Origin: Tuwongella immobilis
Lineage (GTDB): Bacteria; Planctomycetota; Planctomycetia; Gemmatales; Gemmataceae
DNA length: 64,000 nucleotides
Assembly: GCF_901538355.1 (NCBI RefSeq)
Contig: NZ_LR593887.1
Location: 2,642,920-2,706,919 of the forward strand
Direction: 5' to 3'
Part shown: positions 1-64,000 of the stretch, one piece after another
Layout: the number at the start of each line of letters is the position of its first letter
Numbering within the stretch: the stretch's first letter is position 1
Program-made: the position numbers and the translations under genes
Notes under the pieces: generated by a model
The model's database searches: none
What the model was told of the DNA's origin: nothing
The model's input: only the letters and a program-made list of their open reading frames with translations

Positions 1-1473
1 ATTCACGCCCAATTCGGGCATCCACGCGAAGCGATTGCGGTCGTAGCTGCCGATGTTGCTGTTGAGTGCAAGCAGGCCACCCGGTTGTGCGGGGCCGGTG
101 AAGAACGGTGCGGCGGTGCCGGTTCCTGCCGACAACACATTTTGCGAGCCCTCGATTTCGATGTTCTGGCTCACCGTGCCCAACGCCACGCTCGTTCGCC
201 AATCCAATTCCCAGCGACCGCGTTGGATCGACCCGGTCAACCCGAGTTGACCCCCATGGAAGTGGTTGGTCGTGCGGAAGCTATCGTTGACGGTCACAAT
301 CGTGCCGCTAAAGGTTTGACTTTGCGGCAGGCCGTAGATGCGCTCTGTGATGCTGATGGTGTCGCGCAGGCTGACGTAGCGATAACCAATCAACCCATCG
401 ACGTTCCAATCACACCCGCGCCACAGTCGGCGACGGCCGTTTAACTCGGCACCCCACAGGGAGCTTTCCGAAGCGATCGTCATATTGCCAGCGAGTTCGC
501 CGATGGATGCGACCGCTTCCGCGAATTGGCCGCCGAATAGATTGCCGAAGTTCTGCGTGGAGAACGGCCGGGCCAGCAAGGCATTCGGTGCCTGGGGGCT
601 GGCGAAGGGATTATTCGAATAGTTGTAGCTATCCGAGAGATCATTCGTGAAGAAGATACTGGCATCGATCCCCCACAGTTGGCAGGGATCACACCACCAT
701 ACGCCGCGGAATCGCATCCCGTCGCGGCGATTATCGAGCAGATCTTGCCCACCGGCCACCACCGTTGTACCGGGTTGACCGATGATCCCGAATGAATTCA
801 CAGGCGAATTCGTCGCCAATGCCGGAGCGGTGGTTCCCTTGGTCCACCAAGAAAGATACTCGGCGGACATCATGAAGCGTTGCGGGGGCAGGCCGACTTC
901 ATCGAGCATGCCCGATTCCAACACGGTATCACCGGTTGGGCATTCTCCGGTTGCGCATCCGCCGCCACCGATGATTTCACCGGGGCCGGAGAGCATTGGG
1001 CCTTCGACCACCGATTCGCTAATCACGGTGCTATTGACCAGCGTGCCGCCTGATGGTGGGGCGGTGACGGTGCCGGGCAGTGCATTCGGCATCGGAGTGG
1101 CGACGCGAGGTGTACCGGGGTTGGTGGGCATTGGCACCAACTCGCCGTTGCGCATCTCGCTGACTTGGGGGCCGGTTGTGCGGCGCGGCTGTCCCAAGGG
1201 CAACGATGCTCCCGGATCTTGCGCTCGGAAGATCGTGCTATGCGATCCGACCGGAATCACTTGAGATGGTGCACCGAGTTGGACGCGTGGCGCACCCAGG
1301 CTAACCCGCGGTTGCGGGGTGAGGTTCGGGGAGTTGCCTTCCGGCACCGCCCGAATCGGGGCGGGAACTGGTTTCCCCAGCGTGGCCGCTTTCCATTGTA
1401 ATTCTTCTGCTGCAAGCGGCGAAACCGCCGTCGCAAACCATAATCCCAAACTACCAAACCAAAGTTTTCGCAT
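1..1473 (-). CDS. BBP7-family outer membrane beta-barrel protein (3' end outside window)
   Basis: The frame is open from ATG at 1473 down to base 1 without a stop, so 491 residues of an incomplete protein are visible. The N-terminus is a signal peptide (MRKLWFGSLGLWFATAVSPLAAEE), followed by about 150 residues rich in Pro, Thr, Gly and Ser, then a region rich in aromatic and polar residues. That region holds the motif SLWGAELNGRRRLW, followed by a GYRYVSLRD segment, as expected of the planctomycete BBP7 barrel family (surface or outer-membrane proteins of unknown substrate). The start is supported by GGAGG about 9 bases upstream. A Cys pair (WWCDPC) lies near the barrel start. Function beyond an outer-membrane role is not known. 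The family call rests on remembered motifs. Confidence 0.75.
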   Translation of the reverse strand, partial: MRKLWFGSLGLWFATAVSPLAAEELQWKAATLGKPVPAPIRAVPEGNSPNLTPQPRVSLGAPRVQLGAPSQVIPVGSHSTIFRAQDPGASLPLGQPRRTTGPQVSEMRNGELVPMPTNPGTPRVATPMPNALPGTVTAPPSGGTLVNSTVISESVVEGPMLSGPGEIIGGGGCATGECPTGDTVLESGMLDEVGLPPQRFMMSAEYLSWWTKGTTAPALATNSPVNSFGIIGQPGTTVVAGGQDLLDNRRDGMRFRGVWWCDPCQLWGIDASIFFTNDLSDSYNYSNNPFASPQAPNALLARPFSTQNFGNLFGGQFAEAVASIGELAGNMTIASESSLWGAELNGRRRLWRGCDWNVDGLIGYRYVSLRDTISITERIYGLPQSQTFSGTIVTVNDSFRTTNHFHGGQLGLTGSIQRGRWELDWRTSVALGTVSQNIEIEGSQNVLSAGTGTAAPFFTGPAQPGGLLALNSNIGSYDRNRFAWMPELGVN

Positions 1474-1818
1474 TGGTCCGCCCTCCGGACGAAGTCGCGC
1501 CGCACGGGCTCGAACCGGCGCGGGGCAATCCGTTGCTCCACCGAAAAAACGCAATGTCTCTAGCTTCGGCGAACAGAAATCGAAGCAGCCATCGAACTTC
1601 GCAGATTTAGCCGCTTGCCGGAATCATCTCGGTCGGGCAATCCTCACAGATTCCGTAGATTCTCAACCGATCTGACGGAAGTTCCGGGATGCGCGGAATG
1701 TAGGCGATTCTGCCACACAAAGAAGTTGCCGGGTTTGTAGGGATTTCATCGAAGAACCAGCGCGCGTCGAGACGATAGCAACAAGGAATGGAATCGACTT
1801 CCCGGAAGGAGCCGGATC
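1474..1818. other. Intergenic region between divergent genes
   Basis: This 345-base gap separates the minus-strand BBP7 gene from the plus-strand PEP-CTERM gene and must hold both promoters. I see the BBP7 ribosome-binding site (GGAGG near 1482-1487) and the PEP-CTERM one (GGAAGGAG near 1803-1810). I could not pick a convincing -35/-10 pair on either strand, nor any hairpin or RNA gene. Confidence 0.5.
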
Positions 1819-2241
1819 ATGACCAAGCAATCGACAGAAACACGCATCTGGAAGCGTGCCGGCGTGCTCGCGGTGGTGGCGACTGTTGCCAGCCACTCCA
1901 CCACGCAAGCATTCTTCCCACCGTTTTTCAACTTTCCGCCTCCGACGACGATCACCCCGCCGCCGGTCGTCCCGCCGCCACCCGTGAACCCGCCGCCAAA
2001 CGTCGAAGAACCGCCACCGGTGGTTCCGCCGATTGTGCCGCCGCCGCCACCACCATTCGATGATACGATCCTTGACCCGATCGATATCCCCGAACCGGAA
2101 ATCCCCACCACACCGAGCATCCCGCCCACCGTTCCCGAACCATCGACCATGGTGATCGGATTGAGCGGCCTGGTGAGCTATTGGGTGGTCCGCCGTCGGA
2201 AGGGGAAAGATTCCGCATCCGAATCGGAAACCGCGAGCTGA
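1819..2241 (+). CDS. Proline-rich PEP-CTERM sorted exported protein
   Basis: This 140-residue protein has a basic N-terminus with a hydrophobic stretch (residues about 12-31) that looks like a signal peptide. A low-complexity Pro/Val/Thr tract follows (residues about 34-100). The C-terminus is tripartite: VPEPST at 105-110, a hydrophobic segment at 111-124, then a basic RRRK cluster at 125-128. That is the PEP-CTERM sorting signal, read by an exosortase that cleaves at the PEP motif and hands the protein to the cell surface. No folded enzymatic domain is visible, so it is probably a surface or matrix component. The ATG start has GGAAGGAG upstream. The next feature downstream is tRNA-Pro. Confidence 0.8.
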   Translation: MTKQSTETRIWKRAGVLAVVATVASHSTTQAFFPPFFNFPPPTTITPPPVVPPPPVNPPPNVEEPPPVVPPIVPPPPPPFDDTILDPIDIPEPEIPTTPSIPPTVPEPSTMVIGLSGLVSYWVVRRRKGKDSASESETAS

Positions 2242-2255
2242 CGAGATTTCCGGGG

Positions 2256-2283
2256 TTGCGGGATCGCCGCAAGCCGTTAGAAT
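2256..2283 (+). promoter_or_regulatory. Candidate promoter for tRNA-Pro
   Basis: TTGCGG (2256-2261), a 16-base spacer, then TAGAAT (2278-2283), ending 23 bases before the tRNA. The match is moderate. The -35 also forms part of a small palindrome (TTGCGG/CCGCAA) that may instead end the PEP-CTERM transcript. Confidence 0.4.
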
Positions 2284-2306
2284 ACCGAAGGAGTTGAGAA
2301 ACTTCT

Positions 2307-2381
2307 CGGGCCGTAGCGCAGCTTGGCTAGCGCGCTTCCTTGGGGTGGAAGAGGTCGTGGGTTCAAATCCCGCCGGCCCGA
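2307..2381 (+). tRNA. tRNA-Pro (anticodon GGG)
   Basis: The cloverleaf can be folded by hand. The acceptor stem is CGGGCCG (2307-2313) with CGGCCCG (2374-2380), discriminator A at 2381. The D stem is GCGC/GCGC (2316-2319, 2330-2333). The anticodon stem is CTTCC/GGAAG (2335-2339, 2347-2351) with loop TTGGGGT, giving anticodon GGG at 2342-2344 and G37. The T stem is GTGGG/CCCGC around TTCAAAT. GGG reads CCC and CCT proline codons. The CCA tail is not encoded. A strong terminator lies 50 bases downstream. Confidence 0.95.
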
Positions 2382-2430
2382 AATTGGTTCCCGTGATTCA
2401 CGAAATCATGGGATCTCAACACTGCGAAGA

Positions 2431-2476
2431 ATACCCCTGAGTGCTTCCAATCGGAACGAACTCAGGGGTATTTTTT
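2431..2476 (+). terminator. Intrinsic terminator after tRNA-Pro
   Basis: A perfect 11-bp stem, ATACCCCTGAG (2431-2441) with CTCAGGGGTAT (2461-2471), is followed by a T tract. It is a canonical Rho-independent terminator for the tRNA transcript. Confidence 0.9.
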
Positions 2477-2822
2477 CAATTCTAGTCTGGTGATTTCCAA
2501 TCTCACTCGACCCATGCAAGTGCGTTCGGTTCGGGACCGAAAGGTCGGAGCCGGGATTGCCAATCTCGTCTTGCGGTGATGAATCGGAATTGGATTCGCA
2601 ATTCCAATCGCAGCATGTCCGCTGGGATCGCCCTTTCCATGCCGTGAAATCGCATTCGTCATTTCCGGTGACCTGTTCGGTCTGATCCTTCAGCTCGATT
2701 GCAGATCAATCGGGATTCTTCATCGATTCTTTCAAGGATTCTGGTAGACAATCGACGACGATTCGATGGAAGATTGAAGCGTTTCTGGGATCATCGGGAT
2801 GCTTAATTTTCGGAGGCGAACG
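2477..2822. other. Intergenic region upstream of the hydrolase
   Basis: About 346 bases with no gene. Apart from the ribosome-binding site GGAGG at 2812-2816, nothing specific stands out: no convincing promoter hexamers, no tRNA-like fold and no repeat. Confidence 0.5.
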
Positions 2823-3653
2823 ATGGGTGTGGTAACCACGCGCGACGGGGTCGAGATTTTCTTCAAGGACTGGGGGCCGCGAAACGCCCCGGTGATCTTC
2901 TTTCATCATGGGTGGCCGCTGAGTTCCGATGATTGGGATGCTCAGATGCTCTTTTTTGTGCAACACGGCTATCGAGTCGTGGCGCATGATCGCCGCGGTC
3001 ATGGTCGCTCCGCTCAGGTGTGGGACGGGCACGATATGGACCATTATGCGGACGATGTGGCCGCGGTGGTGCAGCATTTGGGCGTGACTGGGGCCGTCCA
3101 TGTCGGGCATTCCACCGGTGGCGGCGAAGTGGTGCGGTATCTGGTTCGGCATCGGGAAGATGCCGTGCCGAAAGCGGTGTTGATTGCCGCGGTGCCGCCG
3201 TTGATGGTGAAGACGGAGCAGAATCCCGGTGGCCTGCCGAAAGCGACGTTCGATGAATTTCAAGCGCAGGTGCGGGCGAATCGAGCGCAATTTTATCACG
3301 AGATTCCATCCGGGCCATTTTACGGATTCAACCGGCCTGGCGCGACCATCTCGCAGGGGTTGATTTTGAATTGGTGGCGGCAAGGGATGATGGGATGTGC
3401 CCAAGCGCATCATGATGGCATCGTGGCATTCTCCCAGACGGATTTTACCGACGATCTGAAGCAGATCACGATTCCGGTGTTGGTCATGCACGGGGATGAT
3501 GACCAGATTGTGCCCTATGAAAACTCCGCGCCGCTGTCGGCGAAACTGCTCCCGAACGGCATTCTGAAGACCTACCCTGGTTTGCCCCACGGAATGCCCT
3601 CGACGCACGCCGAGATCATCAACGCCGATCTGCTCGCATTCGTGAAGAGCTAA
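2823..3653 (+). CDS. Alpha/beta hydrolase, non-heme chloroperoxidase/arylesterase type
   Basis: This 276-residue protein has the alpha/beta-hydrolase fold. It carries the oxyanion segment HHGWPLSSDDWD (about 28-39), the GYRVVAHDRRGHGRS strand-turn, and the nucleophile elbow VGHSTGGG with Ser97. The catalytic acid is probably in HGDDDQIVP, and the catalytic His is in GLPHGMPST near the C-terminus. The pattern is typical of cofactor-free chloroperoxidases or arylesterases; the natural substrate is unknown and it probably acts in the cytoplasm as there is no signal peptide. I chose ATG 2823, with GGAGG 6 bases upstream, over an upstream in-frame start at 2799. It stands alone, followed by a terminator at 3692-3736. 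Confidence 0.88.
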   Translation: MGVVTTRDGVEIFFKDWGPRNAPVIFFHHGWPLSSDDWDAQMLFFVQHGYRVVAHDRRGHGRSAQVWDGHDMDHYADDVAAVVQHLGVTGAVHVGHSTGGGEVVRYLVRHREDAVPKAVLIAAVPPLMVKTEQNPGGLPKATFDEFQAQVRANRAQFYHEIPSGPFYGFNRPGATISQGLILNWWRQGMMGCAQAHHDGIVAFSQTDFTDDLKQITIPVLVMHGDDDQIVPYENSAPLSAKLLPNGILKTYPGLPHGMPSTHAEIINADLLAFVKS

Positions 3654-3691
3654 TCGCATCGGAATCATGCCGATACGCCCCACTTTCCTGG

Positions 3692-3736
3692 AAATCCCGT
3701 ACCGGATTGCGTTTGCGACCGTGGACGGGATTTTTT
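3692..3736 (+). terminator. Intrinsic terminator after the hydrolase
   Basis: AAATCCCGT (3692-3700) pairs with ACGGGATTT (3725-3733), and the 3' arm runs into a six-T tract (3731-3736). It lies 39 bases after the hydrolase stop. Confidence 0.75.
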
Positions 3737-3848
3737 CGTTCGCAAAGTTGGGGAATTCAGGCTGGGATTGTCACAGTGCGGTTCCGGAAGTGTCCCAGAT
3801 GCGGAGTTCCACCGGGTCGTTGCGATGGGTCAACTGAGGAATGGGGCA

Positions 3849-4745
3849 ATGCACAATCCGTTTCAGGAAATTGTCGATGAATCGACGGATCTCGATTGGA
3901 TCGAAGAGGCCAAAGGCGGAAATCGCAACGCTTTGGAGCAACTCATCTTGCGGCATCAGGCTTGGATTTACAATATCGCAGTTCGGATGGTCTTTCACTC
4001 GCATGATGCTGAGGAAGTGACGCAAGAAGTCTTAATCAAAGCAATCACGCAACTCAGTACGTTTCAAGGAGCCAGTCGCTTTCGCACGTGGCTCTACCGA
4101 ATCACCATCAATCACGTGTTGAACATGAAACGCCGAGGCGGGGAGCTTCGCACATCGCATTTCTCGGCATATGCGGCGGCGATCAACGATACGCCAGACC
4201 TCGACTTGCCCGATTCGAAATCGGTGCCGGTGGATGGAGCACTGTTGGTGCAGGAGGCAAAGCTGTCTTGCATCACGGGAATGCTGCTCTGCCTGGATCG
4301 CAAGCAGCGATTGATTTTCACCCTTGGCGAAATTTTCAGCGTGAGTGATTCGGTCGGCAGTGAATTGATGGAGATGTCTGCCGACAACTTTCGGCAATGT
4401 CTCGCCCGCGCTCGCCGCGATTTGGAACAATTCCTGCAGGGGCAATGCGGGTTGGTCAATCCGAATAATCCGTGCCGCTGTGCCAAGAAAACTCGCGGCT
4501 TTATCGAAGCGGGACACGTTGATCCTAAGCATCTCCAGTTTGTGCCGCTGCGAGTGCGACGAATTGCGGAGGTGGCGGATGGGGTCGTGCAGCGCATCGA
4601 AGATACCGTGAATGAACCCGTTTCGGCGATCTTCCGCGATCAGCCGTTTCTGGAACCGAATGACCAAGTCCAATGGCTTCGGGAGCGACTCTTTCGAGGT
4701 GATTTGGGCAGAGCATTGGAAATTCGCGACCGATTTTCGACCTGA
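3849..4745 (+). CDS. ECF-type RNA polymerase sigma factor with C-terminal Cys-containing extension
   Basis: This is a 298-residue sigma-70 family protein of the ECF type. Region 2 is visible at about residues 35-95 ([20 protein letters not shown], then [15 protein letters not shown]). A region 4-like segment lies around 150-200 ([18 protein letters not shown] ... [16 protein letters not shown]). About 100 further residues follow, starting with [16 protein letters not shown], which holds three Cys and resembles the tail of a sub-group of ECF factors; its role (sensing or substitute anti-sigma) is unknown. ATG 3849 is preceded by TGAGGA at a spacing of 8; ATG 3825 is also in frame. No anti-sigma gene follows; an SDR gene starts 49 bases later and is a natural candidate target. 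Confidence 0.88.
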
Positions 4746-4794
4746 GTTGTCACAGTCCATGCGCCGGGGTGTCTCAGGGGCAGGAGGACAAATC

Positions 4795-5550
4795 ATGTCG
4801 AACTTTCTGGGAAAGACGGCCCTGGTGACTGGGGCATCCAAAGGAATCGGTGCGGGAATTGCCCGCAAACTCGCGGCGGCTGGGGCGTCGGTTGCGGTGA
4901 ATTATGCCAGTGATCGAAGCGGCGCGGAAACCGTTGTCGCATCGATTCTTGCGGCGGGTGGCCGGGCGACGGCGATTCAGGCGGACATCGCCGACGCGGC
5001 CGATGTGGAACGGCTATTCGAAGGCACCATCCATGCGTTTGGACCGATCGATATTTTGGTCAACAACGCGGGGGTATATCTCGAGATGCCGATTTCGCAA
5101 TTCACGGAGCAGGAATTTCACCGTCAGATTCAAGTGAATCTGCTCGGGCCGATGCTGATGATCCGCGAATCACTCGCACATTTCGGGCCCAATGGCGGCA
5201 GCATTATCAATATCGGGTCGGGGGCATCGCAATCGCATCCGCCGGGCTATGCGATTTACGCCGCGACCAAAGCCGGGCTCGATGCCGTCACGGGGGTGCT
5301 GGCCAAAGAACTGGCACCACGCCAGATTCGCGTGAATTCCGTCAATCCCGGAGCAACGCTCAGCGAAGGGACGAAGACGGCGGGGTTGTACGGCGTTGGC
5401 AGCGATCTCGAAACGCGGCTCATTTCGATGACGCCATTGGGCAGAATGGGAACTCCCGACGATATTGCCAAGATTGTCGCGTTTCTGGCGTCCGACGATG
5501 CCGGCTGGTTGACCGGCGAAGTCATCCTCGCATCTGGCGGCTTGCGTTAA
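4795..5550 (+). CDS. Short-chain dehydrogenase/reductase (classical SDR)
   Basis: This 251-residue Rossmann-fold oxidoreductase starts at ATG 4795 behind GGAGG. Classical SDR marks are present: the nucleotide-binding GASKGIG near the N-terminus, NNAG in the middle, the catalytic Ser in [10 protein letters not shown], and Tyr-x-x-x-Lys in [10 protein letters not shown]. The protein ends with the common C-terminal pattern in which the sequence W-L-T-G-E precedes a final GG. It probably reduces a carbonyl compound with NAD(P)H; the substrate cannot be read from sequence. It sits between the ECF sigma gene and a DUF1330 gene on the same strand with short gaps, so the three may form one stress-response transcript (inference). 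Confidence 0.9.
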
Positions 5551-5586
5551 GTTCGATTTTCGTGACTTCGATTCAGGAACCATTCC

Positions 5587-5874
5587 ATGGCAGCTTATGT
5601 CGTGTTTATGCGAGAACAAACGCTCGATCGATCCGAATTGGAAGCCTACTGGGAGAGAGTCAAAACCACGATGGACGGCCGCCCGCTGAAGGTGTTGGCC
5701 GCGTATGGAACGCACGTCACCCTGGAAGGGCCGGATGTGGAAGGCATTGTCATCGCGGAGTTTCCGACCATCGAGGAAGCCCGCGACTGGTACGAGAGCC
5801 CAGCGTACCAGGCAGCCGCTCAGCATCGTTTTCGCGGCGCGGTCTATCGTGGTGTGATTGTGCAAGGTATCTGA
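5587..5874 (+). CDS. DUF1330 domain protein
   Basis: This is a 95-residue protein of the DUF1330 family, a small dimeric alpha-beta barrel fold. Recognisable parts are the opening segment AAYVVFMREQ, the central GPDVEGIVIAEFPTIEEARDWYESPAYQ and a short C-terminal strand. The biochemical role of the family is unknown; members often sit next to stress or detoxification genes. It lies 36 bases after the SDR gene and is probably co-transcribed with it. The ATG has AGGA upstream. Confidence 0.85.
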   Translation: MAAYVVFMREQTLDRSELEAYWERVKTTMDGRPLKVLAAYGTHVTLEGPDVEGIVIAEFPTIEEARDWYESPAYQAAAQHRFRGAVYRGVIVQGI

Positions 5875-5911
5875 TGCACGTTGCGGCGATACATGGGCCG
5901 CGTTCATCATC

Positions 5912-5944
5912 GGGGAATCCGCACAACACCGTCGCGGATTCCCC
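5912..5944. terminator. Hairpin terminator between convergent genes
   Basis: GGGGAATCCGC (5912-5922) pairs perfectly with GCGGATTCCCC (5934-5944) around an 11-base loop. It sits between the DUF1330 gene (plus) and the glycosyltransferase (minus). There is no long T tract, so strength is uncertain. Confidence 0.55.
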
Positions 5945-5952
5945 AAAGCTAG

Positions 5953-7209
5953 TCAGGTTGCCAAGTGCGCTTCCAGCAGGTCGGCGGCGCGTTGGCAGCC
6001 GGATTCTTGGCGGATGGCCTGACCAATTCGGCGGGCCTGTTCCTGAATCTCCGGCGATTGCTCGACGGTGCGAATGGCTGTGGTCAGTCGATCGCGTGAA
6101 AGTTTGCGAATGCCCGGCAGAGCGATCCCGAGTCGTCGTTGCTGAAGCAGCCATGCCCAGTACGGTTGATCGGCCGCGAACGGGACAATGATGCTGGGCA
6201 CTCCCGCCCGCAGTCCGGCGGCGGTGGTGCCCGCGCCGCCGTGGTGGATCACCATTTTGGCCCGTGGAAATAGCCAGGAATGCGGTACCGATTCGATGCA
6301 ATAGGCCCAATCTGGCAGGGTTTCGGGCGTCAATCCGCTCCAACCGCTCAGCAGAACCACCCGATTTCCGGTGGATTCCGCTGCTTGCAGAATCGTGCGG
6401 GTGGTGGTTTCGGCATGTTCCATGCTCATGCTGCCAAACCCCACCACAATCGGCGGCGGACCCGCATCCAAAAACGCGGCCAGCGATTCGGGCGGATTCC
6501 AACTCGAAGGCGGGTCCAGAAACCAAAAGCCAGTCATCTGCTGGTTGGGGTGCCAATCGTTGGGCCGTGGCAACAATTGCTCGCTGAGACCGTACAGAAT
6601 CAGATCCCGATTCGAGCGAATTTTCCCGACGATGCCCCAAAACGGAGCCGGGGGCAGCTCGAAATAATCCCGTCGAACGGTTTGCATCAACCGCCGCATG
6701 GGTTGCCAAAAGACTTGCTGACTGATTCGATGCGAAAGCCGATTCCAAATTCCCCAGTTCGGCCCACGAAATCCGAGAATTCCGGGGAATTCGCCAGTGA
6801 TTCCCAACGGATGCACGTGCGCTTGCACCAGCGGAATGTCCCGTTTCTCGGCAATTGCGGCCGCCAGCGATAGCCCGCCGAAGCCGCTGAGCATCGCATC
6901 CAGCCCCAGCGATTCGGGCAGGGCGGTTTGCACAGATGAGATCGTCACTTCCGACGCCATGCGCAGCATGAGTCGATGCGTGGCGAGAAAGCCTTTATCC
7001 ATCTCCGAGCGGACTTCGGGCCGCTGCAGAAACGCTTGAATATCGCCCGGCAATCCGACAAATTCCGAGACAATCGGCTTCGCCATCTCGGCAAAGTTTT
7101 CCGGAGCGAACAAACGAACCCGGTGGCCGCGCTGCTCCAACTCGGTGGCCAGTCCTAAGTATGGTTGGACGCCGCCGCGTGTATCCTGACAAAACAGCCC
7201 GAGTTTCAT
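5953..7209 (-). CDS. Glycosyltransferase family 1 (UGT/MGT-like)
   Basis: This 418-residue protein has two Rossmann-like halves in the GT-B arrangement. The N-terminal part begins MKLGLFCQDTRGGVQP and has the acceptor-side pattern ELEQRGHRVRLFAPENF. The C-terminal part has GFGSMS, and the donor-binding signature VIHHGGAGTTAAGLRAGVP followed by PFAADQPYWA. This is the pattern of UDP-sugar glycosyltransferases that modify small hydrophobic molecules (sterols, macrolides, polyketides). The acceptor is unknown. Its start overlaps the end of the TetR gene by four bases (ATGA), so the two are translationally coupled and the transferase is very probably under TetR control. Confidence 0.85.
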   Translation of the reverse strand: MKLGLFCQDTRGGVQPYLGLATELEQRGHRVRLFAPENFAEMAKPIVSEFVGLPGDIQAFLQRPEVRSEMDKGFLATHRLMLRMASEVTISSVQTALPESLGLDAMLSGFGGLSLAAAIAEKRDIPLVQAHVHPLGITGEFPGILGFRGPNWGIWNRLSHRISQQVFWQPMRRLMQTVRRDYFELPPAPFWGIVGKIRSNRDLILYGLSEQLLPRPNDWHPNQQMTGFWFLDPPSSWNPPESLAAFLDAGPPPIVVGFGSMSMEHAETTTRTILQAAESTGNRVVLLSGWSGLTPETLPDWAYCIESVPHSWLFPRAKMVIHHGGAGTTAAGLRAGVPSIIVPFAADQPYWAWLLQQRRLGIALPGIRKLSRDRLTTAIRTVEQSPEIQEQARRIGQAIRQESGCQRAADLLEAHLAT

Positions 7210-7838
7210 GAGGTGGAATCCTGGTGATGAGAGGGGGCAAATGCGCGGGCAAATCGTCTTGCGATTTCGACAGCCCGGAGGTGAAGATGCGCCGAATCCG
7301 GGACTTGGCCGGTGAGTTGGCCGCGAAGCAACGGCACGCCAACCGTCCAGCCAAATAGAAAGTCGGCGGCGAGTTCCGGATTCGGGATCGCGAGTTCGCC
7401 ACGCTCACCGGCCTCGGCCAACCACCGTGCTAACTCGGCGATCACCCGTACCGGACCTTGCACCCAGAATGCCTCGCCCAATGCGGGTTGCCGACGCGCT
7501 TCGCCAGCCATCATGCGATCCCACGCCATGGTTTCCGCCGAGAGCGCGAGTTGGAGCAGCGTTTCAATCAACCCCGTGAGATCATCCAACAGTGGACCCT
7601 TGCGAATGAACCCAGCCGGGAGTTCCGCATCGGACCCTTGTTGCTCCAACACGCCCTGAAGAATCGCTTCCTTGGTCGGAAAGTGATGGTAGATCGTCGG
7701 TTTGGACACGCCCGCAACTTCGACGATGGCATCAACACTGGTTCGAGCGAAGCCATGCTCCAGAAACAGCCGACGAGCCGCCTGGAGAATCTGTCGCCGT
7801 TTTTGGGCCGACCGAGAAGCAGGTTCCGAAGGTGTCAT
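7206..7838 (-). CDS. TetR/AcrR family transcriptional regulator
   Basis: This 210-residue repressor has a TetR-type N-terminal helix-turn-helix at about residues 13-58 (ILQAARRLFLEHGFARTSV, then VSKPTIYHHFPTKEAIL). The divergent all-helical C-terminal part would bind a ligand and dimerise. It overlaps the glycosyltransferase gene by four bases. Its promoter (7877-7905) has a 15-base imperfect palindrome exactly in the spacer, the arrangement expected for an autoregulated TetR gene. The likely picture is derepression of the transferase when a toxic small molecule is bound; the ligand is unknown. Confidence 0.9.
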   Translation of the reverse strand: MTPSEPASRSAQKRRQILQAARRLFLEHGFARTSVDAIVEVAGVSKPTIYHHFPTKEAILQGVLEQQGSDAELPAGFIRKGPLLDDLTGLIETLLQLALSAETMAWDRMMAGEARRQPALGEAFWVQGPVRVIAELARWLAEAGERGELAIPNPELAADFLFGWTVGVPLLRGQLTGQVPDSAHLHLRAVEIARRFARAFAPSHHQDSTS

Positions 7839-7876
7839 CGCCCCATTCCGTGAGTCGCAAACGTGGGATGGAAAGA

Positions 7877-7905
7877 ATCTTAACGAAACCGTTTAGTTTA
7901 GTCAA
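7877..7905 (-). promoter_or_regulatory. Promoter and operator of the TetR-glycosyltransferase operon
   Basis: On the minus strand there is TTGACT (7905-7900), a spacer of exactly 17 bases (7899-7883), then TAAGAT (7882-7877). The spacer contains an imperfect palindrome, ACGAAAC-C-GTTTAGT on the plus strand (7883-7897), six of seven positions symmetric. A palindrome in the spacer is typical of TetR-type autorepression. Confidence 0.75.
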
Positions 7906-7930
7906 GTAGTTCAGGGTGCCGATGATTCGC

Positions 7931-7993
7931 AAGTCGGAATCGGGTGCCGATCCTGCACATCGGCCACGATTTGGCTCCTCGCTTTCTGTTCGG
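7931..7993 (-). pseudogene. Decayed fragment of a VOC-family gene (3' end copy)
   Basis: Read on the minus strand, this stretch encodes EQKARSQIVADVQDRH joined to PIPTC. The intact VOC gene at 10225-10632 ends EQKPWGQIVAYVLDLH, eight further residues, CT, PIPTSA. At DNA level the two share GGCCACGATTTGG and AAGTCGGAATCGG, separated in the intact gene by about 24 more bases. It therefore looks like a partial copy with an internal deletion. No start codon or upstream domain remains. Seen directly by comparing the two places by eye. Confidence 0.6.
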
Positions 7994-8075
7994 ATCAACG
8001 CGACTGGGACAGACACCTCCGATCAGCATGTTTGGATTGGCAAATCGGATCGATTTCAAAAATCAGAATTCAGCG

Positions 8076-8105
8076 TTGACGGCATGAGAAATCGTGGGAT
8101 ATGCT
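8076..8105 (+). promoter_or_regulatory. Candidate promoter of the 8.3-10.2 kb pair
   Basis: TTGACG (8076-8081), an 18-base spacer, TATGCT (8100-8105). This would start transcription near 8112, giving a leader of about 180 bases to the ATG at 8292, or only about 15 bases if an in-frame ATG at 8127 is used. Confidence 0.5.
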
Positions 8106-8291
8106 CAGAGGATAAGGGAACTTTCAATGCATACGATCGTTCCTGTTTGCGGGTTTTCTGTGCCCTTGTCAAACTCTCCGGATTCGATTGCCTCCGTGCA
8201 TCAGCCTGCGGGATTGCGAGGGATGCTGAAGAATCTCACTGACTTCGTCGAAGATTGCTCCCTGTCGCGAGTCATTGCCCATGAGAGTCCG

Positions 8292-9251
8292 ATGAAATCG
8301 AATTGGATCCTTCTGCTGACGATTCTGCTGATCGGATTGGGTCGATCTAGCATCTGCTTCGCGCAAACGAGTGGCGTTGGCGAACTCGAAGAATTGCTCG
8401 CCAAGATCCGAGATGGACAAGCAAAACTGCGAGAATGGGAATTGGAAATTCCGGCGTATCAAGCGGAACGTGAGTTTACCGCTCGAGGCAAAACCGACAA
8501 GAGTCAAATCAAGAGTTTCCACCATCAGCAAGCGACTCTGATTGAAATTGGCAACCGTCGGTTTTGTCTTCGTGCAAATGAGGTCTTTGGAGTGGAAAAA
8601 GCCCGCAAGGGCAACCAATACGCGCTTCTGTTCCAGACTTCGACAAAGGCAGATGACTATTTCCAGTCGATAGTCGGCAAGAGCCAACTCTTGTTCTTCC
8701 CGCTCACGGCTGCGGTTCAATCTAGCAGTGTCTTGGATGTGCTGAGTCGTGATGGATTCCGTGCCGAGTCGATGACACGAGATGGACCGGATCTGGTGAC
8801 GTTGCACTACAGTCGGCCACTTCCGAATCAAGGTGAGAACGTGGTGGATCGCGGCATTCTGACCTTCTCGATCAGCAACCATTATCTGCTCACTCGATTT
8901 GAGTCTCGACTGCCACTTCAGGAAGGCGAGCGGTCGCGGATGTTCAGTTGCATCATGAATCGGACATTCACGTCGCAGGCCGGAAAACCCGTGGTCACGG
9001 AAGTGACTCAGGTGCTCGCCTCAACCCCCACTCACGTTGGGGACAATACCACCAAAATTCGCTACCGATCCCTCGAGCAAGGTGCGATGCCGGAAGAGTT
9101 CCAATTCACACACTATATTGCTTCGCCGCCGGTCCTTGATGTCTATGAGGATCGCCCCACGTTCAATTGGCCAATTTGGGTGGGGCTGGGAGTGGCGTGT
9201 ATCGTGATTTCCGTCGTCCTTGCGTGGGTGGTTCGCCGCAAACGACTGTGA
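8292..9251 (+). CDS. Hypothetical exported, membrane-anchored protein
   Basis: This 319-residue protein is not recognised. It begins with a signal peptide (KSNWILLLTILLIGLGRSS, then CFAQ) and ends with one transmembrane helix (about residues 292-314, WVGLGVACIVISVVLAWVV) and a basic RRKRL tail, so most of it should face the outside of the cytoplasmic membrane. The body is mixed charged and aromatic, with a short predicted coiled segment after the signal. The frame is open upstream to 8094, and ATG 8127 has AAGGGAA before it; I prefer 8292 because it places the signal peptide at the N-terminus. It precedes a DUF1559 gene by 16 bases and probably shares its transcript. Confidence 0.6.
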   Translation: MKSNWILLLTILLIGLGRSSICFAQTSGVGELEELLAKIRDGQAKLREWELEIPAYQAEREFTARGKTDKSQIKSFHHQQATLIEIGNRRFCLRANEVFGVEKARKGNQYALLFQTSTKADDYFQSIVGKSQLLFFPLTAAVQSSSVLDVLSRDGFRAESMTRDGPDLVTLHYSRPLPNQGENVVDRGILTFSISNHYLLTRFESRLPLQEGERSRMFSCIMNRTFTSQAGKPVVTEVTQVLASTPTHVGDNTTKIRYRSLEQGAMPEEFQFTHYIASPPVLDVYEDRPTFNWPIWVGLGVACIVISVVLAWVVRRKRL

Positions 9252-9267
9252 TGGATAAGGAGTTGCC

Positions 9268-10161
9268 ATGCGAAAACGAGCTGCGTTCACCTTGCTCGAG
9301 TTGCTCATCGTGCTCACGATCGTTTCGGTTCTCCTCGGGTTACTCATTCCGGCGGTCCAGAAGGTACGTGCCGCTGCCGGGCGATTGAGTTGTACCAACA
9401 ATCTTAAGCAAATTGGGCTTGCGAGTCACCATTACGCATCAGCACACGGTGACTTTCCGCCGGGAGTGTTCCCGCCATCGGATCTCCTGTTCGGTCTCAA
9501 TATCCATGTCGCACTGCTTCCGTATCTGGAGCAGAATGCGCTCTATCAGCAAGCGGAATCGGATTGTGCGACCATGCCAATCACGCATCTGGCTCCGCCG
9601 CATGTCGGGTTGCGAACCTTGGTAAAAACTTACCAGTGTCCGGTCGATAGCCGTCAATCATTCCTGCATCGGATTCCGCAGGGATCGGTGGTTGCGGTCA
9701 CCGGCTACCTCGGCGTTTCCGGGGTCGGTGAAGAGGAGCGTCCTTCGGGGATGATTTACACGTTTTCACGGACACGGATTCGGGATGTCAGCGATGGAAC
9801 CAGCAACACCCTCTATTTCGGTGAACGCCCACCGACACCGGATTACCGCTGTAGTTGGTGGTATATGTCGTTTGCCCACGTTGCCAGCGAGCCGTTTCTC
9901 CCGATCAACGCGGTCCGTGGGATGCCCGAAGGAACTTCGTTGGGAGCGGATTATCTCGCGTGCCATCCTGGCCCGTATGCATTCACCCCAGGTGATACCA
10001 CATCGGTGTGTCATGCCTACCACTTCTGGTCGATGCATCCGGGCGGGGCGAATTTTGCGTTTGCCGATAGCAGCGTTCGCTTCATCACCTACGCCGCGAA
10101 TGACATCATGCCTGCACTGGCAACCCGAGCAGGCGGTGAAGTGGTTCAATTACCGGACTAA
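9268..10161 (+). CDS. DUF1559 pseudopilin-like protein
   Basis: This 297-residue protein has a type IV pilin-like N-terminus: MRKRAA then FTLLELLIVLTIVSVLLGLLI, a basic leader with the prepilin peptidase site before Phe7 and the Glu at position 5 of the mature form. RAAAGRLSCTNNLKQIGLA follows, the usual start of the DUF1559 domain. The domain also shows DGTSNTLYFGE in the middle and HPGGANFAFADSSVRFI at the end. These proteins are hugely expanded in planctomycetes and probably form periplasmic or cell-surface pseudopilin structures; the exact role is unknown. It follows the membrane-anchored hypothetical protein. AAGGAG precedes the ATG. Confidence 0.92.
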   Translation: MRKRAAFTLLELLIVLTIVSVLLGLLIPAVQKVRAAAGRLSCTNNLKQIGLASHHYASAHGDFPPGVFPPSDLLFGLNIHVALLPYLEQNALYQQAESDCATMPITHLAPPHVGLRTLVKTYQCPVDSRQSFLHRIPQGSVVAVTGYLGVSGVGEEERPSGMIYTFSRTRIRDVSDGTSNTLYFGERPPTPDYRCSWWYMSFAHVASEPFLPINAVRGMPEGTSLGADYLACHPGPYAFTPGDTTSVCHAYHFWSMHPGGANFAFADSSVRFITYAANDIMPALATRAGGEVVQLPD

Positions 10162-10224
10162 AGGTTAACGGGACTTCACCCGCGACGCGAATTGCTTTCG
10201 GATGCAGACAGCGAATCCATCCGA

Positions 10225-10632
10225 TTAGGCGGAAGTCGGAATCGGCGTGCAGAGTTCGATCAGAAACCCGTGCAGATCCAGGACATAGGCCACGATTTGG
10301 CCCCATGGTTTCTGTTCGGGTGGGAGAACCGCAATCGCTCCGCCTGCGAGAGCGTGGGCATAGGCGGCGGGGACATCGTCCGTGAGAAATGCCAGTTCCA
10401 TCGGCGGACTCGGCTGGCCGACTGCGGACTCGGCGATGGTTGCGCGATGTTGGGCGGCCATTTCTCGGATCACGAATCCCAACACGGTCGATCCGGTTTC
10501 CATTTCGCCGTAGGAATTTGGCATCGGCTCATCGGTATACAGGAACCGTCGCTTCAACCCGAACGCCCGTTCGTAGAATTCGATGGCAGCAACCACGTCT
10601 GGAACGTACAGCAGCACATAGCCCAATTTCAT
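10225..10632 (-). CDS. VOC (glyoxalase/bleomycin resistance-like) family protein
   Basis: This 135-residue protein has the VOC beta-alpha-beta-beta-beta layout. It opens KLGYVLLYVPDVVAAIEFYERAFGLK and ends with VAYVLDLHGFLIELCTPIP. The Glu near the C-terminus (LIELC) is at the usual metal-ligand position; candidate ligands elsewhere (MELAF) fit the family. It could be a glyoxalase, dioxygenase-like or binding protein; the substrate cannot be told. AAGGGATG precedes the ATG. It is convergent with the DUF1559 gene. A degenerate fragment of the same 3' end lies at 7931-7993. Confidence 0.85.
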   Translation of the reverse strand: MKLGYVLLYVPDVVAAIEFYERAFGLKRRFLYTDEPMPNSYGEMETGSTVLGFVIREMAAQHRATIAESAVGQPSPPMELAFLTDDVPAAYAHALAGGAIAVLPPEQKPWGQIVAYVLDLHGFLIELCTPIPTSA

Positions 10633-10662
10633 GGCATCATCCCTTGGAAAGCGAATCGACGA

Positions 10663-11943
10663 TTATCGACCAACCGGAAGGGTTAACGCGATCCCTTCTG
10701 CGGATTGCCGTTTGAAGTCGAGTCGACGCAGCTGTAACATTAACAATAATGTTGCTTTTGATTCAATATCCGTATCATCAATCGTGAACCAATGATCGCG
10801 ATACCAAATTGCCAGGTAAGCATCCTTGGGACGATGCCAGCGATGTCCCTTTCTGGCGCGCACGCGGAAGATCCCGTGTGTTGCTGGCTCGCAACCGGAA
10901 CTTTCGACTTGCACCAGCCCCGATTCGACATGTTCGGAAGGGACTTCGACTCCGGATGCGAGATAAAACAGGGCTTCGGCGGTCGAACGGGTGGTAATTC
11001 GCAATGAATTATTGGGCGGAGTCGCATTCTTCTGCGGGTCGGGGATGCCGGATTCGATCTTGGCATCGTATTCGGGCAGGCCAGGGAGCAAATTCAGCAA
11101 GTTGACAAACTCGGCGACGTTCGGACTGCGCATTCCGTGCGAGTGAATGCGAAGGACAGTCCGCTTCTCACGTCGGATCAGCGACCAATGTTTGCCGTCC
11201 TCGCGTGGCTGAAGTTCCAAGCCATTTTTGGCCGCTTCCACAGCGGCAGCGGGGGTGATGGAGTCCGCCGGAAGTGGGCCGCTGCGTTCGAGAATCCGCT
11301 CGACGACAGCGATCGAAGCCTCTTCGTTCTCTTGCGATGATTGCATCAAGGCGGCGATCCGGTTGAATCGCTCGAAATCGGCAACCCGACGCCGTTGTGG
11401 TCCCCCCGCGACATGGTTGGGAATGCCGTTCAACCGATCCACCCAGATTCGAAGGATCGTCGAAACGGGCCAACCCGATTGTCCCAGAAAAATCAGCGTG
11501 TCTGCGGGAATGGGCGTCAGAAATTGGCGAACCACCGCCGCATCGTCTTGTGGGACCATGCTTACCGTCGGTCGATTCGCCCCAGAGATCGCGGCAAATG
11601 GCAGCAGCGACTCAAAGGTTCGGAAAATTGCCGGGTCGCCGGTTTCGGTGGCGAAAAAGGGCCGCATCTCGGCCCCGCCGGCTAATTCGTATTGCGATGC
11701 GATCGACGAGACATCCAAATTGCGGGCATTTTCATAATACCGCAGCCGCACCACATTGTGCAGAAACTGCTCCTCATCGACCTTCTGAATCGATTCGGAG
11801 TATCCCCAATGGGTTCGTTCAATTGCCTTGGGACCAAACTGACACCCCATGGCGACGACGAGCAGGCACAACCCCAACATGCGAGCATCGTGAAATGGAA
11901 GTCGAACTGTTGGCATCACGAGGGTCCCCCGAATCGTCATCAT
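10663..11943 (-). CDS. Lipoprotein of unknown function
   Basis: This 426-residue protein has a lipoprotein signal: basic N-terminus, LGLCLLVVAMGC lipobox, then Gln-Phe-Gly, so the mature protein would be lipid-anchored at the Cys near residue 34. The segment KVDEEQFLHNVVRLRYYENARNLDVSSI just after it is a conserved-looking block that I have a sense of having seen in other lipoproteins, but I cannot name the family. Later regions are alpha/beta-like with several Arg/Glu-rich stretches. Start choice is uncertain: ATG at 11943, 11940 or 11916 all keep a usable signal peptide. It lies 30 bases upstream of the VOC gene on the same strand. Confidence 0.65.
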   Translation of the reverse strand: MMTIRGTLVMPTVRLPFHDARMLGLCLLVVAMGCQFGPKAIERTHWGYSESIQKVDEEQFLHNVVRLRYYENARNLDVSSIASQYELAGGAEMRPFFATETGDPAIFRTFESLLPFAAISGANRPTVSMVPQDDAAVVRQFLTPIPADTLIFLGQSGWPVSTILRIWVDRLNGIPNHVAGGPQRRRVADFERFNRIAALMQSSQENEEASIAVVERILERSGPLPADSITPAAAVEAAKNGLELQPREDGKHWSLIRREKRTVLRIHSHGMRSPNVAEFVNLLNLLPGLPEYDAKIESGIPDPQKNATPPNNSLRITTRSTAEALFYLASGVEVPSEHVESGLVQVESSGCEPATHGIFRVRARKGHRWHRPKDAYLAIWYRDHWFTIDDTDIESKATLLLMLQLRRLDFKRQSAEGIALTLPVGR

Positions 11944-12194
11944 CGCGCAAGCCGATTGTCGATTTCATCGGAGAATCGTCTGGAGAAAGATGATGTGTTT
12001 TTCGGGTAATCCCGATTCTCCGAGTGGGAGATCGAGTGAATGGCAGGAAATGCCTCGAGTTCCGATGCGCGGAAACCGATGGATTCTGTCGAAGATTGAC
12101 AAGTTGTATCGGTTGTGATGCGATGCAATCGATTCGAGGTCCGCAGGACGATCGGAAGTCCTGCGGGGAAGGTTGCGCTGGATTGCAGAGCGAA

Positions 12195-12653
12195 TTAGCG
12201 GCCCGGCATCACCAATTCGATTTCCAGATTGCTGGTGCTCGACTTGATTTCGATTTCGGAAGTTTTGACAACCAGCCGTTCAAAGCCGGACTTGGGCCGC
12301 GCTTGACCGGGCTTGGGGTCTTTGCCTTCGGGGTAGGGCATTTCCGGTGGGGTGAAGCTGACTTTGTGCTTGCCGGGAATCGCACCGTCATTTTCCGAGT
12401 GGGTGCCCACAACAAACGTACCGTCGGACTGAATCACCGCGCCGCCTGGTTTTCCTGCTTCTTTACTTTCACCGCTGGCGACTGGCAAGAACGTCAGCGA
12501 TCCACCCGTGACGGGCTTGCCGTTATAGGTGACCTTGCCAGAAACGGAGACCACGTCGCTGCCGCCGCAGCCGCTGAGGAGGGTCACCGCCAGCGCGACC
12601 AAGCCGAATCCGATCGCGCGTCGAGCGCGAATCATCTGAGTTGGAATCATCAT
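12195..12653 (-). CDS. Small lipoprotein with transthyretin/carboxypeptidase-regulatory-like domain
   Basis: This 152-residue protein starts with a lipoprotein signal (RRAIGFGLVALAVTLLSGCGG; the Cys is the lipidation site). The mature part opens VSVSGKVTYNGKPVTGGSLTFLP, the typical first strand-turn of carboxypeptidase-regulatory-like beta sandwiches found in very many small planctomycete lipoproteins, then GTFVVGTH and a C-terminal beta-rich tail. It sits 86 bases downstream of a DUF1559 gene on the same strand, a pairing common in this phylum. Its role is unknown; an accessory to the pseudopilin is an inference from position only. Confidence 0.82.
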   Translation of the reverse strand: MMIPTQMIRARRAIGFGLVALAVTLLSGCGGSDVVSVSGKVTYNGKPVTGGSLTFLPVASGESKEAGKPGGAVIQSDGTFVVGTHSENDGAIPGKHKVSFTPPEMPYPEGKDPKPGQARPKSGFERLVVKTSEIEIKSSTSNLEIELVMPGR

Positions 12654-12681
12654 GGAGAGAGAGTCCCTTCAAGAAGCTCAC

Positions 12682-12715
12682 AGCCGGCCTCGGAGAAAGA
12701 ACTCCGAAGCCGGCT
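12682..12715 (-). promoter_or_regulatory. Strong intergenic hairpin between DUF1559 gene and lipoprotein gene
   Basis: AGCCGGCCTCGGAG (12682-12695) pairs with CTCCGAAGCCGGCT (12702-12715) over 14 positions with one mismatch and a 6-base loop. There is no T tract on the minus strand, so this is more likely an mRNA stabiliser or partial terminator that sets the ratio between the two genes. Confidence 0.6.
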
Positions 12716-12739
12716 GGAATCGATTCGAGGTGTGTTCGA

Positions 12740-13699
12740 TTATTCCAAGTTGGCAGGCTCACCACCGTTGATCGAACCAACGGCTTGATAGATCGCGGTG
12801 TTCACGGTCTCCGTGATATTGCGGACCGAGCCATCGCCCAGCAGGAAGTTCGCCCCGCCGGTGTGTTGGCTACCGAAGCTCATGTTCGATTCGGTACCCG
12901 TGCGACGATTGATGTTATAGGTCGCGTGGGTGAATCGGAACACGGCGCCAGAGTTGGCGATCCCAGCGCAACCACCGTTATTGTTGCCACCTGCCCAGAT
13001 CGGGAAGCGGGCATCACCGGGGTTGTTGACGCGAACATCTTGCGAAACGCTAACTTCGCCGACCGCAACCGAGTTGCTCAGACCGTCGGTCACATCGCCA
13101 AAGCGAACGACCCAGGTGTTGTCGTTATCGTTCGACATTCGGAACATCCCGTTTTGCGAACCACCACGAGCATCGCCCGAAGCGCATCCGCCGATGTTTC
13201 CGACCGGCCAACCGATATTGGCACAATAGTTGGTTTTGGCGAATTGATCGTTATCGAATTCCGGCAGGACATCCGCCGGGCAGACGTACATCTTCAACGG
13301 TGTGCGCAACGCATTGCCAGCAAACGTGTTGCTGACTTCGGAGTTGGCGAAACCGTCGACGTTGCCACCGTTGGAGCCACCACCCATATTGGGCGGAACC
13401 CACAAGCCGGCGCTCAACAGATTGCGATACAGGTTATCTTGTTCGAGATACGGCAGAATCCAGGTCCGCCAGCTATAGCTGCGATTGTCGTCGTCGTGCG
13501 TGCCGACGGGCAGCTTGCCGATCGCGTCATGATAGCTGTGCAGCGCAATGCCGATTTGCTTGAGATTGTTTTGGCATTGCATCCGAGCGGCGGCGGCTCG
13601 AACTTTTTGCACGGCGGGAAGCAGAAGCCCAATCAAGATTGCAATAATGGCAATCACAACCAAAAGCTCGATGAGCGTGAAACCCTTGCGACGGAGCAT
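12740..13699 (-). CDS. DUF1559 pseudopilin-like protein
   Basis: This 319-residue protein has a canonical prepilin leader (MLRRK, Gly6, then [21 protein letters not shown]). The DUF1559 start is [23 protein letters not shown]. Further marks are [11 protein letters not shown] and the C-terminal [17 protein letters not shown]. It would be processed by prepilin peptidase and stay as a pseudopilin-like protein with a large extracytoplasmic domain. TAAGGTG precedes the ATG. A hairpin and a small lipoprotein gene follow downstream. Confidence 0.93.
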
Positions 13700-14042
13700 G
13701 GTTCACCTTATGTTGGAGAGAAGATAAGGTCTATGTGGTCCGAAGAATAGTAATAGCAAAGAAGTGATTAAGATTCGAGTAGAAGATGCAAAATTGTCTA
13801 AAAAATCTTCGATTCTTCGCTACGGAATAAATTGGGACAACAAGATCGTATTTTGGGTACCAATTGCCAAGTCACTTGTTGTCGTGGTGAGGTTTCTCCA
13901 GCTGGGGATTCGGTGGTGAATTGAAAATCTGAAACTTTTTCGGACAAGGGGAGTAAACTCTCCCGTGAGTCTCGATCTTGGATCCAATCGAATTCACTTC
14001 CGTCGAATTTCGTTCCGACGATCTCCTTAGGAATCCTGCAAG
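13700..14042. other. AT-rich divergent intergenic region
   Basis: This 343-base gap separates the minus-strand DUF1559 gene from the plus-strand TlpA-like gene and is visibly richer in A and T than its surroundings. It must hold both promoters. Several TAnnnT-like hexamers occur, but none has a good partner at 16-18 bases, so I call no promoter. Confidence 0.5.
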
Positions 14043-15170
14043 ATGAGTGAAGTTTTCCGTACATTCCTCGTTCGAGGAATCTGGGCGTTGCTGTCATTTG
14101 TGGTCATCGTGTCGCAAGCTCGTTCGGATGAACGGGAGTTGGATACCAGTCCCAAACCAATGAATCCTCGCCCAGATGCGGCCAATCTCCGAATCGGATC
14201 ACCGGCTCCCGTGCTCGTTGCCAAGCATTGGTTCGGCAAAGAGGCGATTTCGGGATGGGAAAAAGATCGTGTGTATGTGGTCGATTTCTGGGCTACCTGG
14301 TGTGGCCCGTGTATCGCTTCCATGCCGCATTTGAACGATCTCGGTCAGAAGTATCGGAAGAAAGGGCTTGAAGTCGTTGCGATTTCGACCAAAGATCCAG
14401 ACAACACCTTGGAGGCGGTGACCGCATTTGTCAACGAACATCAGGCGAAGTATCAGATTCGATTTTGCTTCTCAGAATCGACTGAAAGCTGGAAATCGTT
14501 CATGATTGCCGCCAAGCAGCAAGGTATTCCCTGCTCGTTCGTCATCGATCGGAAAGGGCAGATTGCCTTCATCGGGCACCCCATTGAGTTGGATGTGGTT
14601 CTTCCGCTGGTGCTGGAGGACAAATGGACGCTCGAGACCGCCGAGAACTATCGTTTCGCACGGTCGGGATTAAACGAACTGGCTGGCAAAGTCGCGAGAA
14701 ATCCTCGCACGGCACTCGAATCGCTTGAGGAAATGGCGAAGCGATTTCCGCCAATCGTTTCCGTCGAAAGCTACCGATACTATCAGATTGTCTGTCTCCT
14801 CAAAACGAAGCAGTTGGATCGTGCCCAAGCAGCGATCCAGGCCAGCATTCCCGAAGCGATTGAGCAGAAGAATCTGGAATGGATGCTCACCATGGCGTCG
14901 ATGCTCATGGATCGGACAACGAATCCGGAGCGTCAGCACGCCGACTATGCGGTGGAAATTGCGGAACAGACGCTGCGAATCAACGATCGAGAACCCTCGA
15001 TTCAGATCGAGGTTGCCGAAATTCTTTTCGAGGCGGGGCAACAAAAACGCGGACTCGAACTCGGCCAGAAAGCCTTGGACCACGCCACCGGGATCTCGAA
15101 AGTGATGATCCAGTTACGCCAAAAGAAAATGCAGAAAAAAGCGAATCCGACCCCGAAACCGATTCCATGA
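14043..15170 (+). CDS. TlpA/ResA-like thioredoxin-domain protein with helical C-terminal half
   Basis: This 375-residue protein has a signal sequence or N-terminal anchor (VRGIWALLSFVVIVSQA, about residues 10-26). A TlpA-type thioredoxin domain follows at about 50-195. The redox motif is WCGPC at 86-90 within VVDFWATWCGPCIASMPHL, and a conserved Pro lies in QQGIPCSFVIDRKGQIAFIG. The C-terminal half (about 200-375) is helical and TPR-like (YYQIVCLLKTKQLDRAQAAI and similar). It probably reduces disulfides or thiol-bound partners outside the cytoplasm; the helical half would bind a partner. It stands alone and is convergent with sbcC across a hairpin at 15222-15254. Confidence 0.85.
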   Translation: MSEVFRTFLVRGIWALLSFVVIVSQARSDERELDTSPKPMNPRPDAANLRIGSPAPVLVAKHWFGKEAISGWEKDRVYVVDFWATWCGPCIASMPHLNDLGQKYRKKGLEVVAISTKDPDNTLEAVTAFVNEHQAKYQIRFCFSESTESWKSFMIAAKQQGIPCSFVIDRKGQIAFIGHPIELDVVLPLVLEDKWTLETAENYRFARSGLNELAGKVARNPRTALESLEEMAKRFPPIVSVESYRYYQIVCLLKTKQLDRAQAAIQASIPEAIEQKNLEWMLTMASMLMDRTTNPERQHADYAVEIAEQTLRINDREPSIQIEVAEILFEAGQQKRGLELGQKALDHATGISKVMIQLRQKKMQKKANPTPKPIP

Positions 15171-15221
15171 TTTCGGCAACTTTTGTGGAGCGATTCGGGT
15201 GATGGGATCGTGAAGGAAGCC

Positions 15222-15254
15222 CCCCTTGCCGAGTTTGGGACATTCGGCAAGGGG
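15222..15254. terminator. Hairpin terminator between convergent genes
   Basis: CCCCTTGCCGA (15222-15232) pairs perfectly with TCGGCAAGGGG (15244-15254) around an 11-base loop. It lies between the TlpA-like gene and sbcC, which converge. There is no T tract on either side. Confidence 0.6.
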
Positions 15255-15261
15255 CGTTGAA

Positions 15262-18200
15262 TTAGCGTTGAATCCGGCTGACTTTCGTGGATCCGTCTTG
15301 GAGTTGGAACGAATAGCCGTCTGGGAACGCCTCGGCGAATTCTTCTTGGTGCGACACCAGCAGAATGCAGTGGAGGTGGCCCCGGAGATTTTGCAATTCT
15401 TGGATCATCGTTTGTCGGCCCTGGCGATCCAGACAGCCGAAGCCTTCATCGATGATGACCGATTCAATCGGGCGATGCCGTTTGCTGGCGTATTGTCCGA
15501 TTCCGAGTGCGAGACTGACCGCGACTCGAAATCGTTGCGATCCGCTCAAGAACGTGACATTGATTCCCCGACCGCCGGTGGCGCGATTGACTACTTCCAA
15601 CTCCAACGCATGATCCGCGCCGTGACCTTCTGGGCCAGCATTGAGTTGCAAAAACAGTTGGCCACCCGACAAGCGATCGAGCATCGCATTGGCGAAATCG
15701 ACAATTTGCTGTTCCGCCTGCCGTAACAGATGCCGTTGGAGCCGATCGCGGCCCAAGAGTTTGGCGAGCGATTCGTGTCGGTGATAGTCCCGTTCCAAAT
15801 CCGCCGTTTGCGCGACCAACTGCTGGCGCTGTCGTCGCAGGTCGTCGAGTTTGTTGCGATGTTGCATCGCTTGTTGGTGAATGCGTTCCTGATCGGTCAA
15901 CGCCGCACGCGCTTCTTGGATTTGTTTAACGAATGATTCGGGGGGCACGCGGACCGATTCGGGATATCCTCGAAGCTGACCGTCGAGTTCCTCGATTTCG
16001 CGCTTCAAGGCGTCGAGTCGGCCGCGCACTTGCTGTAATTCCTGGTTGCGTTCTTCGGTTTTGGCTTCTTTCAGTGCGGTCAGTTCGCGCTTGAGATCGA
16101 AGAGATCGCCGGTGCCGAGTTTTTCGACTCGGCCGTGCCAGACCGCGGGAAGGGCGGAACGCGAGCGTTCGATTTGCTCAAACGCCAATTTGCGCGCGAC
16201 GGTTTCGTTCGATGCTTTCTGCGAATTTTCGCTCAATTGTTGCTGCAATCGGGCCATTTCTCGCCCGAGTTGATCCAATTCGGTCTGCGTGGCGGTGACT
16301 TCTTTCTGCACGCCGCGAATCTCGGCGGTTAGCGTCTGTTCATCGGCGGTGAGCTTGGCATGCCGTCCGCGGATGGTCGCAGCATCCTCTTTGGGCAACC
16401 CGACGGAGAGTCGTTTGAGGTTTTCATCGACAATTCCCAACCGATCGCGGAGCAGTTGCAATTGTCGCCGTTTTTCGGCCAATTCTTGCTGCCGACGACG
16501 AAGGTTCTCCAAGTCGTTGGCATCGCGTCGCAGTCCGGCCAACTCGCTGGGAGCGGGGAATTTCGTCAGGCTCCAATCGGCAATGTCTTCGCCGCCAACT
16601 TTCTGTTGGAACGCGGCCGGGAGTGATAGCACGACATTGCGACATTGCTCCTGATGGCGTTCGATGGCACGTTGCAGGCTGGTGGCTTCCTGCGATTTGG
16701 CCCGGAATTGCTCGCGCAGGGTTTGCAATTCGGGCTCCAGCCGGTCGAGTGATTCCTTGGCCTCTTGGATTTCCTGATTCACTGCTTTTTGCTGCAATTC
16801 CAACCGGCGAGCCGTCTGTTCGGTCTGTGTGGCTTGCTGCTCGCGGCGGGCCTTTTCTTCCGCAAAGTGATGCGGCGTCAGCGGTTGCCCGCAATGGCGA
16901 CAGAGTTTGGCACCGTCTAATCGGCTGAATTCGTCCAACGCACGATACGCCTCGTTCGCCAATGTCCGGGCGGTGGTGGTATCCGCGTCGAGTTTCTTGC
17001 CCTGAAGTTGGGCCGTCTCGAATTTTTGCTTGGCGGCTGTGTGCTGGGCTTTGAGTTTCTCGCCCGAAGCGCGAATTTTATCCGCCTCGGCTTGGGTCAA
17101 CTTCAATTCGCGCAGGGCGGCTTGGAGTTGACTGCGCTCGCGTTCGAAGGCTTCCAACACCGGCACGACGCGACCCAACGACAGCCGTTCCTCGACGAGC
17201 GAATCGGTCAGGCGGACTTGTTCTTCCAGATCTGGCGGGAAATGCTTGATCTGATTGGCAATCGCGGATTTCTGCGACGTGGCATCGTCCACGTGCCGCA
17301 GCGTTTCCAAGGTCGCGGACAGTGTGCGGAGCTCGACGCCGATTTCCGCGAGTTTCGCTTGGTCTTTGAGCAACTTGGATTGCAGGCGGTCGCGATTGCC
17401 GGTGGCGAACTGCACGGCTTCGGTGAGTCGCTGTTGATCGGCCATGAGTGTGGTGCGGGCATTCTCGGCGGCCTTCAGCGCCAGTTCGGCACTGTTGACT
17501 CGCGCTTTCGCCATGATGATCGAATCGAGGTGATGAATCCCACTCGATAGTTCGAGCAAGCGGCGATAGTTGGTCTCGATCTGATCCGCATTCTTTTGCA
17601 GCGATTGCGAGTGATTCCACTCGGTTTGCAGCGAATTGCGTCGAACGGAATGTTCCTGCCAACGAATGGCTTGCTCGCGCTGATCCCGCAGCGATTCGAT
17701 GCGCTCCTGCGTCTGTTTGCGCACCTGATCCGCGTGATCGATCGCCGCTTGCGATTCGGCGAGTTGGGCATCGCTGACTTCGGGCAGATCGGCGTATCGG
17801 GAGCGGTAGCCTTCCAATTGCTGCTTGAGTTCGCGGCGTTTCCCATCCGCGACTTCGAACAGCTTGCGATACCGTTCCAAATCGACGATTTCCGCCAAGA
17901 CTTCCGCGCGTCCTTTGGGCGCAGCATCGAGCAATCGCTCGGCTTTGCCTTGCAGCAGTAGCACGCTGGAAGTGAATGATTGATAGGTCATGCCGAGATT
18001 CTCGGCGATCCAGGCATCGAACCCCTTGCGGTTGTCCGTGTCGGCGATCGGTTCGAATCGGGCGGTTCGCGGATCCTGTCGATAGAGTTGCTGTGTGCCT
18101 TGGCCGCCGCCTTTGGTGGTGCGACGATAGGTGCGGTTGATCCGATACAACTCATCGTTGATGAGAAAATCGAACTCGATTTCCAGCCGATCGGACTCCC

Positions 18201-18396
18201 GATTGATCAGATCCTGGGCGGATTGACTGCCGCCGCGATGGCACCCGAACAAGGCAAAGGTGACGGCATCGAAAATCGTCGATTTCCCGCTCCCGTTGTG
18301 GCCGGATAGCATCCACAAGGATGCGGTATTGAATTCGATTTCCTGAGATTCTTTGTAGCTCAAGAATCCTCGGAGCATGACGCGACGTGGAATCAT
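15262..18396 (-). CDS. sbcC: Exonuclease SbcCD, ATPase subunit (SbcC/Rad50-like)
   Basis: This 1044-residue SMC/Rad50-like ATPase has all expected parts. Walker A is SGHNGSGKST at 31-40. A very long coiled coil holds the zinc hook CRHC at about 498-501. The signature is FLSGSQRFRVAVSLALG, and Walker B is SVIIDEGFGCLD near the C-terminus. With SbcD it forms the nuclease that opens hairpins and trims DNA ends during repair. The start overlaps the end of sbcD by four bases, so the two are translationally coupled. The signature is slightly divergent (SGSQ rather than SGGE/Q), as is common in Rad50/SbcC. Confidence 0.95.
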   Translation of the reverse strand: MIPRRVMLRGFLSYKESQEIEFNTASLWMLSGHNGSGKSTIFDAVTFALFGCHRGGSQSAQDLINRESDRLEIEFDFLINDELYRINRTYRRTTKGGGQGTQQLYRQDPRTARFEPIADTDNRKGFDAWIAENLGMTYQSFTSSVLLLQGKAERLLDAAPKGRAEVLAEIVDLERYRKLFEVADGKRRELKQQLEGYRSRYADLPEVSDAQLAESQAAIDHADQVRKQTQERIESLRDQREQAIRWQEHSVRRNSLQTEWNHSQSLQKNADQIETNYRRLLELSSGIHHLDSIIMAKARVNSAELALKAAENARTTLMADQQRLTEAVQFATGNRDRLQSKLLKDQAKLAEIGVELRTLSATLETLRHVDDATSQKSAIANQIKHFPPDLEEQVRLTDSLVEERLSLGRVVPVLEAFERERSQLQAALRELKLTQAEADKIRASGEKLKAQHTAAKQKFETAQLQGKKLDADTTTARTLANEAYRALDEFSRLDGAKLCRHCGQPLTPHHFAEEKARREQQATQTEQTARRLELQQKAVNQEIQEAKESLDRLEPELQTLREQFRAKSQEATSLQRAIERHQEQCRNVVLSLPAAFQQKVGGEDIADWSLTKFPAPSELAGLRRDANDLENLRRRQQELAEKRRQLQLLRDRLGIVDENLKRLSVGLPKEDAATIRGRHAKLTADEQTLTAEIRGVQKEVTATQTELDQLGREMARLQQQLSENSQKASNETVARKLAFEQIERSRSALPAVWHGRVEKLGTGDLFDLKRELTALKEAKTEERNQELQQVRGRLDALKREIEELDGQLRGYPESVRVPPESFVKQIQEARAALTDQERIHQQAMQHRNKLDDLRRQRQQLVAQTADLERDYHRHESLAKLLGRDRLQRHLLRQAEQQIVDFANAMLDRLSGGQLFLQLNAGPEGHGADHALELEVVNRATGGRGINVTFLSGSQRFRVAVSLALGIGQYASKRHRPIESVIIDEGFGCLDRQGRQTMIQELQNLRGHLHCILLVSHQEEFAEAFPDGYSFQLQDGSTKVSRIQR

Positions 18397-19625
18397 GGCT
18401 GCACCTGGGCGATAAACGATTCGGCCAGCGCGAGAATCGCTTGCCGTTCGGTTTCATCGTGTTGGATCAATTCGCGGTCCAGATATTCTCGCACGGTTTG
18501 CCCGAAACTCATCACGGGTGTCGATTCGCGGACCAACGAGGCACCCACCGCGTTGGCTTCTTGCCATTCCCGGGCATACCAGCGGGGGAAGATCCGGTCC
18601 AAATCCGCGAGAATGCTTTCCAGCGAATCGGTGCCTGCGGTGTAAATCAAATGCAGATTCACCAGTGCGGTTGCGGCTTCCGGGTACAGTTTCTCCAGAA
18701 CTGGTAACTCCATCGCGGGGTTGCGAATCACGACATCATACATGGGGGTTGCCGGCAGCGGAATCACGCGCGGTTCACCGACGATGCCCGATGCGCCCAT
18801 CTCGAAAATCACCACCCCTTTGGCGTCATGCTGCTCGCCCAGATCCATCCGTTCAATGCTGCCGGAATAGCGGACCGTTTTTTTGCCGCCCAGATACTGC
18901 GCCTTGTGGATGTGGCCCAGCGCAACGTAAGCGAAATCATCGCCCAGATCGGCGGCTTCCAGCAGGACATCTTCCTGTTCGGTGAGTCGGAATAGTCCCT
19001 GTCCGACGGCCGCCCCGCGAATGTTGAGGTGGCCCATCAGGATCGACGGATTTCGTCGGTCGAAACTGGCATGTCGGCGAATATCGCGCAGCCAAGTGGT
19101 TGCCGCGGATTGCAGCAGCCGATTCTTTTCTTCGAGTGTGCCGAATCGACGTGGAGCATCCGGCCCAAGGTATTTGGTGGGCGTGGGATACGGCATCAGC
19201 ACCAGTTGAATGGCGTGCGATTCGCGCGGATCGCGTAGCCGCAGCAGACTCGGCTCGGTGGCCAAGTGCATCCGGCCCGGCGAGAGCATCGCGCCCAGTT
19301 CCAGCGGCACCGGAGCTGCCAATTGCATGGCATGTGTGAGCGTTCGGCAGAAGTTTTCGTTATCGTGATTTCCGGTGATGGCCACGATTGTGCCACCATG
19401 AGCGAGAAACCGACCGAATACTTCCTGCCAATGGTAGATCGTCTCGCGCAGGGCATCGGGGCGGGCCAACTCGCTGAACAAGTCGCCCGCAATCAGCAGC
19501 AAATCAATCGATTCCGAAGTGCAAAGTTCGCCAATGCGTTCGACGGCTTTGCGAAGATCGTCGGTTCGATCGATTCGGCCCAATCGGTCATTCAAATGCC
19601 AGTCGGCGGTATGGAGAATTCTCAT
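18393..19625 (-). CDS. sbcD: Exonuclease SbcCD, nuclease subunit (SbcD/Mre11-like)
   Basis: This 410-residue calcineurin-like metallophosphoesterase carries the phosphodiesterase motifs: ILHTADWHLNDRLG (Asp and His ligands), IAGDLFSE, ITGNHDNENF, MGHLN and YVALGHIHKAQ. These coordinate the two metal ions of the Mre11/SbcD nuclease. I take ATG 19625, giving MRILHTADWH; a GTG two codons upstream (19631) is also possible with GGTGG overlapping. It overlaps sbcC by four bases and lies 83 bases downstream of a membrane glycosyltransferase gene on the same strand, possibly in one transcript. Confidence 0.94.
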   Translation of the reverse strand: MRILHTADWHLNDRLGRIDRTDDLRKAVERIGELCTSESIDLLLIAGDLFSELARPDALRETIYHWQEVFGRFLAHGGTIVAITGNHDNENFCRTLTHAMQLAAPVPLELGAMLSPGRMHLATEPSLLRLRDPRESHAIQLVLMPYPTPTKYLGPDAPRRFGTLEEKNRLLQSAATTWLRDIRRHASFDRRNPSILMGHLNIRGAAVGQGLFRLTEQEDVLLEAADLGDDFAYVALGHIHKAQYLGGKKTVRYSGSIERMDLGEQHDAKGVVIFEMGASGIVGEPRVIPLPATPMYDVVIRNPAMELPVLEKLYPEAATALVNLHLIYTAGTDSLESILADLDRIFPRWYAREWQEANAVGASLVRESTPVMSFGQTVREYLDRELIQHDETERQAILALAESFIAQVQP

Positions 19626-19708
19626 ACCCACCAGTTTACCCGATCTGGTGGGAAAAAATGAACCTCGGTTGTGACGCCGCCAGTGTCGTTCGTGCGACGG
19701 GGCGAATG

Positions 19709-21412
19709 TTAGTCGCTCATCGGCGATTTGAGATCGACATCGCCCAGCGGATATTGGATTTCATGGACGACGTATCGACCCGATCGATAGCGAATCGGTT
19801 GATTCCACGGGAATTGATCGCATGCCGGCTTCGGGAACGATTTCGGCAAACTCCCACCGACTTCGCCGTTGGGCAGGGCTTCCACATCGACATCCGGGTA
19901 GGCATACCAATCGGTGACTACGAATTTGGGTCGAATCCGCAGCAATTCCTGATGGATCTGAGCACGTTTGTGCTTGAATCCGAGCGCAGTTCCAACGTGC
20001 ATAAACCGAAACGTGGGAACATGTTGCAGCCGCAAATACAGCGGATGCGTCCCTTCATTCCAACAGAGCAAGTCACCCGGTTGCAGCGATTGCTTCTCCA
20101 GATAGTTCGCCACACGTTCGAGCAGGAATGGTTCGGAACTCGGATAAATTCCATACAGGTGCGAAAGCTGAATCTTTCGGTATGGATCGGTTTCAAAGGT
20201 CCAACATTCCGGCCAGAAGCGAATCCGATTACGAACCGAATACCCTGGCTCGGCAATCGTCGCTTCATACGTGCGGGGAAAATGATGCGAATACGCTTCC
20301 ATGGCCGATTGAACGCACGAGTAGTGCGGACGAATCAGGCACAGCCCAGCTGTCAGTCCGCACCAGCCCAGGAGGATTCCGCCTGCAGGAATGGCACGGC
20401 TCGCCAACACGGCGATGCCCAGCAGCACTCCCGGGACATGAACATATTGCAAACTGCGTTGGAAGATCAGCGATTGAAACAGCCAGCCGAGGTAGAGTCC
20501 GGCGAGCATGCGCACGGCGAGCATTTCCGGCGTCGTTCGTCGAGCGGCCAGTGAAATGACCGCAACCGGGATGGCCAGCCCATGCACCAGACTCCAGACC
20601 GGGAAGTTCATCCAAAAGCTGCAATAGCGATGAAGCATCTCCAGCCACGTCCACTCGAGATACCCCGGATTCCATTCCAGAAACACTTCGCGCATCGGTT
20701 CGAGCGTGCCGGTCATGACAATCCAGATCATGCCCAAGATGCCCATGCACAGTCCGCCGAGAATGAGTCCCAGGAAATCCCGAATAATCGCACCGGAGCC
20801 GAATTGTCGAATCTGCGGAATCGAGGCCAGCCAAACGCCGATCACGGGGAAGGCGATATGCGGCTTGACCCAGAACGCCACCGCCCAGATTGCCCCTTCC
20901 AGGACGGTCAGTCGGAAGATCCAATCTCGCGGTGGATCGTCGGACGCGCTGACCAACCGATCGAATCGGCGACGAACGGCGAGTAAAGCAGGCAGAATCA
21001 TCCAGGTATCGCGCTGAGTCTGGCAAAACTCGCTAAGATAGACATAGAAGCCGATCCAGCCGACCGCCGCCCAGACTTGGCCCGACCGGGAAATCTGACA
21101 ACGACGCAGCAAATCGACCATCACCAGTGTCGATCCGGCGAAGACGGCGAGATCCACCGCACGGAGGCTCATGCTGGACCAACCCAGGACGACACGAACG
21201 GCCAGATGTGCCCAGGGCATGCCCGGCAGATTGGTATCAAACACATCGCGATAATGCACACCGCCCAGCCACATATTCCAGGCGGCAGTGTCGTACAAGG
21301 TGGCATCAACCCAAATGGGCATGTGCAGAAAGGGGGGAACCCCCAGCAGCAACAGCCCGAACAACAGCAACCATCCCAGCCACTCCACGAGTCGGGGCAA
21401 AATCGAGTGCAT
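19709..21412 (-). CDS. Polytopic membrane protein, GT39/ArnT-like glycosyltransferase candidate
   Basis: This 567-residue protein has about ten hydrophobic segments in the first two thirds (for example LGWLLLFGLLLLGVPPFL, then AVFAGSTLVMVDLL and ILGMIWIVM) and a soluble C-terminal third. After the first helix comes WVDATLYDTAAWNMWLGGV with YRDVFDTNLPGMPW, the pattern of an acidic loop plus NxPG often seen in GT39/GT83-type lipid-linked sugar transferases. Donor and acceptor are unknown. It is 12 bases downstream of the DUF1559-like gene and upstream of sbcD. The name is based on topology and that loop only. Confidence 0.65.
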   Translation of the reverse strand: MHSILPRLVEWLGWLLLFGLLLLGVPPFLHMPIWVDATLYDTAAWNMWLGGVHYRDVFDTNLPGMPWAHLAVRVVLGWSSMSLRAVDLAVFAGSTLVMVDLLRRCQISRSGQVWAAVGWIGFYVYLSEFCQTQRDTWMILPALLAVRRRFDRLVSASDDPPRDWIFRLTVLEGAIWAVAFWVKPHIAFPVIGVWLASIPQIRQFGSGAIIRDFLGLILGGLCMGILGMIWIVMTGTLEPMREVFLEWNPGYLEWTWLEMLHRYCSFWMNFPVWSLVHGLAIPVAVISLAARRTTPEMLAVRMLAGLYLGWLFQSLIFQRSLQYVHVPGVLLGIAVLASRAIPAGGILLGWCGLTAGLCLIRPHYSCVQSAMEAYSHHFPRTYEATIAEPGYSVRNRIRFWPECWTFETDPYRKIQLSHLYGIYPSSEPFLLERVANYLEKQSLQPGDLLCWNEGTHPLYLRLQHVPTFRFMHVGTALGFKHKRAQIHQELLRIRPKFVVTDWYAYPDVDVEALPNGEVGGSLPKSFPKPACDQFPWNQPIRYRSGRYVVHEIQYPLGDVDLKSPMSD

Positions 21413-21424
21413 CGCAGTTGATTC

Positions 21425-22261
21425 TCAGGGACGTTCGAGATCGAAATCTTCCTGGCCTGCGATGGTCAGCATCGCGCGGAGGATCGACGGAGTGATGGCC
21501 TGGGAGAGGAAGCGGACCGAGCCATCGACGAATGCAAAATTACCACCCCCAAGATGACTTCCCGCATAGGGGCGATTCAAGCCCAAGTAGGGAATTTCTT
21601 CGGGATTCAGCCCCCGGAGGGTACTGATTCCTCCTTGAATCCAGGGGCCGCGCTCACGAGTCGTCTCCGCAAGCAGAATGGTTGCGCTAGTGCCGTCCAA
21701 AATGGCATCAATGGGCGTGGGCTGATTGGCCCGCATGGGACCAAACTCCGGGGGAATTTTCCCCGTCGCGGGAAGATCCGCCGAGCCAATCTCCACACCA
21801 ATCCCGGCATTGGCGATGTAACTCGACAATGCGGGAGTCTCCTTGGGCATGTCCGGAACCGCGCCAGGACACAATGCGACGCTCAGTCGGGTGTGTGACC
21901 ACTTGCGGTTAGCCGGGGCATCCCACGCGACCGAGGCATCGGGCACATTCCCCAGTTGTTTAGAAACCAATCGGTTCCCTTCCAATGCGGGCAGTAACAG
22001 CACATACCAACTGAGCCGCTCCGCAATCGGTAAGTTCGGATTGGGTACGGTTCCCGGCGGGAGTTCGCGTTTGGGTTGTGGGGTGAGCGGCTGTCCGGGC
22101 AGTGTCGCGTGCCACATGCCGAAGCTGGCCAGATCGCGGAGATGGTCTTGGCAGCGCACGCGGTCACTGGTCAGGCGCATCTGCACCACGGCCGGGAGCA
22201 GGATTCCCACTGCCAGAAGTGACAGGCCACCAACCACGACTACCGCCACCCAGCGATTCAT
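21425..22261 (-). CDS. Divergent DUF1559 protein without a canonical prepilin site
   Basis: This 278-residue protein has the DUF1559 end motifs: DGTSATILLAE in the middle and HLGGGNFAFVDGSVRFL at the end. A DUF1559-like start RVRCQDHLRDLASFGMWH follows a single hydrophobic helix (VAVVVVGGLSLLAVGILLPAVVQ). The usual GFTLIELLV leader is missing: no Gly/Ala-Phe-Thr-Leu and no Glu at position 5. It may be membrane-anchored without processing, or non-functional as a pilin. It is the first gene of a likely DUF1559 - glycosyltransferase - sbcD - sbcC run, and diverges from the M28 peptidase gene. Confidence 0.8.
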   Translation of the reverse strand: MNRWVAVVVVGGLSLLAVGILLPAVVQMRLTSDRVRCQDHLRDLASFGMWHATLPGQPLTPQPKRELPPGTVPNPNLPIAERLSWYVLLLPALEGNRLVSKQLGNVPDASVAWDAPANRKWSHTRLSVALCPGAVPDMPKETPALSSYIANAGIGVEIGSADLPATGKIPPEFGPMRANQPTPIDAILDGTSATILLAETTRERGPWIQGGISTLRGLNPEEIPYLGLNRPYAGSHLGGGNFAFVDGSVRFLSQAITPSILRAMLTIAGQEDFDLERP

Positions 22262-22390
22262 AATCGTTCTTGTCGCCTTGCGAACAAGCCAGTTCCACGA
22301 TACTCAGAATACCGATAGAAGAATGATAGAACTCCGTCGCGTTCCGACAAGTCGAATTGAAACGCACTCGCGGCGCCGTCTGGCAATTCG

Positions 22391-22396
22391 TATAAT
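22391..22396 (+). promoter_or_regulatory. Candidate -10 element for the M28 peptidase gene
   Basis: A perfect TATAAT lies 46 bases before the ATG at 22443. No acceptable -35 is present at 16-18 bases upstream, so the promoter may depend on an activator or be a chance match. Confidence 0.35.
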
Positions 22397-22442
22397 TCGC
22401 GGATACGGACCGCTCCGGGACTCATGTCGAAGGTGCCCCCGC

Positions 22443-23453
22443 ATGAAGCGTGCAATGGTGGTCGTGCTGGTCGCTGGCCTGCTCGTGACATTAGGATGGA
22501 TGATCATGCCGTTTCCCTGGGGACATTCCGCAGAGCCGCCGCCGCCCGGGAATGGGTCAGGCAATGGCGATGCGTTCGGTGCCGATCGTGAAGCGCCCGC
22601 ATTCAAAGCAATTGCGTTTGATGACGCCCGGGCGATGAAATATCTGCAGGAACTTTGCGAATTCGGTCCGCGATTGAGCGGATCGGCAACGATGAAAAAG
22701 CAGCAAAAACGGCTGCAAGAACACTTCGAAAAGCACGGCGCCAAAGTGCGATTGCAAACCTTCGATGGCAAGCAGCCCTCGCAACGCGATGCCGTGTCCA
22801 TGGCCAATCTGATCGCCAGTTGGCACCCGGATCGCAAGTCGCGGGTCATCTTCTGCGGGCACTACGATACCCGGCCATATGCTGATCAGGAACCCGATCG
22901 CCGCAATTGGAATAAGCCGTTTCTTTCTGCCAATGATGGAACATCGACCACGGCGTTTCTGATGGAATTCGCCCATCATGTGGGGCAGATTCCGATGAAT
23001 GTCGGGATCGATTTCGTGATTTTTGACGGCGAAGAGTATATTTTCGACACCACACGCGATCGCTATTTTTTGGGATCGGAGCATTTTGCGGCCGAGTATC
23101 GAAAAAGTCGGGATGGAACGCAGTATCGCGCCGCCATTCTGCTGGATCTGTTTGCGGGAAAGAATGCCAAGCTGAAGGTCGAACCGGGGTCGAGTTTCTG
23201 GGCCGGTGGACTGGTGCAACAAGTTTGGGATATTGCCGCCGATCAGAAATGCGATGCGTTTGTCTGGCAGATGGGGCGCGAGGTGCTGGATGACCATTTG
23301 GCGCTGAATCGGGTTGGCATTCCGGCCATCGACATCATCGATTTTGACTATCCGCATTGGCATAAGCTCACGGATGTGCCCGCGAATTGTTCGGGTGCGA
23401 TCATGAAGCAGGTTGGAACGGTCCTGAATATCTGGCTGCAGATTCAACCCTGA
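22443..23453 (+). CDS. M28-family metallopeptidase / glutaminyl cyclase-like exported protein
   Basis: This 336-residue protein has an N-terminal signal or anchor (MVVVLVAGLLVTLGWMIM) and a short Pro/Gly linker. A zinc-peptidase domain follows. Metal ligands fit the M28 order: His140 (CGHYDTRPY), Asp165 (SANDGTS), Glu197/Glu198 (DGEE), Asp235 (ILLDLF) and His307 (PHWHKLTD). The FDGEEY and YFLGSEHFA pieces and the PHWHKLTD end resemble glutaminyl-peptide cyclotransferases as much as aminopeptidases, so either activity is possible. I chose ATG 22443; the frame is open far upstream but lacks a signal peptide there. A small membrane-protein gene follows 13 bases later. Confidence 0.85.
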   Translation: MKRAMVVVLVAGLLVTLGWMIMPFPWGHSAEPPPPGNGSGNGDAFGADREAPAFKAIAFDDARAMKYLQELCEFGPRLSGSATMKKQQKRLQEHFEKHGAKVRLQTFDGKQPSQRDAVSMANLIASWHPDRKSRVIFCGHYDTRPYADQEPDRRNWNKPFLSANDGTSTTAFLMEFAHHVGQIPMNVGIDFVIFDGEEYIFDTTRDRYFLGSEHFAAEYRKSRDGTQYRAAILLDLFAGKNAKLKVEPGSSFWAGGLVQQVWDIAADQKCDAFVWQMGREVLDDHLALNRVGIPAIDIIDFDYPHWHKLTDVPANCSGAIMKQVGTVLNIWLQIQP

Positions 23454-23466
23454 TCGAGGATGGCCC

Positions 23467-24138
23467 GTGAATGCGCCGATGAGTGTGGCGTTAATTCTGG
23501 TTGGAGTGTTGGTGCCGTTGGGCATTGGCACGCTGGTGATGCAGATTCGCGGATTTCGCCGATTGAAATCGGGGCCGATGATGCCCGAGGATGATCGGCG
23601 CTATTTCCGGGCTCGTCATCGGCGTCGCATGCTCATGAGTGCGAATCTGCTGGCAATTGCGGGAATGCTTGGCTGGACGTATCTGTCGGGAATGGAAGCG
23701 CAAGCCGATGCGTTGACCAAACCCGTAGCGGGGAATCCCCCCCAAAATCCCGAGGGAAATCCGCCTGCGGAGAATCTCCCGCCCGTGGGCGAAGCGGCCG
23801 AACCGGCGGCGAATCCTCCGGAGGCGGGGGCGGCAGCGAATCCGGTTGTCCCTCGCAAACTCACGCCGGAACAGCGGGAATTCGTCCGGTTTTATTCCTT
23901 GTATTGGATTTTGACGCTGGTGCTGCTGTTTCTGCTTGTCTCGTTCGCGTTGTTCGATTTACTCGCAACACGAACCTACGCCATGCGACAATTGCGGCAG
24001 ATGCGCGAGGATCATCGCGTGATTCTGGAGCGTGATTTGGCCGTGTATCGCCAGCAACGCAGCGATCGGCGACGATTCCAAATGCCGGAATCGCCCGATG
24101 GACCGCCAAACGGACCATCCATGCCACCGAGCAACTGA
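23467..24138 (+). CDS. Hypothetical membrane protein with two helices and a Pro/Ala-rich loop
   Basis: This 223-residue protein is not recognised. It starts with GTG at 23467 (GAGG seven bases upstream) and has a first helix (VALILVGVLVPLGIGTLVM), a short basic stretch, a second hydrophobic segment (LMSANLLAIAGMLGWTYL), a Pro/Asn/Ala/Glu-rich loop of about 60 residues, a third helix (YWILTLVLLFLLVSFALFDLL) and a charged tail with Arg-rich segments. The layout suggests a scaffold or regulatory membrane protein. It follows the M28 peptidase gene closely and precedes the TPR gene, from which it is separated by a candidate promoter. Confidence 0.6.
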   Translation: MNAPMSVALILVGVLVPLGIGTLVMQIRGFRRLKSGPMMPEDDRRYFRARHRRRMLMSANLLAIAGMLGWTYLSGMEAQADALTKPVAGNPPQNPEGNPPAENLPPVGEAAEPAANPPEAGAAANPVVPRKLTPEQREFVRFYSLYWILTLVLLFLLVSFALFDLLATRTYAMRQLRQMREDHRVILERDLAVYRQQRSDRRRFQMPESPDGPPNGPSMPPSN

Positions 24139-24162
24139 CTTCAAAAATTCTTCATTCGATAA

Positions 24163-24191
24163 TTGACGGACGCCGCAACTCCGTCCACAAT
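24163..24191 (+). promoter_or_regulatory. Candidate promoter of the TPR-VCBS-PQQ-YdjY-lipoprotein cluster
   Basis: TTGACG (24163-24168), a 17-base spacer and CACAAT (24186-24191). A start near 24198 gives a leader of about 160 bases before the ATG at 24358. Confidence 0.5.
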
Positions 24192-24357
24192 GCAACTCTG
24201 AACTAGGACGCCCGGGATATCCTCGCTGCCATTCTGGAATCCCGCGTCCGCTTGCCGATTGTCAATCACCCTCGGGTTGTCGAACGATCGGTTTCCATTC
24301 CCATTTGCCCGCACTGCCAGCGGCCAAAACCGTGTCCCGCGTTTCCGGAGAGATCGC

Positions 24358-27300
24358 ATGAGGATCTGGTCGTTGCGCATTCGCGGATTACTCGGATTGC
24401 TACTGTTCGTCGCGGGGCCAGTCATTCCCGTGACCGCACAGTCGGCCAATTCCGAGGCCGAGCAGATGCTCGATGCCGCCCGACGAGCGGCGAATGAACA
24501 AAATTATCCCTTCGCGGCCACGAAGTTTCGGGAATATCTTCAAAAATTCGGCAATACGCCCCAAGCGCCGTTGGCCCGCTACGGCATGGTGCAGGCGATG
24601 CTCGAATCGCCGACCCGCGATTGGAATCAATTCCTGCAAGAATTGCAGCCGTTGCTGAATCATGCGGATTTTGTCCATCGTGCGGAAGTGCTGTATCTAG
24701 CAGGAGTTGCGCATCGCGGGCTGGCACTGCAGGAACTTGCGCCGGGATTGACCAATCTCGGGGAGTTACCCCAGCGACGCGCCAATGCCCAATCGCGATT
24801 TCAGGAAGCGCAGAAGCAATTTGCGGCAGCCACAGCGAAATTCACCGAACAACTCCCCGCCGAAGTTGCCGCGAATGCCCCAGTGCCGCGAATGGTCGAA
24901 TGGGCCGCGCGATCCCGTTGCGATCAGGCGGAGATGGAACTGCGACTGAATCAACCCAAACAAGCTCGCGCAACCCTGGAACCGTTTCAGACCGATGGCC
25001 GATTTCGCGAATCGTCGATCCGCACCGAAGGGCTGTATCTGTTGGGAGTTGCGTGCTATCAGCTTCAAGATTGGGCCAGTGCGGGGAAAGCCCTCGCATC
25101 GCTGGCACCATTCCCGGATGCGGCCACCGCGTTGCACACACGGTATCTGTTGGGCAAAATCCACCGGATTGCCGGCGAAAATGCCGAAGCCACTGCCCAT
25201 CTGGAGGCCGTGGTTTCGGGATATGCGACCCAGAAAAAAGAGGCCGCCGATGCCTTGCAACAACCGGATCGCTTCAAAAATAATCCGTATGAACTCGCTC
25301 GCCTGCAAGCGTTATCTCAAGGCATCGCACCGGATTACGTCGCCGGAGCCTTGTTGGAATTGGGTGTGTTGCAATATGAAGGCGGACGATTCGCCGAGGC
25401 ACAATCTCGATTCGCCGACTTCGTGAAGCAGTTCCCCAACGCACCGGAAGCAGACGAAGCGAAACTCCGCCTCGGATTCTGTCTCACGCAATTGCAATCG
25501 TACCCCGAGGCAATCAATACGCTCAGCCCATTGAGTGGACACGCCAAACTCGGCGATCAGGCCAGTTTCTGGCTCGCCAAAGCGCAGTTCGGACAGGCCC
25601 AGCAGTTGGAACGCGAGAAAATCGCCGAGCGCGAACAGGGGTTCCGAACCGCGTTGGGCACATTCCGAGCTGCCGCTGACAAAGCGGGGCAAATCGGCGG
25701 TCAAGCCCCCGAATCACGTCGTCGGCGGGGCGAAATTCTCTTGGCCTTGGCCGATGCAACCCAACTCGCCGGGTTGAATCGGGACGCAATTCCGATTTAC
25801 GAACAAATCCTGAACGAAAAACTGCTCCCCGAACGACAAGAAGAGTGCGTCCAACGCTACGCGGTGGGATTGCATTTGGCCGGCGAATTTGCCCGCAGCG
25901 ATCAGGTTTGCGAGAAATTCCTGCAAGATTTCCCGGAATCGACCCTGCGTGAATCGATCGCATTCCGACAGGCAGAAAATGCCTACTTCCAAGCCTTGTC
26001 TGCCAAACAGAAGCCGGATCTCCCCAATCGAGATGTCGAACTGCCAAAGTTGTTTCAATTGGCGGCGACGCGATATGCATCGGTTGCGGAGCGATTTCCG
26101 GATTCGACGCAGTTGGGATTGGTGCGCTACGGTCAGGCGATGGTGGCATTGCAGTTGGGGCAATTCGAAACGGCAGCAGGGTTTTTGGAGCAGATTCCTG
26201 GGCCGGATCGAATCGGGGAATTGGGACGAACTCCATATTTACTGGCCGAATGCCTGATCCGACAAACGCCGGTTCAAGCGGGCGAAGATGCCTTGGCCGA
26301 TAATATGATCGCCGAGAAATTGACTGCTGCGCGGACGCTGCTGGAGGGATTCATCGCGGCGAATCCCAAGTCGAAAGAAACCCCCGATGCACTCATCAAA
26401 TTGGGCTACTGCATGCGTCGGTTGGCCCTGCGGGAGCAACCCCCGGAGCGGACCAACGGGTTGAGTCTCACGCGCGGGGTGTATGAAAAGTTGATGCAGG
26501 AATTCCCGAATGATCCACTCGTAGGATTGGCACAACTCGAACGTGCGAAGACACTTGCGATGCAGGGCGATCGAGGCGGAGCCATCAACGAGTTGCGGAA
26601 ATTCACCGTCGAACCTGCGGTTAACCACGCGGTTGCGCCGCTGGCGGTGGTGCAGTTGGCCACGTATCTGCGTGAGCAAAATCAGTCTGCCGAGGCGGTC
26701 ACGATCTGGAGCCAAAATCGTCCCCGACTGGAACAGTTGTGCCAGCAATCGCAACCGGCTCGCCCGTTGGATATTGGGCTGATTCGGTATCACCATGGCG
26801 TCGCGCTGCAAGAAGTGGGGCAATTCGCCGAAGCGCGAACCGTGTTGGATTCGGTGCCACAAGCGGTCGGGAATTCGGCGTTGGGGTTGGAAGCATTGCT
26901 GCGATCTGGCCAATGTCGATTCATGGAGGGACGCAAAAGTATCGATCAGCTGCGATCCGAATTGGCGAAACCGGGCCAATCGCCGGCACAAATCGAGGGA
27001 ATTCGTCGCAATATGGGCGAAGGTTGGAACGCAATCCGCGACGCTGCCCAGACACTCGAACGCCGTGCCGAGGAATTCAAAGCCGCATTCGGGACGCATC
27101 CGGTCCGGGCACGCATGCTGTATGAATCGGCGTGGGCGTATCGGTTGCTTGCCGAAGATGAAGTCCGCACGACTCGCGAGCGGATGCAACTCGACGAACA
27201 CGCCAAACGGTTGGAACAAGCGAAGGCGAAGACTCCACCGGGAGCCAATCCGCCGATTGTGCCGATGCCAGAAATCGCGCGGGCAGCCATTGCGATGCAG

Positions 27301-28215
27301 CCATCGGAACAAAAAATGATCGCGATGTACCAATCGCTGATCGAGGGCTTTTCGGAACTGGAACTTGCGGTCGAGGCACGGTTTGAACTGGGTGAAATGC
27401 TCGCCGAACGGGGGCAATCCGAAGAATCGTTGAAACAATTGCGAGCTGCCTTGGAAGCCGAGCCGATTGATGCTCCGATTCCCGCCCGGTTAACCGACCA
27501 AATCCGCATTCGGCTTGGATGTGTGCTGTTGGAACGCAAGGAAATCGATGCCGCGTTGACGCAATTTGACGTGGTTGCGCAGAATCCGCAATCAACCCAG
27601 TTGCCCCAGGCGCAATATCGGGCGGGCGAATGCCTGATGAGCCAAGGGAAATTCGCCGAGGCCGCCGAACGCTTGAAGGTGTTCCGCGATCAGGGGCCGT
27701 TCCAAAATAGTCCCGGCGTGACCGATCGGGCCTTGCATCAACTCGGGGCAGCGTATGCCAAGGAACAGAAATGGGATGAGTCTCGACAAGCCTACGAGAC
27801 GCTATTGGGCCGATTCCCGAATAGCCCGTGGGTGCCGCACGCGCGATACGGAATTGCCTGGGCGCATCAATCGAAGGGGGAGTTTGATCCAGCCGTGAAT
27901 TGGTATTCGCAGGTGATTCAAAGCCCGGCCACGGAATTGGCGGCTCGCTCGCATGTGCAGATTGGCCTGTGTCGATTGGAACAGAATCGCTACGCCGAGG
28001 CCGCGTCGAGCTTGCTCGTGGTGCCGTACACCTACGATTTCCCGGAGCTGAATCCGCTGGCGTTGACGGAAGCCGCTCGGGCGTTTCTGGAAGATAATCA
28101 GACCACCATTGCTCAACGACTCTTGAAACGGGTGATTCAGGAATCGCCGAAATCCGAATCGGCCAAAATCGCCCAAGAACGGCTCGACGCACTCGCTGGA
28201 AAACAGTCCAAGTAA
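24358..28215 (+). CDS. Large exported tetratricopeptide-repeat protein
   Basis: This 1285-residue protein has a signal peptide (IRGLLGLLLFVAGPVIPVTAQS). The rest is a near-continuous helical array of TPR-like units, for example AEQMLDAARRAANEQNYPFAA, then YPEAINTLSPL and FAEAAERLKVFRDQG, each about 34-40 residues long with small residues at TPR positions. It resembles the periplasmic YbgF/BamD-like TPR proteins expanded in planctomycetes. It would be a scaffold in the periplasm. The start at 24358 has GGAGAG upstream and puts the signal peptide at the N-terminus. It heads a five-gene cluster and is followed 41 bases later by the FG-GAP gene. Confidence 0.82.
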   Translation: MRIWSLRIRGLLGLLLFVAGPVIPVTAQSANSEAEQMLDAARRAANEQNYPFAATKFREYLQKFGNTPQAPLARYGMVQAMLESPTRDWNQFLQELQPLLNHADFVHRAEVLYLAGVAHRGLALQELAPGLTNLGELPQRRANAQSRFQEAQKQFAAATAKFTEQLPAEVAANAPVPRMVEWAARSRCDQAEMELRLNQPKQARATLEPFQTDGRFRESSIRTEGLYLLGVACYQLQDWASAGKALASLAPFPDAATALHTRYLLGKIHRIAGENAEATAHLEAVVSGYATQKKEAADALQQPDRFKNNPYELARLQALSQGIAPDYVAGALLELGVLQYEGGRFAEAQSRFADFVKQFPNAPEADEAKLRLGFCLTQLQSYPEAINTLSPLSGHAKLGDQASFWLAKAQFGQAQQLEREKIAEREQGFRTALGTFRAAADKAGQIGGQAPESRRRRGEILLALADATQLAGLNRDAIPIYEQILNEKLLPERQEECVQRYAVGLHLAGEFARSDQVCEKFLQDFPESTLRESIAFRQAENAYFQALSAKQKPDLPNRDVELPKLFQLAATRYASVAERFPDSTQLGLVRYGQAMVALQLGQFETAAGFLEQIPGPDRIGELGRTPYLLAECLIRQTPVQAGEDALADNMIAEKLTAARTLLEGFIAANPKSKETPDALIKLGYCMRRLALREQPPERTNGLSLTRGVYEKLMQEFPNDPLVGLAQLERAKTLAMQGDRGGAINELRKFTVEPAVNHAVAPLAVVQLATYLREQNQSAEAVTIWSQNRPRLEQLCQQSQPARPLDIGLIRYHHGVALQEVGQFAEARTVLDSVPQAVGNSALGLEALLRSGQCRFMEGRKSIDQLRSELAKPGQSPAQIEGIRRNMGEGWNAIRDAAQTLERRAEEFKAAFGTHPVRARMLYESAWAYRLLAEDEVRTTRERMQLDEHAKRLEQAKAKTPPGANPPIVPMPEIARAAIAMQPSEQKMIAMYQSLIEGFSELELAVEARFELGEMLAERGQSEESLKQLRAALEAEPIDAPIPARLTDQIRIRLGCVLLERKEIDAALTQFDVVAQNPQSTQLPQAQYRAGECLMSQGKFAEAAERLKVFRDQGPFQNSPGVTDRALHQLGAAYAKEQKWDESRQAYETLLGRFPNSPWVPHARYGIAWAHQSKGEFDPAVNWYSQVIQSPATELAARSHVQIGLCRLEQNRYAEAASSLLVVPYTYDFPELNPLALTEAARAFLEDNQTTIAQRLLKRVIQESPKSESAKIAQERLDALAGKQSK

Positions 28216-28256
28216 GCTCCACTCCGGAATCGACAACAGGCACGGGGGATCGGTCG

Positions 28257-30758
28257 ATGACGAATCGCAGACATTGGCTGTCGCTGGGAGTGCTGTTGCT
28301 ACTCCCGCTGTCCAGTTGGGGATATGTGGAAGCACCGCAGAGCCTTGGCTCGGTGATTGCCCAATCAACCCACATTATGCAACTTGTGGTCACTTCGGTG
28401 GACCAACAGAATAACCTGATTATCTATCGTAAGGTGGAAGATCTGAAAGGGAAACATCCCACCGATGTGGTCAAGCACGCCATTGGGCGCGGCGGCTTAC
28501 GACCCGGCGAGTGGCAGGAAATCATGAACTGGGCCGCTGTCGGCAAGACCGCCATTTTCTTTCACAACGGCGGTGCCAGCGAGTTGTTCATGGGGCCCAG
28601 TTGGTATCAGGCCTATCCCGGCGGCGAATGGTGGAACATGTCGCATGCCGAGCCGTTTTTGTTGCGAACGTATGCGGGGAAGCCGGAAAAACTGGCGGCG
28701 GCGGTGAAGCAAATTTTGGCCGGTCAGGAAGTGGTGGTTCCTGGCATGATTGACGGCGACAAGGAAGCGTTGCATCGGCGTCGGGCGAAAATTCAACGGC
28801 TGAAAGCGAGTTTGACGCGGCAGGATTACAATCCCAAACGCGATTTCGTCGGTTGGGGTGGAGAGGATCTCACTCGTGTGCAGGGGATGCCGGGGTTCTC
28901 GTACTTGGCGGAGTTGGGGCGGGTCGATGCGGAGTCGCAAGCCGTCTCCACCGTCGATTGGAATGGCGATGGCAAGCCCGAATTCTGTCTGGTGAGTTCC
29001 ACTCGGGTGGCGCTGTTCAAAAATGATGGCGAGTCGTTTGTCGAAGTGCCGCTCCCTGGATTGATCGGCGGAGCGCGGGCGGCGATTTGGGCGGATGCCA
29101 ACGGAGATGGGAAACTCGACTTGCTGCTGGCAACCCCCAATGGGCTAAGGCTTTATGGCAATCGCGGGGATCGCTTTGTGGATGATTCTGCGGCGCTGCC
29201 AGCGATTCCGGGGCAAACGGTGACGGCAGCTGCCTGGCTGGACGCGGATGCGGATGGAAAGCCGGATCTCCTCGTCGGAACGCCCTTTCATGGGCTGTTT
29301 TTACTTCGCAATGAGTTTCCCGATCGTCCGCAAGCGGCCCCTGCGGATCCCAAGTGGAGCGATTGGTACACGATTGGCCCGTTTCCATCGAGCGGACCGG
29401 GGGATATTGACAAAGTCTTTCCGCCGGAGCAGGGGATTCAACTCGATGCGACAACGGAGGGGAAAAACGGCAAAGCCATCGCGTGGACCAAAGCGGATTA
29501 TCCAGATGGTGCCGTTCATTCCTTGGCCCGATACTCCGGGAATGAAAATGAGAACGCCATCGTCTACCTCTACCGCGAGATTGATGTGACCGCCCCCACG
29601 GAAATTCCGCTGTCGTTGGGCAGCGACGATGGGCTGGCGGTGTGGTGCAACGGCAAGCGCATTCTGCGAGAAGAAACGAGTCGCGCGGCGGCGGCAGACC
29701 AAAATCGCGTCACGCTCGCGCTGAAGCCGGGAAAGAACTATTTGCTGCTCAAAGTCGTCCAGGGAAATGGCGAATGGGCGTTCTACTGCCAACCGGGGAT
29801 GCCAAAATCGTCGCTAGGTGGGTGGTTTACCGATGTCTCGCGCGCTTGGGGGCTGGCCGATTCGGGGATTGGTGCGAATCTGCGGCCCGATTCCATCAGC
29901 GTTGCCGATTTTGATTCAGACGGTCGGACCGACTTTCTCGTCGGCGGCGACCAATGGCTGTTGGCCCGCAATTCGGGGACGCGATTTGAGGCGGTCGCCG
30001 AACCAGGACTGGGCAAGCCTTCGGGGAAATTCGGTGCCACGCTCGCGGATGTCGACGGTGACGGTGCGGTGGACCTGCTGATTCCGACTGGCACTGGCCT
30101 GCGAATCGTCCGCAATCGCGGCGCGGGGCAGTTCGAGCCGTGGAATCTCGCAGGCATCACGGACCAGAATTTTGGGAATGTGGTCTCGGTGGCATGTGGG
30201 GATGTCAATAACGATGGTCTACCCGATTTGGTGGTGGGCTGTTTGCGCGGCACGAACCGATTCTTGGAGAATCTCGGTGGCGGGCGGTTTGCCGATCGCT
30301 CGGCGGCGATTGGCTTGAATCGCCGGATTACGAACGCCCGAGCGGTGGCGCTGGTGGATGTCAACTCGGATGGCCGCTTGGATGTTGTCTTCGTCAACGA
30401 AGGCCAAGAATCGATGTTGCTGCTGGGGAATTCCGAACTTCCCAGTCCCAAAACGCCGGTGCAGATTCGCATTCCCGTGCAGCTTGGCGTGATTGGCTGC
30501 CGATTGCAGGTGCGCGACGCGACGAATCAGATGCGTGGCAGTCACATGATTCCGGGTGGCGATGGGCGAGGTGGACAATCGCTGGCCGGGCTGCGCGTCG
30601 CACTCGAACCGGGCGAGTATTCCTTCCAATGGCGAACGACTCAGGGTGTCCAGTCCAGCATCGCCATTCGGGTGGGCAATCAGCCGCAGACGGTTTCACT
30701 CACCGAAACGGTGACACGGGAATCAACCGACCGACCGACCGAAGGAGCGAAACCATGA
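28257..30758 (+). CDS. FG-GAP/VCBS-repeat exported protein with a central beta-sandwich module
   Basis: This 833-residue protein has a signal peptide (LSLGVLLLLPLSSWGYV). It carries at least seven Ca-binding FG-GAP/VCBS-type repeats of the form D-x-[ND]-x-D-G (DWNGDGKPEF, DANGDGKLDL, DADADGKPDL, DFDSDGRTDF, DVDGDGAVDL, DVNNDGLPDL, DVNSDGRLDV), a beta propeller in two blocks. Between the blocks is a module with LSLGSDDGLAVWCNGKRIL, a carbohydrate-binding-like sandwich common in planctomycetes. It is probably secreted or surface-bound and Ca-dependent; the ligand is unknown. Its stop overlaps the start of the next gene. Confidence 0.85.
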   Translation: MTNRRHWLSLGVLLLLPLSSWGYVEAPQSLGSVIAQSTHIMQLVVTSVDQQNNLIIYRKVEDLKGKHPTDVVKHAIGRGGLRPGEWQEIMNWAAVGKTAIFFHNGGASELFMGPSWYQAYPGGEWWNMSHAEPFLLRTYAGKPEKLAAAVKQILAGQEVVVPGMIDGDKEALHRRRAKIQRLKASLTRQDYNPKRDFVGWGGEDLTRVQGMPGFSYLAELGRVDAESQAVSTVDWNGDGKPEFCLVSSTRVALFKNDGESFVEVPLPGLIGGARAAIWADANGDGKLDLLLATPNGLRLYGNRGDRFVDDSAALPAIPGQTVTAAAWLDADADGKPDLLVGTPFHGLFLLRNEFPDRPQAAPADPKWSDWYTIGPFPSSGPGDIDKVFPPEQGIQLDATTEGKNGKAIAWTKADYPDGAVHSLARYSGNENENAIVYLYREIDVTAPTEIPLSLGSDDGLAVWCNGKRILREETSRAAAADQNRVTLALKPGKNYLLLKVVQGNGEWAFYCQPGMPKSSLGGWFTDVSRAWGLADSGIGANLRPDSISVADFDSDGRTDFLVGGDQWLLARNSGTRFEAVAEPGLGKPSGKFGATLADVDGDGAVDLLIPTGTGLRIVRNRGAGQFEPWNLAGITDQNFGNVVSVACGDVNNDGLPDLVVGCLRGTNRFLENLGGGRFADRSAAIGLNRRITNARAVALVDVNSDGRLDVVFVNEGQESMLLLGNSELPSPKTPVQIRIPVQLGVIGCRLQVRDATNQMRGSHMIPGGDGRGGQSLAGLRVALEPGEYSFQWRTTQGVQSSIAIRVGNQPQTVSLTETVTRESTDRPTEGAKP

Positions 30759-32173
30759 TGCATCGAAACCTCGCCGGAATCTTGCTCGTCGGCATGCTGA
30801 GCGTGGGACCGCTCCAGGCGGAGCCATGGGCGACCTATCGCGGCAATCCGCAGCGAACGGGGAACACCGACGGAGTCGCTGGGCCGACCAAGCCGGTCGT
30901 GCGCTGGGTGGTGAAGTCGCAGTCGCATTTTGTGGCGTCGCCGGTCATCGCCCAGGATCGCTTGCTGATTTCCGGGTTGGGCTCGTTCAATGTGCCGTCG
31001 CTGCAAGCCTTTGCGTTGAATGGGTCTGTTCCCGTTCAACCGTTGTGGCAGCAATCGAGTCCGTATCTGCAGTTGCCAACGGTGAGTTCGCCATCGGTCC
31101 ACTCGGGGCATCTCTTTTTCGGCGATGGCATGCACCAGACGAACGGCGCGTTTGTGCATTGTCTGCAAGCCGGGGCAGGACTGCCGATTTGGCGGCTCTC
31201 GGTGCCCGGCGATCTCGTGCATCTGGAAGGGTCGCCGGTGATTGCGGGGGATACCCTATTTCTGGGCGGCGGTGCGGCGGGAGTGTTGGCAATTCGCTGG
31301 AATCGGGCGATGCTCGACGGCGCGGAATTGGATCTCGCCCAAATTGCCGCCAAACAAACGGAACGCAAGGCGATGCTGACCGCGAAATACGAGCAGGAGA
31401 AGCGACGCGATCCCGATTTCGCGCAGCCGCCCACCGATGATGCGCTGCATCAGCCGACGCCGAAAATCCGCTGGCAGAGTGGGAAAAATCGCTGGCATGT
31501 CGATGCACCGTTGAATCTTGTCGATCAGGATTTATTCGTGGCATCGGCATTTCTGGATAAGGAACAACTCGGTGAGCGCGGGGTTCTCTGCCTGGATCCG
31601 GCGACCGGGGAAACCCGCTGGAAAGCCCCGCTGGCACACAATCCATGGGGTGGGGTGGCCGTTGCGGGAGATACAGTCATCGTCGGTGGAAGCTCCATCG
31701 GGTATGCCGTCTCGCAAATTCGCGGCGCGAAGGGGGAGTTGACGGCGTTGGATCGATCGACCGGCAAGGAACGCTGGCGGAAAGATGTGCCCGGTGGAAT
31801 CGTCGGCTGTCCCGCGATCGGTAACGATCTGGCGATTGTGACTGCAACCGATGGCAAGGTGCGTGCCTACAGCCTGCGAGACGGCGAACGGCGCTGGATG
31901 ACCGATGTCAAATTTCCGATCTTCGCCCCACCGGCGGTCGTCAATGATCTGGTGGTGGTCGCAGACCTGCGGGGGAGTATCTCCGGATTGGATCGCAAAT
32001 CGGGCACCCTGCTTTGGACGGTGCATCTGGCGACTGATCCGATGGTGCGAGCGCCGGGAATGGTCTACGGCGGACCGATCATTCACGGTGGGCGAATCTA
32101 TGTGGCGACCTGCAATCTGGAAGGACCAACTGCGCGTCAACCGACCGTGGTGGTCTGCTTGGGCAATCCGTAA
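30755..32173 (+). CDS. PQQ-binding-like beta-propeller exported protein
   Basis: This 472-residue protein has a signal peptide (NLAGILLVGMLSVGPLQAE) followed by WATYRGNPQRTGNTDGVAGPTKP, the usual opening of planctomycete PQQ-like propellers. Repeats of the type G-x-L-x-x-x-D-x-x-[ST]-G follow: LCLDPATGETRWKAPL, LTALDRSTGKERWRKDV, ISGLDRKSGTLLW. The fold is a seven- or eight-bladed beta propeller, as in PQQ enzymes and BamB; the catalytic residues of PQQ dehydrogenases are not obvious, so it may be a binding protein. The ATG at 30755 overlaps the preceding stop as ATGA, with GAAGGAG upstream, giving translational coupling. Confidence 0.87.
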   Translation: MMHRNLAGILLVGMLSVGPLQAEPWATYRGNPQRTGNTDGVAGPTKPVVRWVVKSQSHFVASPVIAQDRLLISGLGSFNVPSLQAFALNGSVPVQPLWQQSSPYLQLPTVSSPSVHSGHLFFGDGMHQTNGAFVHCLQAGAGLPIWRLSVPGDLVHLEGSPVIAGDTLFLGGGAAGVLAIRWNRAMLDGAELDLAQIAAKQTERKAMLTAKYEQEKRRDPDFAQPPTDDALHQPTPKIRWQSGKNRWHVDAPLNLVDQDLFVASAFLDKEQLGERGVLCLDPATGETRWKAPLAHNPWGGVAVAGDTVIVGGSSIGYAVSQIRGAKGELTALDRSTGKERWRKDVPGGIVGCPAIGNDLAIVTATDGKVRAYSLRDGERRWMTDVKFPIFAPPAVVNDLVVVADLRGSISGLDRKSGTLLWTVHLATDPMVRAPGMVYGGPIIHGGRIYVATCNLEGPTARQPTVVVCLGNP

Positions 32174-32188
32174 TCCTGGAGAATCCCC

Positions 32189-32866
32189 ATGGGGAATGGA
32201 ATTCGTTTGACCGTGGTGACGATGCTGCTCGTGGTGGCTCCGGTGATGCTTCGCGCGGAGGAATCGGGAATTGTCGTCGATTCCAGCAAAAAGTCGATCC
32301 GAATCCCTGCGAAGGTGGCCCCCCGGAAATTGGAACATCTCAAGGAGGTGTATCCACTGGAGGTCATCGCCGGTTGGGGCCATCCCAAGGGCAAAAAAGC
32401 CCACGAAACGGTGTTCACCATCGAGGCCAAGCCGAGCGAGGTGCATCAGGCACTGGAGAAACTGGGATTGACTCCCGGGAAACCGCATCGCGGCGAAGGC
32501 GGGCCAGGCACGGGGCCGGAAATCGCACTGTTTGCGGAGTGGAAAAGCGATGATGGAAGCGTGAAGCGGATGGGAATCGACAAGCTTGTGGTGGATCCGA
32601 AGACGAAAAAGCCGCTGCCACGCTCCGTGAAATTCCGGTTCACTGGCTCCGCCCTGTCGCAGCCTGATCCGACCAAGCCGGAGAAGCTGTATGGGGCCGA
32701 CTTGAGTGGCACGCTCATCGCGCTGTTCCCCGTAACGGACGAAACCGTGCTGCAGACCAATTTGACGATGAAAGAAGAAAAATATCTCAAATTGGACACC
32801 AATCGCATGCTGCTTCCGGCAGAAGGCACATCCGTGACGTTGATTCTTGAGGTACCCGGCTCATGA
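32189..32866 (+). CDS. YdjY-domain exported protein
   Basis: This 225-residue protein has a signal peptide (LTVVTMLLVVAPVMLRAEE). The next 150 residues match the YdjY domain as I know it: SGIVVDSSKKSIRIPAKVAP, YPLEVIAGWGHPKGKKAHETVFTIEAKPSEVHQALEKLGL, and a later G-A-D-L-SGTLIALFPVTDE segment. The domain's function is unknown. It starts 15 bases after the PQQ-propeller gene and overlaps the next gene by four bases, so it belongs to the same operon. Confidence 0.85.
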   Translation: MGNGIRLTVVTMLLVVAPVMLRAEESGIVVDSSKKSIRIPAKVAPRKLEHLKEVYPLEVIAGWGHPKGKKAHETVFTIEAKPSEVHQALEKLGLTPGKPHRGEGGPGTGPEIALFAEWKSDDGSVKRMGIDKLVVDPKTKKPLPRSVKFRFTGSALSQPDPTKPEKLYGADLSGTLIALFPVTDETVLQTNLTMKEEKYLKLDTNRMLLPAEGTSVTLILEVPGS

Positions 32867-33684
32867 AGTCATTGCATCGGCCTTGGAATCGGCGTTGGAT
32901 CTGGGCGCTGGTTTGCGTTTGCGGCGCGAGTGCGGCGGGGTGTGGACGGAATCCCGATCCGCAACCCGTGAATATCGAGACGCTCCCATCAACGGCTGCC
33001 GCCGCCGCGACTGACCCGGCGTTATCGGGCGAACCAGCGGCGAATCCGACATCGAATGCGCCCGGCAATTCTGCATCGGCAAATTCGCAAGCGACGTCCA
33101 CTCCAGGGGAGCCGTTCGCGTTTTCGCAGGATGCCGCAGGACGGGCGTTGGCCAGCGCGTTACTGCCGCGAGAAATCGATGCGTTGCCGTTTCCGGCGTT
33201 GCAACCGCAACGAATGATTCCGCCGCCGCTTCCGATCCGCGATCCAACGGCCGGAATTCCGAATGGATCGGGTGTGATCCCGCGCAAGAGCATGGCCGCG
33301 CTGCCGGAAATCGTCCCCATCCGACTGCCGGAATCGATGCCCGATACCACTTTGCGGACGATTCCAAGGCTGCCAGCGATGCCGAGTTACTCGGTCCCGC
33401 CCGCGCCGACGGTCGTTCAGCGTCCCTGGTCGGCGAGTCAGTTCGAGTCGCCGTTGTCGCAGCATCAGCCGGATCGAGCCGCAGTGGGGGATACCACGCT
33501 GGAGTTTTCGGCAAAATCGGCGACGACCGACAATCTGCCCGTGCGGAACGTGCCGACGCCGTTTGAACCGGTGGATTTACCCGATCCATCTCGTTTGGCG
33601 GAATCTGCGAAGTGGCAAACGTCGATGAGTCAAGATATCGACCGAAACCTGGGCGCACTCCCGGCCAAGCCACGCCCCCGGTGA
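32863..33684 (+). CDS. Low-complexity Pro/Ala-rich lipoprotein
   Basis: This 273-residue protein has a lipoprotein-type signal ending in the motif ASAAGCGRN (lipid Cys near residue 27). The remainder is rich in Pro, Ala, Asn and Thr with little predicted secondary structure, so it is probably an extended cell-envelope protein. No domain is recognised. The ATG overlaps the YdjY gene stop by four bases. It is the last gene of the cluster and is followed by a strong bidirectional terminator. Confidence 0.75.
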   Translation: MKSLHRPWNRRWIWALVCVCGASAAGCGRNPDPQPVNIETLPSTAAAAATDPALSGEPAANPTSNAPGNSASANSQATSTPGEPFAFSQDAAGRALASALLPREIDALPFPALQPQRMIPPPLPIRDPTAGIPNGSGVIPRKSMAALPEIVPIRLPESMPDTTLRTIPRLPAMPSYSVPPAPTVVQRPWSASQFESPLSQHQPDRAAVGDTTLEFSAKSATTDNLPVRNVPTPFEPVDLPDPSRLAESAKWQTSMSQDIDRNLGALPAKPRPR

Positions 33685-33718
33685 TCGGGGAATTTCGACC
33701 GATAATCGCCGAAATGAG

Positions 33719-33752
33719 CAACGCCCAGAGAATCATCTCTGGGCGTTGTTTT
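33719..33752. terminator. Strong terminator between convergent genes
   Basis: A perfect 13-bp stem (CAACGCCCAGAGA, 33719-33731, with TCTCTGGGCGTTG, 33736-33748), loop ATCA, then TTTT. It ends the 24.4-33.7 kb cluster; on the minus strand it may also serve the cytochrome-like gene. Confidence 0.9.
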
Positions 33753-33778
33753 GGTTTACCAAGCGAGTCGGTAAGGGA

Positions 33779-34555
33779 TTATTCGCGGAAGACGTTGTGG
33801 CAGGCGGTGCAGGAGGCATCCAGCTTCTTGAACGAAGCGGCGGCGGTCTTTTCGCCCGCTTTGCCCTTCTTCAACGCGGCGACCGCGTCGGTGGCATTCT
33901 TCTTCATTTCGTTGGACCACTTCACCCAGTTGGCCTTGGTCTTCATCGAACCTTCGTCATCCGGGGCCATCGCAGCGGTGAGTTCCGCATAGGCTTCGAG
34001 CTTGACGCCGAGGCTGATGGCTTCATCGACATTCTTGACCGACTTGGCGAAGTCCCGCACGGCCTTTTCGTAGCCACGACCATTGGCGCGTTCGATTCGG
34101 AACGGGCTCATCAAGGTGTGCAGTTCAAAGTCGTGCAATCCAACCAAGGTCACGGGGGCGGGATTCGCCGAGGCCGAAGCCTTGATATCCACCGACAAGC
34201 CGCTGGCCAGCTTGGTCGCGGTGGCCAGATCCTTCTTGTTCACGGCGGCGGCGACTTCCAGGGCGGCATCGCGCAGGGTGGCGAGTTGCTTGGCGTCGCC
34301 GGTTTTGGCCGCGATTTGATTTTGGGCCAAGTGTGCGATGATGAATGCGGCGGTCTTCAACGTCGGCAGCGCCTTATCGGCCTTCGGTTCGCCCAGTCGC
34401 TTCTTCAAATAGCTGATTTCGGATTCGACGGCGGCTTGGAAATCGCTCGTGGCAACCGCGGCGGCTCGGGCGCGATCGCTGGCAGAAATCGCCAGTAAGC
34501 CCAGAAACAAGCTCGAAAGTCCCATCAGGAACCAAGGGCGCGTTTGGATCTTCAT
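33779..34555 (-). CDS. Exported cytochrome-c-like protein with a single C-terminal CxxCH
   Basis: This 258-residue protein has a signal peptide (LMGLSSLFLGLLAISASDRA), a helical body rich in Lys, Ala and Thr, and one heme-attachment motif CTACH at 249-253, near the very end. A heme c site at the end of a four-helix-like body is the layout of cytochrome c'-type proteins, though overall similarity is weak. The electron or ligand partner is unknown. ATG 34555 has GAGGAG 7-8 bases upstream; an upstream GTG at 34564 is also in frame. Confidence 0.75.
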   Translation of the reverse strand: MKIQTRPWFLMGLSSLFLGLLAISASDRARAAAVATSDFQAAVESEISYLKKRLGEPKADKALPTLKTAAFIIAHLAQNQIAAKTGDAKQLATLRDAALEVAAAVNKKDLATATKLASGLSVDIKASASANPAPVTLVGLHDFELHTLMSPFRIERANGRGYEKAVRDFAKSVKNVDEAISLGVKLEAYAELTAAMAPDDEGSMKTKANWVKWSNEMKKNATDAVAALKKGKAGEKTAAASFKKLDASCTACHNVFRE

Positions 34556-34942
34556 CAAGGTCACTCCTCATGGTGTCGGGTCAAAACCGGTGCCACCGAC
34601 AGCTTTCTCCAATTGGGAAGGCCTGACGGCGCGAGACGATCGGCACGATGGTAGGCATCCGAAAACGCCCTAACCTCTGGTCCATTCTAGGTCCACAGCA
34701 GATCAATGCAACGAGTTTTCCAGATTTCACCGGACGGACCGCGAGCGACCGAAGCGCGGCGGGATCGGATGGGAAACTCCGGCATGCGTCGCTGAAAAAT
34801 CCACTTTCGGAACTTGATTGCACTCGCTTGCAGGGGCTCCAATTCGTATGATAATTTTGGTCAGCGGCCGGCTCTCGCACGTCTGAGACACGTTGACTGG
34901 CAACTGATCTGCCGTGGGATCGAGGATACGGGGCGCACTCCT
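34556..34942. other. Intergenic region between divergent genes
   Basis: About 387 bases separating the cytochrome-c-like gene (minus) from the kinase fusion gene (plus). It holds a candidate plus-strand promoter (34828-34855). Nothing else was identified. Confidence 0.5.
34828..34855 (+). promoter_or_regulatory. Candidate promoter of the kinase/HD-GYP fusion gene
   Basis: TTGCAG (34828-34833), a 16-base spacer and GATAAT (34850-34855), 87 bases before the ATG at 34943. Confidence 0.5.
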
Positions 34943-37234
34943 ATGAGCTTGTCTTCGGGTTCGTTCTCCGCGCGAACGGATGCTCATCCGAGCTTCGCTC
35001 AAATTCATCGCTTTCCGCGACCTGCCGCCCAGTTGCTGGAAGAATGCCGTCGATTGAATCTGTTCGATGCCGTCACGTTTCGGGATTTTCTCCAACGTGT
35101 CGGCGAGCGATTTGCCGAGATGACCACCCGCGAGCGAGTCGGGCAAACGCTCGTTGCGGCTGGGATCCTTACCGAATACCAACTGCAGCGACTCCTCTCC
35201 GGACAAACGCACGGCCTGGTTCTTGGCCATTATCGCATTCTGGACAAACTCGGCAGTGGCACCGTCGGATTGGTATTCCTGGGTGAGCATGTGCTGCTGC
35301 GTCGGCGAGTTGCCATCAAGGTGCTGCCGGTCGATGATACCTTTCCCATGGAGGTCATCGAGCGATTCCACTCCGAAATGCAGGTGCTGTCGAATCTTCG
35401 CCACCCGCACATCGTCACCGCATACGATGCCGGAATCCTCCCCAGTCCGGAATTGACCCTTCCAACTTTGCATTATCTGGTGATGGAATTAGTTGGTGGG
35501 GGCGATTTGGAGCAGTATCTTTACACCCGGAACGCTCCGCTGGATGTGCCGCAGGCGTGTGAGTGGATTCGCCAAGCGGCGGCGGGATTGCAAGAAGCCC
35601 ATGACCATCATCTGATCCATCGCGATCTGAAACCATCGAATCTGCTGTTGAGCGATGACGGAATCATCAAGCTGGTCGATTTTGGTCTCGCTCGGCAATT
35701 TTCGAGCAGCCTGACCCAGCCGAACGCCTTATTGGGCAGCCTGGAATTCATGGCTCCCGAACAGAGCCTCGACCCCACCAGCGTCGGCGGTGCCGCCGAT
35801 ATTTACGCGCTCGGGGCGACCATGTTTTGGCTGCTCACCGGGCAGACGCCATTTGAAATCACCAATAATTTGGTGCAGATGATGGACGATCTGCAAAACT
35901 CCCGACCGCGGCGCATGCGGGAGTTTCGTCCGGAAATTCCGGAAGAGTTGGACGCATTCGTCGATTCGATGCTGGAACGCGACCCAGCCAAGCGACCCGG
36001 CTCCCCGATTGCGGTCATGAACGCCCTATCGCGGTATGCCACCCCGGCACGCACGACCGTGATGTCGGACATGGCCCTGGTCAATACCGCGTCGATTCCG
36101 CAGATGGAGCCGTTCGTATTCGATCCCAGCATTCTTGTGGCGGCACCCATTCTGGTAGTTTCGGTTGATCCGCGAATCGAAGCATTTCTAAGCAAACAAC
36201 TCATTCCGAAGCTCGGCCATCAATGTACGGTGGCGAAGCCTGAGGATGCTCTGCACATCGCGCAGACCCAAAATTGCTCGGTGTTGATTGTCGAGAATCG
36301 GCCGCAAGTCTTTGATGCGAAAGAACTTTGCCAAAAGATTCGAGAACGGCCCGCGCTCGCCAGCCTGCGGATCATGTTGCTGCAATCATCGGCGACCACG
36401 CGGGACTTGGCCCAGGGATTGGAAGCCGGAGCCGACGAGATGCTCCCCTGGCCGGTTGATCCGGTCTTGTTGGATGCCAAATTGCGGTATCTGTTCCGGG
36501 CACGATCATTGCTGGAACAGTTGAACGCATTCAATCAGCACCTCCAAGCCGCACATCGCCAATTGGAGACCAGCTTGCAGGCCCGCTTGGGCGATATTCG
36601 CAAGTCGCAAGATGCGATGCTGTTCGCCATGGCGAAGATGGCCGAAGCGGCAGAAGGGGAATCCGCTGGGCACCAAACCCGCTTGAAGCGGTATGCGGTG
36701 CTGCTGGCCGAGGCGTTGCGAGATGACGATTCCTGGCGTGGGATTATCGACAAGAAATTCCTGGAATATCTCGATCGCTGCACGCCCATTCATGACATCG
36801 GCAAAGTCTGCCTGCCGGATCATTTGCTGTATAAGAGCGGCCAGTTGACGGAAAATGATCGAGCGCAGATCGAGGCGCATCCGGTCGTGGGGTGGTCGAT
36901 TCTGGAATCGATCAGCAAAGAGTACGGCACCAGCATGGGGTTCATGAGCTTTGCCAAAGGCTTGGTGCGGCACCATCACGAGCGGTTCGATGGTCGCGGC
37001 TATCCGGATCGACTGGTGGGCGATCAGATTCCGCCGGCCGCTCGCATTGTTGCACTGGCGGATGTCTATGATGCCCTGCGTCGGCGACGGATTCACAAAG
37101 CGGCGGTCAGTCATGCGGATGCGGTGACGATGATTCTGGAAGATTCGACCGGCCAATTTGATCCCAGCATTGTGCAGGTGTTTGTGCAAGTGGCCGCGCA
37201 GTTTGATCAGATTTTCCAATCGATCCCCAATTAA
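34943..37234 (+). CDS. Ser/Thr kinase - degenerate receiver - HD-GYP phosphodiesterase fusion
   Basis: This 763-residue protein holds three signalling modules in order. A Hanks-type kinase domain (about 97-370) has LGSGTVG, VAIKVLP (Lys126), HRDLKPSN (His226-Asp228), DFGLA and APEQ, so it looks active. A receiver-like domain (about 400-520) opens PILVVSVDPRIEAFL; where the phosphoacceptor Asp should be the sequence is LIVENRP, and the usual Lys is Trp (LPWPVDP), so it cannot be phosphorylated normally. An HD-GYP domain (about 560-760) has GHQTR (His577), HDIGK, EAHPVVGW, HHHERFDGRGYP and LADVYDA, a full metal-ligand set for c-di-GMP hydrolysis. A coiled segment links the last two. The protein lacks transmembrane helices and is cytoplasmic. 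Confidence 0.88.
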   Translation: MSLSSGSFSARTDAHPSFAQIHRFPRPAAQLLEECRRLNLFDAVTFRDFLQRVGERFAEMTTRERVGQTLVAAGILTEYQLQRLLSGQTHGLVLGHYRILDKLGSGTVGLVFLGEHVLLRRRVAIKVLPVDDTFPMEVIERFHSEMQVLSNLRHPHIVTAYDAGILPSPELTLPTLHYLVMELVGGGDLEQYLYTRNAPLDVPQACEWIRQAAAGLQEAHDHHLIHRDLKPSNLLLSDDGIIKLVDFGLARQFSSSLTQPNALLGSLEFMAPEQSLDPTSVGGAADIYALGATMFWLLTGQTPFEITNNLVQMMDDLQNSRPRRMREFRPEIPEELDAFVDSMLERDPAKRPGSPIAVMNALSRYATPARTTVMSDMALVNTASIPQMEPFVFDPSILVAAPILVVSVDPRIEAFLSKQLIPKLGHQCTVAKPEDALHIAQTQNCSVLIVENRPQVFDAKELCQKIRERPALASLRIMLLQSSATTRDLAQGLEAGADEMLPWPVDPVLLDAKLRYLFRARSLLEQLNAFNQHLQAAHRQLETSLQARLGDIRKSQDAMLFAMAKMAEAAEGESAGHQTRLKRYAVLLAEALRDDDSWRGIIDKKFLEYLDRCTPIHDIGKVCLPDHLLYKSGQLTENDRAQIEAHPVVGWSILESISKEYGTSMGFMSFAKGLVRHHHERFDGRGYPDRLVGDQIPPAARIVALADVYDALRRRRIHKAAVSHADAVTMILEDSTGQFDPSIVQVFVQVAAQFDQIFQSIPN

Positions 37235-37263
37235 ACTCGATTCGATTCACGCATTTCGTTGCC

Positions 37264-37287
37264 AAGCCAGTGGGATTCCGCTGGCTT
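37264..37287 (+). terminator. Weak hairpin after the kinase fusion gene
   Basis: AAGCCAGTGG (37264-37273) pairs with CCGCTGGCTT (37278-37287) with one wobble and a GATT loop. No T tract follows, so it may only slow transcription. Confidence 0.4.
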
Positions 37288-37488
37288 GTGTCATTTCCGC
37301 AGTTTTCCGCATTTTCCACAATCTCCCGATTGGGTGAATTCCTTCGATTCTGCGGTCACTCGTCGGGCGGATCGCGGAAGTCGCCAAAAAACTTTCTCAG
37401 GTTTTCCCGGTGGATGGTCGATACCGAGACTACGCTTTCGGCTCGTCGGAGGCATGGACTGCTTTTCCCAGGCTCGGGGGACGCCAGG

Positions 37489-37722
37489 ATGGCATCCGAA
37501 GTGAACGTGCTCGCTCTGGTGAAGGGAGAGCATCGCTACATTTTGGTGTACGACGATTTCAGCCGAGATCAGATGATCGATCATGTTCGGGATCTGGCCG
37601 CCGATCCGGATGTGAAGCTGAACTGGTTCGATGCAGCGGTGTTGTCGGATCGCATCCGCCAACAAACTGCCGAATCGGGTGAGTCGAATCCGGGTGTTCG
37701 TCGGAATCGACGCGCTGCATGA
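37489..37722 (+). CDS. Small hypothetical protein
   Basis: This 77-residue protein starts at ATG 37489 with a GGGGGA site eight bases upstream. The sequence SEVNVLALVKGEHRYILVYDDFSRDQM looks like an alpha/beta fold and ends in a basic Arg-rich tail. I do not recognise the family but it has coding character (no low complexity, plausible hydrophobic pattern). It is 27 bases upstream of the Xer recombinase gene on the same strand and may be co-transcribed with it. Confidence 0.6.
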   Translation: MASEVNVLALVKGEHRYILVYDDFSRDQMIDHVRDLAADPDVKLNWFDAAVLSDRIRQQTAESGESNPGVRRNRRAA

Positions 37723-37749
37723 TGCAAAACTGAGCCACTACCGACTGAT

Positions 37750-38682
37750 GTGACTGCAACTTGGGATGGGCTGGGTAGTTGGATGGATGCTGCTGTTGCG
37801 GATTTCCTGAGGCATTTGGGACTGGAGAAGAATTCTTCGGCCCACACGGTCAAGTCCTACCGAGAGGATTTGACCCTGGCGGTTGCGTTTCTTCGGGAAA
37901 AACTCGGCGAATCCGCACAACCAATTCAGATTACCCCGCGAACACTTCGGGCATACACCGTCTGGTTGCATGAACAGAACTATGCCAAGACGACGGTGGC
38001 TCGTCGCATTGCTTCGTTGCGGTCATGGCTTCGCTATCTCTGTCGGCAAGGGATTCTGCAAACGAATCCCGCGGATGGATTACGTGGACCCCGTCAAAGT
38101 AAGAAACTTCCTCATTTTCTTTCGATTGCGGATGTGGATCGACTCTTGGCGGCTCCCAATCGAGATGAACCGCCCGGAAGACGAGATCACGCGATGCTCG
38201 AAACGCTGTATTCCGCAGGATTGCGGGTCAGCGAATTGGTCGGGCTGAATGTGGAGGATGTTGATTTGGGCGAAGGAGTGTTGGTCGTTCGCGGCAAGGG
38301 TCGCAAAGAACGGCTCGCACTCATTGGCCCAACCGCCACGCAAGCGTTGATTGCGTGGTACGCCGATCGACCGGCGATTCTGAACGGCCGAATTCGGGAC
38401 GCGAATGCGGTCTTTCTCAATCAAAAAGGCGGTCGATTAACGGTTCGGAGCGTGGGACGGATTCTCGCTCACTATCTGCAGCAATTGGGACTGGATCCGC
38501 AGACCAGCCCCCATACGTTGCGGCATTCCTTCGCCACCCACATGTTGGATGCGGGGGCGGATATTCGCGGCGTCCAGGAACTCTTGGGCCATCGCAACTT
38601 GACCACCACCCAGGTCTACACCCATGTGACCACGCAACGATTACACGAGAGCTATCGCAACGCTCACCCACGTGCGAACTAA
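37750..38682 (+). CDS. Tyrosine recombinase XerC/XerD-like
   Basis: This 310-residue protein has the SAM-like N-terminal DNA-binding domain (ADFLRHLGLEKNSSAHTVKS) and the catalytic tyrosine-recombinase domain. Catalytic residues are visible: Arg in SAGLRVSELVGL, Lys in RGKGRKERL, the His-x-x-Arg in HTLRHSFATHML, His in LLGHRNLTTTQ and the nucleophile Tyr in TQVYTHV. Xer proteins resolve chromosome dimers at dif. The start is GTG 37750; ATG 37783 gives the more usual length of about 299. I cannot tell XerC from XerD from sequence alone, and no dif-like site was noticed nearby. Confidence 0.92.
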   Translation: MTATWDGLGSWMDAAVADFLRHLGLEKNSSAHTVKSYREDLTLAVAFLREKLGESAQPIQITPRTLRAYTVWLHEQNYAKTTVARRIASLRSWLRYLCRQGILQTNPADGLRGPRQSKKLPHFLSIADVDRLLAAPNRDEPPGRRDHAMLETLYSAGLRVSELVGLNVEDVDLGEGVLVVRGKGRKERLALIGPTATQALIAWYADRPAILNGRIRDANAVFLNQKGGRLTVRSVGRILAHYLQQLGLDPQTSPHTLRHSFATHMLDAGADIRGVQELLGHRNLTTTQVYTHVTTQRLHESYRNAHPRAN

Positions 38683-38708
38683 CCCACGCTATCGCCAGGG
38701 GCAACCGA

Positions 38709-39869
38709 ATGAAGCAAGCACCGAACCGTTACCCGCAACGACTGGCTGGATGGAGTCTGATCCTACTCTTCCTTCTGGTCGCGCCGGTTCAATCGGCTGA
38801 GCCAATCGCTTGGCGGACCGAATACAACGCGGCCCGACAGGAGGCGAACCAAAAGAATCGTCCGCTGCTCATCGACATTGGCACCGAGGCTTGCACCTAT
38901 TGCAAGAAGCTCGATCTGACCACCTTCCAAGATCCGACGGTGATGACGCTGCTCAATCAGCGTTTCGTTCCGTTGAAAGTGGACGGGAATCTGGAACCGA
39001 ATCTGACGCAAGCCCTGCGGATTACCGTCTATCCGACGCTGATTATCGCTTCGACAGATGGGAAGATTCTGGCCATGATCGAAGGGTACATGGATGCCCC
39101 GCGATTGACCGAACACCTGAATCGAGCGATTGCCAACGCGACGCCGGACTTCCTCGCGCGGGATTTCCAAGAAGCGAACAAGGCGATCAACGAAGGAAAT
39201 TATGCTCGAGCGGTGGCGCTGCTCAAATCGATCACCGGAGATAGCAAAGAATCGCCCATCAAGCTGAAGGCGAGCGATGTGCTGGCTGGTCTCGAACAAC
39301 AAGCCGCTGGGCAGTTGGCGCGGGCCAAGCAGATGAACGATCGTGGCCAAAGCCTCGAAGCGATGGACGTGCTGACGAGTATGGTGCAACGATTCACCGG
39401 GACTCAAGCCGCCAATGATGCCGGGTTGATGCTCTCCTCGCTGGCCGCACAACCGGAACTCCGCGATGGACTTCGGGTGCGTCGCGCTCGGGAACTGCTC
39501 GCCTTGGCTCGTGATGACTACCGTTCGGAGCGATTCCTGAACTGTCTCGATCACTGCGACATTCTGTCGAACACGTACCGCGACCTGCCGGAAGGCAAAG
39601 AAGGTTCGCACTTGGCGACTCAGGTTCGGGATAACCCGGAGATGATGGCCAAGGTCGTGGAATCGATGAATGATCGCATGGGGGGAATGTACCTGGCGTT
39701 GGCCGAATCGCACTTGAAGAAGGGCAACCACCAGGAAGCGTCGAAGTGCCTCGAGCGATTGGTCGCCGCGTGCCCGAATTCTGAGGCGGCGAACAAAGCC
39801 AACGTCACCTTGGCCCAACTACGTGGGAAGATGACCGAGGCCCAAACTGCGGGGTTCCAAAAGCCCTAA
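38709..39869 (+). CDS. Exported thioredoxin-fold protein with helical C-terminal region
   Basis: This 386-residue protein has a signal peptide (LAGWSLILLFLLVAPVQSAE). A thioredoxin-like domain follows with the redox pair Cys62-x-x-Cys65 in EACTYCKKL and the cis-Pro loop TVYPTLIIAS. The next 230 residues are helical and TPR-like (ANKAINEGNYARAVALLKSI, then HLKKGNHQEASKCLERLVAACP). It is probably a periplasmic thiol-disulfide or scaffold protein. It is 26 bases downstream of the Xer gene but has no obvious functional link with it. A terminator at 39901-39930 ends the transcript. Confidence 0.82.
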   Translation: MKQAPNRYPQRLAGWSLILLFLLVAPVQSAEPIAWRTEYNAARQEANQKNRPLLIDIGTEACTYCKKLDLTTFQDPTVMTLLNQRFVPLKVDGNLEPNLTQALRITVYPTLIIASTDGKILAMIEGYMDAPRLTEHLNRAIANATPDFLARDFQEANKAINEGNYARAVALLKSITGDSKESPIKLKASDVLAGLEQQAAGQLARAKQMNDRGQSLEAMDVLTSMVQRFTGTQAANDAGLMLSSLAAQPELRDGLRVRRARELLALARDDYRSERFLNCLDHCDILSNTYRDLPEGKEGSHLATQVRDNPEMMAKVVESMNDRMGGMYLALAESHLKKGNHQEASKCLERLVAACPNSEAANKANVTLAQLRGKMTEAQTAGFQKP

Positions 39870-39900
39870 TGCAGATGTGAGTGTGATGGTGAGATTGCGA

Positions 39901-39930
39901 CACCCTCGGAGAACGGTTTCTCCGAGGGTG
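39901..39930. terminator. Terminator between convergent genes
   Basis: CACCCTCGGAGA (39901-39912) pairs perfectly with TCTCCGAGGGTG (39919-39930), loop of six. It lies between the thioredoxin-fold gene and the IMPase-like gene; T-rich sequence follows on the plus strand. Confidence 0.7.
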
Positions 39931-39967
39931 GTTTGCGTTTCCAGGGATGCGATGTCGCCTCGCAAAA

Positions 39968-40798
39968 TCACTCCGGAGTCGGGAAATCCTTCATTTGCTG
40001 CACCGCGAGCGCATGCAAATGCCCATTCGAGGCAATCATGCCACTTCGTTGCACAAAGCCCGGTTCACCATAGCGAATTGGCGAGCCGGCCAGCGTCGTC
40101 ACGTGACCACCTGCTTCGGTGACAAGGATGTGCCCGGCGGCGATATCCCAATCTTTGAATCCAATCTCCGTATTCACATACCATTCTGCCTCGCCCCGCG
40201 CAATTAACGCCATTTTCACGCCTGCGGAATACGTCTCGACCAACTGATGGGCCGATCGTTCCAGCCGACTGAATGCCGGGGATGGACCTTTGCCGGGCTT
40301 GGTATGCGATTGCGTCAATCGGCCTTCTGTCGGATTTTCGAGCGGCGAAACGTGACAGCGTTGGCTTTCGCCATGCTGCAACACGAAGCAACCGCGCCCT
40401 TTCACCGCATAGGTAGTCCGATTGAATACGGGTTCATGGACAACCCCAAGAATGACATCCGGGCCAACTCGCAAGCCGATCATCACGGAGAATTGGCCAT
40501 TTTTCCGGGCAAAGCCGCGTGTGCCATCAATCGGATCGACGACCCAGATGCGCTCCGCCACGGTCCGCGCTTCGGCCAGCGTGATGGTTGCTTCCTCGGC
40601 ACAAAGGGCATCTTGTGGGAATGCTTGCTGAAGAGTCTGAAGGATGATTTCTTGCGATTGGTGATCGACGTGGGTGGAGATTGTCGCCGGGGCATTGGGG
40701 ATAACCTCAAAGCGACCATATTCTTCTAAGATCATCGCCCCAGCGCGGTGGGCCGCGTCCAGGGCGATGCGAAGTTCTTCTTGCAGATAGTCGGCCAT
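39968..40798 (-). CDS. Inositol monophosphatase-family phosphatase (CysQ/HisN-like)
   Basis: This 276-residue protein has the metal-site motifs of the Li-sensitive phosphatase family: the Glu pair in LCAEEAT, the DPIDGT signature in WVVDPIDGTRGF, and the C-terminal metal-ligand motif in FKDWDIAAGHILV. The family includes inositol monophosphatase, histidinol phosphatase and 3'(2'),5'-bisphosphate nucleotidase; I cannot decide between them. I chose ATG 40798 (AAGGAAGG upstream), dropping a 12-residue in-frame extension that reaches nearly to the stop of the ABC gene. It follows the ABC exporter gene on the same strand. Confidence 0.85.
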   Translation of the reverse strand: MADYLQEELRIALDAAHRAGAMILEEYGRFEVIPNAPATISTHVDHQSQEIILQTLQQAFPQDALCAEEATITLAEARTVAERIWVVDPIDGTRGFARKNGQFSVMIGLRVGPDVILGVVHEPVFNRTTYAVKGRGCFVLQHGESQRCHVSPLENPTEGRLTQSHTKPGKGPSPAFSRLERSAHQLVETYSAGVKMALIARGEAEWYVNTEIGFKDWDIAAGHILVTEAGGHVTTLAGSPIRYGEPGFVQRSGMIASNGHLHALAVQQMKDFPTPE

Positions 40799-40834
40799 CA
40801 CGCCTTCCTTGCGGAGACAGCCGAGTGACGACAA

Positions 40835-42994
40835 TTAAGCCGGCTCGGCGAGATCGTTCAATTCCATAGCGATCAGTGTACGATAAAGCGCGTTGGTTTC
40901 TAGCAGCGAACGGTGATCGCCAACCGCATCCACGCGCCCCTTGTGGACCAGAATCACCGTTTCCGCATGCTTGATGAACGCACGCCGATGCGCCAAAAAC
41001 AGCACGGTTCGACCCGGCATCACTCGCCGAAGCGTGTCGTCGATTAACGCGCGAGTGAGATCATCAAAGCCTTCGGGCAGTTCTTCGATAATCAGAATCG
41101 CGGGATCGCGCAGAATCGCCCGTGCCAGCGCGATGCGGAATTGCTCGCCGCGTTTCAGCGAAGTCCCCATCTCGCCAATGATTGTCTCATATCCATGTGG
41201 GAGTTTTTGGATAAACTGGTGGGCATGCGCCAGCTTCGCCGCTTCGATAATCTGCGGCAAACTGTAGCTCGGGTCGCCACAGCCAATGTTGTTACCGACC
41301 GAATCATTGAACGTCAATTGGTGCGACAAGACCAAGCCAATCTGGGAACGCAGGGAATCGAGCGTGATGCCTTTGACATCTTTGCCGTCGATCCGCACCA
41401 TCCCTTGATTCGCATCGACCAATCGCGGAATGGAATACGCAATCGCCAGTTTCTCCGCATCATCCGGCCCGACGATGCAAACTCGTTTGCCGGCAATGAT
41501 TTGGAACGAAATATCGTTGAGCAGCAACTGCCCGGTGCCGTATTCTCGAACGGTGACATTCTGAAATTCGAGCAGTTGATTCATCGGCGGCAGGAATGCG
41601 GCATCGTAGAGTTGCGGCGTTTCGCTTCGGCGGTCGAGGTAATCGAACACAACTGCTGCCGAGTTCTGCACTTCGGGCATTTCTTCGCGACGACGCACCA
41701 CGCCAGTGATCGGCCAATTCAGGCAAGCCAGCACCACGAACATGAGCAACAACCCGGTGAGCGAAATCGATTCCGCCAGGATGAATCGGCCCGCCAGAAA
41801 CAGCAGAACGACTGACCCGAGCAGGATAATCAGAATCAGATTCGGGCGAGCATTGGTCTCACCCCGCAATCGGCGACGATCGCTGCGTGCATATTCCGCG
41901 AGTTGGCGTTCAACCCGGCTTTGGTTGAACAGCTCCATCAGATAGCACTTCACCAACCGCATCATGCCCAGACTTTCTTCCAACAGCGACAGGCAAGATC
42001 CGGCTGATTTCCGTCCATCTTCCGATTGTTCGACAAAGCGACGTTCGACCCAATGGCCCAATGCCACGACCAGCACTGCCAGAATGACCGCGATGACGGC
42101 CAGAATCGGGTCGATGACGAACGCCATTACGGCCAGCGAAATCAGGAGGATCGGGTTCATCCAATGGGTGGTCAATTGGGCATGCAACGCCTGCTGGAGT
42201 GCACCCACATGCTTGGTCATTAGACCAATCGCTTCGTTGCCGATGTTGGAATGCACGGCTTGGGTGCCAACTCGGTACGAGTGGTGATAAATCATGCGCC
42301 GCAAACGAGTTACGGCATCGAGCGATGCGCGAGAGGCATACGTTTCCGCCAGATTCATGCAGACGCCGAGCAGGAGCGTTAGCAGCATCATCGTCAGAAA
42401 CAGCCGCAGCAGATACCGCCGACTTCCGTCATAACTGTCGGACGTTTCCCAGGTGCCGGGGATGGTCGCGGCAATGGCGGCGATTGGGCGAGATGCCAAA
42501 TGATGATCCAAGCGAATGAGCGTCGCCAGAATCCCGAAGTTGGGTTGCGGCTTGGCATCCTTCTCGGCGGGCAGGAACGCCTGGGCCGCATCGCTGTTTA
42601 CCCGAGATTCCAACTCATGCGCAACCATCGCCCGCCAACGCACTTCCAACTCCAACCCATCCAGTGGCGGGGTTGGCTCATCGGCGCTGAGCAGTCGATT
42701 TTCGGTGGCCTTGGTTAGCGGCAATCGGGACAGCCATTTTTGGCGAGTCTCGACTGGGAGTTCCGACCAGCGCGTGTTGATGGTTGTTTGGAGGCTAGGG
42801 CGAATGTCGTTCCATGCCGGGATGCGTCCGTGATGTTGGAGCAGATCCAGCAGCAGGCCCAACGTGACCAGCAGTGGAATGATCAGCAACGCCGAAGCAA
42901 TGGATAATGTGATCGCCAAGCTACTGGCGACTGGGGTTTGCGATAATAGCGCCCGAGCACGGGCAAACGGGGTGCGCTCCACGATGGCAATCAC
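40835..42994 (-). CDS. ABC exporter-type membrane protein with degenerate ATPase domain
   Basis: This 719-residue single-chain half-transporter has a membrane part (about 1-480) with helices such as LAITLSIASALLIIPLLVTL and LILIILLGSVVLLFLAGRFIL, and an insert of about 120 residues between the first two. The ATPase domain starts around 490. Its Walker A is VGPDDAEKL (509-516): the Lys stays but the P-loop glycines and the Ser/Thr are gone. The signature is LKRGEQ instead of LSGGQ. Walker B ends in IIEE instead of Asp-Glu. The Q-loop (LSHQ) and H-loop (LAHRR, His669) remain. ATP hydrolysis is thus doubtful. The IMPase-like gene follows within 36 bases. Confidence 0.85.
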   Translation of the reverse strand: MIAIVERTPFARARALLSQTPVASSLAITLSIASALLIIPLLVTLGLLLDLLQHHGRIPAWNDIRPSLQTTINTRWSELPVETRQKWLSRLPLTKATENRLLSADEPTPPLDGLELEVRWRAMVAHELESRVNSDAAQAFLPAEKDAKPQPNFGILATLIRLDHHLASRPIAAIAATIPGTWETSDSYDGSRRYLLRLFLTMMLLTLLLGVCMNLAETYASRASLDAVTRLRRMIYHHSYRVGTQAVHSNIGNEAIGLMTKHVGALQQALHAQLTTHWMNPILLISLAVMAFVIDPILAVIAVILAVLVVALGHWVERRFVEQSEDGRKSAGSCLSLLEESLGMMRLVKCYLMELFNQSRVERQLAEYARSDRRRLRGETNARPNLILIILLGSVVLLFLAGRFILAESISLTGLLLMFVVLACLNWPITGVVRRREEMPEVQNSAAVVFDYLDRRSETPQLYDAAFLPPMNQLLEFQNVTVREYGTGQLLLNDISFQIIAGKRVCIVGPDDAEKLAIAYSIPRLVDANQGMVRIDGKDVKGITLDSLRSQIGLVLSHQLTFNDSVGNNIGCGDPSYSLPQIIEAAKLAHAHQFIQKLPHGYETIIGEMGTSLKRGEQFRIALARAILRDPAILIIEELPEGFDDLTRALIDDTLRRVMPGRTVLFLAHRRAFIKHAETVILVHKGRVDAVGDHRSLLETNALYRTLIAMELNDLAEPA

Positions 42995-43221
42995 TCCGAC
43001 GCGTGAGGACGATGGGACGAATCCTACCGGTCTGGAGGGGGACCGCCAATCTGGGCTGCTGCTCCATGCAGGGATGTGGTCACACGTCAGACCGGACGGG
43101 CTTTTTGGTAGTGTAACTCAATCCAATGCTCGGCTCCAGACGCGAAATCCGCATCATCCGGAACTTCTTGCGGATGACACGGATTCTGCGGAGAAATCCG
43201 AACAGTCGATCGCAGGCCGAC

Positions 43222-44466
43222 TTATGCCAAGTCGCGATCTTCGAACAGAATCAACCCCACCAGCATGGCGATGCTGACATAAATGATCGAGTATCCGAAC
43301 ACCGTCAGCACATAGATGGTGAAGTCGCCCATTTGCAACGGATTATCGCGGATGATCGCCGGGCCCATGTTGAAAAATTCCAACGCGGGTAACAATGCGT
43401 CAATCAATTGAGCGACGAAGCTCACCAGCGACAGGCCCGAAGCGGCATTCGGATCGCTCGCCGCCTGACTGGTCACCTGCACCAGCACCGGGGAGAGGTT
43501 CCCCAGCAGGAAGATGACCAAGCAAAGCACGATGTTCACGACATACGGCAACCGAGTTGCCAGCGCCGAGGCAATCGCAATCAGCACCATGACTTGGCCA
43601 AAGCCGAGCAGCAACCCCGTATGGTGAGCGATGGTTTCGCCAAACCATGCGGCGATTCCCGAGGCGACCGATGCGCCTTCATTGCCGGGCACCAGCGACG
43701 TAATTGTTTTGCCAATCACGTCTTGCACTTCCAACGGCATGGTGTCGCGGACTTCTTCGAGCTTGTCAAACGATGGCTTGATATACAGTGCCCAGTTCAG
43801 AATCCACCCCAGCACGAGCGTGAGTGCCATTGCGGCCATGGCAATGCCCAAAAACTTGCCAATCAAAAATTGTCGGCGGCTAATCGGCTTCGAGAGCAGG
43901 GTGATGGCAGTTCGGCCTTCGATTTCTTCATAGATGGAAATACTGGCAGCCAAGACACCGAACAGGCCCGAAGCGAGCATGATCGTGTCGAAGCCCAGTT
44001 GCTTCATCATCTTGTATTCGTCGCCGAAGGTGAAGTACGGAATCACCATGGAGACGATAATCAGGATCATGGCGGCAAGTGCCACCACCCAGAAGGTGGG
44101 CTGACGCATCCCTTCGCGGTAGGCAGCCAAGGTCACGGCACCGCCGCGCGGCCACACCAACAACACGAGTTGTGGGGCGATAATCAGAAAGTCGATCAGC
44201 AATTGAATATGCAAAATGGCAGCGTAGAAGCGGCCGTAGAACGCGAGCGTGTCGGGATCGCGCTTGAATCCCAAAATGGCGGCGATGATTACCCCTGCGA
44301 TCGCGATGGTACCCACTGCCGTGCCAAGGGCTTGTGGCGATTTGAGCGATTTCTTAAACGCGCGGGGATCCAGTGCCCATAGCCATGGCAATGCGGCCAA
44401 GAACTGATACAAGGCCAAGAGCAACCCTGCAGGAAGCAAACTACCGAGATTCGTCAGATTCAGCAT
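43222..44466 (-). CDS. ABC-2 type transporter permease
   Basis: This 414-residue protein has about eight hydrophobic segments (for example GTAVGTIAIAGVIIAAILGF, then TFWVVALAAMILIIVSMVIPYFTF and TALVLGW-like segments). The segment EEIEGRTAITLLSKPISRRQFLIGKFLG is the typical loop of ABC-2/NatB-type permeases. Such proteins need a separate ATPase partner; none is encoded in this gene's immediate context except, in the opposite order, the degenerate exporter gene next to it. The substrate is unknown. It is 52 bases downstream of nadK. Confidence 0.82.
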   Translation of the reverse strand: MLNLTNLGSLLPAGLLLALYQFLAALPWLWALDPRAFKKSLKSPQALGTAVGTIAIAGVIIAAILGFKRDPDTLAFYGRFYAAILHIQLLIDFLIIAPQLVLLVWPRGGAVTLAAYREGMRQPTFWVVALAAMILIIVSMVIPYFTFGDEYKMMKQLGFDTIMLASGLFGVLAASISIYEEIEGRTAITLLSKPISRRQFLIGKFLGIAMAAMALTLVLGWILNWALYIKPSFDKLEEVRDTMPLEVQDVIGKTITSLVPGNEGASVASGIAAWFGETIAHHTGLLLGFGQVMVLIAIASALATRLPYVVNIVLCLVIFLLGNLSPVLVQVTSQAASDPNAASGLSLVSFVAQLIDALLPALEFFNMGPAIIRDNPLQMGDFTIYVLTVFGYSIIYVSIAMLVGLILFEDRDLA

Positions 44467-44518
44467 GGCGGGACGCTCGCAGTGAGACTAGCAGCCGCGC
44501 GACACTCCCGCGCGGGCG

Positions 44519-45382
44519 TCATTCGCTGATACGCTCCGCAGGCGGCGAAAGTTCGGTCCGATATTGCGGCGGAGTGCCCCAACGTAGCTTTTCTCGCAAA
44601 GTCCGGTAATAATTTTTCCCCGGCACGTTCACCCGCATGAACTGAACGGATGCCCGACGCACCTCAATGTACTGATCGCGCAACAGGGGGAAGTGTTCTT
44701 GACCATCCAACGAAAGCCATGCTCCGTCGCTCTGATGAGTTTGTATGCGAAAGACCTTGTCTGCCGATTCGACCAGTGGCCGTGTGGTCAGCGTATGCGG
44801 GCTGATCGGCGTCACCACAATCGCAGCCATCTCTTGGCCCAGAATCGGCCCACCTGCGGAGAGGCTGTGGGCCGTGCTGCCGATCGGCGTGCTCAGAATC
44901 AATCCATCTCCGAGAAATCGCATGACTGTCTCATCATTCGCGGCGACTTCCAGGTTAATCATGTGAAACGGCGGCCCCGAGCGTACCACCACATCGTTCA
45001 GCACTAGATGCGAATGAAATCCATCCGGCATGCTCACGCGACATTCAAACATGAGGTGCTGCGTGATGCGGAACTCGCCCCGCGCAATCGACGGCAGAAT
45101 GGTGGAAATTTCGTCTACAGCGACATCGGCCAAGAAGCCCAATCGCCCTAAGTTGATTCCCAGAACGGGGATCTGATGATGGGCCATCTGGCGAACGGCA
45201 CGCAGAATTGCACCATCGCCGCCCAACACGAATGCCACATCGGCTTGCACGGTCGCAAGATTGTGGGTTTGTTCCAGATCGACGAGAACGAGTTCGCCAA
45301 ACTTCGGCAGTTCTTCGCGGAGCCGGGCGGCTTCTTCGCGGACTTGGGGTTTGGTCGCATTGCCGAGCATGACAAACCGCAT
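44519..45382 (-). CDS. nadK: NAD kinase
   Basis: This 287-residue protein has the NAD kinase marks: GGDG at 54-57 (VLGGDGAILRAV), the LGINLGRLGFLAD turn, a C-terminal DGLILSTPIGSTAHSLSAGGPIL segment and the LTTRPLV stretch. It phosphorylates NAD to NADP using ATP or polyphosphate, in the cytoplasm. It lies 91 bases downstream of dxs, behind a terminator-like hairpin (45413-45442), and upstream of the ABC-2 permease gene. Confidence 0.95.
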   Translation of the reverse strand: MRFVMLGNATKPQVREEAARLREELPKFGELVLVDLEQTHNLATVQADVAFVLGGDGAILRAVRQMAHHQIPVLGINLGRLGFLADVAVDEISTILPSIARGEFRITQHLMFECRVSMPDGFHSHLVLNDVVVRSGPPFHMINLEVAANDETVMRFLGDGLILSTPIGSTAHSLSAGGPILGQEMAAIVVTPISPHTLTTRPLVESADKVFRIQTHQSDGAWLSLDGQEHFPLLRDQYIEVRRASVQFMRVNVPGKNYYRTLREKLRWGTPPQYRTELSPPAERISE

Positions 45383-45412
45383 GCGAAAATCCGCCTGTCG
45401 CGAGAAACGAAA

Positions 45413-45442
45413 CCGGCGAGCACTCCCAGGAATGCTCGCCGG
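45413..45442 (-). terminator. Terminator-like hairpin after dxs
   Basis: CCGGCGAGCA (45413-45422) pairs perfectly with TGCTCGCCGG (45433-45442). On the minus strand the stem is followed by TTTCGTTT, so it should end the ispA-dxs transcript before nadK. Confidence 0.65.
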
Positions 45443-45473
45443 GGCTGTCCGTATTGTATGGCTCAGACGGGGA

Positions 45474-47399
45474 TCACGCCACCGGCAGATCCAGCGATTC
45501 CGATTCTTGGCTCACCTTGGCCCGTGCTTGGCGAACCGCTCGACAGAAGCCGTTGACATCCAACCCCATCTCGGCGAGCTGTTCGGCTCGTTCGGCGTGG
45601 TCGATGAATCGATCCGGAATCCCCAAGCGAACGATGTGCTGCGTGTTCAGCCCAGCGGAATTGCAGGCTTCCAGCACCGCGCTGCCAAAGCCACCTTCGA
45701 GGGTGCCTTCTTCGACGGTGAAGACCATCGGCATTTCTCGCACGGCCCGCAGAATCGTTTCGCGGTCCAACGGCTTACAGAATCGGGCGTTGATGACGCC
45801 AATCGACAAGCCATCTTCTTGCCGCAGTCGTTCGGCGGCTCGGAGGGCATCACCCAGGAGTGTGCCGAAGACGATGAACACGCCATCTTCGCCGGATTCG
45901 ATGACTTCGGCTTTCCCGACTTCCACCGGGGCCACCGTCCGCTGGATGGTTTCGAGATTGGTCTTGGGATAGCGCATCGACACCGAACCGGGATGCGTCA
46001 ACCCAAACTTCATCATCGGAGCCACATCGGCTTCATCGCCAGGTGCCATCACGGTGATGTTCGGGAACATACGCATGTAGGGAATATCGAACACGCCGTG
46101 GTGCGTTGGACCATCTGGGCCGACCACGCCGGATCGATCCAGCGTGAACATCACGGGCAAGTTCTGCAGCGCCACTTCCTGGAAGATTTGGTCAAACGAT
46201 CGCTGCAAAAAGGTCGAATAAATGTCGACAATCGGCCGCATTCCGGTCTTTGCCATCCCGGCGGCAAACGCAACGGCGTGCGATTCGCAGATGCCCACAT
46301 CGAAGAACCGATCCGGGAACGATTCGCGGACCTTCTCCAGTTTGTTGCCCTGGCACATGGCGGCTGTCAGCACTGCGACGCGGGGATTGTCTTGCATTTG
46401 TTGATGAATGCAGGCGCTGACCGCATCGGTGTATGCCTTGGATCCGCCGCGCTTGAGCGAGACGATCGTGCGTTCCGGCCCGATTTTCTCGAACACCGGC
46501 GGGGTGTGGTACGTGACCGGATCCGCGCTCGCTTGGGCGACGCCGTGCCCCTTTTCGGTCAGCACATGCAACAGGATCGGGCCTTTTTGCGATTTCAGAT
46601 CGCGGAGCAATTTTCGCAAATTCGGCAGATCGTGCCCATCGACCGGCCCAAAGTAGCGGAAGCCCATCTCTTCAAACAGCATGCCGCCTTTGAAGTAGGC
46701 TTTCAGGCCGTCACGCAATTGTTCGAGCGCCGATTGAGCCAAGCCACCGACAACCGGCAGCGATTCGAGAATCTTGTTGATCGTTCGCTTGCTGCCTTGA
46801 TAGAAATTCGTCATACGGCATTGGTCGAGGTACGAGGCCAGTGACCCCGTCCGCGGGCAGATGCTCATCTTATTGTCATTGAGAATGACGAGCAGATCGG
46901 TGCCCATGCCGCCGGCGTTGTTCAACGCTTCGAAGACGATCCCCGAGACAAGCGCACCATCGCCAATGACCGCGACCGACTTGCGATCGGATTGGCCCAT
47001 CAAATCATCGCCAACCTTCAGACCATGGGCGGTGGAAACGCTGCAACCCGCGTGCCCGGTGACGAATAGGTCGTATTCGCTCTCAACGGGGTTGGGGTAT
47101 CCCATCAACCCGCCTTTGGTGCGGATCGAATCAAATTGGGCATGTCGCCCGGTGATCAATTTGTGCGGGTAAATCTGGTGGCCGGTGTCCCAGATCAGAC
47201 GGTCTTTCGAGAAATCGTAAACCATGTGCAAAGCCATGCACAGCTCAACCACGCCGAGGTTGCTCGCAAAGTGAGCGGGGCGGATGCTGAGCACCCGCAC
47301 CAACTCATCGCGGATTTCCTGGGCGACGTGGGCGAGTTCCGCATCGCTGAGGCGTTGCAGATCGGCCGGCGATTGAATATTCGGCAGAATCGGACTCAT
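45474..47399 (-). CDS. dxs: 1-deoxy-D-xylulose-5-phosphate synthase
   Basis: This 641-residue thiamine-diphosphate enzyme condenses pyruvate with glyceraldehyde 3-phosphate in the first step of the MEP isoprenoid pathway. Seen: DTGHQIYPHKLITGRH, the ThDP-binding GDG...NN pattern in VIGDGALVSGIVFEALNNAG, and the transketolase-type DRSGVVGPDGPTHHGVFD block. I chose ATG 47399 because AGGAGGG lies six bases upstream; the frame stays open further, with another ATG at 47522. ispA lies just upstream, the same order as in many bacteria. Confidence 0.95.
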   Translation of the reverse strand: MSPILPNIQSPADLQRLSDAELAHVAQEIRDELVRVLSIRPAHFASNLGVVELCMALHMVYDFSKDRLIWDTGHQIYPHKLITGRHAQFDSIRTKGGLMGYPNPVESEYDLFVTGHAGCSVSTAHGLKVGDDLMGQSDRKSVAVIGDGALVSGIVFEALNNAGGMGTDLLVILNDNKMSICPRTGSLASYLDQCRMTNFYQGSKRTINKILESLPVVGGLAQSALEQLRDGLKAYFKGGMLFEEMGFRYFGPVDGHDLPNLRKLLRDLKSQKGPILLHVLTEKGHGVAQASADPVTYHTPPVFEKIGPERTIVSLKRGGSKAYTDAVSACIHQQMQDNPRVAVLTAAMCQGNKLEKVRESFPDRFFDVGICESHAVAFAAGMAKTGMRPIVDIYSTFLQRSFDQIFQEVALQNLPVMFTLDRSGVVGPDGPTHHGVFDIPYMRMFPNITVMAPGDEADVAPMMKFGLTHPGSVSMRYPKTNLETIQRTVAPVEVGKAEVIESGEDGVFIVFGTLLGDALRAAERLRQEDGLSIGVINARFCKPLDRETILRAVREMPMVFTVEEGTLEGGFGSAVLEACNSAGLNTQHIVRLGIPDRFIDHAERAEQLAEMGLDVNGFCRAVRQARAKVSQESESLDLPVA

Positions 47400-47532
47400 T
47401 GCGGACCCTCCTGGGGGCAAATCGATGCCTGTCGAATCTCCGGAGTCTGGAGTCTCTAAAGCGGTTCCAGCACATTCCGGGTGCGTCCGTGCGAATTCGG
47501 GTCGCTCTTGGGGCATCACCATCTCCAACCGT

Positions 47533-48459
47533 TCAACGATCGCGATCGAGCAGATACATCGCCACTTGTGCGAGCATCCCGCCCGCGGGGCCGAGCGGAG
47601 TGACCGCTTCGACCGCCAATCGACACAGCACATCCGCGCGTTGCCGACTCTCCTGAATACCCAGCAGTCCGGGGTAGGTTAGCTTGCCGCGCTCGGCGTC
47701 TTTGCCCACGCGCTTGCCCACCTCGGCGGTGCTTCCTTGTACGTCGAGTAGATCGTCCGTGATTTGAAACGCGAGACCGAATGAACGGCCATAGACATCG
47801 AATTGTTCGAGTGTCGAACGGCAGAAGCCTTCTGACCGTTCTGCCTGGGCTGCGTAAAGGCCCAAGCGTAATGCTGTTACTAATAGTGCGCCGGTTTTGC
47901 GGCGGTGGATATTTTCTAAATCCCCGACGGTTTCCGGTGTCGGCATCCGCAGTTGGGCATCGAGCCGATTCTCGGCGGCCAGATCCAGCACTTGTCCGCC
48001 GACCATGCCGACCATCCCCGCGCCTCGGGCCAACTCCAAGATGCTAACCGATGCGGTCTTGGCCGGGCAACGCTGGGCAATCACCTCGAAGGCGAGCGTC
48101 AGCAGGGCATCCCCCGCGAGAATCGCCAGAGCTTCGCCATATTGTTTGTGACAAGTCGGACGGCCGCGTCGCAAATCATCGTCGTCCATGGCCGGAAGAT
48201 CGTCATGAATCAACGAATAGGTGTGGATCATTTCGATCGCACAGGCACCCGGCAACGCTTGTTCAATGGTTCCACCGGCTGCTTCACAGGCCAAAATCGC
48301 CAACAACGGACGAAGCCGTTTGCCGGGGGCCAGCAGCGAATAGTGCATCGCCTCGCGGATCGCAGAGGGGGCATCCATCCGCGCGACAAGCTCCGCATTC
48401 AGATGGTGGTCCACCTGTTCTTGAATGAATTTCCAACGCTCTTGCCATGCGGTCGTCAA
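47533..48459 (-). CDS. ispA: Farnesyl/geranylgeranyl diphosphate synthase
   Basis: This 308-residue trans-prenyltransferase has the first Asp-rich motif DDLPAMDDDDLRRGRPT and the second in LAFQITDDLLDVQG, with GKRLRPLLA near the N-terminus. It adds isopentenyl units to make farnesyl or longer diphosphates. The start is a TTG at 48459 with GAGG eight bases upstream; the next in-frame Met would cut into the conserved N-terminus. It lies between xseB and dxs, forming the classic xseB-ispA-dxs order. Confidence 0.92.
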   Translation of the reverse strand: MTTAWQERWKFIQEQVDHHLNAELVARMDAPSAIREAMHYSLLAPGKRLRPLLAILACEAAGGTIEQALPGACAIEMIHTYSLIHDDLPAMDDDDLRRGRPTCHKQYGEALAILAGDALLTLAFEVIAQRCPAKTASVSILELARGAGMVGMVGGQVLDLAAENRLDAQLRMPTPETVGDLENIHRRKTGALLVTALRLGLYAAQAERSEGFCRSTLEQFDVYGRSFGLAFQITDDLLDVQGSTAEVGKRVGKDAERGKLTYPGLLGIQESRQRADVLCRLAVEAVTPLGPAGGMLAQVAMYLLDRDR

Positions 48460-48522
48460 CGAGGCAGCCTCAAGTGGGTTCTTCGCAGCGGAATCTCAAT
48501 TGTATGATAAGCAGCGATTGGC

Positions 48523-48858
48523 TCAAAAAGGGAGTTCATTTGTCGAGGAACCGCCAGAACTCGATCCTTCTGTGTAGGATTTGCGGCGCGAAGTGGGCTT
48601 TGTTGGCTCGACGGCGGAACGATGGTCGAACGACTGGAGCGTTGGTTTGCCCGATTCGTCAACCTGGGTAAGCTGGGTGATGCGTTGTTCGGTGGTTCGC
48701 AGGGTGGCATAACAGCGGCGAAGGAGGTTCACGCCGCGTTCGTACTGGGCAAGGCTGGCATCCAGGGTGGTGGTGCCATCTTCCAACGAACGCAAGATCG
48801 CGTCGAGTTCGGCGAGGTCTTGCTCGAACGTCGAAATCGAAGAATCGGCAGGTGTCAT
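48523..48858 (-). CDS. xseB: Exodeoxyribonuclease VII small subunit
   Basis: This 111-residue protein has the XseB core of two helices (FEQDLAELDAILRSLEDGTTTLDASLAQYERG) plus a Ser/Lys-rich C-terminal tail longer than usual. It partners XseA in the nuclease that degrades single-stranded DNA into acid-soluble oligonucleotides. Its ATG overlaps the xseA stop by four bases, so the two are translationally coupled. Confidence 0.92.
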   Translation of the reverse strand: MTPADSSISTFEQDLAELDAILRSLEDGTTTLDASLAQYERGVNLLRRCYATLRTTEQRITQLTQVDESGKPTLQSFDHRSAVEPTKPTSRRKSYTEGSSSGGSSTNELPF

Positions 48859-50192
48859 TGCGGTGCAGTTCCTGGTGCCACTGTCATCCCTGACCCGGAG
48901 GTAACCGATGCCTCCAGTGTGGGTGCTTCCAATCGTTCGATGCGGCTGATGATTTCGCCAGACGCCAGGGTCGTGCGAATCAACTGCCCTTCGTGAAGCG
49001 TATCGATCGAGCGAATCACCGGATCTTCGGAAGCCGAATCAATTCGGCCATCCGGCGATGATTCCGCAATCGTTCGGGTAAGGCTATAGCCGCGAGCGAG
49101 CACATTCAAGGGGCTAAGTGTCGCAATTTTGCCCGATAACGCGGCGAGTCGATCGTGTTCGCGCCGAAGTCGTTGCTGGATACTGCGATGCAATCGCTCG
49201 GAACGTTCGTCGAGTCGTTGCTCCCATTCGCGGATTCGTTCCAACGGGCGCCGCAAGGCACCGCGGTTGGCCAATTCGTTGAGTCGAGTGGTGGCGAGCT
49301 TCAACCGATTTTGCAGCCGATCTTTCAATCGCAAGTCACAGACTTTGATATATTCGGCGATCTCGGCGCGATCTGGAGTGGCCAAAGTCGCCGCTTGACT
49401 CGGCGTCGCCGCGCGCTGGTCGGCAACTAAGTCGGCAATGGTGACATCGATTTCGTGCCCCACTGCGGCAATGGTGGGCACCTGGGAGAGAAACAGCGCA
49501 TCGGCCACCTTCTCCGAGTTAAACGCATCCAAATCTTCAGATGAGCCGCCGCCGCGACCCAGAATGATCGTATCCAGCGGCAGGACACCCGTGCGATGCA
49601 GGCGATTGAGCAGGGCGATAGCCGACGCGATTTCGTCGGGTGCGGGATCGCCTTGCACGCGAACTCCGCGAATGACGACTTCGGTTGCCGGCCAGCGTTT
49701 GCCGAGAATCTCGAGCATATCCCGCACGGCCGCGCCGGTGGGACTGGTAACGAGGGCAATTCGCTCGGGGAACTTGGCAATCGGGCGCTTTCGTTGCGGA
49801 TCGAAATAGCCGCGCTGCAGCAGTTTTTCCTTGAGTTGCTGCAAGGCCAGTTCCGCAGCACCAATCCCCTTGGGGTGCATTTCTTCAATCAGGAACTGAT
49901 AGTTTCCACGCGGTTCATAGACGGTGATTTTCCCGCGGCAGACCACTTCCATGCCGTCCTTCGGCTCAAATCGAACGCGGAGATTCATGCCACGGTAGAA
50001 CACACAAGCGAGGGTGGTGAGCTTATCCCGCAGATTGAGATACCAGTGGCCGGAACTCGGCTTGGAAAGGCTGGAGATTTCGCCCGAGACCCAGACCGCC
50101 GGAAAGCCCGCTTCGAGCCGCCGCCGGATATCGCGGGTCAAATCGCCGACGGTCATCACCTCGATATCCGGTGGTAACTCCCGAAGTGCCAT
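48855..50192 (-). CDS. xseA: Exodeoxyribonuclease VII large subunit
   Basis: This 445-residue protein has the N-terminal OB-fold (VWVSGEISSLSKPSSGHWYLNLRD), the catalytic domain with TSPTGAAVRDML, GRGGGSSEDLDAFN and VGHEIDVTIADLVADQRAATPSQ, and a C-terminal helical and coiled region. It is the catalytic subunit of ExoVII. The ATG at 50192 follows the stop of the membrane glycosyltransferase gene by only four bases. Confidence 0.95.
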   Translation of the reverse strand: MALRELPPDIEVMTVGDLTRDIRRRLEAGFPAVWVSGEISSLSKPSSGHWYLNLRDKLTTLACVFYRGMNLRVRFEPKDGMEVVCRGKITVYEPRGNYQFLIEEMHPKGIGAAELALQQLKEKLLQRGYFDPQRKRPIAKFPERIALVTSPTGAAVRDMLEILGKRWPATEVVIRGVRVQGDPAPDEIASAIALLNRLHRTGVLPLDTIILGRGGGSSEDLDAFNSEKVADALFLSQVPTIAAVGHEIDVTIADLVADQRAATPSQAATLATPDRAEIAEYIKVCDLRLKDRLQNRLKLATTRLNELANRGALRRPLERIREWEQRLDERSERLHRSIQQRLRREHDRLAALSGKIATLSPLNVLARGYSLTRTIAESSPDGRIDSASEDPVIRSIDTLHEGQLIRTTLASGEIISRIERLEAPTLEASVTSGSGMTVAPGTAPQ

Positions 50193-50196
50193 GGAC

Positions 50197-51711
50197 TTAC
50201 CCTCGCTGGATTCGGACTACGGTGATGGGATCACCCTGCTGGTCGTTGCATCGCTGCACGATCGTAAGATGCTGGCCGGGCACGGCGGCGAACGGAGCAA
50301 CCTCGGGTTCGCGGAGCAGGGCATAGAACGGCTGGTCGCTCGGGCCAGAATCCGGGGCCAATAGTCGCTGTGCCGATCGTCCATAATAGAACAGCACCCC
50401 CTCATCCTTCAAGCGATAGATATACAAAATCTCATCGTCGGGCACGGCATCGCGGATCGTCTGAGCCGTCGCAACCACGCCGCGCTTCTCGGTGCGATCG
50501 GGCATGACATAGCCGACAAATGCCAGCTTGACGCCCAGCCAAATGGCGACTGTTGCCATCAACCCGCGACGCATCACCGGCGACCAATCGGGGCGGGCGC
50601 CCAAGTCGAGAATCGCCAGAAATGCCAAGATCGCAAGCCCAGGCGTCATCGGAAACGCATATCGGACAGCGTGTTCCGGCAGAATCGTCCAGAAGATCAA
50701 ATTCGGCCAACACCAAGCATGGGCAATCCGCAGCAGGCCGCGAATCGGGTCGGATTGTCGAAGCCAAAAGGATTGTCGTAGGGTGAGAAGGGCGAATGGG
50801 CCGAACGGCAGCGACGCCGCGAAGACCTGCCAGGGGAATAGCAGCGTCTCATGCCAGGGGTACGAGCGGCCTTTGTGGTTCGGGTCAAATCGCTGGATCG
50901 CCTCGGCTCCCACGGTGTCCCGCAGTCGGTCCCAACCGGCGACTTCGATGGCATGCCACGCCCATGCTCCAACGATGATGAGCATGACCACGCCGCCGAT
51001 CAGATGCCCGGCGGAGAATAGCCAGCGAATTGATCGCCCCGTCCGCCAATCGCAAACCGCGACTGTGAGAATCGCCAGGTAGAAAAACGCGGGAGCAGTC
51101 CATTTCGTCAGCACGCCGCCGGTCACCGCGAGCATCGCCAGCATCCACCAGCCATTCGCCGAGCGATTCTGCCCCGCGAAACTCGCCTCTCGACTGCGCG
51201 TCCATGCCAGCATCGCAAGCGTGACCCACATCACTTGCAACATGTCGATTTCTGCGCTGGGAGCCTTGTCCAGCCACAGAAGCGACATCGGCGTAAGCAT
51301 TGCCCCGATCAGTGCTTGCGTTGGTGAGAGAACTCGCCGCAACATGCTGTGAATCGCCAAAACGCTGATCCACGCTGCGACGATCGACGGAATGCGAGCG
51401 GAGATCGGCGTGACCTCTCCGAATGGCAGACTGGCGAGACAAATCGCGGCGTACATCCCCGGTGGTTTCGTCAGAAACGGGTCGCCGTAGAGCGTCGGCA
51501 CCAGCCAATCGCCGCGAAAGCCTTCCCAGGCGATTCGAGCCCGGAGCGACTCTGTGCGATAGAGTGTGCCGCTGGTGATCCCTGGCAGAAAGAGCAGGAG
51601 GCACCAGAGGCTCAGAAGCCAACCGTTCGCATTTCCGCGCAGGAAAGCCAAGGAACGATTGGCGGCCCGGTCAAGTGATGCCGTGAGACGCGGTGACAAT
51701 CCTGCGAGCAT
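50197..51711 (-). CDS. GT39/ArnT-like membrane glycosyltransferase
   Basis: This 504-residue protein has many hydrophobic segments in the first 370 residues and a soluble C-terminal region. The first outer loop has LYRTESLRARIAWEGFRGDW and YGDPFLTKPPGMYAA, the pattern of ArnT-type (GT83/GT39) enzymes that move sugars from lipid carriers onto envelope molecules; the acidic residue there fits the catalytic Asp/Glu. The acceptor is unknown. It sits between the ald and xseA genes on one strand, with gaps of 33 and 4 bases. Confidence 0.8.
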   Translation of the reverse strand: MLAGLSPRLTASLDRAANRSLAFLRGNANGWLLSLWCLLLFLPGITSGTLYRTESLRARIAWEGFRGDWLVPTLYGDPFLTKPPGMYAAICLASLPFGEVTPISARIPSIVAAWISVLAIHSMLRRVLSPTQALIGAMLTPMSLLWLDKAPSAEIDMLQVMWVTLAMLAWTRSREASFAGQNRSANGWWMLAMLAVTGGVLTKWTAPAFFYLAILTVAVCDWRTGRSIRWLFSAGHLIGGVVMLIIVGAWAWHAIEVAGWDRLRDTVGAEAIQRFDPNHKGRSYPWHETLLFPWQVFAASLPFGPFALLTLRQSFWLRQSDPIRGLLRIAHAWCWPNLIFWTILPEHAVRYAFPMTPGLAILAFLAILDLGARPDWSPVMRRGLMATVAIWLGVKLAFVGYVMPDRTEKRGVVATAQTIRDAVPDDEILYIYRLKDEGVLFYYGRSAQRLLAPDSGPSDQPFYALLREPEVAPFAAVPGQHLTIVQRCNDQQGDPITVVRIQRG

Positions 51712-51744
51712 GCGTCGGCCTCCTTGCCGAGCGGTGCCATGGAA

Positions 51745-52839
51745 TCAGGCGGCTTCGTAGCCAAACGTGGCGGCAACAGCTTTGTTGACAATCTTGCCCG
51801 AAGCGATGTTCAGCCCTTCGGCCAAGCCGGGGTTGCGCTGCATCGCCCGCTCCCAACCGTGATTCGCCAATTGCAGGGCATACGGAATCGTCACATTGGT
51901 GAGCGCGTAAGTGCTAGTTCGACCCACCGCACCGGGCATATTGGTGACGCAATAATGGATCACATCGTCGATGATGTAGATGGGCTCGGAGTGCGTGGTG
52001 GGCCGCGAGGTTTCGATGCACCCACCTTGATCGATCGCCACGTCGATGATGACCGAGCGCGGCGGCATCCGCTTCAGATCGTCACGACGAACCAATCGCG
52101 GCGCCCGCGCGCCAGGGATCAACACCGCGCCGACGACAAGATCCGCGCGGCTGATGCAATCGAGAATCGTATGTCGGTCGCTATACAGGGTTTGCACATT
52201 CCGCGGCATCACATCGTCGAGGTAGCGCAATCGGTCCAAGTTGACATCCAGCAGCGAAACCCGCGCTCCCAGCCCGGCAGCGACTTTGGCGGCATTCGCG
52301 CCGACAATCCCACCGCCCAACACGACCACATTCGCCGGGGCAACGCCGGGCACACCGCCCAGCAGAATGCCACGACCTTGGAACGGACGTTCCAGGTACT
52401 TTGCCCCTTCCTGGATGCTCATGCGGCCCGCCACTTCCGACATCGGCGTCAGCAGTGGCAGCGTCCCCTTGGCATCGCGGATCGTTTCATATGCGATGGC
52501 AATCGCGCCAGATTGCATCACCGCCTTGGTGAGATGCTCATCTGCCGCGAAGTGGAAGTACGTAAACAGCACCTGGCCGGCACGCAGATGCGGCCATTCC
52601 ATCGGCAGCGGCTCTTTTACTTTGACGATCATTTCCGCTTGTTGCCAAACGGTGGCAGCTTCCGGAATCAGCTCGGCACCCGCGCGCTCGTAATCCTGAT
52701 CCGAAATTCCCGAGCCTTCGCCCGCACCGGATTGCACCAGCACCCGATGCCCAGCGTGAGTGAGTTCTTCCACTCCAAACGGAGTCATGGCAACTCGGGA
52801 TTCATCGGTCTTGATTTCACGCGGAATACCAACAATCAT
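51745..52839 (-). CDS. ald: Alanine dehydrogenase
   Basis: This 364-residue protein starts MIVGIPREIKTDESRVAMTP, carries VKVKEP, the FTYFHFAAD segment, SIQEGAKYLE and the Rossmann GGGIVGANAAKVA, all typical of alanine dehydrogenase (L-alanine plus NAD to pyruvate, ammonia and NADH). The length is close to the usual 370. I chose ATG 52839 with GGAGCGG upstream. It diverges from the aldo/keto reductase gene, with about 300 bases between. Confidence 0.93.
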   Translation of the reverse strand: MIVGIPREIKTDESRVAMTPFGVEELTHAGHRVLVQSGAGEGSGISDQDYERAGAELIPEAATVWQQAEMIVKVKEPLPMEWPHLRAGQVLFTYFHFAADEHLTKAVMQSGAIAIAYETIRDAKGTLPLLTPMSEVAGRMSIQEGAKYLERPFQGRGILLGGVPGVAPANVVVLGGGIVGANAAKVAAGLGARVSLLDVNLDRLRYLDDVMPRNVQTLYSDRHTILDCISRADLVVGAVLIPGARAPRLVRRDDLKRMPPRSVIIDVAIDQGGCIETSRPTTHSEPIYIIDDVIHYCVTNMPGAVGRTSTYALTNVTIPYALQLANHGWERAMQRNPGLAEGLNIASGKIVNKAVAATFGYEAA

Positions 52840-53141
52840 ACTACCGCTCCAGATGGGCATCGAGGGCATCCGATTCAAGCAATCGAATGCATCCAGTGGG
52901 GATTGTTGCAGAACCGTGATTTCGGATGCAAGATCAACTCGCTATTCCAATCCGCCGAATCACCGCAATTTCACATCCCGTTTCGGTCACCAAAATTCGG
53001 TGCAGCAGGACGTGCGGATCGAATCCCCTGCGGGGCCGGGAACCGTCTCGGCTCAAACGCCTTTCCCGGGAATCGGCTTGCGTTCCGGGCACCCCGGCGA
53101 CACCATCACAACAGATCATTCGATTCGAGGAGGATTACACG
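52840..53141. other. Divergent intergenic region ald/aldo-keto reductase
   Basis: A 302-base region holding the promoters of both genes. I see the GAGGAGG site of the plus-strand gene (53127-53133) but no convincing -35/-10 pair on either strand. Confidence 0.5.
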
Positions 53142-54113
53142 ATGCGAACCCGCAGTTTTGGGCGGCTCGGCTGGCAAGTCAGCGAAGTGGGGTACGGAAT
53201 GTGGGGACTCGCCGGCTGGTCCCAACGCGACGATGAGGAGACGCAGCGGGCTTTGCAGGAGGCAGTCGATCTGGGCTGCACCTTCTTCGATACCGCATTG
53301 GCATACGGCGATGGCATCAGCGAGCAGATGCTCGGATCGCTGGTCCGAGCCAATCCGGGGCGCGGTCTGATCGTCGCCAGTAAGATTCCGCCCAAGAATC
53401 GACAATGGCCATCGCGTCGCGGCACGCCCATTGCAGAAGTGTTTCCCGCGGATTACATCCGGCAATCGGTCGAAGCGAGTTTGACGCATCTGGGAATGTC
53501 GTCGATGGATCTGATCCAGTTCCACGTCTGGGAAGAAGCCTGGGCGACCGACCCAAACTGGCAGAAAACGATTGAGCAATTGAAGCAGGAAGGCTTGATT
53601 CGCGGCGTTGGACTCAGCCTGAATCGTTGGGAGCCCGAAAACGGAATTCAGACCCTACGCACCGGCTTAATTGATGCGGTGCAGGTGATCTACAACATTT
53701 TCGATCAAGCCCCGGAAGATAATCTGTTTCCGATTTGCGATGAGCTGCAAGTCGCTGTCATTGCACGGGTTCCGTTCGATGAAGGGAGTCTCACAGGGAC
53801 GCTCACCAAGAATTCTTGCTGGCCGGAAGGGGACTGGCGCAATAGTTATTTTGTGAAGGAAAATCTGGAAGCTACCGTTGATCGAGTCGAACAACTCCGT
53901 CCCGAACTGCCAGAATCCATGAGCATGCCCGAAATGGCTCTGCGATTCATCTTGAGCCATCGCACGGTCTCCACCGTGATTCCCGGTATGCGAAAGCGAA
54001 ATCACGTCCAAGCAAACCTTGCCGCCAGCGAGCATGGCCCGCTAAGCGAGGAATTGCTGGGACGATTGCGTTTACATCGTTGGGATCGTCAGCCAACATC
54101 GTGGTCGCAGTGA
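53142..54113 (+). CDS. Aldo/keto reductase
   Basis: This 323-residue TIM-barrel oxidoreductase shows the catalytic tetrad: Asp and Tyr in FFDTALAYGDGISEQMLG, Lys in IVASKIPP and His in IQFHVWEEAW. The NADPH-binding end includes STVIPGMRKRNHVQANLAA. The pattern fits the AKR sub-group acting on diverse sugars or carbonyls. GAGGAGG precedes ATG 53142. It is upstream of the ribosomal block and transcribed in the same direction, but that block has its own promoter. Confidence 0.92.
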   Translation: MRTRSFGRLGWQVSEVGYGMWGLAGWSQRDDEETQRALQEAVDLGCTFFDTALAYGDGISEQMLGSLVRANPGRGLIVASKIPPKNRQWPSRRGTPIAEVFPADYIRQSVEASLTHLGMSSMDLIQFHVWEEAWATDPNWQKTIEQLKQEGLIRGVGLSLNRWEPENGIQTLRTGLIDAVQVIYNIFDQAPEDNLFPICDELQVAVIARVPFDEGSLTGTLTKNSCWPEGDWRNSYFVKENLEATVDRVEQLRPELPESMSMPEMALRFILSHRTVSTVIPGMRKRNHVQANLAASEHGPLSEELLGRLRLHRWDRQPTSWSQ

Positions 54114-54156
54114 GTGAAGAATTCACAAGATGCCGGTTGGAGATGGTTAAGATCCC

Positions 54157-54185
54157 TTGACAGGTGGGAAAGTGGGCTTTACGTT
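54157..54185 (+). promoter_or_regulatory. Promoter of the ribosomal S10-spc gene block
   Basis: TTGACA (54157-54162), a 17-base spacer, TACGTT (54180-54185). The -35 is perfect and the spacer ideal. Transcription would start near 54192, about 55 bases before the rpsJ start. Confidence 0.75.
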
Positions 54186-54197
54186 AACACTTTCCAC
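54164..54197 (+). promoter_or_regulatory. Inverted repeat overlapping the rpsJ promoter
   Basis: GTGGGAAAGTG (54164-54174) and CACTTTCCAC (54188-54197) pair over 10 bp with one bulged G. The arms cover the spacer and the start site and flank the -10. The position suits a transcription-factor operator. Confidence 0.5.
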
Positions 54198-54247
54198 CAT
54201 GCGATTGGTTGCTAGTTTGTGGCGAATTGCGCGACGAGGAGGGGACT

Positions 54248-54592
54248 TTGGCATCGTTATCCAACGAACGGATTCGCATCCGCATGGAAGGCTACGATCA
54301 CGAGGTGCTAGATCGCACGGCCCGTGAAATCGTCGAAACCGCTCAGCGAACCGGTGCGGAAGTCCATGGGCCGATCCCGTTGCCGACACGGATCGAACGC
54401 TACACGGTACTGCGAAGCCCGCACATTGATCGTAAGTCTCGAGAGCAATTTGAGATTCGCACGCACAAGCGGCTGATCGACATTTTGCAACCGACGGGCA
54501 AGACGATTGAAGCGCTGAACAAAGGCTTGGCCTTGCCGCCAGGTGTGGATATTAAAATCCGCGTTATGGCATCATCGGCTGCGACGGCTTGA
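54248..54592 (+). CDS. rpsJ: 30S ribosomal protein S10 (uS10)
   Basis: This 114-residue protein contains the S10 core: [70 protein letters not shown] and a C-terminal VDIKIRV. It binds 16S rRNA in the head of the small subunit and takes part in antitermination with NusB. The start is TTG 54248 with GAGGAGGGG upstream; the in-frame ATG at 54284 would delete the conserved first strand. About eight extra residues (ending ASSAATA) follow the core. Confidence 0.92.
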
Positions 54593-54623
54593 TTGCTGAA
54601 TTCCGGGTGGGACTCACACACTG

Positions 54624-54646
54624 CACTCGCCGGCCTCCGGCGAGTG
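54624..54646 (+). promoter_or_regulatory. Hairpin between rpsJ and rplD, where rplC is normally found
   Basis: A perfect 10-bp stem (CACTCGCCGG, 54624-54633, with CCGGCGAGTG, 54637-54646) with a CCT loop, in the 85-base gap. There is no T tract, so it is not a classical terminator. It may be a processing or attenuation element. Confidence 0.6.
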
Positions 54647-54677
54647 TCGATGTTGTTATCTAACGCTTGAGACGATC

Positions 54678-55352
54678 ATGGCTGAATCACGGATCATTGA
54701 AGTAACCGAAAAGCTACAGCTGCCGGTCTACAACCGTCAGGGGGAATCGGTCGGTACGATCGACATCGACCCGGCGGATTTCGGAGGCAAGATCAGCAAG
54801 CAGCTGCTGCACGAAGTGGTGCTGATGTATCTGGCCAACCAACGCTCTGGTACCCACTCCACGCTGCGTCGTGGCGAAGTTGCTGGTAGCACCAAGAAGT
54901 TGTTCCGACAAAAGGGCACCGGGAATGCTCGCGCTGGCACCAAGCGAACCAACAAGCGTCGCGGTGGTGGTACAGCGAAGGGCCCCAAGCCCCGCGATTA
55001 TGAATATCATCTGCCGCGAAAAGCGGTGCGTGCCGCCACCCGCATGGCGATCCTGAGCAAGATCAAGGATCAGCAAGCGGTCGTGATCGATGATTTCGGT
55101 CTGACGGCACCGAAGACCAAAGAGATGGCTGGCATCCTCAAGGCGCTGAAGGTTGAAAAGACCTGCCTGATCAGCGATGCGGCACTGAACGAGCCAGTTT
55201 ACAAGTCGGGTCGGAATATTCCCGGCGTGAAAGTGCTGCCGGCCGCTGAGCTGAACACCTACTTGGTGTTGAAGCAAAAGCAGCTCGTGTTGACTCGGGC
55301 GGCGTTGGAATTGTTGGTCAGCAAGGGGAAGTCGGTCGCAGCTGCAAGCTAA
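54678..55352 (+). CDS. rplD: 50S ribosomal protein L4 (uL4)
   Basis: This 224-residue L4 protein has the RGEVAGSTKKLFRQKGTGNARAG loop that reaches into the exit tunnel (including the HxxLRRGEV, KGTGNARAGT and RGGGTAKGPKPRDY segments) and the normal alpha/beta body. It is one of the first proteins to bind 23S rRNA. In E. coli L4 also represses the S10 operon; whether it does here is unknown. It follows rpsJ directly because rplC is absent from this place. Confidence 0.95.
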   Translation: MAESRIIEVTEKLQLPVYNRQGESVGTIDIDPADFGGKISKQLLHEVVLMYLANQRSGTHSTLRRGEVAGSTKKLFRQKGTGNARAGTKRTNKRRGGGTAKGPKPRDYEYHLPRKAVRAATRMAILSKIKDQQAVVIDDFGLTAPKTKEMAGILKALKVEKTCLISDAALNEPVYKSGRNIPGVKVLPAAELNTYLVLKQKQLVLTRAALELLVSKGKSVAAAS

Positions 55353-55381
55353 GCGCCAGACGAGTTTTGGAGTTTTAAGGC

Positions 55382-55744
55382 ATGCAATCACGACCACACC
55401 CGCGCAAGTACCGCCAAAAATTGGCTCGTCGCGCGCCGCAAGTTGCGGGACCTCACGGCCTGGAACTGCGCCCTTACCAGGTGCTGATTCGGCCGCTCGT
55501 GACCGAAAAGGGGACGCACCAATCGGATCGCTACTCGGCGTATTCGTTCCAAGTGCATCCGTTGGCTACGAAGGATCAGATTAAGGCCGCCGTGGAATCG
55601 CTCTTCGACGTCAAAGTCGAAAAAGTGCGGACCATGACCCGCAAGGGAAAATCACGCCGGTTCAAGATGGTCATCGGCCAAACCCCGAAATGGAAAAAGG
55701 CTCTGATCACGCTCCGCGGCGACGACAAGATCGAATTCTTTTGA
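55382..55744 (+). CDS. rplW: 50S ribosomal protein L23 (uL23)
   Basis: This 120-residue protein has the L23 core from LRPYQVLIRPLVTEKGTHQSDRYSAYSFQVHPLATK to WKKALITLRGDDKIEFF. The first 28 residues (rich in Arg, Lys, Pro) form a basic extension missing from most bacterial L23 proteins. L23 sits at the exit of the peptide tunnel and docks trigger factor and SRP. ATG 55382 has AAGG upstream. Confidence 0.94.
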   Translation: MQSRPHPRKYRQKLARRAPQVAGPHGLELRPYQVLIRPLVTEKGTHQSDRYSAYSFQVHPLATKDQIKAAVESLFDVKVEKVRTMTRKGKSRRFKMVIGQTPKWKKALITLRGDDKIEFF

Positions 55745-55792
55745 TCGATAACTGGACGTCGCTCGTGATGTTCCACTGAAGAGGTTGGCACG

Positions 55793-56647
55793 ATGGCTAT
55801 TCGGAATTACAAGCCGACATCCGCAGGTCGCCGAGCCGGTTCGGTTAGCGACTTCTCGGAAATTACAGATAAGAAAAAGAAGCCGGAAAAGTCGTTGTTG
55901 GTCCCCCTGAAAAAGTCAGGCGGTCGTAACAACCAAGGTGTGATCACCACCCGGTTTCGTGGGGGTGGGCATAAGCGACGCTATCGTTTGATTGATTTCA
56001 AGCGAAAGAAGGATGATGTGGCGGCAACGGTCGTCTCGATCGAGTACGATCCGAACCGTTCCTCCCGCATCGCGTTGCTGCAATACACCGACGGCACCAA
56101 GACCTACATTCTGGCTCCCCAAGGCTTGAAGGCTGGGGATACGGTGATGTCGGGCGAAAACGTTGAGCCGCGAGTGGGCTACTGCTTGCCGCTTCGCAAG
56201 ATCCCGCTGGGTCTGACGATTCACAACGTCGAAATGCAGCCCGGCCGTGGCGGTCAAATCTGCCGCTCTGCTGGAACGGCAGCGACCTTGACCGCTCGTG
56301 GTGAAGATTGGGCTCAGATCACTTTGCCTTCCGGTGAAGTGCGTCGCGTTCACAACACCTGCCGGGCAACGATTGGTTCGATCGGCAACGCCGACCACAT
56401 GAACGTTTCGCTTGGCAAAGCCGGTCGGAAGCGTTGGTTGGGTCGCAAGCCTCACAACCGTGGTGTCTCGATGAACCCGGTGAATCACCCGATGGGTGGT
56501 GGTGAAGGTCGTACCGCGGGTGGTCGTCATCCGTGTTCGCCGACCGGTGTGTTGGCCAAGGGCGGAAAGACCCGGAAGAAGCGCAAACCGTCGAACTCGT
56601 CGATCGTGCGCCGTCGTCGTTCCGGTCCCCGCTACACCGAAGCCTAA
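55793..56647 (+). CDS. rplB: 50S ribosomal protein L2 (uL2)
   Basis: This 284-residue protein matches L2: [20 protein letters not shown] at the start, [27 protein letters not shown], and the highly conserved end with [21 protein letters not shown] (with the catalytic-centre His). It is essential for subunit joining and the peptidyl transferase centre. A terminator-like hairpin lies just after it (56671-56709). Confidence 0.97.
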
Positions 56648-56670
56648 TCTTCGGTGGGTGAAGCAGACTG

Positions 56671-56712
56671 AAAGAACCAGCAATGCCTGGATTGGATTGC
56701 TGGTTCTTTTTC
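56671..56712 (+). terminator. Intrinsic terminator between rplB and rpsS
   Basis: A 14-bp perfect stem (AAAGAACCAGCAAT, 56671-56684, with ATTGCTGGTTCTTT, 56696-56709) with an 11-base loop and a T tract. It falls in the middle of the ribosomal block, in a gap of 166 bases, the widest in the block. Confidence 0.85.
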
Positions 56713-56813
56713 TGGTATTTTTGAAGATTCGTGGTAGTCGATGGCCCAGGGTTTCGTAGGCTAAACCGCTCACCTTGCATGCAAGACGACAGGCGAGCGA
56801 CGGAGAGAGTGGC

Positions 56814-57089
56814 ATGAGCCGTTCGTTGAAAAAAGGTCCGTACGTCGATGAACGAGTGCGGGAAAAGGTTGCCAAAGGCGCGGCCACCGGAAATCGTGAG
56901 CCAATTAAGACTTGGGCACGCGATTGCACGATTCACCCGGATTTCGTCGGTGTGACGTTCCTGGTTCATAACGGTCGCACATTTGTGAAGGTCTTCGTTA
57001 CCGAAGATATGGTTGGTCACAAGTTGGGCGAATTCTCACCGACGCGGACCTTCAAGGGACATAGCGGCGGCAAGGCGAAAGGCAAGTGA
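56814..57089 (+). CDS. rpsS: 30S ribosomal protein S19 (uS19)
   Basis: This 91-residue protein starts [13 protein letters not shown] and has the S19 body [53 protein letters not shown]. It binds 16S rRNA in the head. ATG 56814 has GGAGAGAG upstream; an upstream in-frame start would add 13 non-conserved residues. It follows the internal terminator, so a promoter may lie in the gap, but I could not find a clear one. Confidence 0.95.
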
Positions 57090-57124
57090 TCGGGGACTCC
57101 CCGGTTACCTGATAGGGTGAAGTC

Positions 57125-57463
57125 ATGGAATTTACCGCCAAACATCGTTTTGCCGATATGTCGGCCCGTAAAATCCGTCCATTTGCGACGTTGATTCGCG
57201 GCAAGAATGCAGCTGAAGCCCTGGAATTGTTGTCGTTCTACCACAACAAGGGTGCTCGGCTTCTGAAGAAGGTTCTCGAAAGTGCAATCGGCAACGCGAA
57301 CCAACAAGATCAAGATGTTGATCTGCTCGTGGTGACCGAATCCCGAGTGGATGGTGCACCAATGCTGAAGCGGATTATGCCTCGCGCTCGCGGGACGGCA
57401 TATGTGATCCGCCGCCGAATGTCACACATTATTGTCTCGGTCGGAACGGGCGACGCAGAATAA
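57125..57463 (+). CDS. rplV: 50S ribosomal protein L22 (uL22)
   Basis: This 112-residue protein has the L22 pattern: AKHRFADMSARKIRPFATLIRG, AAEALELLSFYHNKGARLLKKVLESAIGNA and the beta-hairpin loop MLKRIMPRARGTAYVIRRRMSHI that reaches the exit tunnel. The start is an ATG 36 bases after rpsS. Confidence 0.96.
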   Translation: MEFTAKHRFADMSARKIRPFATLIRGKNAAEALELLSFYHNKGARLLKKVLESAIGNANQQDQDVDLLVVTESRVDGAPMLKRIMPRARGTAYVIRRRMSHIIVSVGTGDAE

Positions 57464-57538
57464 TGGACGCCGACGACCGCCGATGTGGTCGTTCGGTTGG
57501 CTCGAACCAGGTAGGTACGGAATCGAGGTTGGGACGAT

Positions 57539-58261
57539 ATGGGTCAGAAAATTCGGCCAACCGGCTTTCGCGTCGGCGTAATGACCGGCTGGCAGAGCGA
57601 GTGGTTCGCAAGCAAGAAGGATTTCTCGGATCTGTTGGTCGAAGACCAAAAGATTCGGACCTTCATCAAGAAGACTTACCGAACCAGCAAGAAGAACAAA
57701 CTCCAGGGGATCTCGAAGATCAAAATCGAGCGGACCCGCGAAAAGGTGATCGTCATCATCTATTCGTCGCGTGTTGGGGTGATTATCGGCCAAAAGGGTG
57801 TCGAAATCGAAAACCTCACCAAGGCGCTCGAAGATCTGACCCATCGTCACATTGAAATCAAGACGATGGAAGTGAATCGGCCGGAAATCGATCCGCAACT
57901 GGTTGCGGAAGATATCGCCGAACAGCTCGAAAAGCGAGCTTCCTTCCGTCGGACGATGAAGCAAGCGATTCAGCGGGCCATGGAAAACGGCGCCAAGGGC
58001 GTGAAGCTGCAATTGGCTGGTCGTTTGGGTGGTGCCGAAATGGCCCGTTGCGAAATCGGGATGGAAGGATCGATTCCTCTCTCGACGCTGCGAACCAAGG
58101 TGGAATACGGATTTGCTGAGGCCTCAACCGCTCAAGGCAATATCGGCATTAAAGTCTGGATTAATAACGGGGATTACTTGAACCCCGAGGAGAATACCGA
58201 TGCCCCTAATGCCCAAACGAGTAAAGTATCGAAAAAACCAGCGCGGCAAGGTAAAAGGTAA
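57539..58261 (+). CDS. rpsC: 30S ribosomal protein S3 (uS3)
   Basis: This 240-residue protein has the S3 KH domain (VGVIIGQKGVEIENLTKALEDL) and the C-terminal domain with GRLGGAEMARCEIGMEGSIPLSTLRTKVEYGFAEA. It lines the mRNA entry tunnel. The gene continues 62 bases into rplP, encoding a basic tail (residues about 220-240) that is probably disordered. L16 is read in a different frame from the same DNA. Confidence 0.95.
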   Translation: MGQKIRPTGFRVGVMTGWQSEWFASKKDFSDLLVEDQKIRTFIKKTYRTSKKNKLQGISKIKIERTREKVIVIIYSSRVGVIIGQKGVEIENLTKALEDLTHRHIEIKTMEVNRPEIDPQLVAEDIAEQLEKRASFRRTMKQAIQRAMENGAKGVKLQLAGRLGGAEMARCEIGMEGSIPLSTLRTKVEYGFAEASTAQGNIGIKVWINNGDYLNPEENTDAPNAQTSKVSKKPARQGKR

Positions 58262-58619
58262 TGCCCAACGCGGCAACTATGTCGCGTATGGGGATTACGG
58301 CTTGCAAGCTCTGGAAGGTGGCTGGCTGGATGCAGCCGTCATCGAAGCCGGTCGGGTGACCGCTGCTCAGTTTGTGCGTGGGGAAGGTCGGTTGTTTATT
58401 CGGGCGTTCCCGCACAAATCAATCTCCGCCATTCCGGCTGAAACCCGGATGGGTAAGGGGAAGGGTGAACCGGAATACTGGGCTGCCGTCGTGAAGCCTG
58501 GGATGATTTTGTTTGAAATCGCTGGTCTGCCGGAAGAAGCAGCCCGGACCTGTATGGCACGGGTGGCCTACAAGCTGCCATTTAAGTGCCGATTCGTATC
58601 GCGGCGGCCCAATGCTTGA
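58200..58619 (+). CDS. rplP: 50S ribosomal protein L16 (uL16)
   Basis: This 139-residue protein has the L16 signature: MPKRVKYRKNQRGKVKGNAQRGN, then GDYGLQALEGGWLDAAVIEAGRV and an end segment VAYKLPFKCRFVSRR. It binds near the peptidyl transferase centre. ATG 58200 has GAGGAG eight bases upstream; ATG 58209 would also keep the core. It overlaps the 3' end of rpsC by 62 bases. Confidence 0.95.
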   Translation: MPLMPKRVKYRKNQRGKVKGNAQRGNYVAYGDYGLQALEGGWLDAAVIEAGRVTAAQFVRGEGRLFIRAFPHKSISAIPAETRMGKGKGEPEYWAAVVKPGMILFEIAGLPEEAARTCMARVAYKLPFKCRFVSRRPNA

Positions 58620-58648
58620 TGCCGGTCGTGCGGTTGAGGACGTTGAGA

Positions 58649-58879
58649 ATGAAGCCGAGTGAGATTCGCAACATGAGCGACGAACAGCTCGTGTTGACCT
58701 TGAAAGACTGCGAAAAGCAACTGTTCCAGTTGCGCTTCCAATCGGCGACCGATCGCCTGGAAACGCCGGCTGAGATCAGCAAGACACGCAAAGATATTGC
58801 ACGCATTCTGACGATCATGCGTGAACGTGAGTTGGTGAATGGCAATGCCGACGCGGTGAAGGAAGGTAGCAATGTCTGA
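58649..58879 (+). CDS. rpmC: 50S ribosomal protein L29 (uL29)
   Basis: This 76-residue protein matches L29: MKPSEIRNMSDEQLVLTLKDCEKQLFQLRFQSATDRL and a second helix with ISKTRKDIARILTIMRERE. ATG 58649 gives the family start; GAGGA lies about ten bases upstream. It overlaps rpsQ by eight bases. Confidence 0.93.
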   Translation: MKPSEIRNMSDEQLVLTLKDCEKQLFQLRFQSATDRLETPAEISKTRKDIARILTIMRERELVNGNADAVKEGSNV

Positions 58880-59198
58880 AGATCAAGCAGCCGAATCGAC
58901 CACCGTCGACCGGAATGCTCGCCGCGTGTTGATCGGTGTGGTCACGCGGGACAAGATGAACAAGACCCGACGGGTGGAAATCCAACGTCTGGTCAAGCAT
59001 GCCCGCTATGGCAAGTACATCAAGCGTCGAACGGTTTGCTACACCCATGATGAAGCCAACACTTCGCGGATCGGCGATGTTGTGGAAATCATGGAAACCC
59101 GTCCGCTGTCGAAGCTAAAGAATTGGCGGCTGATTCGCGTGGTGACGAAGGCTCCGGTCACGAAGATCGTGAAAACGGAAGCTGCCTCCGCGTCGTAA
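58872..59198 (+). CDS. rpsQ: 30S ribosomal protein S17 (uS17)
   Basis: This 108-residue protein has the S17 OB-fold: RVLIGVVTRDKMNKTRRVEIQRLVKHARYGKYIKRRTVCYTHDEAN with GDVVEIMETRPLSKLKNWRLIRVV. The C-terminus is extended by about 15 residues (rich in Lys, Thr, Ala). The ATG overlaps the end of rpmC by eight bases. Confidence 0.95.
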   Translation: MSEDQAAESTTVDRNARRVLIGVVTRDKMNKTRRVEIQRLVKHARYGKYIKRRTVCYTHDEANTSRIGDVVEIMETRPLSKLKNWRLIRVVTKAPVTKIVKTEAASAS

Positions 59199-59288
59199 GT
59201 CGCAATTTCGGACATGAGTGGTATTCAGGATTCCTGGACCGTGCAACCCCCGGCAAGGGACGGTTGACGCCCCTTGATGAGATGAACT

Positions 59289-59654
59289 ATGATTCAGATG
59301 TACACTTATGTTGACGTGGCTGACAACACCGGCGCGAAAGAATGCATGTGCATTAAAGTGCTGGGCGGGAGCCGTCGTCGGTACGCCAATGTGGGCGATA
59401 TCATTGTGGCGAGTGTGAAAAAGGCTCTGCCGGGCGCTGATGTGAAAGCCGGCGATGTGGTCAAAGGGGTAATCGTCCGATCACGACGCGCCACACGTCG
59501 TGAGGATGGTAGCTATGTGCGTTTCGATGGCAACGCGATGGTGCTGATCGATAACGATAACAACCCGCGAGGAACCCGTATTTTCGGTGCAGTCGCCCGT
59601 GAACTTCGGACCTCGTTCAACAAGATCATCAGTCTCGCTTCGGAAGTTGTCTGA
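59289..59654 (+). CDS. rplN: 50S ribosomal protein L14 (uL14)
   Basis: This 121-residue protein has [34 protein letters not shown] and the usual end LASEVV. It binds between subunits near L19. The 90-base gap before it holds no gene I can recognise. Confidence 0.96.
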
Positions 59655-59680
59655 TACGCGAGTTTCTCACGGGGTGGTTC

Positions 59681-60223
59681 ATGGCACGGTTGATGGAAGT
59701 GTATACAAAGGAAATCCTCCCGAAGCTGGTGGAGAAATTCCAACGAAGCAATGTCAATAGCCTGCCGCGACTGGAAAAGGTCGTGATCAACATGGGTGTT
59801 GGCAAGGCATTGCTCGACAAGAACCGGATGGAACAGGCTGCAGAACAACTGAGCCTGATCGCTGGTCAAAAAGCCCAAATCACCAAAGCCAAGAAGGCCG
59901 TTAGCGGCTTCCGGTTGCGTGAAGGGCTTGAGATTGGTTGCCGCGTGACCCTGCGTGGCAAGCGGATGTATGAATTTATCGATCGCTTGGTTGCGATTGC
60001 GTTGCCGCGGATCCGTGACTTCCGAGGGATCAATCCAAAGTCGTTCGACGGAAACGGCAACTACAGCATGGGGCTTGCCGAGCAATTGGTGTTCCCCGAA
60101 ATTGATCCGGATAAGACCAATTTCACACAAGGGATGGACATTACCTTCGTGACGCGGAATGCGACGGATGATGAAGCTCGAGAATTGCTTCGCTTGTTTG
60201 GCATGCCGTTCCGGGAAGTCTAA
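59681..60223 (+). CDS. rplE: 50S ribosomal protein L5 (uL5)
   Basis: This 180-residue protein has the L5 features: KVVINMGVGKALLDKN, ITKAKKAVSGFRLREGLEIGCRVTLRG and the end segment GMDITFVTRNATDDEARELLRLFGMPF. It contacts 5S rRNA and the P-site tRNA. It starts 26 bases after rplN, leaving no room for rplX. Confidence 0.96.
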   Translation: MARLMEVYTKEILPKLVEKFQRSNVNSLPRLEKVVINMGVGKALLDKNRMEQAAEQLSLIAGQKAQITKAKKAVSGFRLREGLEIGCRVTLRGKRMYEFIDRLVAIALPRIRDFRGINPKSFDGNGNYSMGLAEQLVFPEIDPDKTNFTQGMDITFVTRNATDDEARELLRLFGMPFREV

Positions 60224-60264
60224 TCGGTATTGGATCGACTATTTAGCAGGTTGGATATCCACGT

Positions 60265-60501
60265 ATGTCAACGAATGCGAAAGAAGCCAAGTTTCGCGAT
60301 CAACTCGCGCAACTGGAACAATATCGCCGCGATCCGGCGAACTCGAAGCTCCGCCCGCGTGATCTGATCCGGATCAAAATGCGCTGCAAAGTCTGCGGCC
60401 GAGGCCGTGCGGTTTATCGCAAATTTGGAATTTGTCGGATTTGCTTCCGCGGATTGGCCAGCGATGGTTTGATCCCCGGTGTTCGCAAGGCAAGCTGGTA
60501 A
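60265..60501 (+). CDS. rpsN: 30S ribosomal protein S14, zinc-binding type (uS14)
   Basis: This 78-residue protein has the zinc-ribbon of type Z S14: [20 protein letters not shown] followed by [18 protein letters not shown]. The usual type Z form is about 61 residues; here an additional N-terminal segment (residues 1-17) is present. It sits in the S14 position between rplE and rpsH. Confidence 0.94.
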
Positions 60502-60517
60502 TCGGGAGTTTACGACC

Positions 60518-60964
60518 ATGATGACCGACCCGATTGCAGACATGCTGACTCGGATTCGCAACGCCAATCACATCGAGCGTCGCTTGGTTGAAATGCCGGC
60601 CGCCGGTTTGAAGGTCAGCATTGCCCAAGTGCTGCAAGACGAAGGGTTTATCACGGGGTATGTGTTAGGTACCTACGTGGAATCGGCGGAAGGGAACGAC
60701 TTCCAGCCGATCGAAAAATTATCGGATGCTGCCAAGCCAGTGCTTCGGATCTTCTTGAAGTATGGGCCGGATGGCGAAAAGGTAATTCGGAACATTGAAC
60801 GAGCAAGTAAGCCTGGCCGCCGTCTGTATCGTGGTCGCCAATCGTTGCCACGTGTTCTGGATGGGCTTGGGATCGCTGTGATCAGCACCAGCAAAGGTGT
60901 GATGAGCGATCGCAAGGCTCGGAAAGAAGGCGTTGGTGGTGAACTGATCTGTACGGTTTGGTGA
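60518..60964 (+). CDS. rpsH: 30S ribosomal protein S8 (uS8)
   Basis: This 148-residue protein has [30 protein letters not shown] and the end [23 protein letters not shown], all standard S8. I chose ATG 60518 (GGGAG about ten bases upstream); ATG 60521 is the alternative. In E. coli S8 represses the spc operon; here no S8-type site was recognised. Confidence 0.95.
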
Positions 60965-60997
60965 TTCGCATCCGCGTAGTGCGGGAAGGAAGGCAAC

Positions 60998-61576
60998 GTG
61001 TCGCGTATCGGAAAGCAGCCGGTACCCATCCCGAATGGCGTTGAGGTGCAATACAGCAGTGGCACCTTGAAAGTCAAAGGGCCGAAGGGTACCTTGGAGT
61101 TCCAGCATCATGCATTGGTGCAAGTGGAACTTGACCTCCCGGGTAAGATCCTTCGCGTCAACCGTCCGCAAGACGATCGGTTGAGCCGGTCCCTCCATGG
61201 ACTGACTCGAACCTTGATCGCCAACATGGTGCATGGTGTGACGCAAGGTTACGAAAAACGCCTCAAGATTGGTGGCGTGGGTTTTAATGCTCGCTTGGAT
61301 GGCAAGAAGGTCGTTCTGACGGTCGGTTTTGCCAAGCCTGTTGAGCTGACCCCTCCGGCTGGGGTTACTGTGGAAGTTGACAAAGACGGAACGACCATCA
61401 CCGTCAAAGGCGCTGACAAGCAGATTGTTGGTCAATTTGCCGCCGAAATCCGCTCCAAGAAGAAACCTGCTCCGTACGAGTACAAATCGCTCGGTAAGTC
61501 CGGTATCCCCAAGGGGATTCGGTATGACGGAGAAGTGGTTCCCCTCAAGCAGGGTAAGGATTTTGCGAGCGGTTGA
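60998..61576 (+). CDS. rplF: 50S ribosomal protein L6 (uL6)
   Basis: This 192-residue protein starts MSRIGKQPVPIPNGVEV, with the L6 beta-alpha-beta repeats and the end GKSGIPKGIRYDGEVVPLKQGKDF. The start is GTG 60998 with GGAAGGAAGG upstream. Confidence 0.95.
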   Translation: MSRIGKQPVPIPNGVEVQYSSGTLKVKGPKGTLEFQHHALVQVELDLPGKILRVNRPQDDRLSRSLHGLTRTLIANMVHGVTQGYEKRLKIGGVGFNARLDGKKVVLTVGFAKPVELTPPAGVTVEVDKDGTTITVKGADKQIVGQFAAEIRSKKKPAPYEYKSLGKSGIPKGIRYDGEVVPLKQGKDFASG

Positions 61577-61606
61577 TCGTTGGTCAGCGTTGAGAGAGTT
61601 GCTACC

Positions 61607-61975
61607 ATGAATCGGATGAAGCAGAAAGCCGTTCGTCAGCTTCGGCGACGACGGCATGTTCGGAGCAAGATCGTCGGGACGGCTGAACGTCCGCGGATGA
61701 GCGTGTTCCGATCATCGAAGCATATTTACGTCCAACTCATTGATGATGAGTCGGGTGTGACTCTGGCTGCGGCTAGCACGGCCGGAAAGACCAATGCCTC
61801 CAGTACCCCCTACGGTGGGAATGTTGCCGCAGCGGTTGAAGTCGGTAAGCGAATTGCCGCACTTGCACAAGAAAAGGGAATCAAACTGGCCGCCTTTGAC
61901 CGAGGCCACTATCGATTCCACGGGCGGATCAAGGCTCTGGCCGATGCGGCCCGAGAAGGTGGACTTTCTTTCTGA
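61607..61975 (+). CDS. rplR: 50S ribosomal protein L18 (uL18)
   Basis: This 122-residue protein has the L18 body: [31 protein letters not shown], and an end with [27 protein letters not shown]. It binds 5S rRNA. ATG 61607 has GAGAGAG upstream; the upstream in-frame start adds nine non-conserved residues. Confidence 0.95.
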
Positions 61976-62018
61976 CGGCAACTTCGCTTGTCGGCAAGCG
62001 ACTTGTGAGAACTGAAGC

Positions 62019-62519
62019 ATGGCTAAAGAGCGTGAAGCCCGCCAGGATGATTTGGCGGATTATGTCGTTAAGATTCGTCGCTGTGCCGCCGTGGTGAAGG
62101 GCGGTCGTCGGTTCAGCTTCAATGCCCTGATCGTTGTGGGTGATAAGCGCGGGAAAGTGGCCTACGGCTATTCGAAGGCGAATGAAGTTCCTCCTGCGGT
62201 TGAAAAAGCGCTGAAGGACGGACAAGAATCGCTGAAGCGGACCCGTAAGATTGCTCTCCGGGGCGGGACAATTCCTCACCGAGTGATTGGTCGCTACGGC
62301 GCTAGCCGAGTCATCATGGTTCCGGCTGGTCCTGGCACTGGTGTGAAGGCCGGTCCTGGTGTCCGCGAAGTATTGCAGGCCTGTGGGGTTTCGAATATCC
62401 TCACGAAGGTTCACGGTTCTTCGAACCCGATCAACTTGGTGAAAGCCACCATTGATGGTTTGTTGCAACTGCGGACCCGTGAAGAAGTGGCGAGTTTGCG
62501 AGGAGTGGCCCTGTCATGA
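62019..62519 (+). CDS. rpsE: 30S ribosomal protein S5 (uS5)
   Basis: This 166-residue protein has the S5 double-stranded RNA-binding domain (VVKGGRRFSFNALIVVGDKRGKVAYG) and the C-terminal domain with PAGPGTGVKAGPGVREVLQACGVSNILTKVHGSSNPIN. It is adjacent to rplO, with no rpmD gene between. Confidence 0.96.
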   Translation: MAKEREARQDDLADYVVKIRRCAAVVKGGRRFSFNALIVVGDKRGKVAYGYSKANEVPPAVEKALKDGQESLKRTRKIALRGGTIPHRVIGRYGASRVIMVPAGPGTGVKAGPGVREVLQACGVSNILTKVHGSSNPINLVKATIDGLLQLRTREEVASLRGVALS

Positions 62520-63022
62520 ATTTGCACGATGTTCACCAGGGCGTCCAAAAGCGGAAGTCGAAAAAGCGCGTTGGTCGCGGGATTGGCTCCGGCCATGGCA
62601 AGACTGCTAGCCGTGGTCATAAGGGGCAATATGCTAGCGCTGGCGCTGGCTTGCCTAGCTCGATGTTCTCCGGTGGTCAAACGCCGCTGTATCGTCGCGT
62701 TCCGAAACGTGGTTTCAACCAAGCATTCTTTGCTCGCGTTTACGCGGTCGTGAATGTTGCGGATCTCGACGCGCTGTTCAACGATGGTGACACGATCACC
62801 CCGGAACAACTGAAAGCCTCGGGGTTGGCGAAGAAGCCTTGCGACGGATATAAGATCTTGGGCGACGGTGAGTTGACCAAGAAGCTGACTGTTTCTGCTC
62901 ATCTGTTTTCGAAGTCTGCGATTGCGAAGATCGAAGCCAAAGGTGGTACGGTCACCGTGATTCCTGGACCGAAGAAGCCGGTGAAGAATAAGATGAAGCC
63001 TCGGCCTCCGAAGACTGTTTGA
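62516..63022 (+). CDS. rplO: 50S ribosomal protein L15 (uL15)
   Basis: This 168-residue protein has KKRVGRGIGSGHGKTASRGHKGQ, MFSGGQTPLYRRVPKRGF and a C-terminal KKLTVSAHLFSKSAIAKIEAKGGTV segment, all typical of L15, plus a basic Pro/Lys tail. Its ATG overlaps the rpsE stop by four bases. Confidence 0.95.
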   Translation: MNLHDVHQGVQKRKSKKRVGRGIGSGHGKTASRGHKGQYASAGAGLPSSMFSGGQTPLYRRVPKRGFNQAFFARVYAVVNVADLDALFNDGDTITPEQLKASGLAKKPCDGYKILGDGELTKKLTVSAHLFSKSAIAKIEAKGGTVTVIPGPKKPVKNKMKPRPPKTV

Positions 63023-63077
63023 TGATCGATTGGATGAGATTTTTCTCGCAGGATGCCCCTAGCCAGATCGACTGACG

Positions 63078-63123
63078 AGATCGGTTCGTTGAGAAGTCCT
63101 ATGACTTCACGATGAGCCGATCT
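63078..63123 (+). promoter_or_regulatory. Large hairpin directly upstream of secY
   Basis: The arms 63078-63098 and 63103-63123 pair over 20 of 21 positions (one A-A mismatch, three G-T wobbles) with a CTAT loop. It sits 8 bases before the GAGG site of secY (63132-63135). It is an RNA-level regulatory or processing element rather than a terminator, as no T tract follows. Confidence 0.7.
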
Positions 63124-63141
63124 GTCTGCGTGAGGATGATG

Positions 63142-64000
63142 ATGAACCAGCTCAAATCGATCTTCTTGATTCCAGAGTTATCGAAGAAGATCTACTTCAC
63201 TTTGATCATCCTGGCCGTCTATCGCATCGGGTATTTTATCCCGTTGCCGGTGGTCGATCACGTGGAAATGGCCAAGACGATGTCCAATCAAACGGGCGCG
63301 TTTAGCCAATTGTTAAACTTTGTCTCGCAGTTTTCTGGTGGGAACCTGAGCCAAGCCTGTATCTTTGCTCTCGGGATCATGCCCTACATCTCGGCGTCGA
63401 TCATCATGCAGCTTCTTGCTGCGGTGGTTCCTTCGCTTGAGAGGCTCCAGAAGGAAGGCGAAGCGGGTCGCAAGACCATCAATCGCCGCACTCGCCAGCT
63501 GACCGTCGCGATTTGCTTGGTTCAGTCGGTGTTCTGGGTTCGCCATTTGATGGCCCCGGCCAGCTCGGGTGGTCTCGGGCTTGCGGTCGCGGGGTATGCT
63601 TCTGGCTCGGCCTATTTCTTTTACTTCATCTCGACCGTTTTGGTCATGACCGCCGGGACGATGTTCCTGATGTGGTTGGGCGAACAGGTCGATGAATACG
63701 GCATTGGCAACGGTATCTCGCTGATCATCATGGCCGGGATCGTCTGTCGGATTCCCGATGCCACAGTCGCGCTGCTATTCGACGTCACGGAAACGGGTTA
63801 CGTCCTCAAGTCATCACTGTACACCTTGGGCGGAACCGGCGGATCTGACATCTCCTTTGAGAAGCTGATGGTTCTCGGGATCTTGTTTATTGCTGTGGTC
63901 ATGGCCGTGGTGGCGATCACCAAAGCGCAACGTCGGATCCCCTTGCAATCGGCTCGGCACGTCAAGGGGCGTCGTGTTTATGGTGGGACCCGCGCCAATT
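63142..64000 (+). CDS. secY: Protein translocase subunit SecY (3' end outside window)
   Basis: The visible 286 residues have the SecY beginning: FLIPELSKKIYFTLIILAVYRIGYFIPLP, then SGGNLSQACIFALGIMPYISASIIMQLL, and WLGEQVDEYGIGNGISLIIMAGIV. It forms the protein-conducting channel with SecE and SecG. Three ATGs are in a row (63136, 63139, 63142); the last has GAGG six bases upstream. The frame is open to the window edge. Confidence 0.95.
   Translation, partial: MNQLKSIFLIPELSKKIYFTLIILAVYRIGYFIPLPVVDHVEMAKTMSNQTGAFSQLLNFVSQFSGGNLSQACIFALGIMPYISASIIMQLLAAVVPSLERLQKEGEAGRKTINRRTRQLTVAICLVQSVFWVRHLMAPASSGGLGLAVAGYASGSAYFFYFISTVLVMTAGTMFLMWLGEQVDEYGIGNGISLIIMAGIVCRIPDATVALLFDVTETGYVLKSSLYTLGGTGGSDISFEKLMVLGILFIAVVMAVVAITKAQRRIPLQSARHVKGRRVYGGTRAN

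What the first reader, a model, noticed from the sequence alone, without database searches (positions are those of the whole stretch)
34943..37234. Ser/Thr kinase, pseudoreceiver and HD-GYP phosphodiesterase fused in one protein
One 763-residue chain holds an apparently active Hanks kinase, a receiver-like domain whose phosphoacceptor Asp is replaced (LIVENRP) and whose conserved Lys is Trp (LPWPVDP), and an HD-GYP domain with all metal ligands. This would link Ser/Thr phosphorylation directly to c-di-GMP breakdown, with the receiver serving as a phosphorylation-independent relay. The combination is unusual as far as I know.
Basis: partly seen in the sequence, partly recalled or inferred. Interest (0 to 1): 0.75.

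Follow-up and report, generated by a model that had tools for sequence, protein, structure and literature searches.

The report
Kinase–receiver–phosphodiesterase fusion with dead receiver
A planctomycete protein joins a protein kinase, a signal-receiver domain that has lost its phosphorylation site, and an enzyme domain that probably destroys the messenger c-di-GMP; the three-part protein proves to be a common family in this bacterial order, usually with a working receiver, and this copy belongs to the one branch where the receiver has decayed while both enzymes look intact.

Summary
Window 34943-37231 (+) encodes 763 residues: N-terminal helical region, Hanks kinase (97-354, all catalytic motifs), receiver fold (399-526) and HD-GYP domain (563-743, all eight PmGH-type metal ligands). 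The receiver is degenerate at every catalytic position (DD to S407/V408, D to E451, T/S to Q481, K to W503) but still folds as a receiver (AF2 pLDDT 94.6; Z 20.6 to DivK). It is a multi-paralogue family in this planctomycete order (75 of 102 genomes match; no full-length match in 293 sampled genomes of other orders), and this genome carries a second copy with a canonical receiver. Outside this protein's clade, 68 of 70 scorable receivers are canonical; inside it 8 of 15 are degenerate, one homologue has deleted the receiver, and degenerate receivers evolve about 2.5 times faster than their own kinase and HD-GYP. Best reading: an RpfG-type phosphodiesterase that gained a Ser/Thr kinase; in this branch the two-component input was lost, leaving the kinase as likely in-chain input and the receiver as a structural relay. 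c-di-GMP activity and kinase control are untested.

The parts
34943..37234 (+). STK-pseudoreceiver-HD-GYP gene, 763 aa, ATG start
34988..35212 (+). N-terminal helical region (res 16-90) that precedes the kinase throughout the family, function unknown
   Evidence: helices at pLDDT 82-92 for most of its length; conserved positions G74, L76, T77, Q80, G87
35231..36004 (+). Hanks-type Ser/Thr kinase domain (res 97-354), catalytic residues K126, E145, D228, N233, D246; invariant T258 in activation loop
   Evidence: Pfam E 1.3e-50; PknB Z 31.8; motifs
36044..36133 (+). disordered linker (res 368-397) between kinase and receiver, with several Ser/Thr
   Evidence: pLDDT under 50
36137..36520 (+). degenerate receiver domain (res 399-526)
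36161..36166 (+). S407-V408 in place of the receiver's acidic pair
36293..36295 (+). E451 in place of the phospho-accepting Asp
36383..36385 (+). Q481 at the conserved Thr/Ser position
36449..36451 (+). W503 in place of the conserved Lys
36461..36655 (+). continuous helix (res 507-571) from receiver alpha5 into the HD-GYP domain
   Evidence: AF2 model, part of it (533-551) under pLDDT 50
36629..37171 (+). HD-GYP phosphohydrolase domain (res 563-743), ligands E573, H577, H617, D618, H646, H678, H679, D707
   Evidence: Pfam E 8.6e-26; PA4781 4r8z E 1.7e-43, PmGH 4mcw E 1.2e-21

Best explanation
It is a member of an order-wide planctomycete family made by fusing a Hanks Ser/Thr kinase to the N-terminus of an RpfG-type receiver-HD-GYP phosphodiesterase. 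Typical members keep a phosphorylatable receiver and so could take two inputs: Ser/Thr kinase state, and a histidine kinase. In this protein's branch the receiver lost its phosphorylation chemistry while both enzymes stayed intact. Proposed mechanism: the kinase domain, by autophosphorylation (T258 and the linker Ser/Thr are candidates) and/or dimerisation, sets the position of the receiver, which now acts as a passive dimerisation and spacing module; the long helix 507-571 passes this to the HD-GYP domain and changes hydrolysis of c-di-GMP. Shown: architecture, residues, predicted folds, distribution, relaxed receiver evolution. Inferred: kinase activity, c-di-GMP as substrate, and that the kinase controls the phosphodiesterase.
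For: Domains and motifs; folds. Family: 75 of 102 order genomes at E <= 1e-70, most top hits full-length; canonical paralogue in the same genome at G000:C1:219642-221834. Outside the order only receiver-HD-GYP, HD-GYP or kinase-only hits were seen, one of them a 51%-identical kinase-free receiver-HD-GYP, as expected of the parent form. Receiver decay is concentrated in this clade: 8 of 15 scorable against 2 of 70, on a tree with 100% SH-aLRT support for the clade. Every clade member with a readable kinase keeps K, D, D, and all keep the HD-GYP ligands scored. Receiver depth relative to own kinase and HD-GYP: median 2.5 in degenerate members, 1.5 in canonical clade members, 1.2 outside.
Against: No activity data. 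The relay by the kinase is inferred from fusion alone; kinase-free members of the family exist, so the HD-GYP can probably work without it. The full-length model has pTM 0.47, so domain arrangement is unknown. Fast receiver evolution could also mean adaptation to a new ligand. The rate comparison and the 8/15 against 2/70 count treat related sequences as independent.
Confidence: 0.6

Rival explanations
1. Pseudoreceiver as an active, phosphorylation-independent switch: the receiver binds a ligand or partner, or E451 mimics the phosphorylated state, so that HD-GYP is held in the active form.
For: E451 occupies the Asp position, and the nearest relative L007 also has Glu there; the fold is kept. 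Asp-to-Glu can mimic phosphorylation in NtrC (work cited in the reference list of PMC4395418).
Against: The acidic pair, Thr/Ser and Lys that read the phosphoryl state are lost here as well; other clade members carry K, S, Q or D at this site; one homologue (L071) lacks the receiver. No conserved new signature.
Confidence: 0.15
2. The kinase is an output or scaffold and not an input: it phosphorylates other proteins, and the fusion merely co-localises Ser/Thr and c-di-GMP signalling, or c-di-GMP turnover controls the kinase.
For: Some family members have a degenerate kinase with intact HD-GYP (L050, L067, L079) and others a degenerate HD-GYP with intact kinase (L087-L091), so the modules can be used apart.
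Against: In this clade both stay intact wherever readable, as expected if they work together.
Confidence: 0.17
3. A decaying paralogue on its way to pseudogene.
For: Receiver degenerate and evolving fast.
Against: Open frame of 763 codons with all kinase and HD-GYP catalytic residues kept and ordinary divergence in those domains, in homologues about half diverged.
Confidence: 0.05

Closest known systems
RpfG-type response regulators (receiver-HD-GYP), e.g. PA4781 (PDB 4r8z)
   Same: Receiver, helical linker, HD-GYP in that order; PA4781 is the closest solved HD-GYP (E 1.7e-43).
   Different: Has an N-terminal Ser/Thr kinase and a receiver that cannot take the Asp phosphoryl group; keeps the Glu (E573) aligned to the PmGH metal-site Glu, where PA4781 has another residue.
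PmGH HD-GYP phosphodiesterase (PDB 4mcw)
   Same: All eight metal-ligand positions are matched in the alignment (ligand identities from own knowledge).
   Different: No kinase or receiver; other N-terminal input domain (own knowledge).
PknB/PknA/Stk1 Hanks kinases
   Same: Kinase fold and motifs (Z 28-32).
   Different: No PASTA part; fused to receiver-HD-GYP.
Aspartate-less receivers / pseudo-receivers (PMC4395418; PMC12632262)
   Same: Receiver fold without the phosphorylation residues.
   Different: The main texts of these two reviews do not mention HD-GYP; here the pseudo-receiver sits between two enzymes.
Planctomycete Ser/Thr kinases with accessory domains (PMC11032199, PMC8567305)
   Same: Multi-domain STKs of Gemmataceae-type planctomycetes.
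   Different: Main text names WD40/TPR fusions; a receiver or HD domain is not named there; supplementary tables could not be read.

Membership tests
HD-GYP phosphodiesterase | HD domain plus HHExxDGxGYP motif and metal ligands | tested here: met
   RHHHERFDGRGYP; E573, H577, H617, D618, H646, H678, H679, D707
HD-GYP phosphodiesterase | hydrolyses c-di-GMP (or 3'3'-cGAMP) | not testable with these tools
   GGDEF, EAL and PilZ genes exist in the genome; substrate unproven
Hanks-type Ser/Thr kinase | G-loop, VAIK Lys, HRD, DFG, APE | tested here: met
Hanks-type Ser/Thr kinase | phosphorylates Ser/Thr | not testable with these tools
   no assay
Receiver domain of two-component systems | (beta-alpha)5 receiver fold | tested here: met
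   homology to the PleD receiver E 1.2e-10
Receiver domain of two-component systems | acidic pair, phospho-accepting Asp, Thr/Ser, Lys | tested here: not met
   S407-V408, E451, Q481, W503
Aspartate-less receiver / pseudo-receiver | receiver fold lacking the phospho-accepting Asp | tested here: met
RpfG-type response regulator | phosphorylatable receiver controlling HD-GYP | tested here: not met
   receiver degenerate here; residues present in its paralogue in the same genome (L092)

The most novel reading that the evidence does not exclude
A one-chain switch in which a Ser/Thr kinase controls c-di-GMP breakdown in cis, evolved from a two-input ancestor (kinase plus histidine-kinase-fed receiver) by stepwise loss of the two-component input, with living intermediates from canonical receiver to deleted receiver.
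Probability: 0.4. Interest if true: 0.62.

Novelty: new variant of a known kind. Interest (0 to 1): 0.45.

Why it matters
If the kinase controls the HD-GYP in cis, Ser/Thr phosphorylation and second-messenger breakdown would be joined in one polypeptide, and the family would be a natural series (canonical receiver, partly degenerate, dead, deleted; and kinase-dead or HD-GYP-dead branches) with which to test how one signalling input is swapped for another.

Tried and rejected
Rarity: rejected, the architecture is common in this planctomycete order. Chance or mis-framed ORF: rejected by homology over the full length. Long ORFs (548-974 aa) in other orders looked like candidate fusions; of those fetched, none had a kinase match in the stretch read (some open frames run past the stretch). 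Fold search with the whole 763-residue model was filled by kinases, so the receiver was modelled alone; that alignment holds canonical homologues, which helps the receiver fold to appear. Upstream RNA structure: not more stable than shuffles, z 0.72. Promoter and terminator matches are at or below chance numbers. Two papers that may list the architecture (an HD-GYP census and a Gemmataceae protein-architecture paper, recalled from memory) are not held. A search for a Streptomyces precedent of a Ser/Thr kinase acting on c-di-GMP enzymes gave nothing usable.

Full report
Observation. The reading frame 34943-37231 (+) gives 763 residues. Pfam finds Pkinase (97-354), HD_5 (563-743) and, below its cut-off, Response_reg (404-514, 24.5 bits against 30.2). 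All kinase motifs are present, and the modelled kinase is closest to PknB (Z 31.8). The HD-GYP domain is closest to PA4781 among solved structures and keeps every metal-ligand position aligned to PmGH, including E573, where PA4781 differs. The middle segment is a receiver by sequence (PleD, E 1.2e-10) and by predicted fold (pLDDT 94.6; DivK Z 20.6). It lacks the residues for Asp phosphorylation: acidic pair S407-V408, E451, Q481, W503.

The family. A search of 102 genomes of the same order with the receiver-HD-GYP part, and then with a full-length canonical homologue, shows that kinase-receiver-HD-GYP is a multi-paralogue family: 75 of 102 genomes match at E <= 1e-70 (the threshold also admits some kinase-only or receiver-HD-GYP-only matches; most top rows run from about residue 40 to 760 of the query). 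The genome of the window has a second copy with a canonical receiver. In 293 sampled genomes of the phylum outside the order there was no full-length match; the three matches covered only the kinase or only receiver-HD-GYP (only three candidates per genome were scored). A receiver-HD-GYP search of the class and inspection of long or close hits found no kinase fusion outside the order, but one kinase-free receiver-HD-GYP protein 51% identical to the family. A named-genome scan likewise gave the kinase fusion only in two Planctomycetia assemblies. The simplest history is one fusion of a kinase to an RpfG-type protein in this order.

Receiver decay. On a tree built without receiver columns, the protein sits in a 17-member clade (SH-aLRT 100). 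Outside it 68 of 70 scorable receivers are canonical; inside, 8 of 15 are degenerate. At the phospho-site the clade shows E (twice), K, S, Q and D. One clade member (L071) has no receiver at all; L086, outside the clade, has also lost it. With topology fixed, the receiver's depth divided by the mean of kinase and HD-GYP is 3.4 for this protein, median 2.5 for degenerate clade members, 1.5 for canonical ones and 1.2 outside. Kinase and HD-GYP catalytic residues stay intact in this clade wherever readable. So the constraint was relaxed on the receiver alone. The sequences are related, so the counts are not independent events; the parsimony minimum for loss of the Asp is 2 changes, and 6 for loss of Asp or Lys.

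Mechanism. The genome encodes four GGDEF, one EAL and two PilZ matches besides four HD_5 matches, so c-di-GMP signalling is plausible. I infer that typical members take two inputs and that this one takes only the kinase input in cis, passed through the receiver fold and the long helix 507-571. Kinase activity, substrate and direction of control are inferred. The full-length model has pTM 0.47 and says nothing about domain arrangement.

Literature. Full-text searches found no description of this architecture. The planctomycete kinase survey names other fusions in its main text, and its supplementary tables could not be read, so the architecture may be tabulated there. Aspartate-less and pseudo-receivers are a known class.

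Organism. One contig of 6,690,754 bases. The size recalls Tuwongella immobilis (own knowledge, untested). Two related assemblies found by name are Planctomycetia.

Noticed in passing
L087, L088, L089, L090, L091: Family members with intact kinase motifs and (except L091) a canonical receiver but with HD-GYP metal ligands replaced (e.g. LADIG, IYDIG, LMDVG for the HD motif; Tyr, Phe, Arg or Glu for the first His): branches in which the phosphodiesterase seems to be dead.
   Followed up: partly
L050, L067, L079 (L076 partly read): Family members whose kinase has lost its catalytic residues (e.g. HGCLGPRS, HRRLNPST, HGGLHPGS for HRDIKPSN) with intact canonical receiver and HD-GYP.
   Followed up: partly
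L025, L027, L043, L059, L060, L070: Kinase-free receiver-HD-GYP proteins nested among kinase-bearing members in the tree: secondary loss of the kinase or gene fission.
   Followed up: partly
L068 456-2789 and 1441-2700: Kinase in one frame and receiver-HD-GYP in another, overlapping: a frameshift in a near-complete genome, real or a sequencing error.
   Followed up: no
L071: Homologue in the same clade (HD-GYP part 48% identical) with the receiver deleted and the kinase joined to HD-GYP by a short linker.
   Followed up: partly
L178, L180: In another family of the class, receiver-HD-GYP followed in the same open frame by the start of a second receiver.
   Followed up: no
L001 499-2097; L186: FHA-like and GAF-like regions joined to HD-GYP in this genome and a relative (domains judged by eye): a possible phosphopeptide reader of the same kind of Ser/Thr kinases.
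   Followed up: no
window 33779-34564 (-): Divergent neighbour, secreted-looking protein ending in CTACHNVFRE, weakly cytochrome c'-like.
   Followed up: no
window 37263-37288: Inverted repeat CAAGCCAGTGGGATTCCGCTGGCTTG just after the stop codon, a possible terminator with a weak T tract.
   Followed up: no
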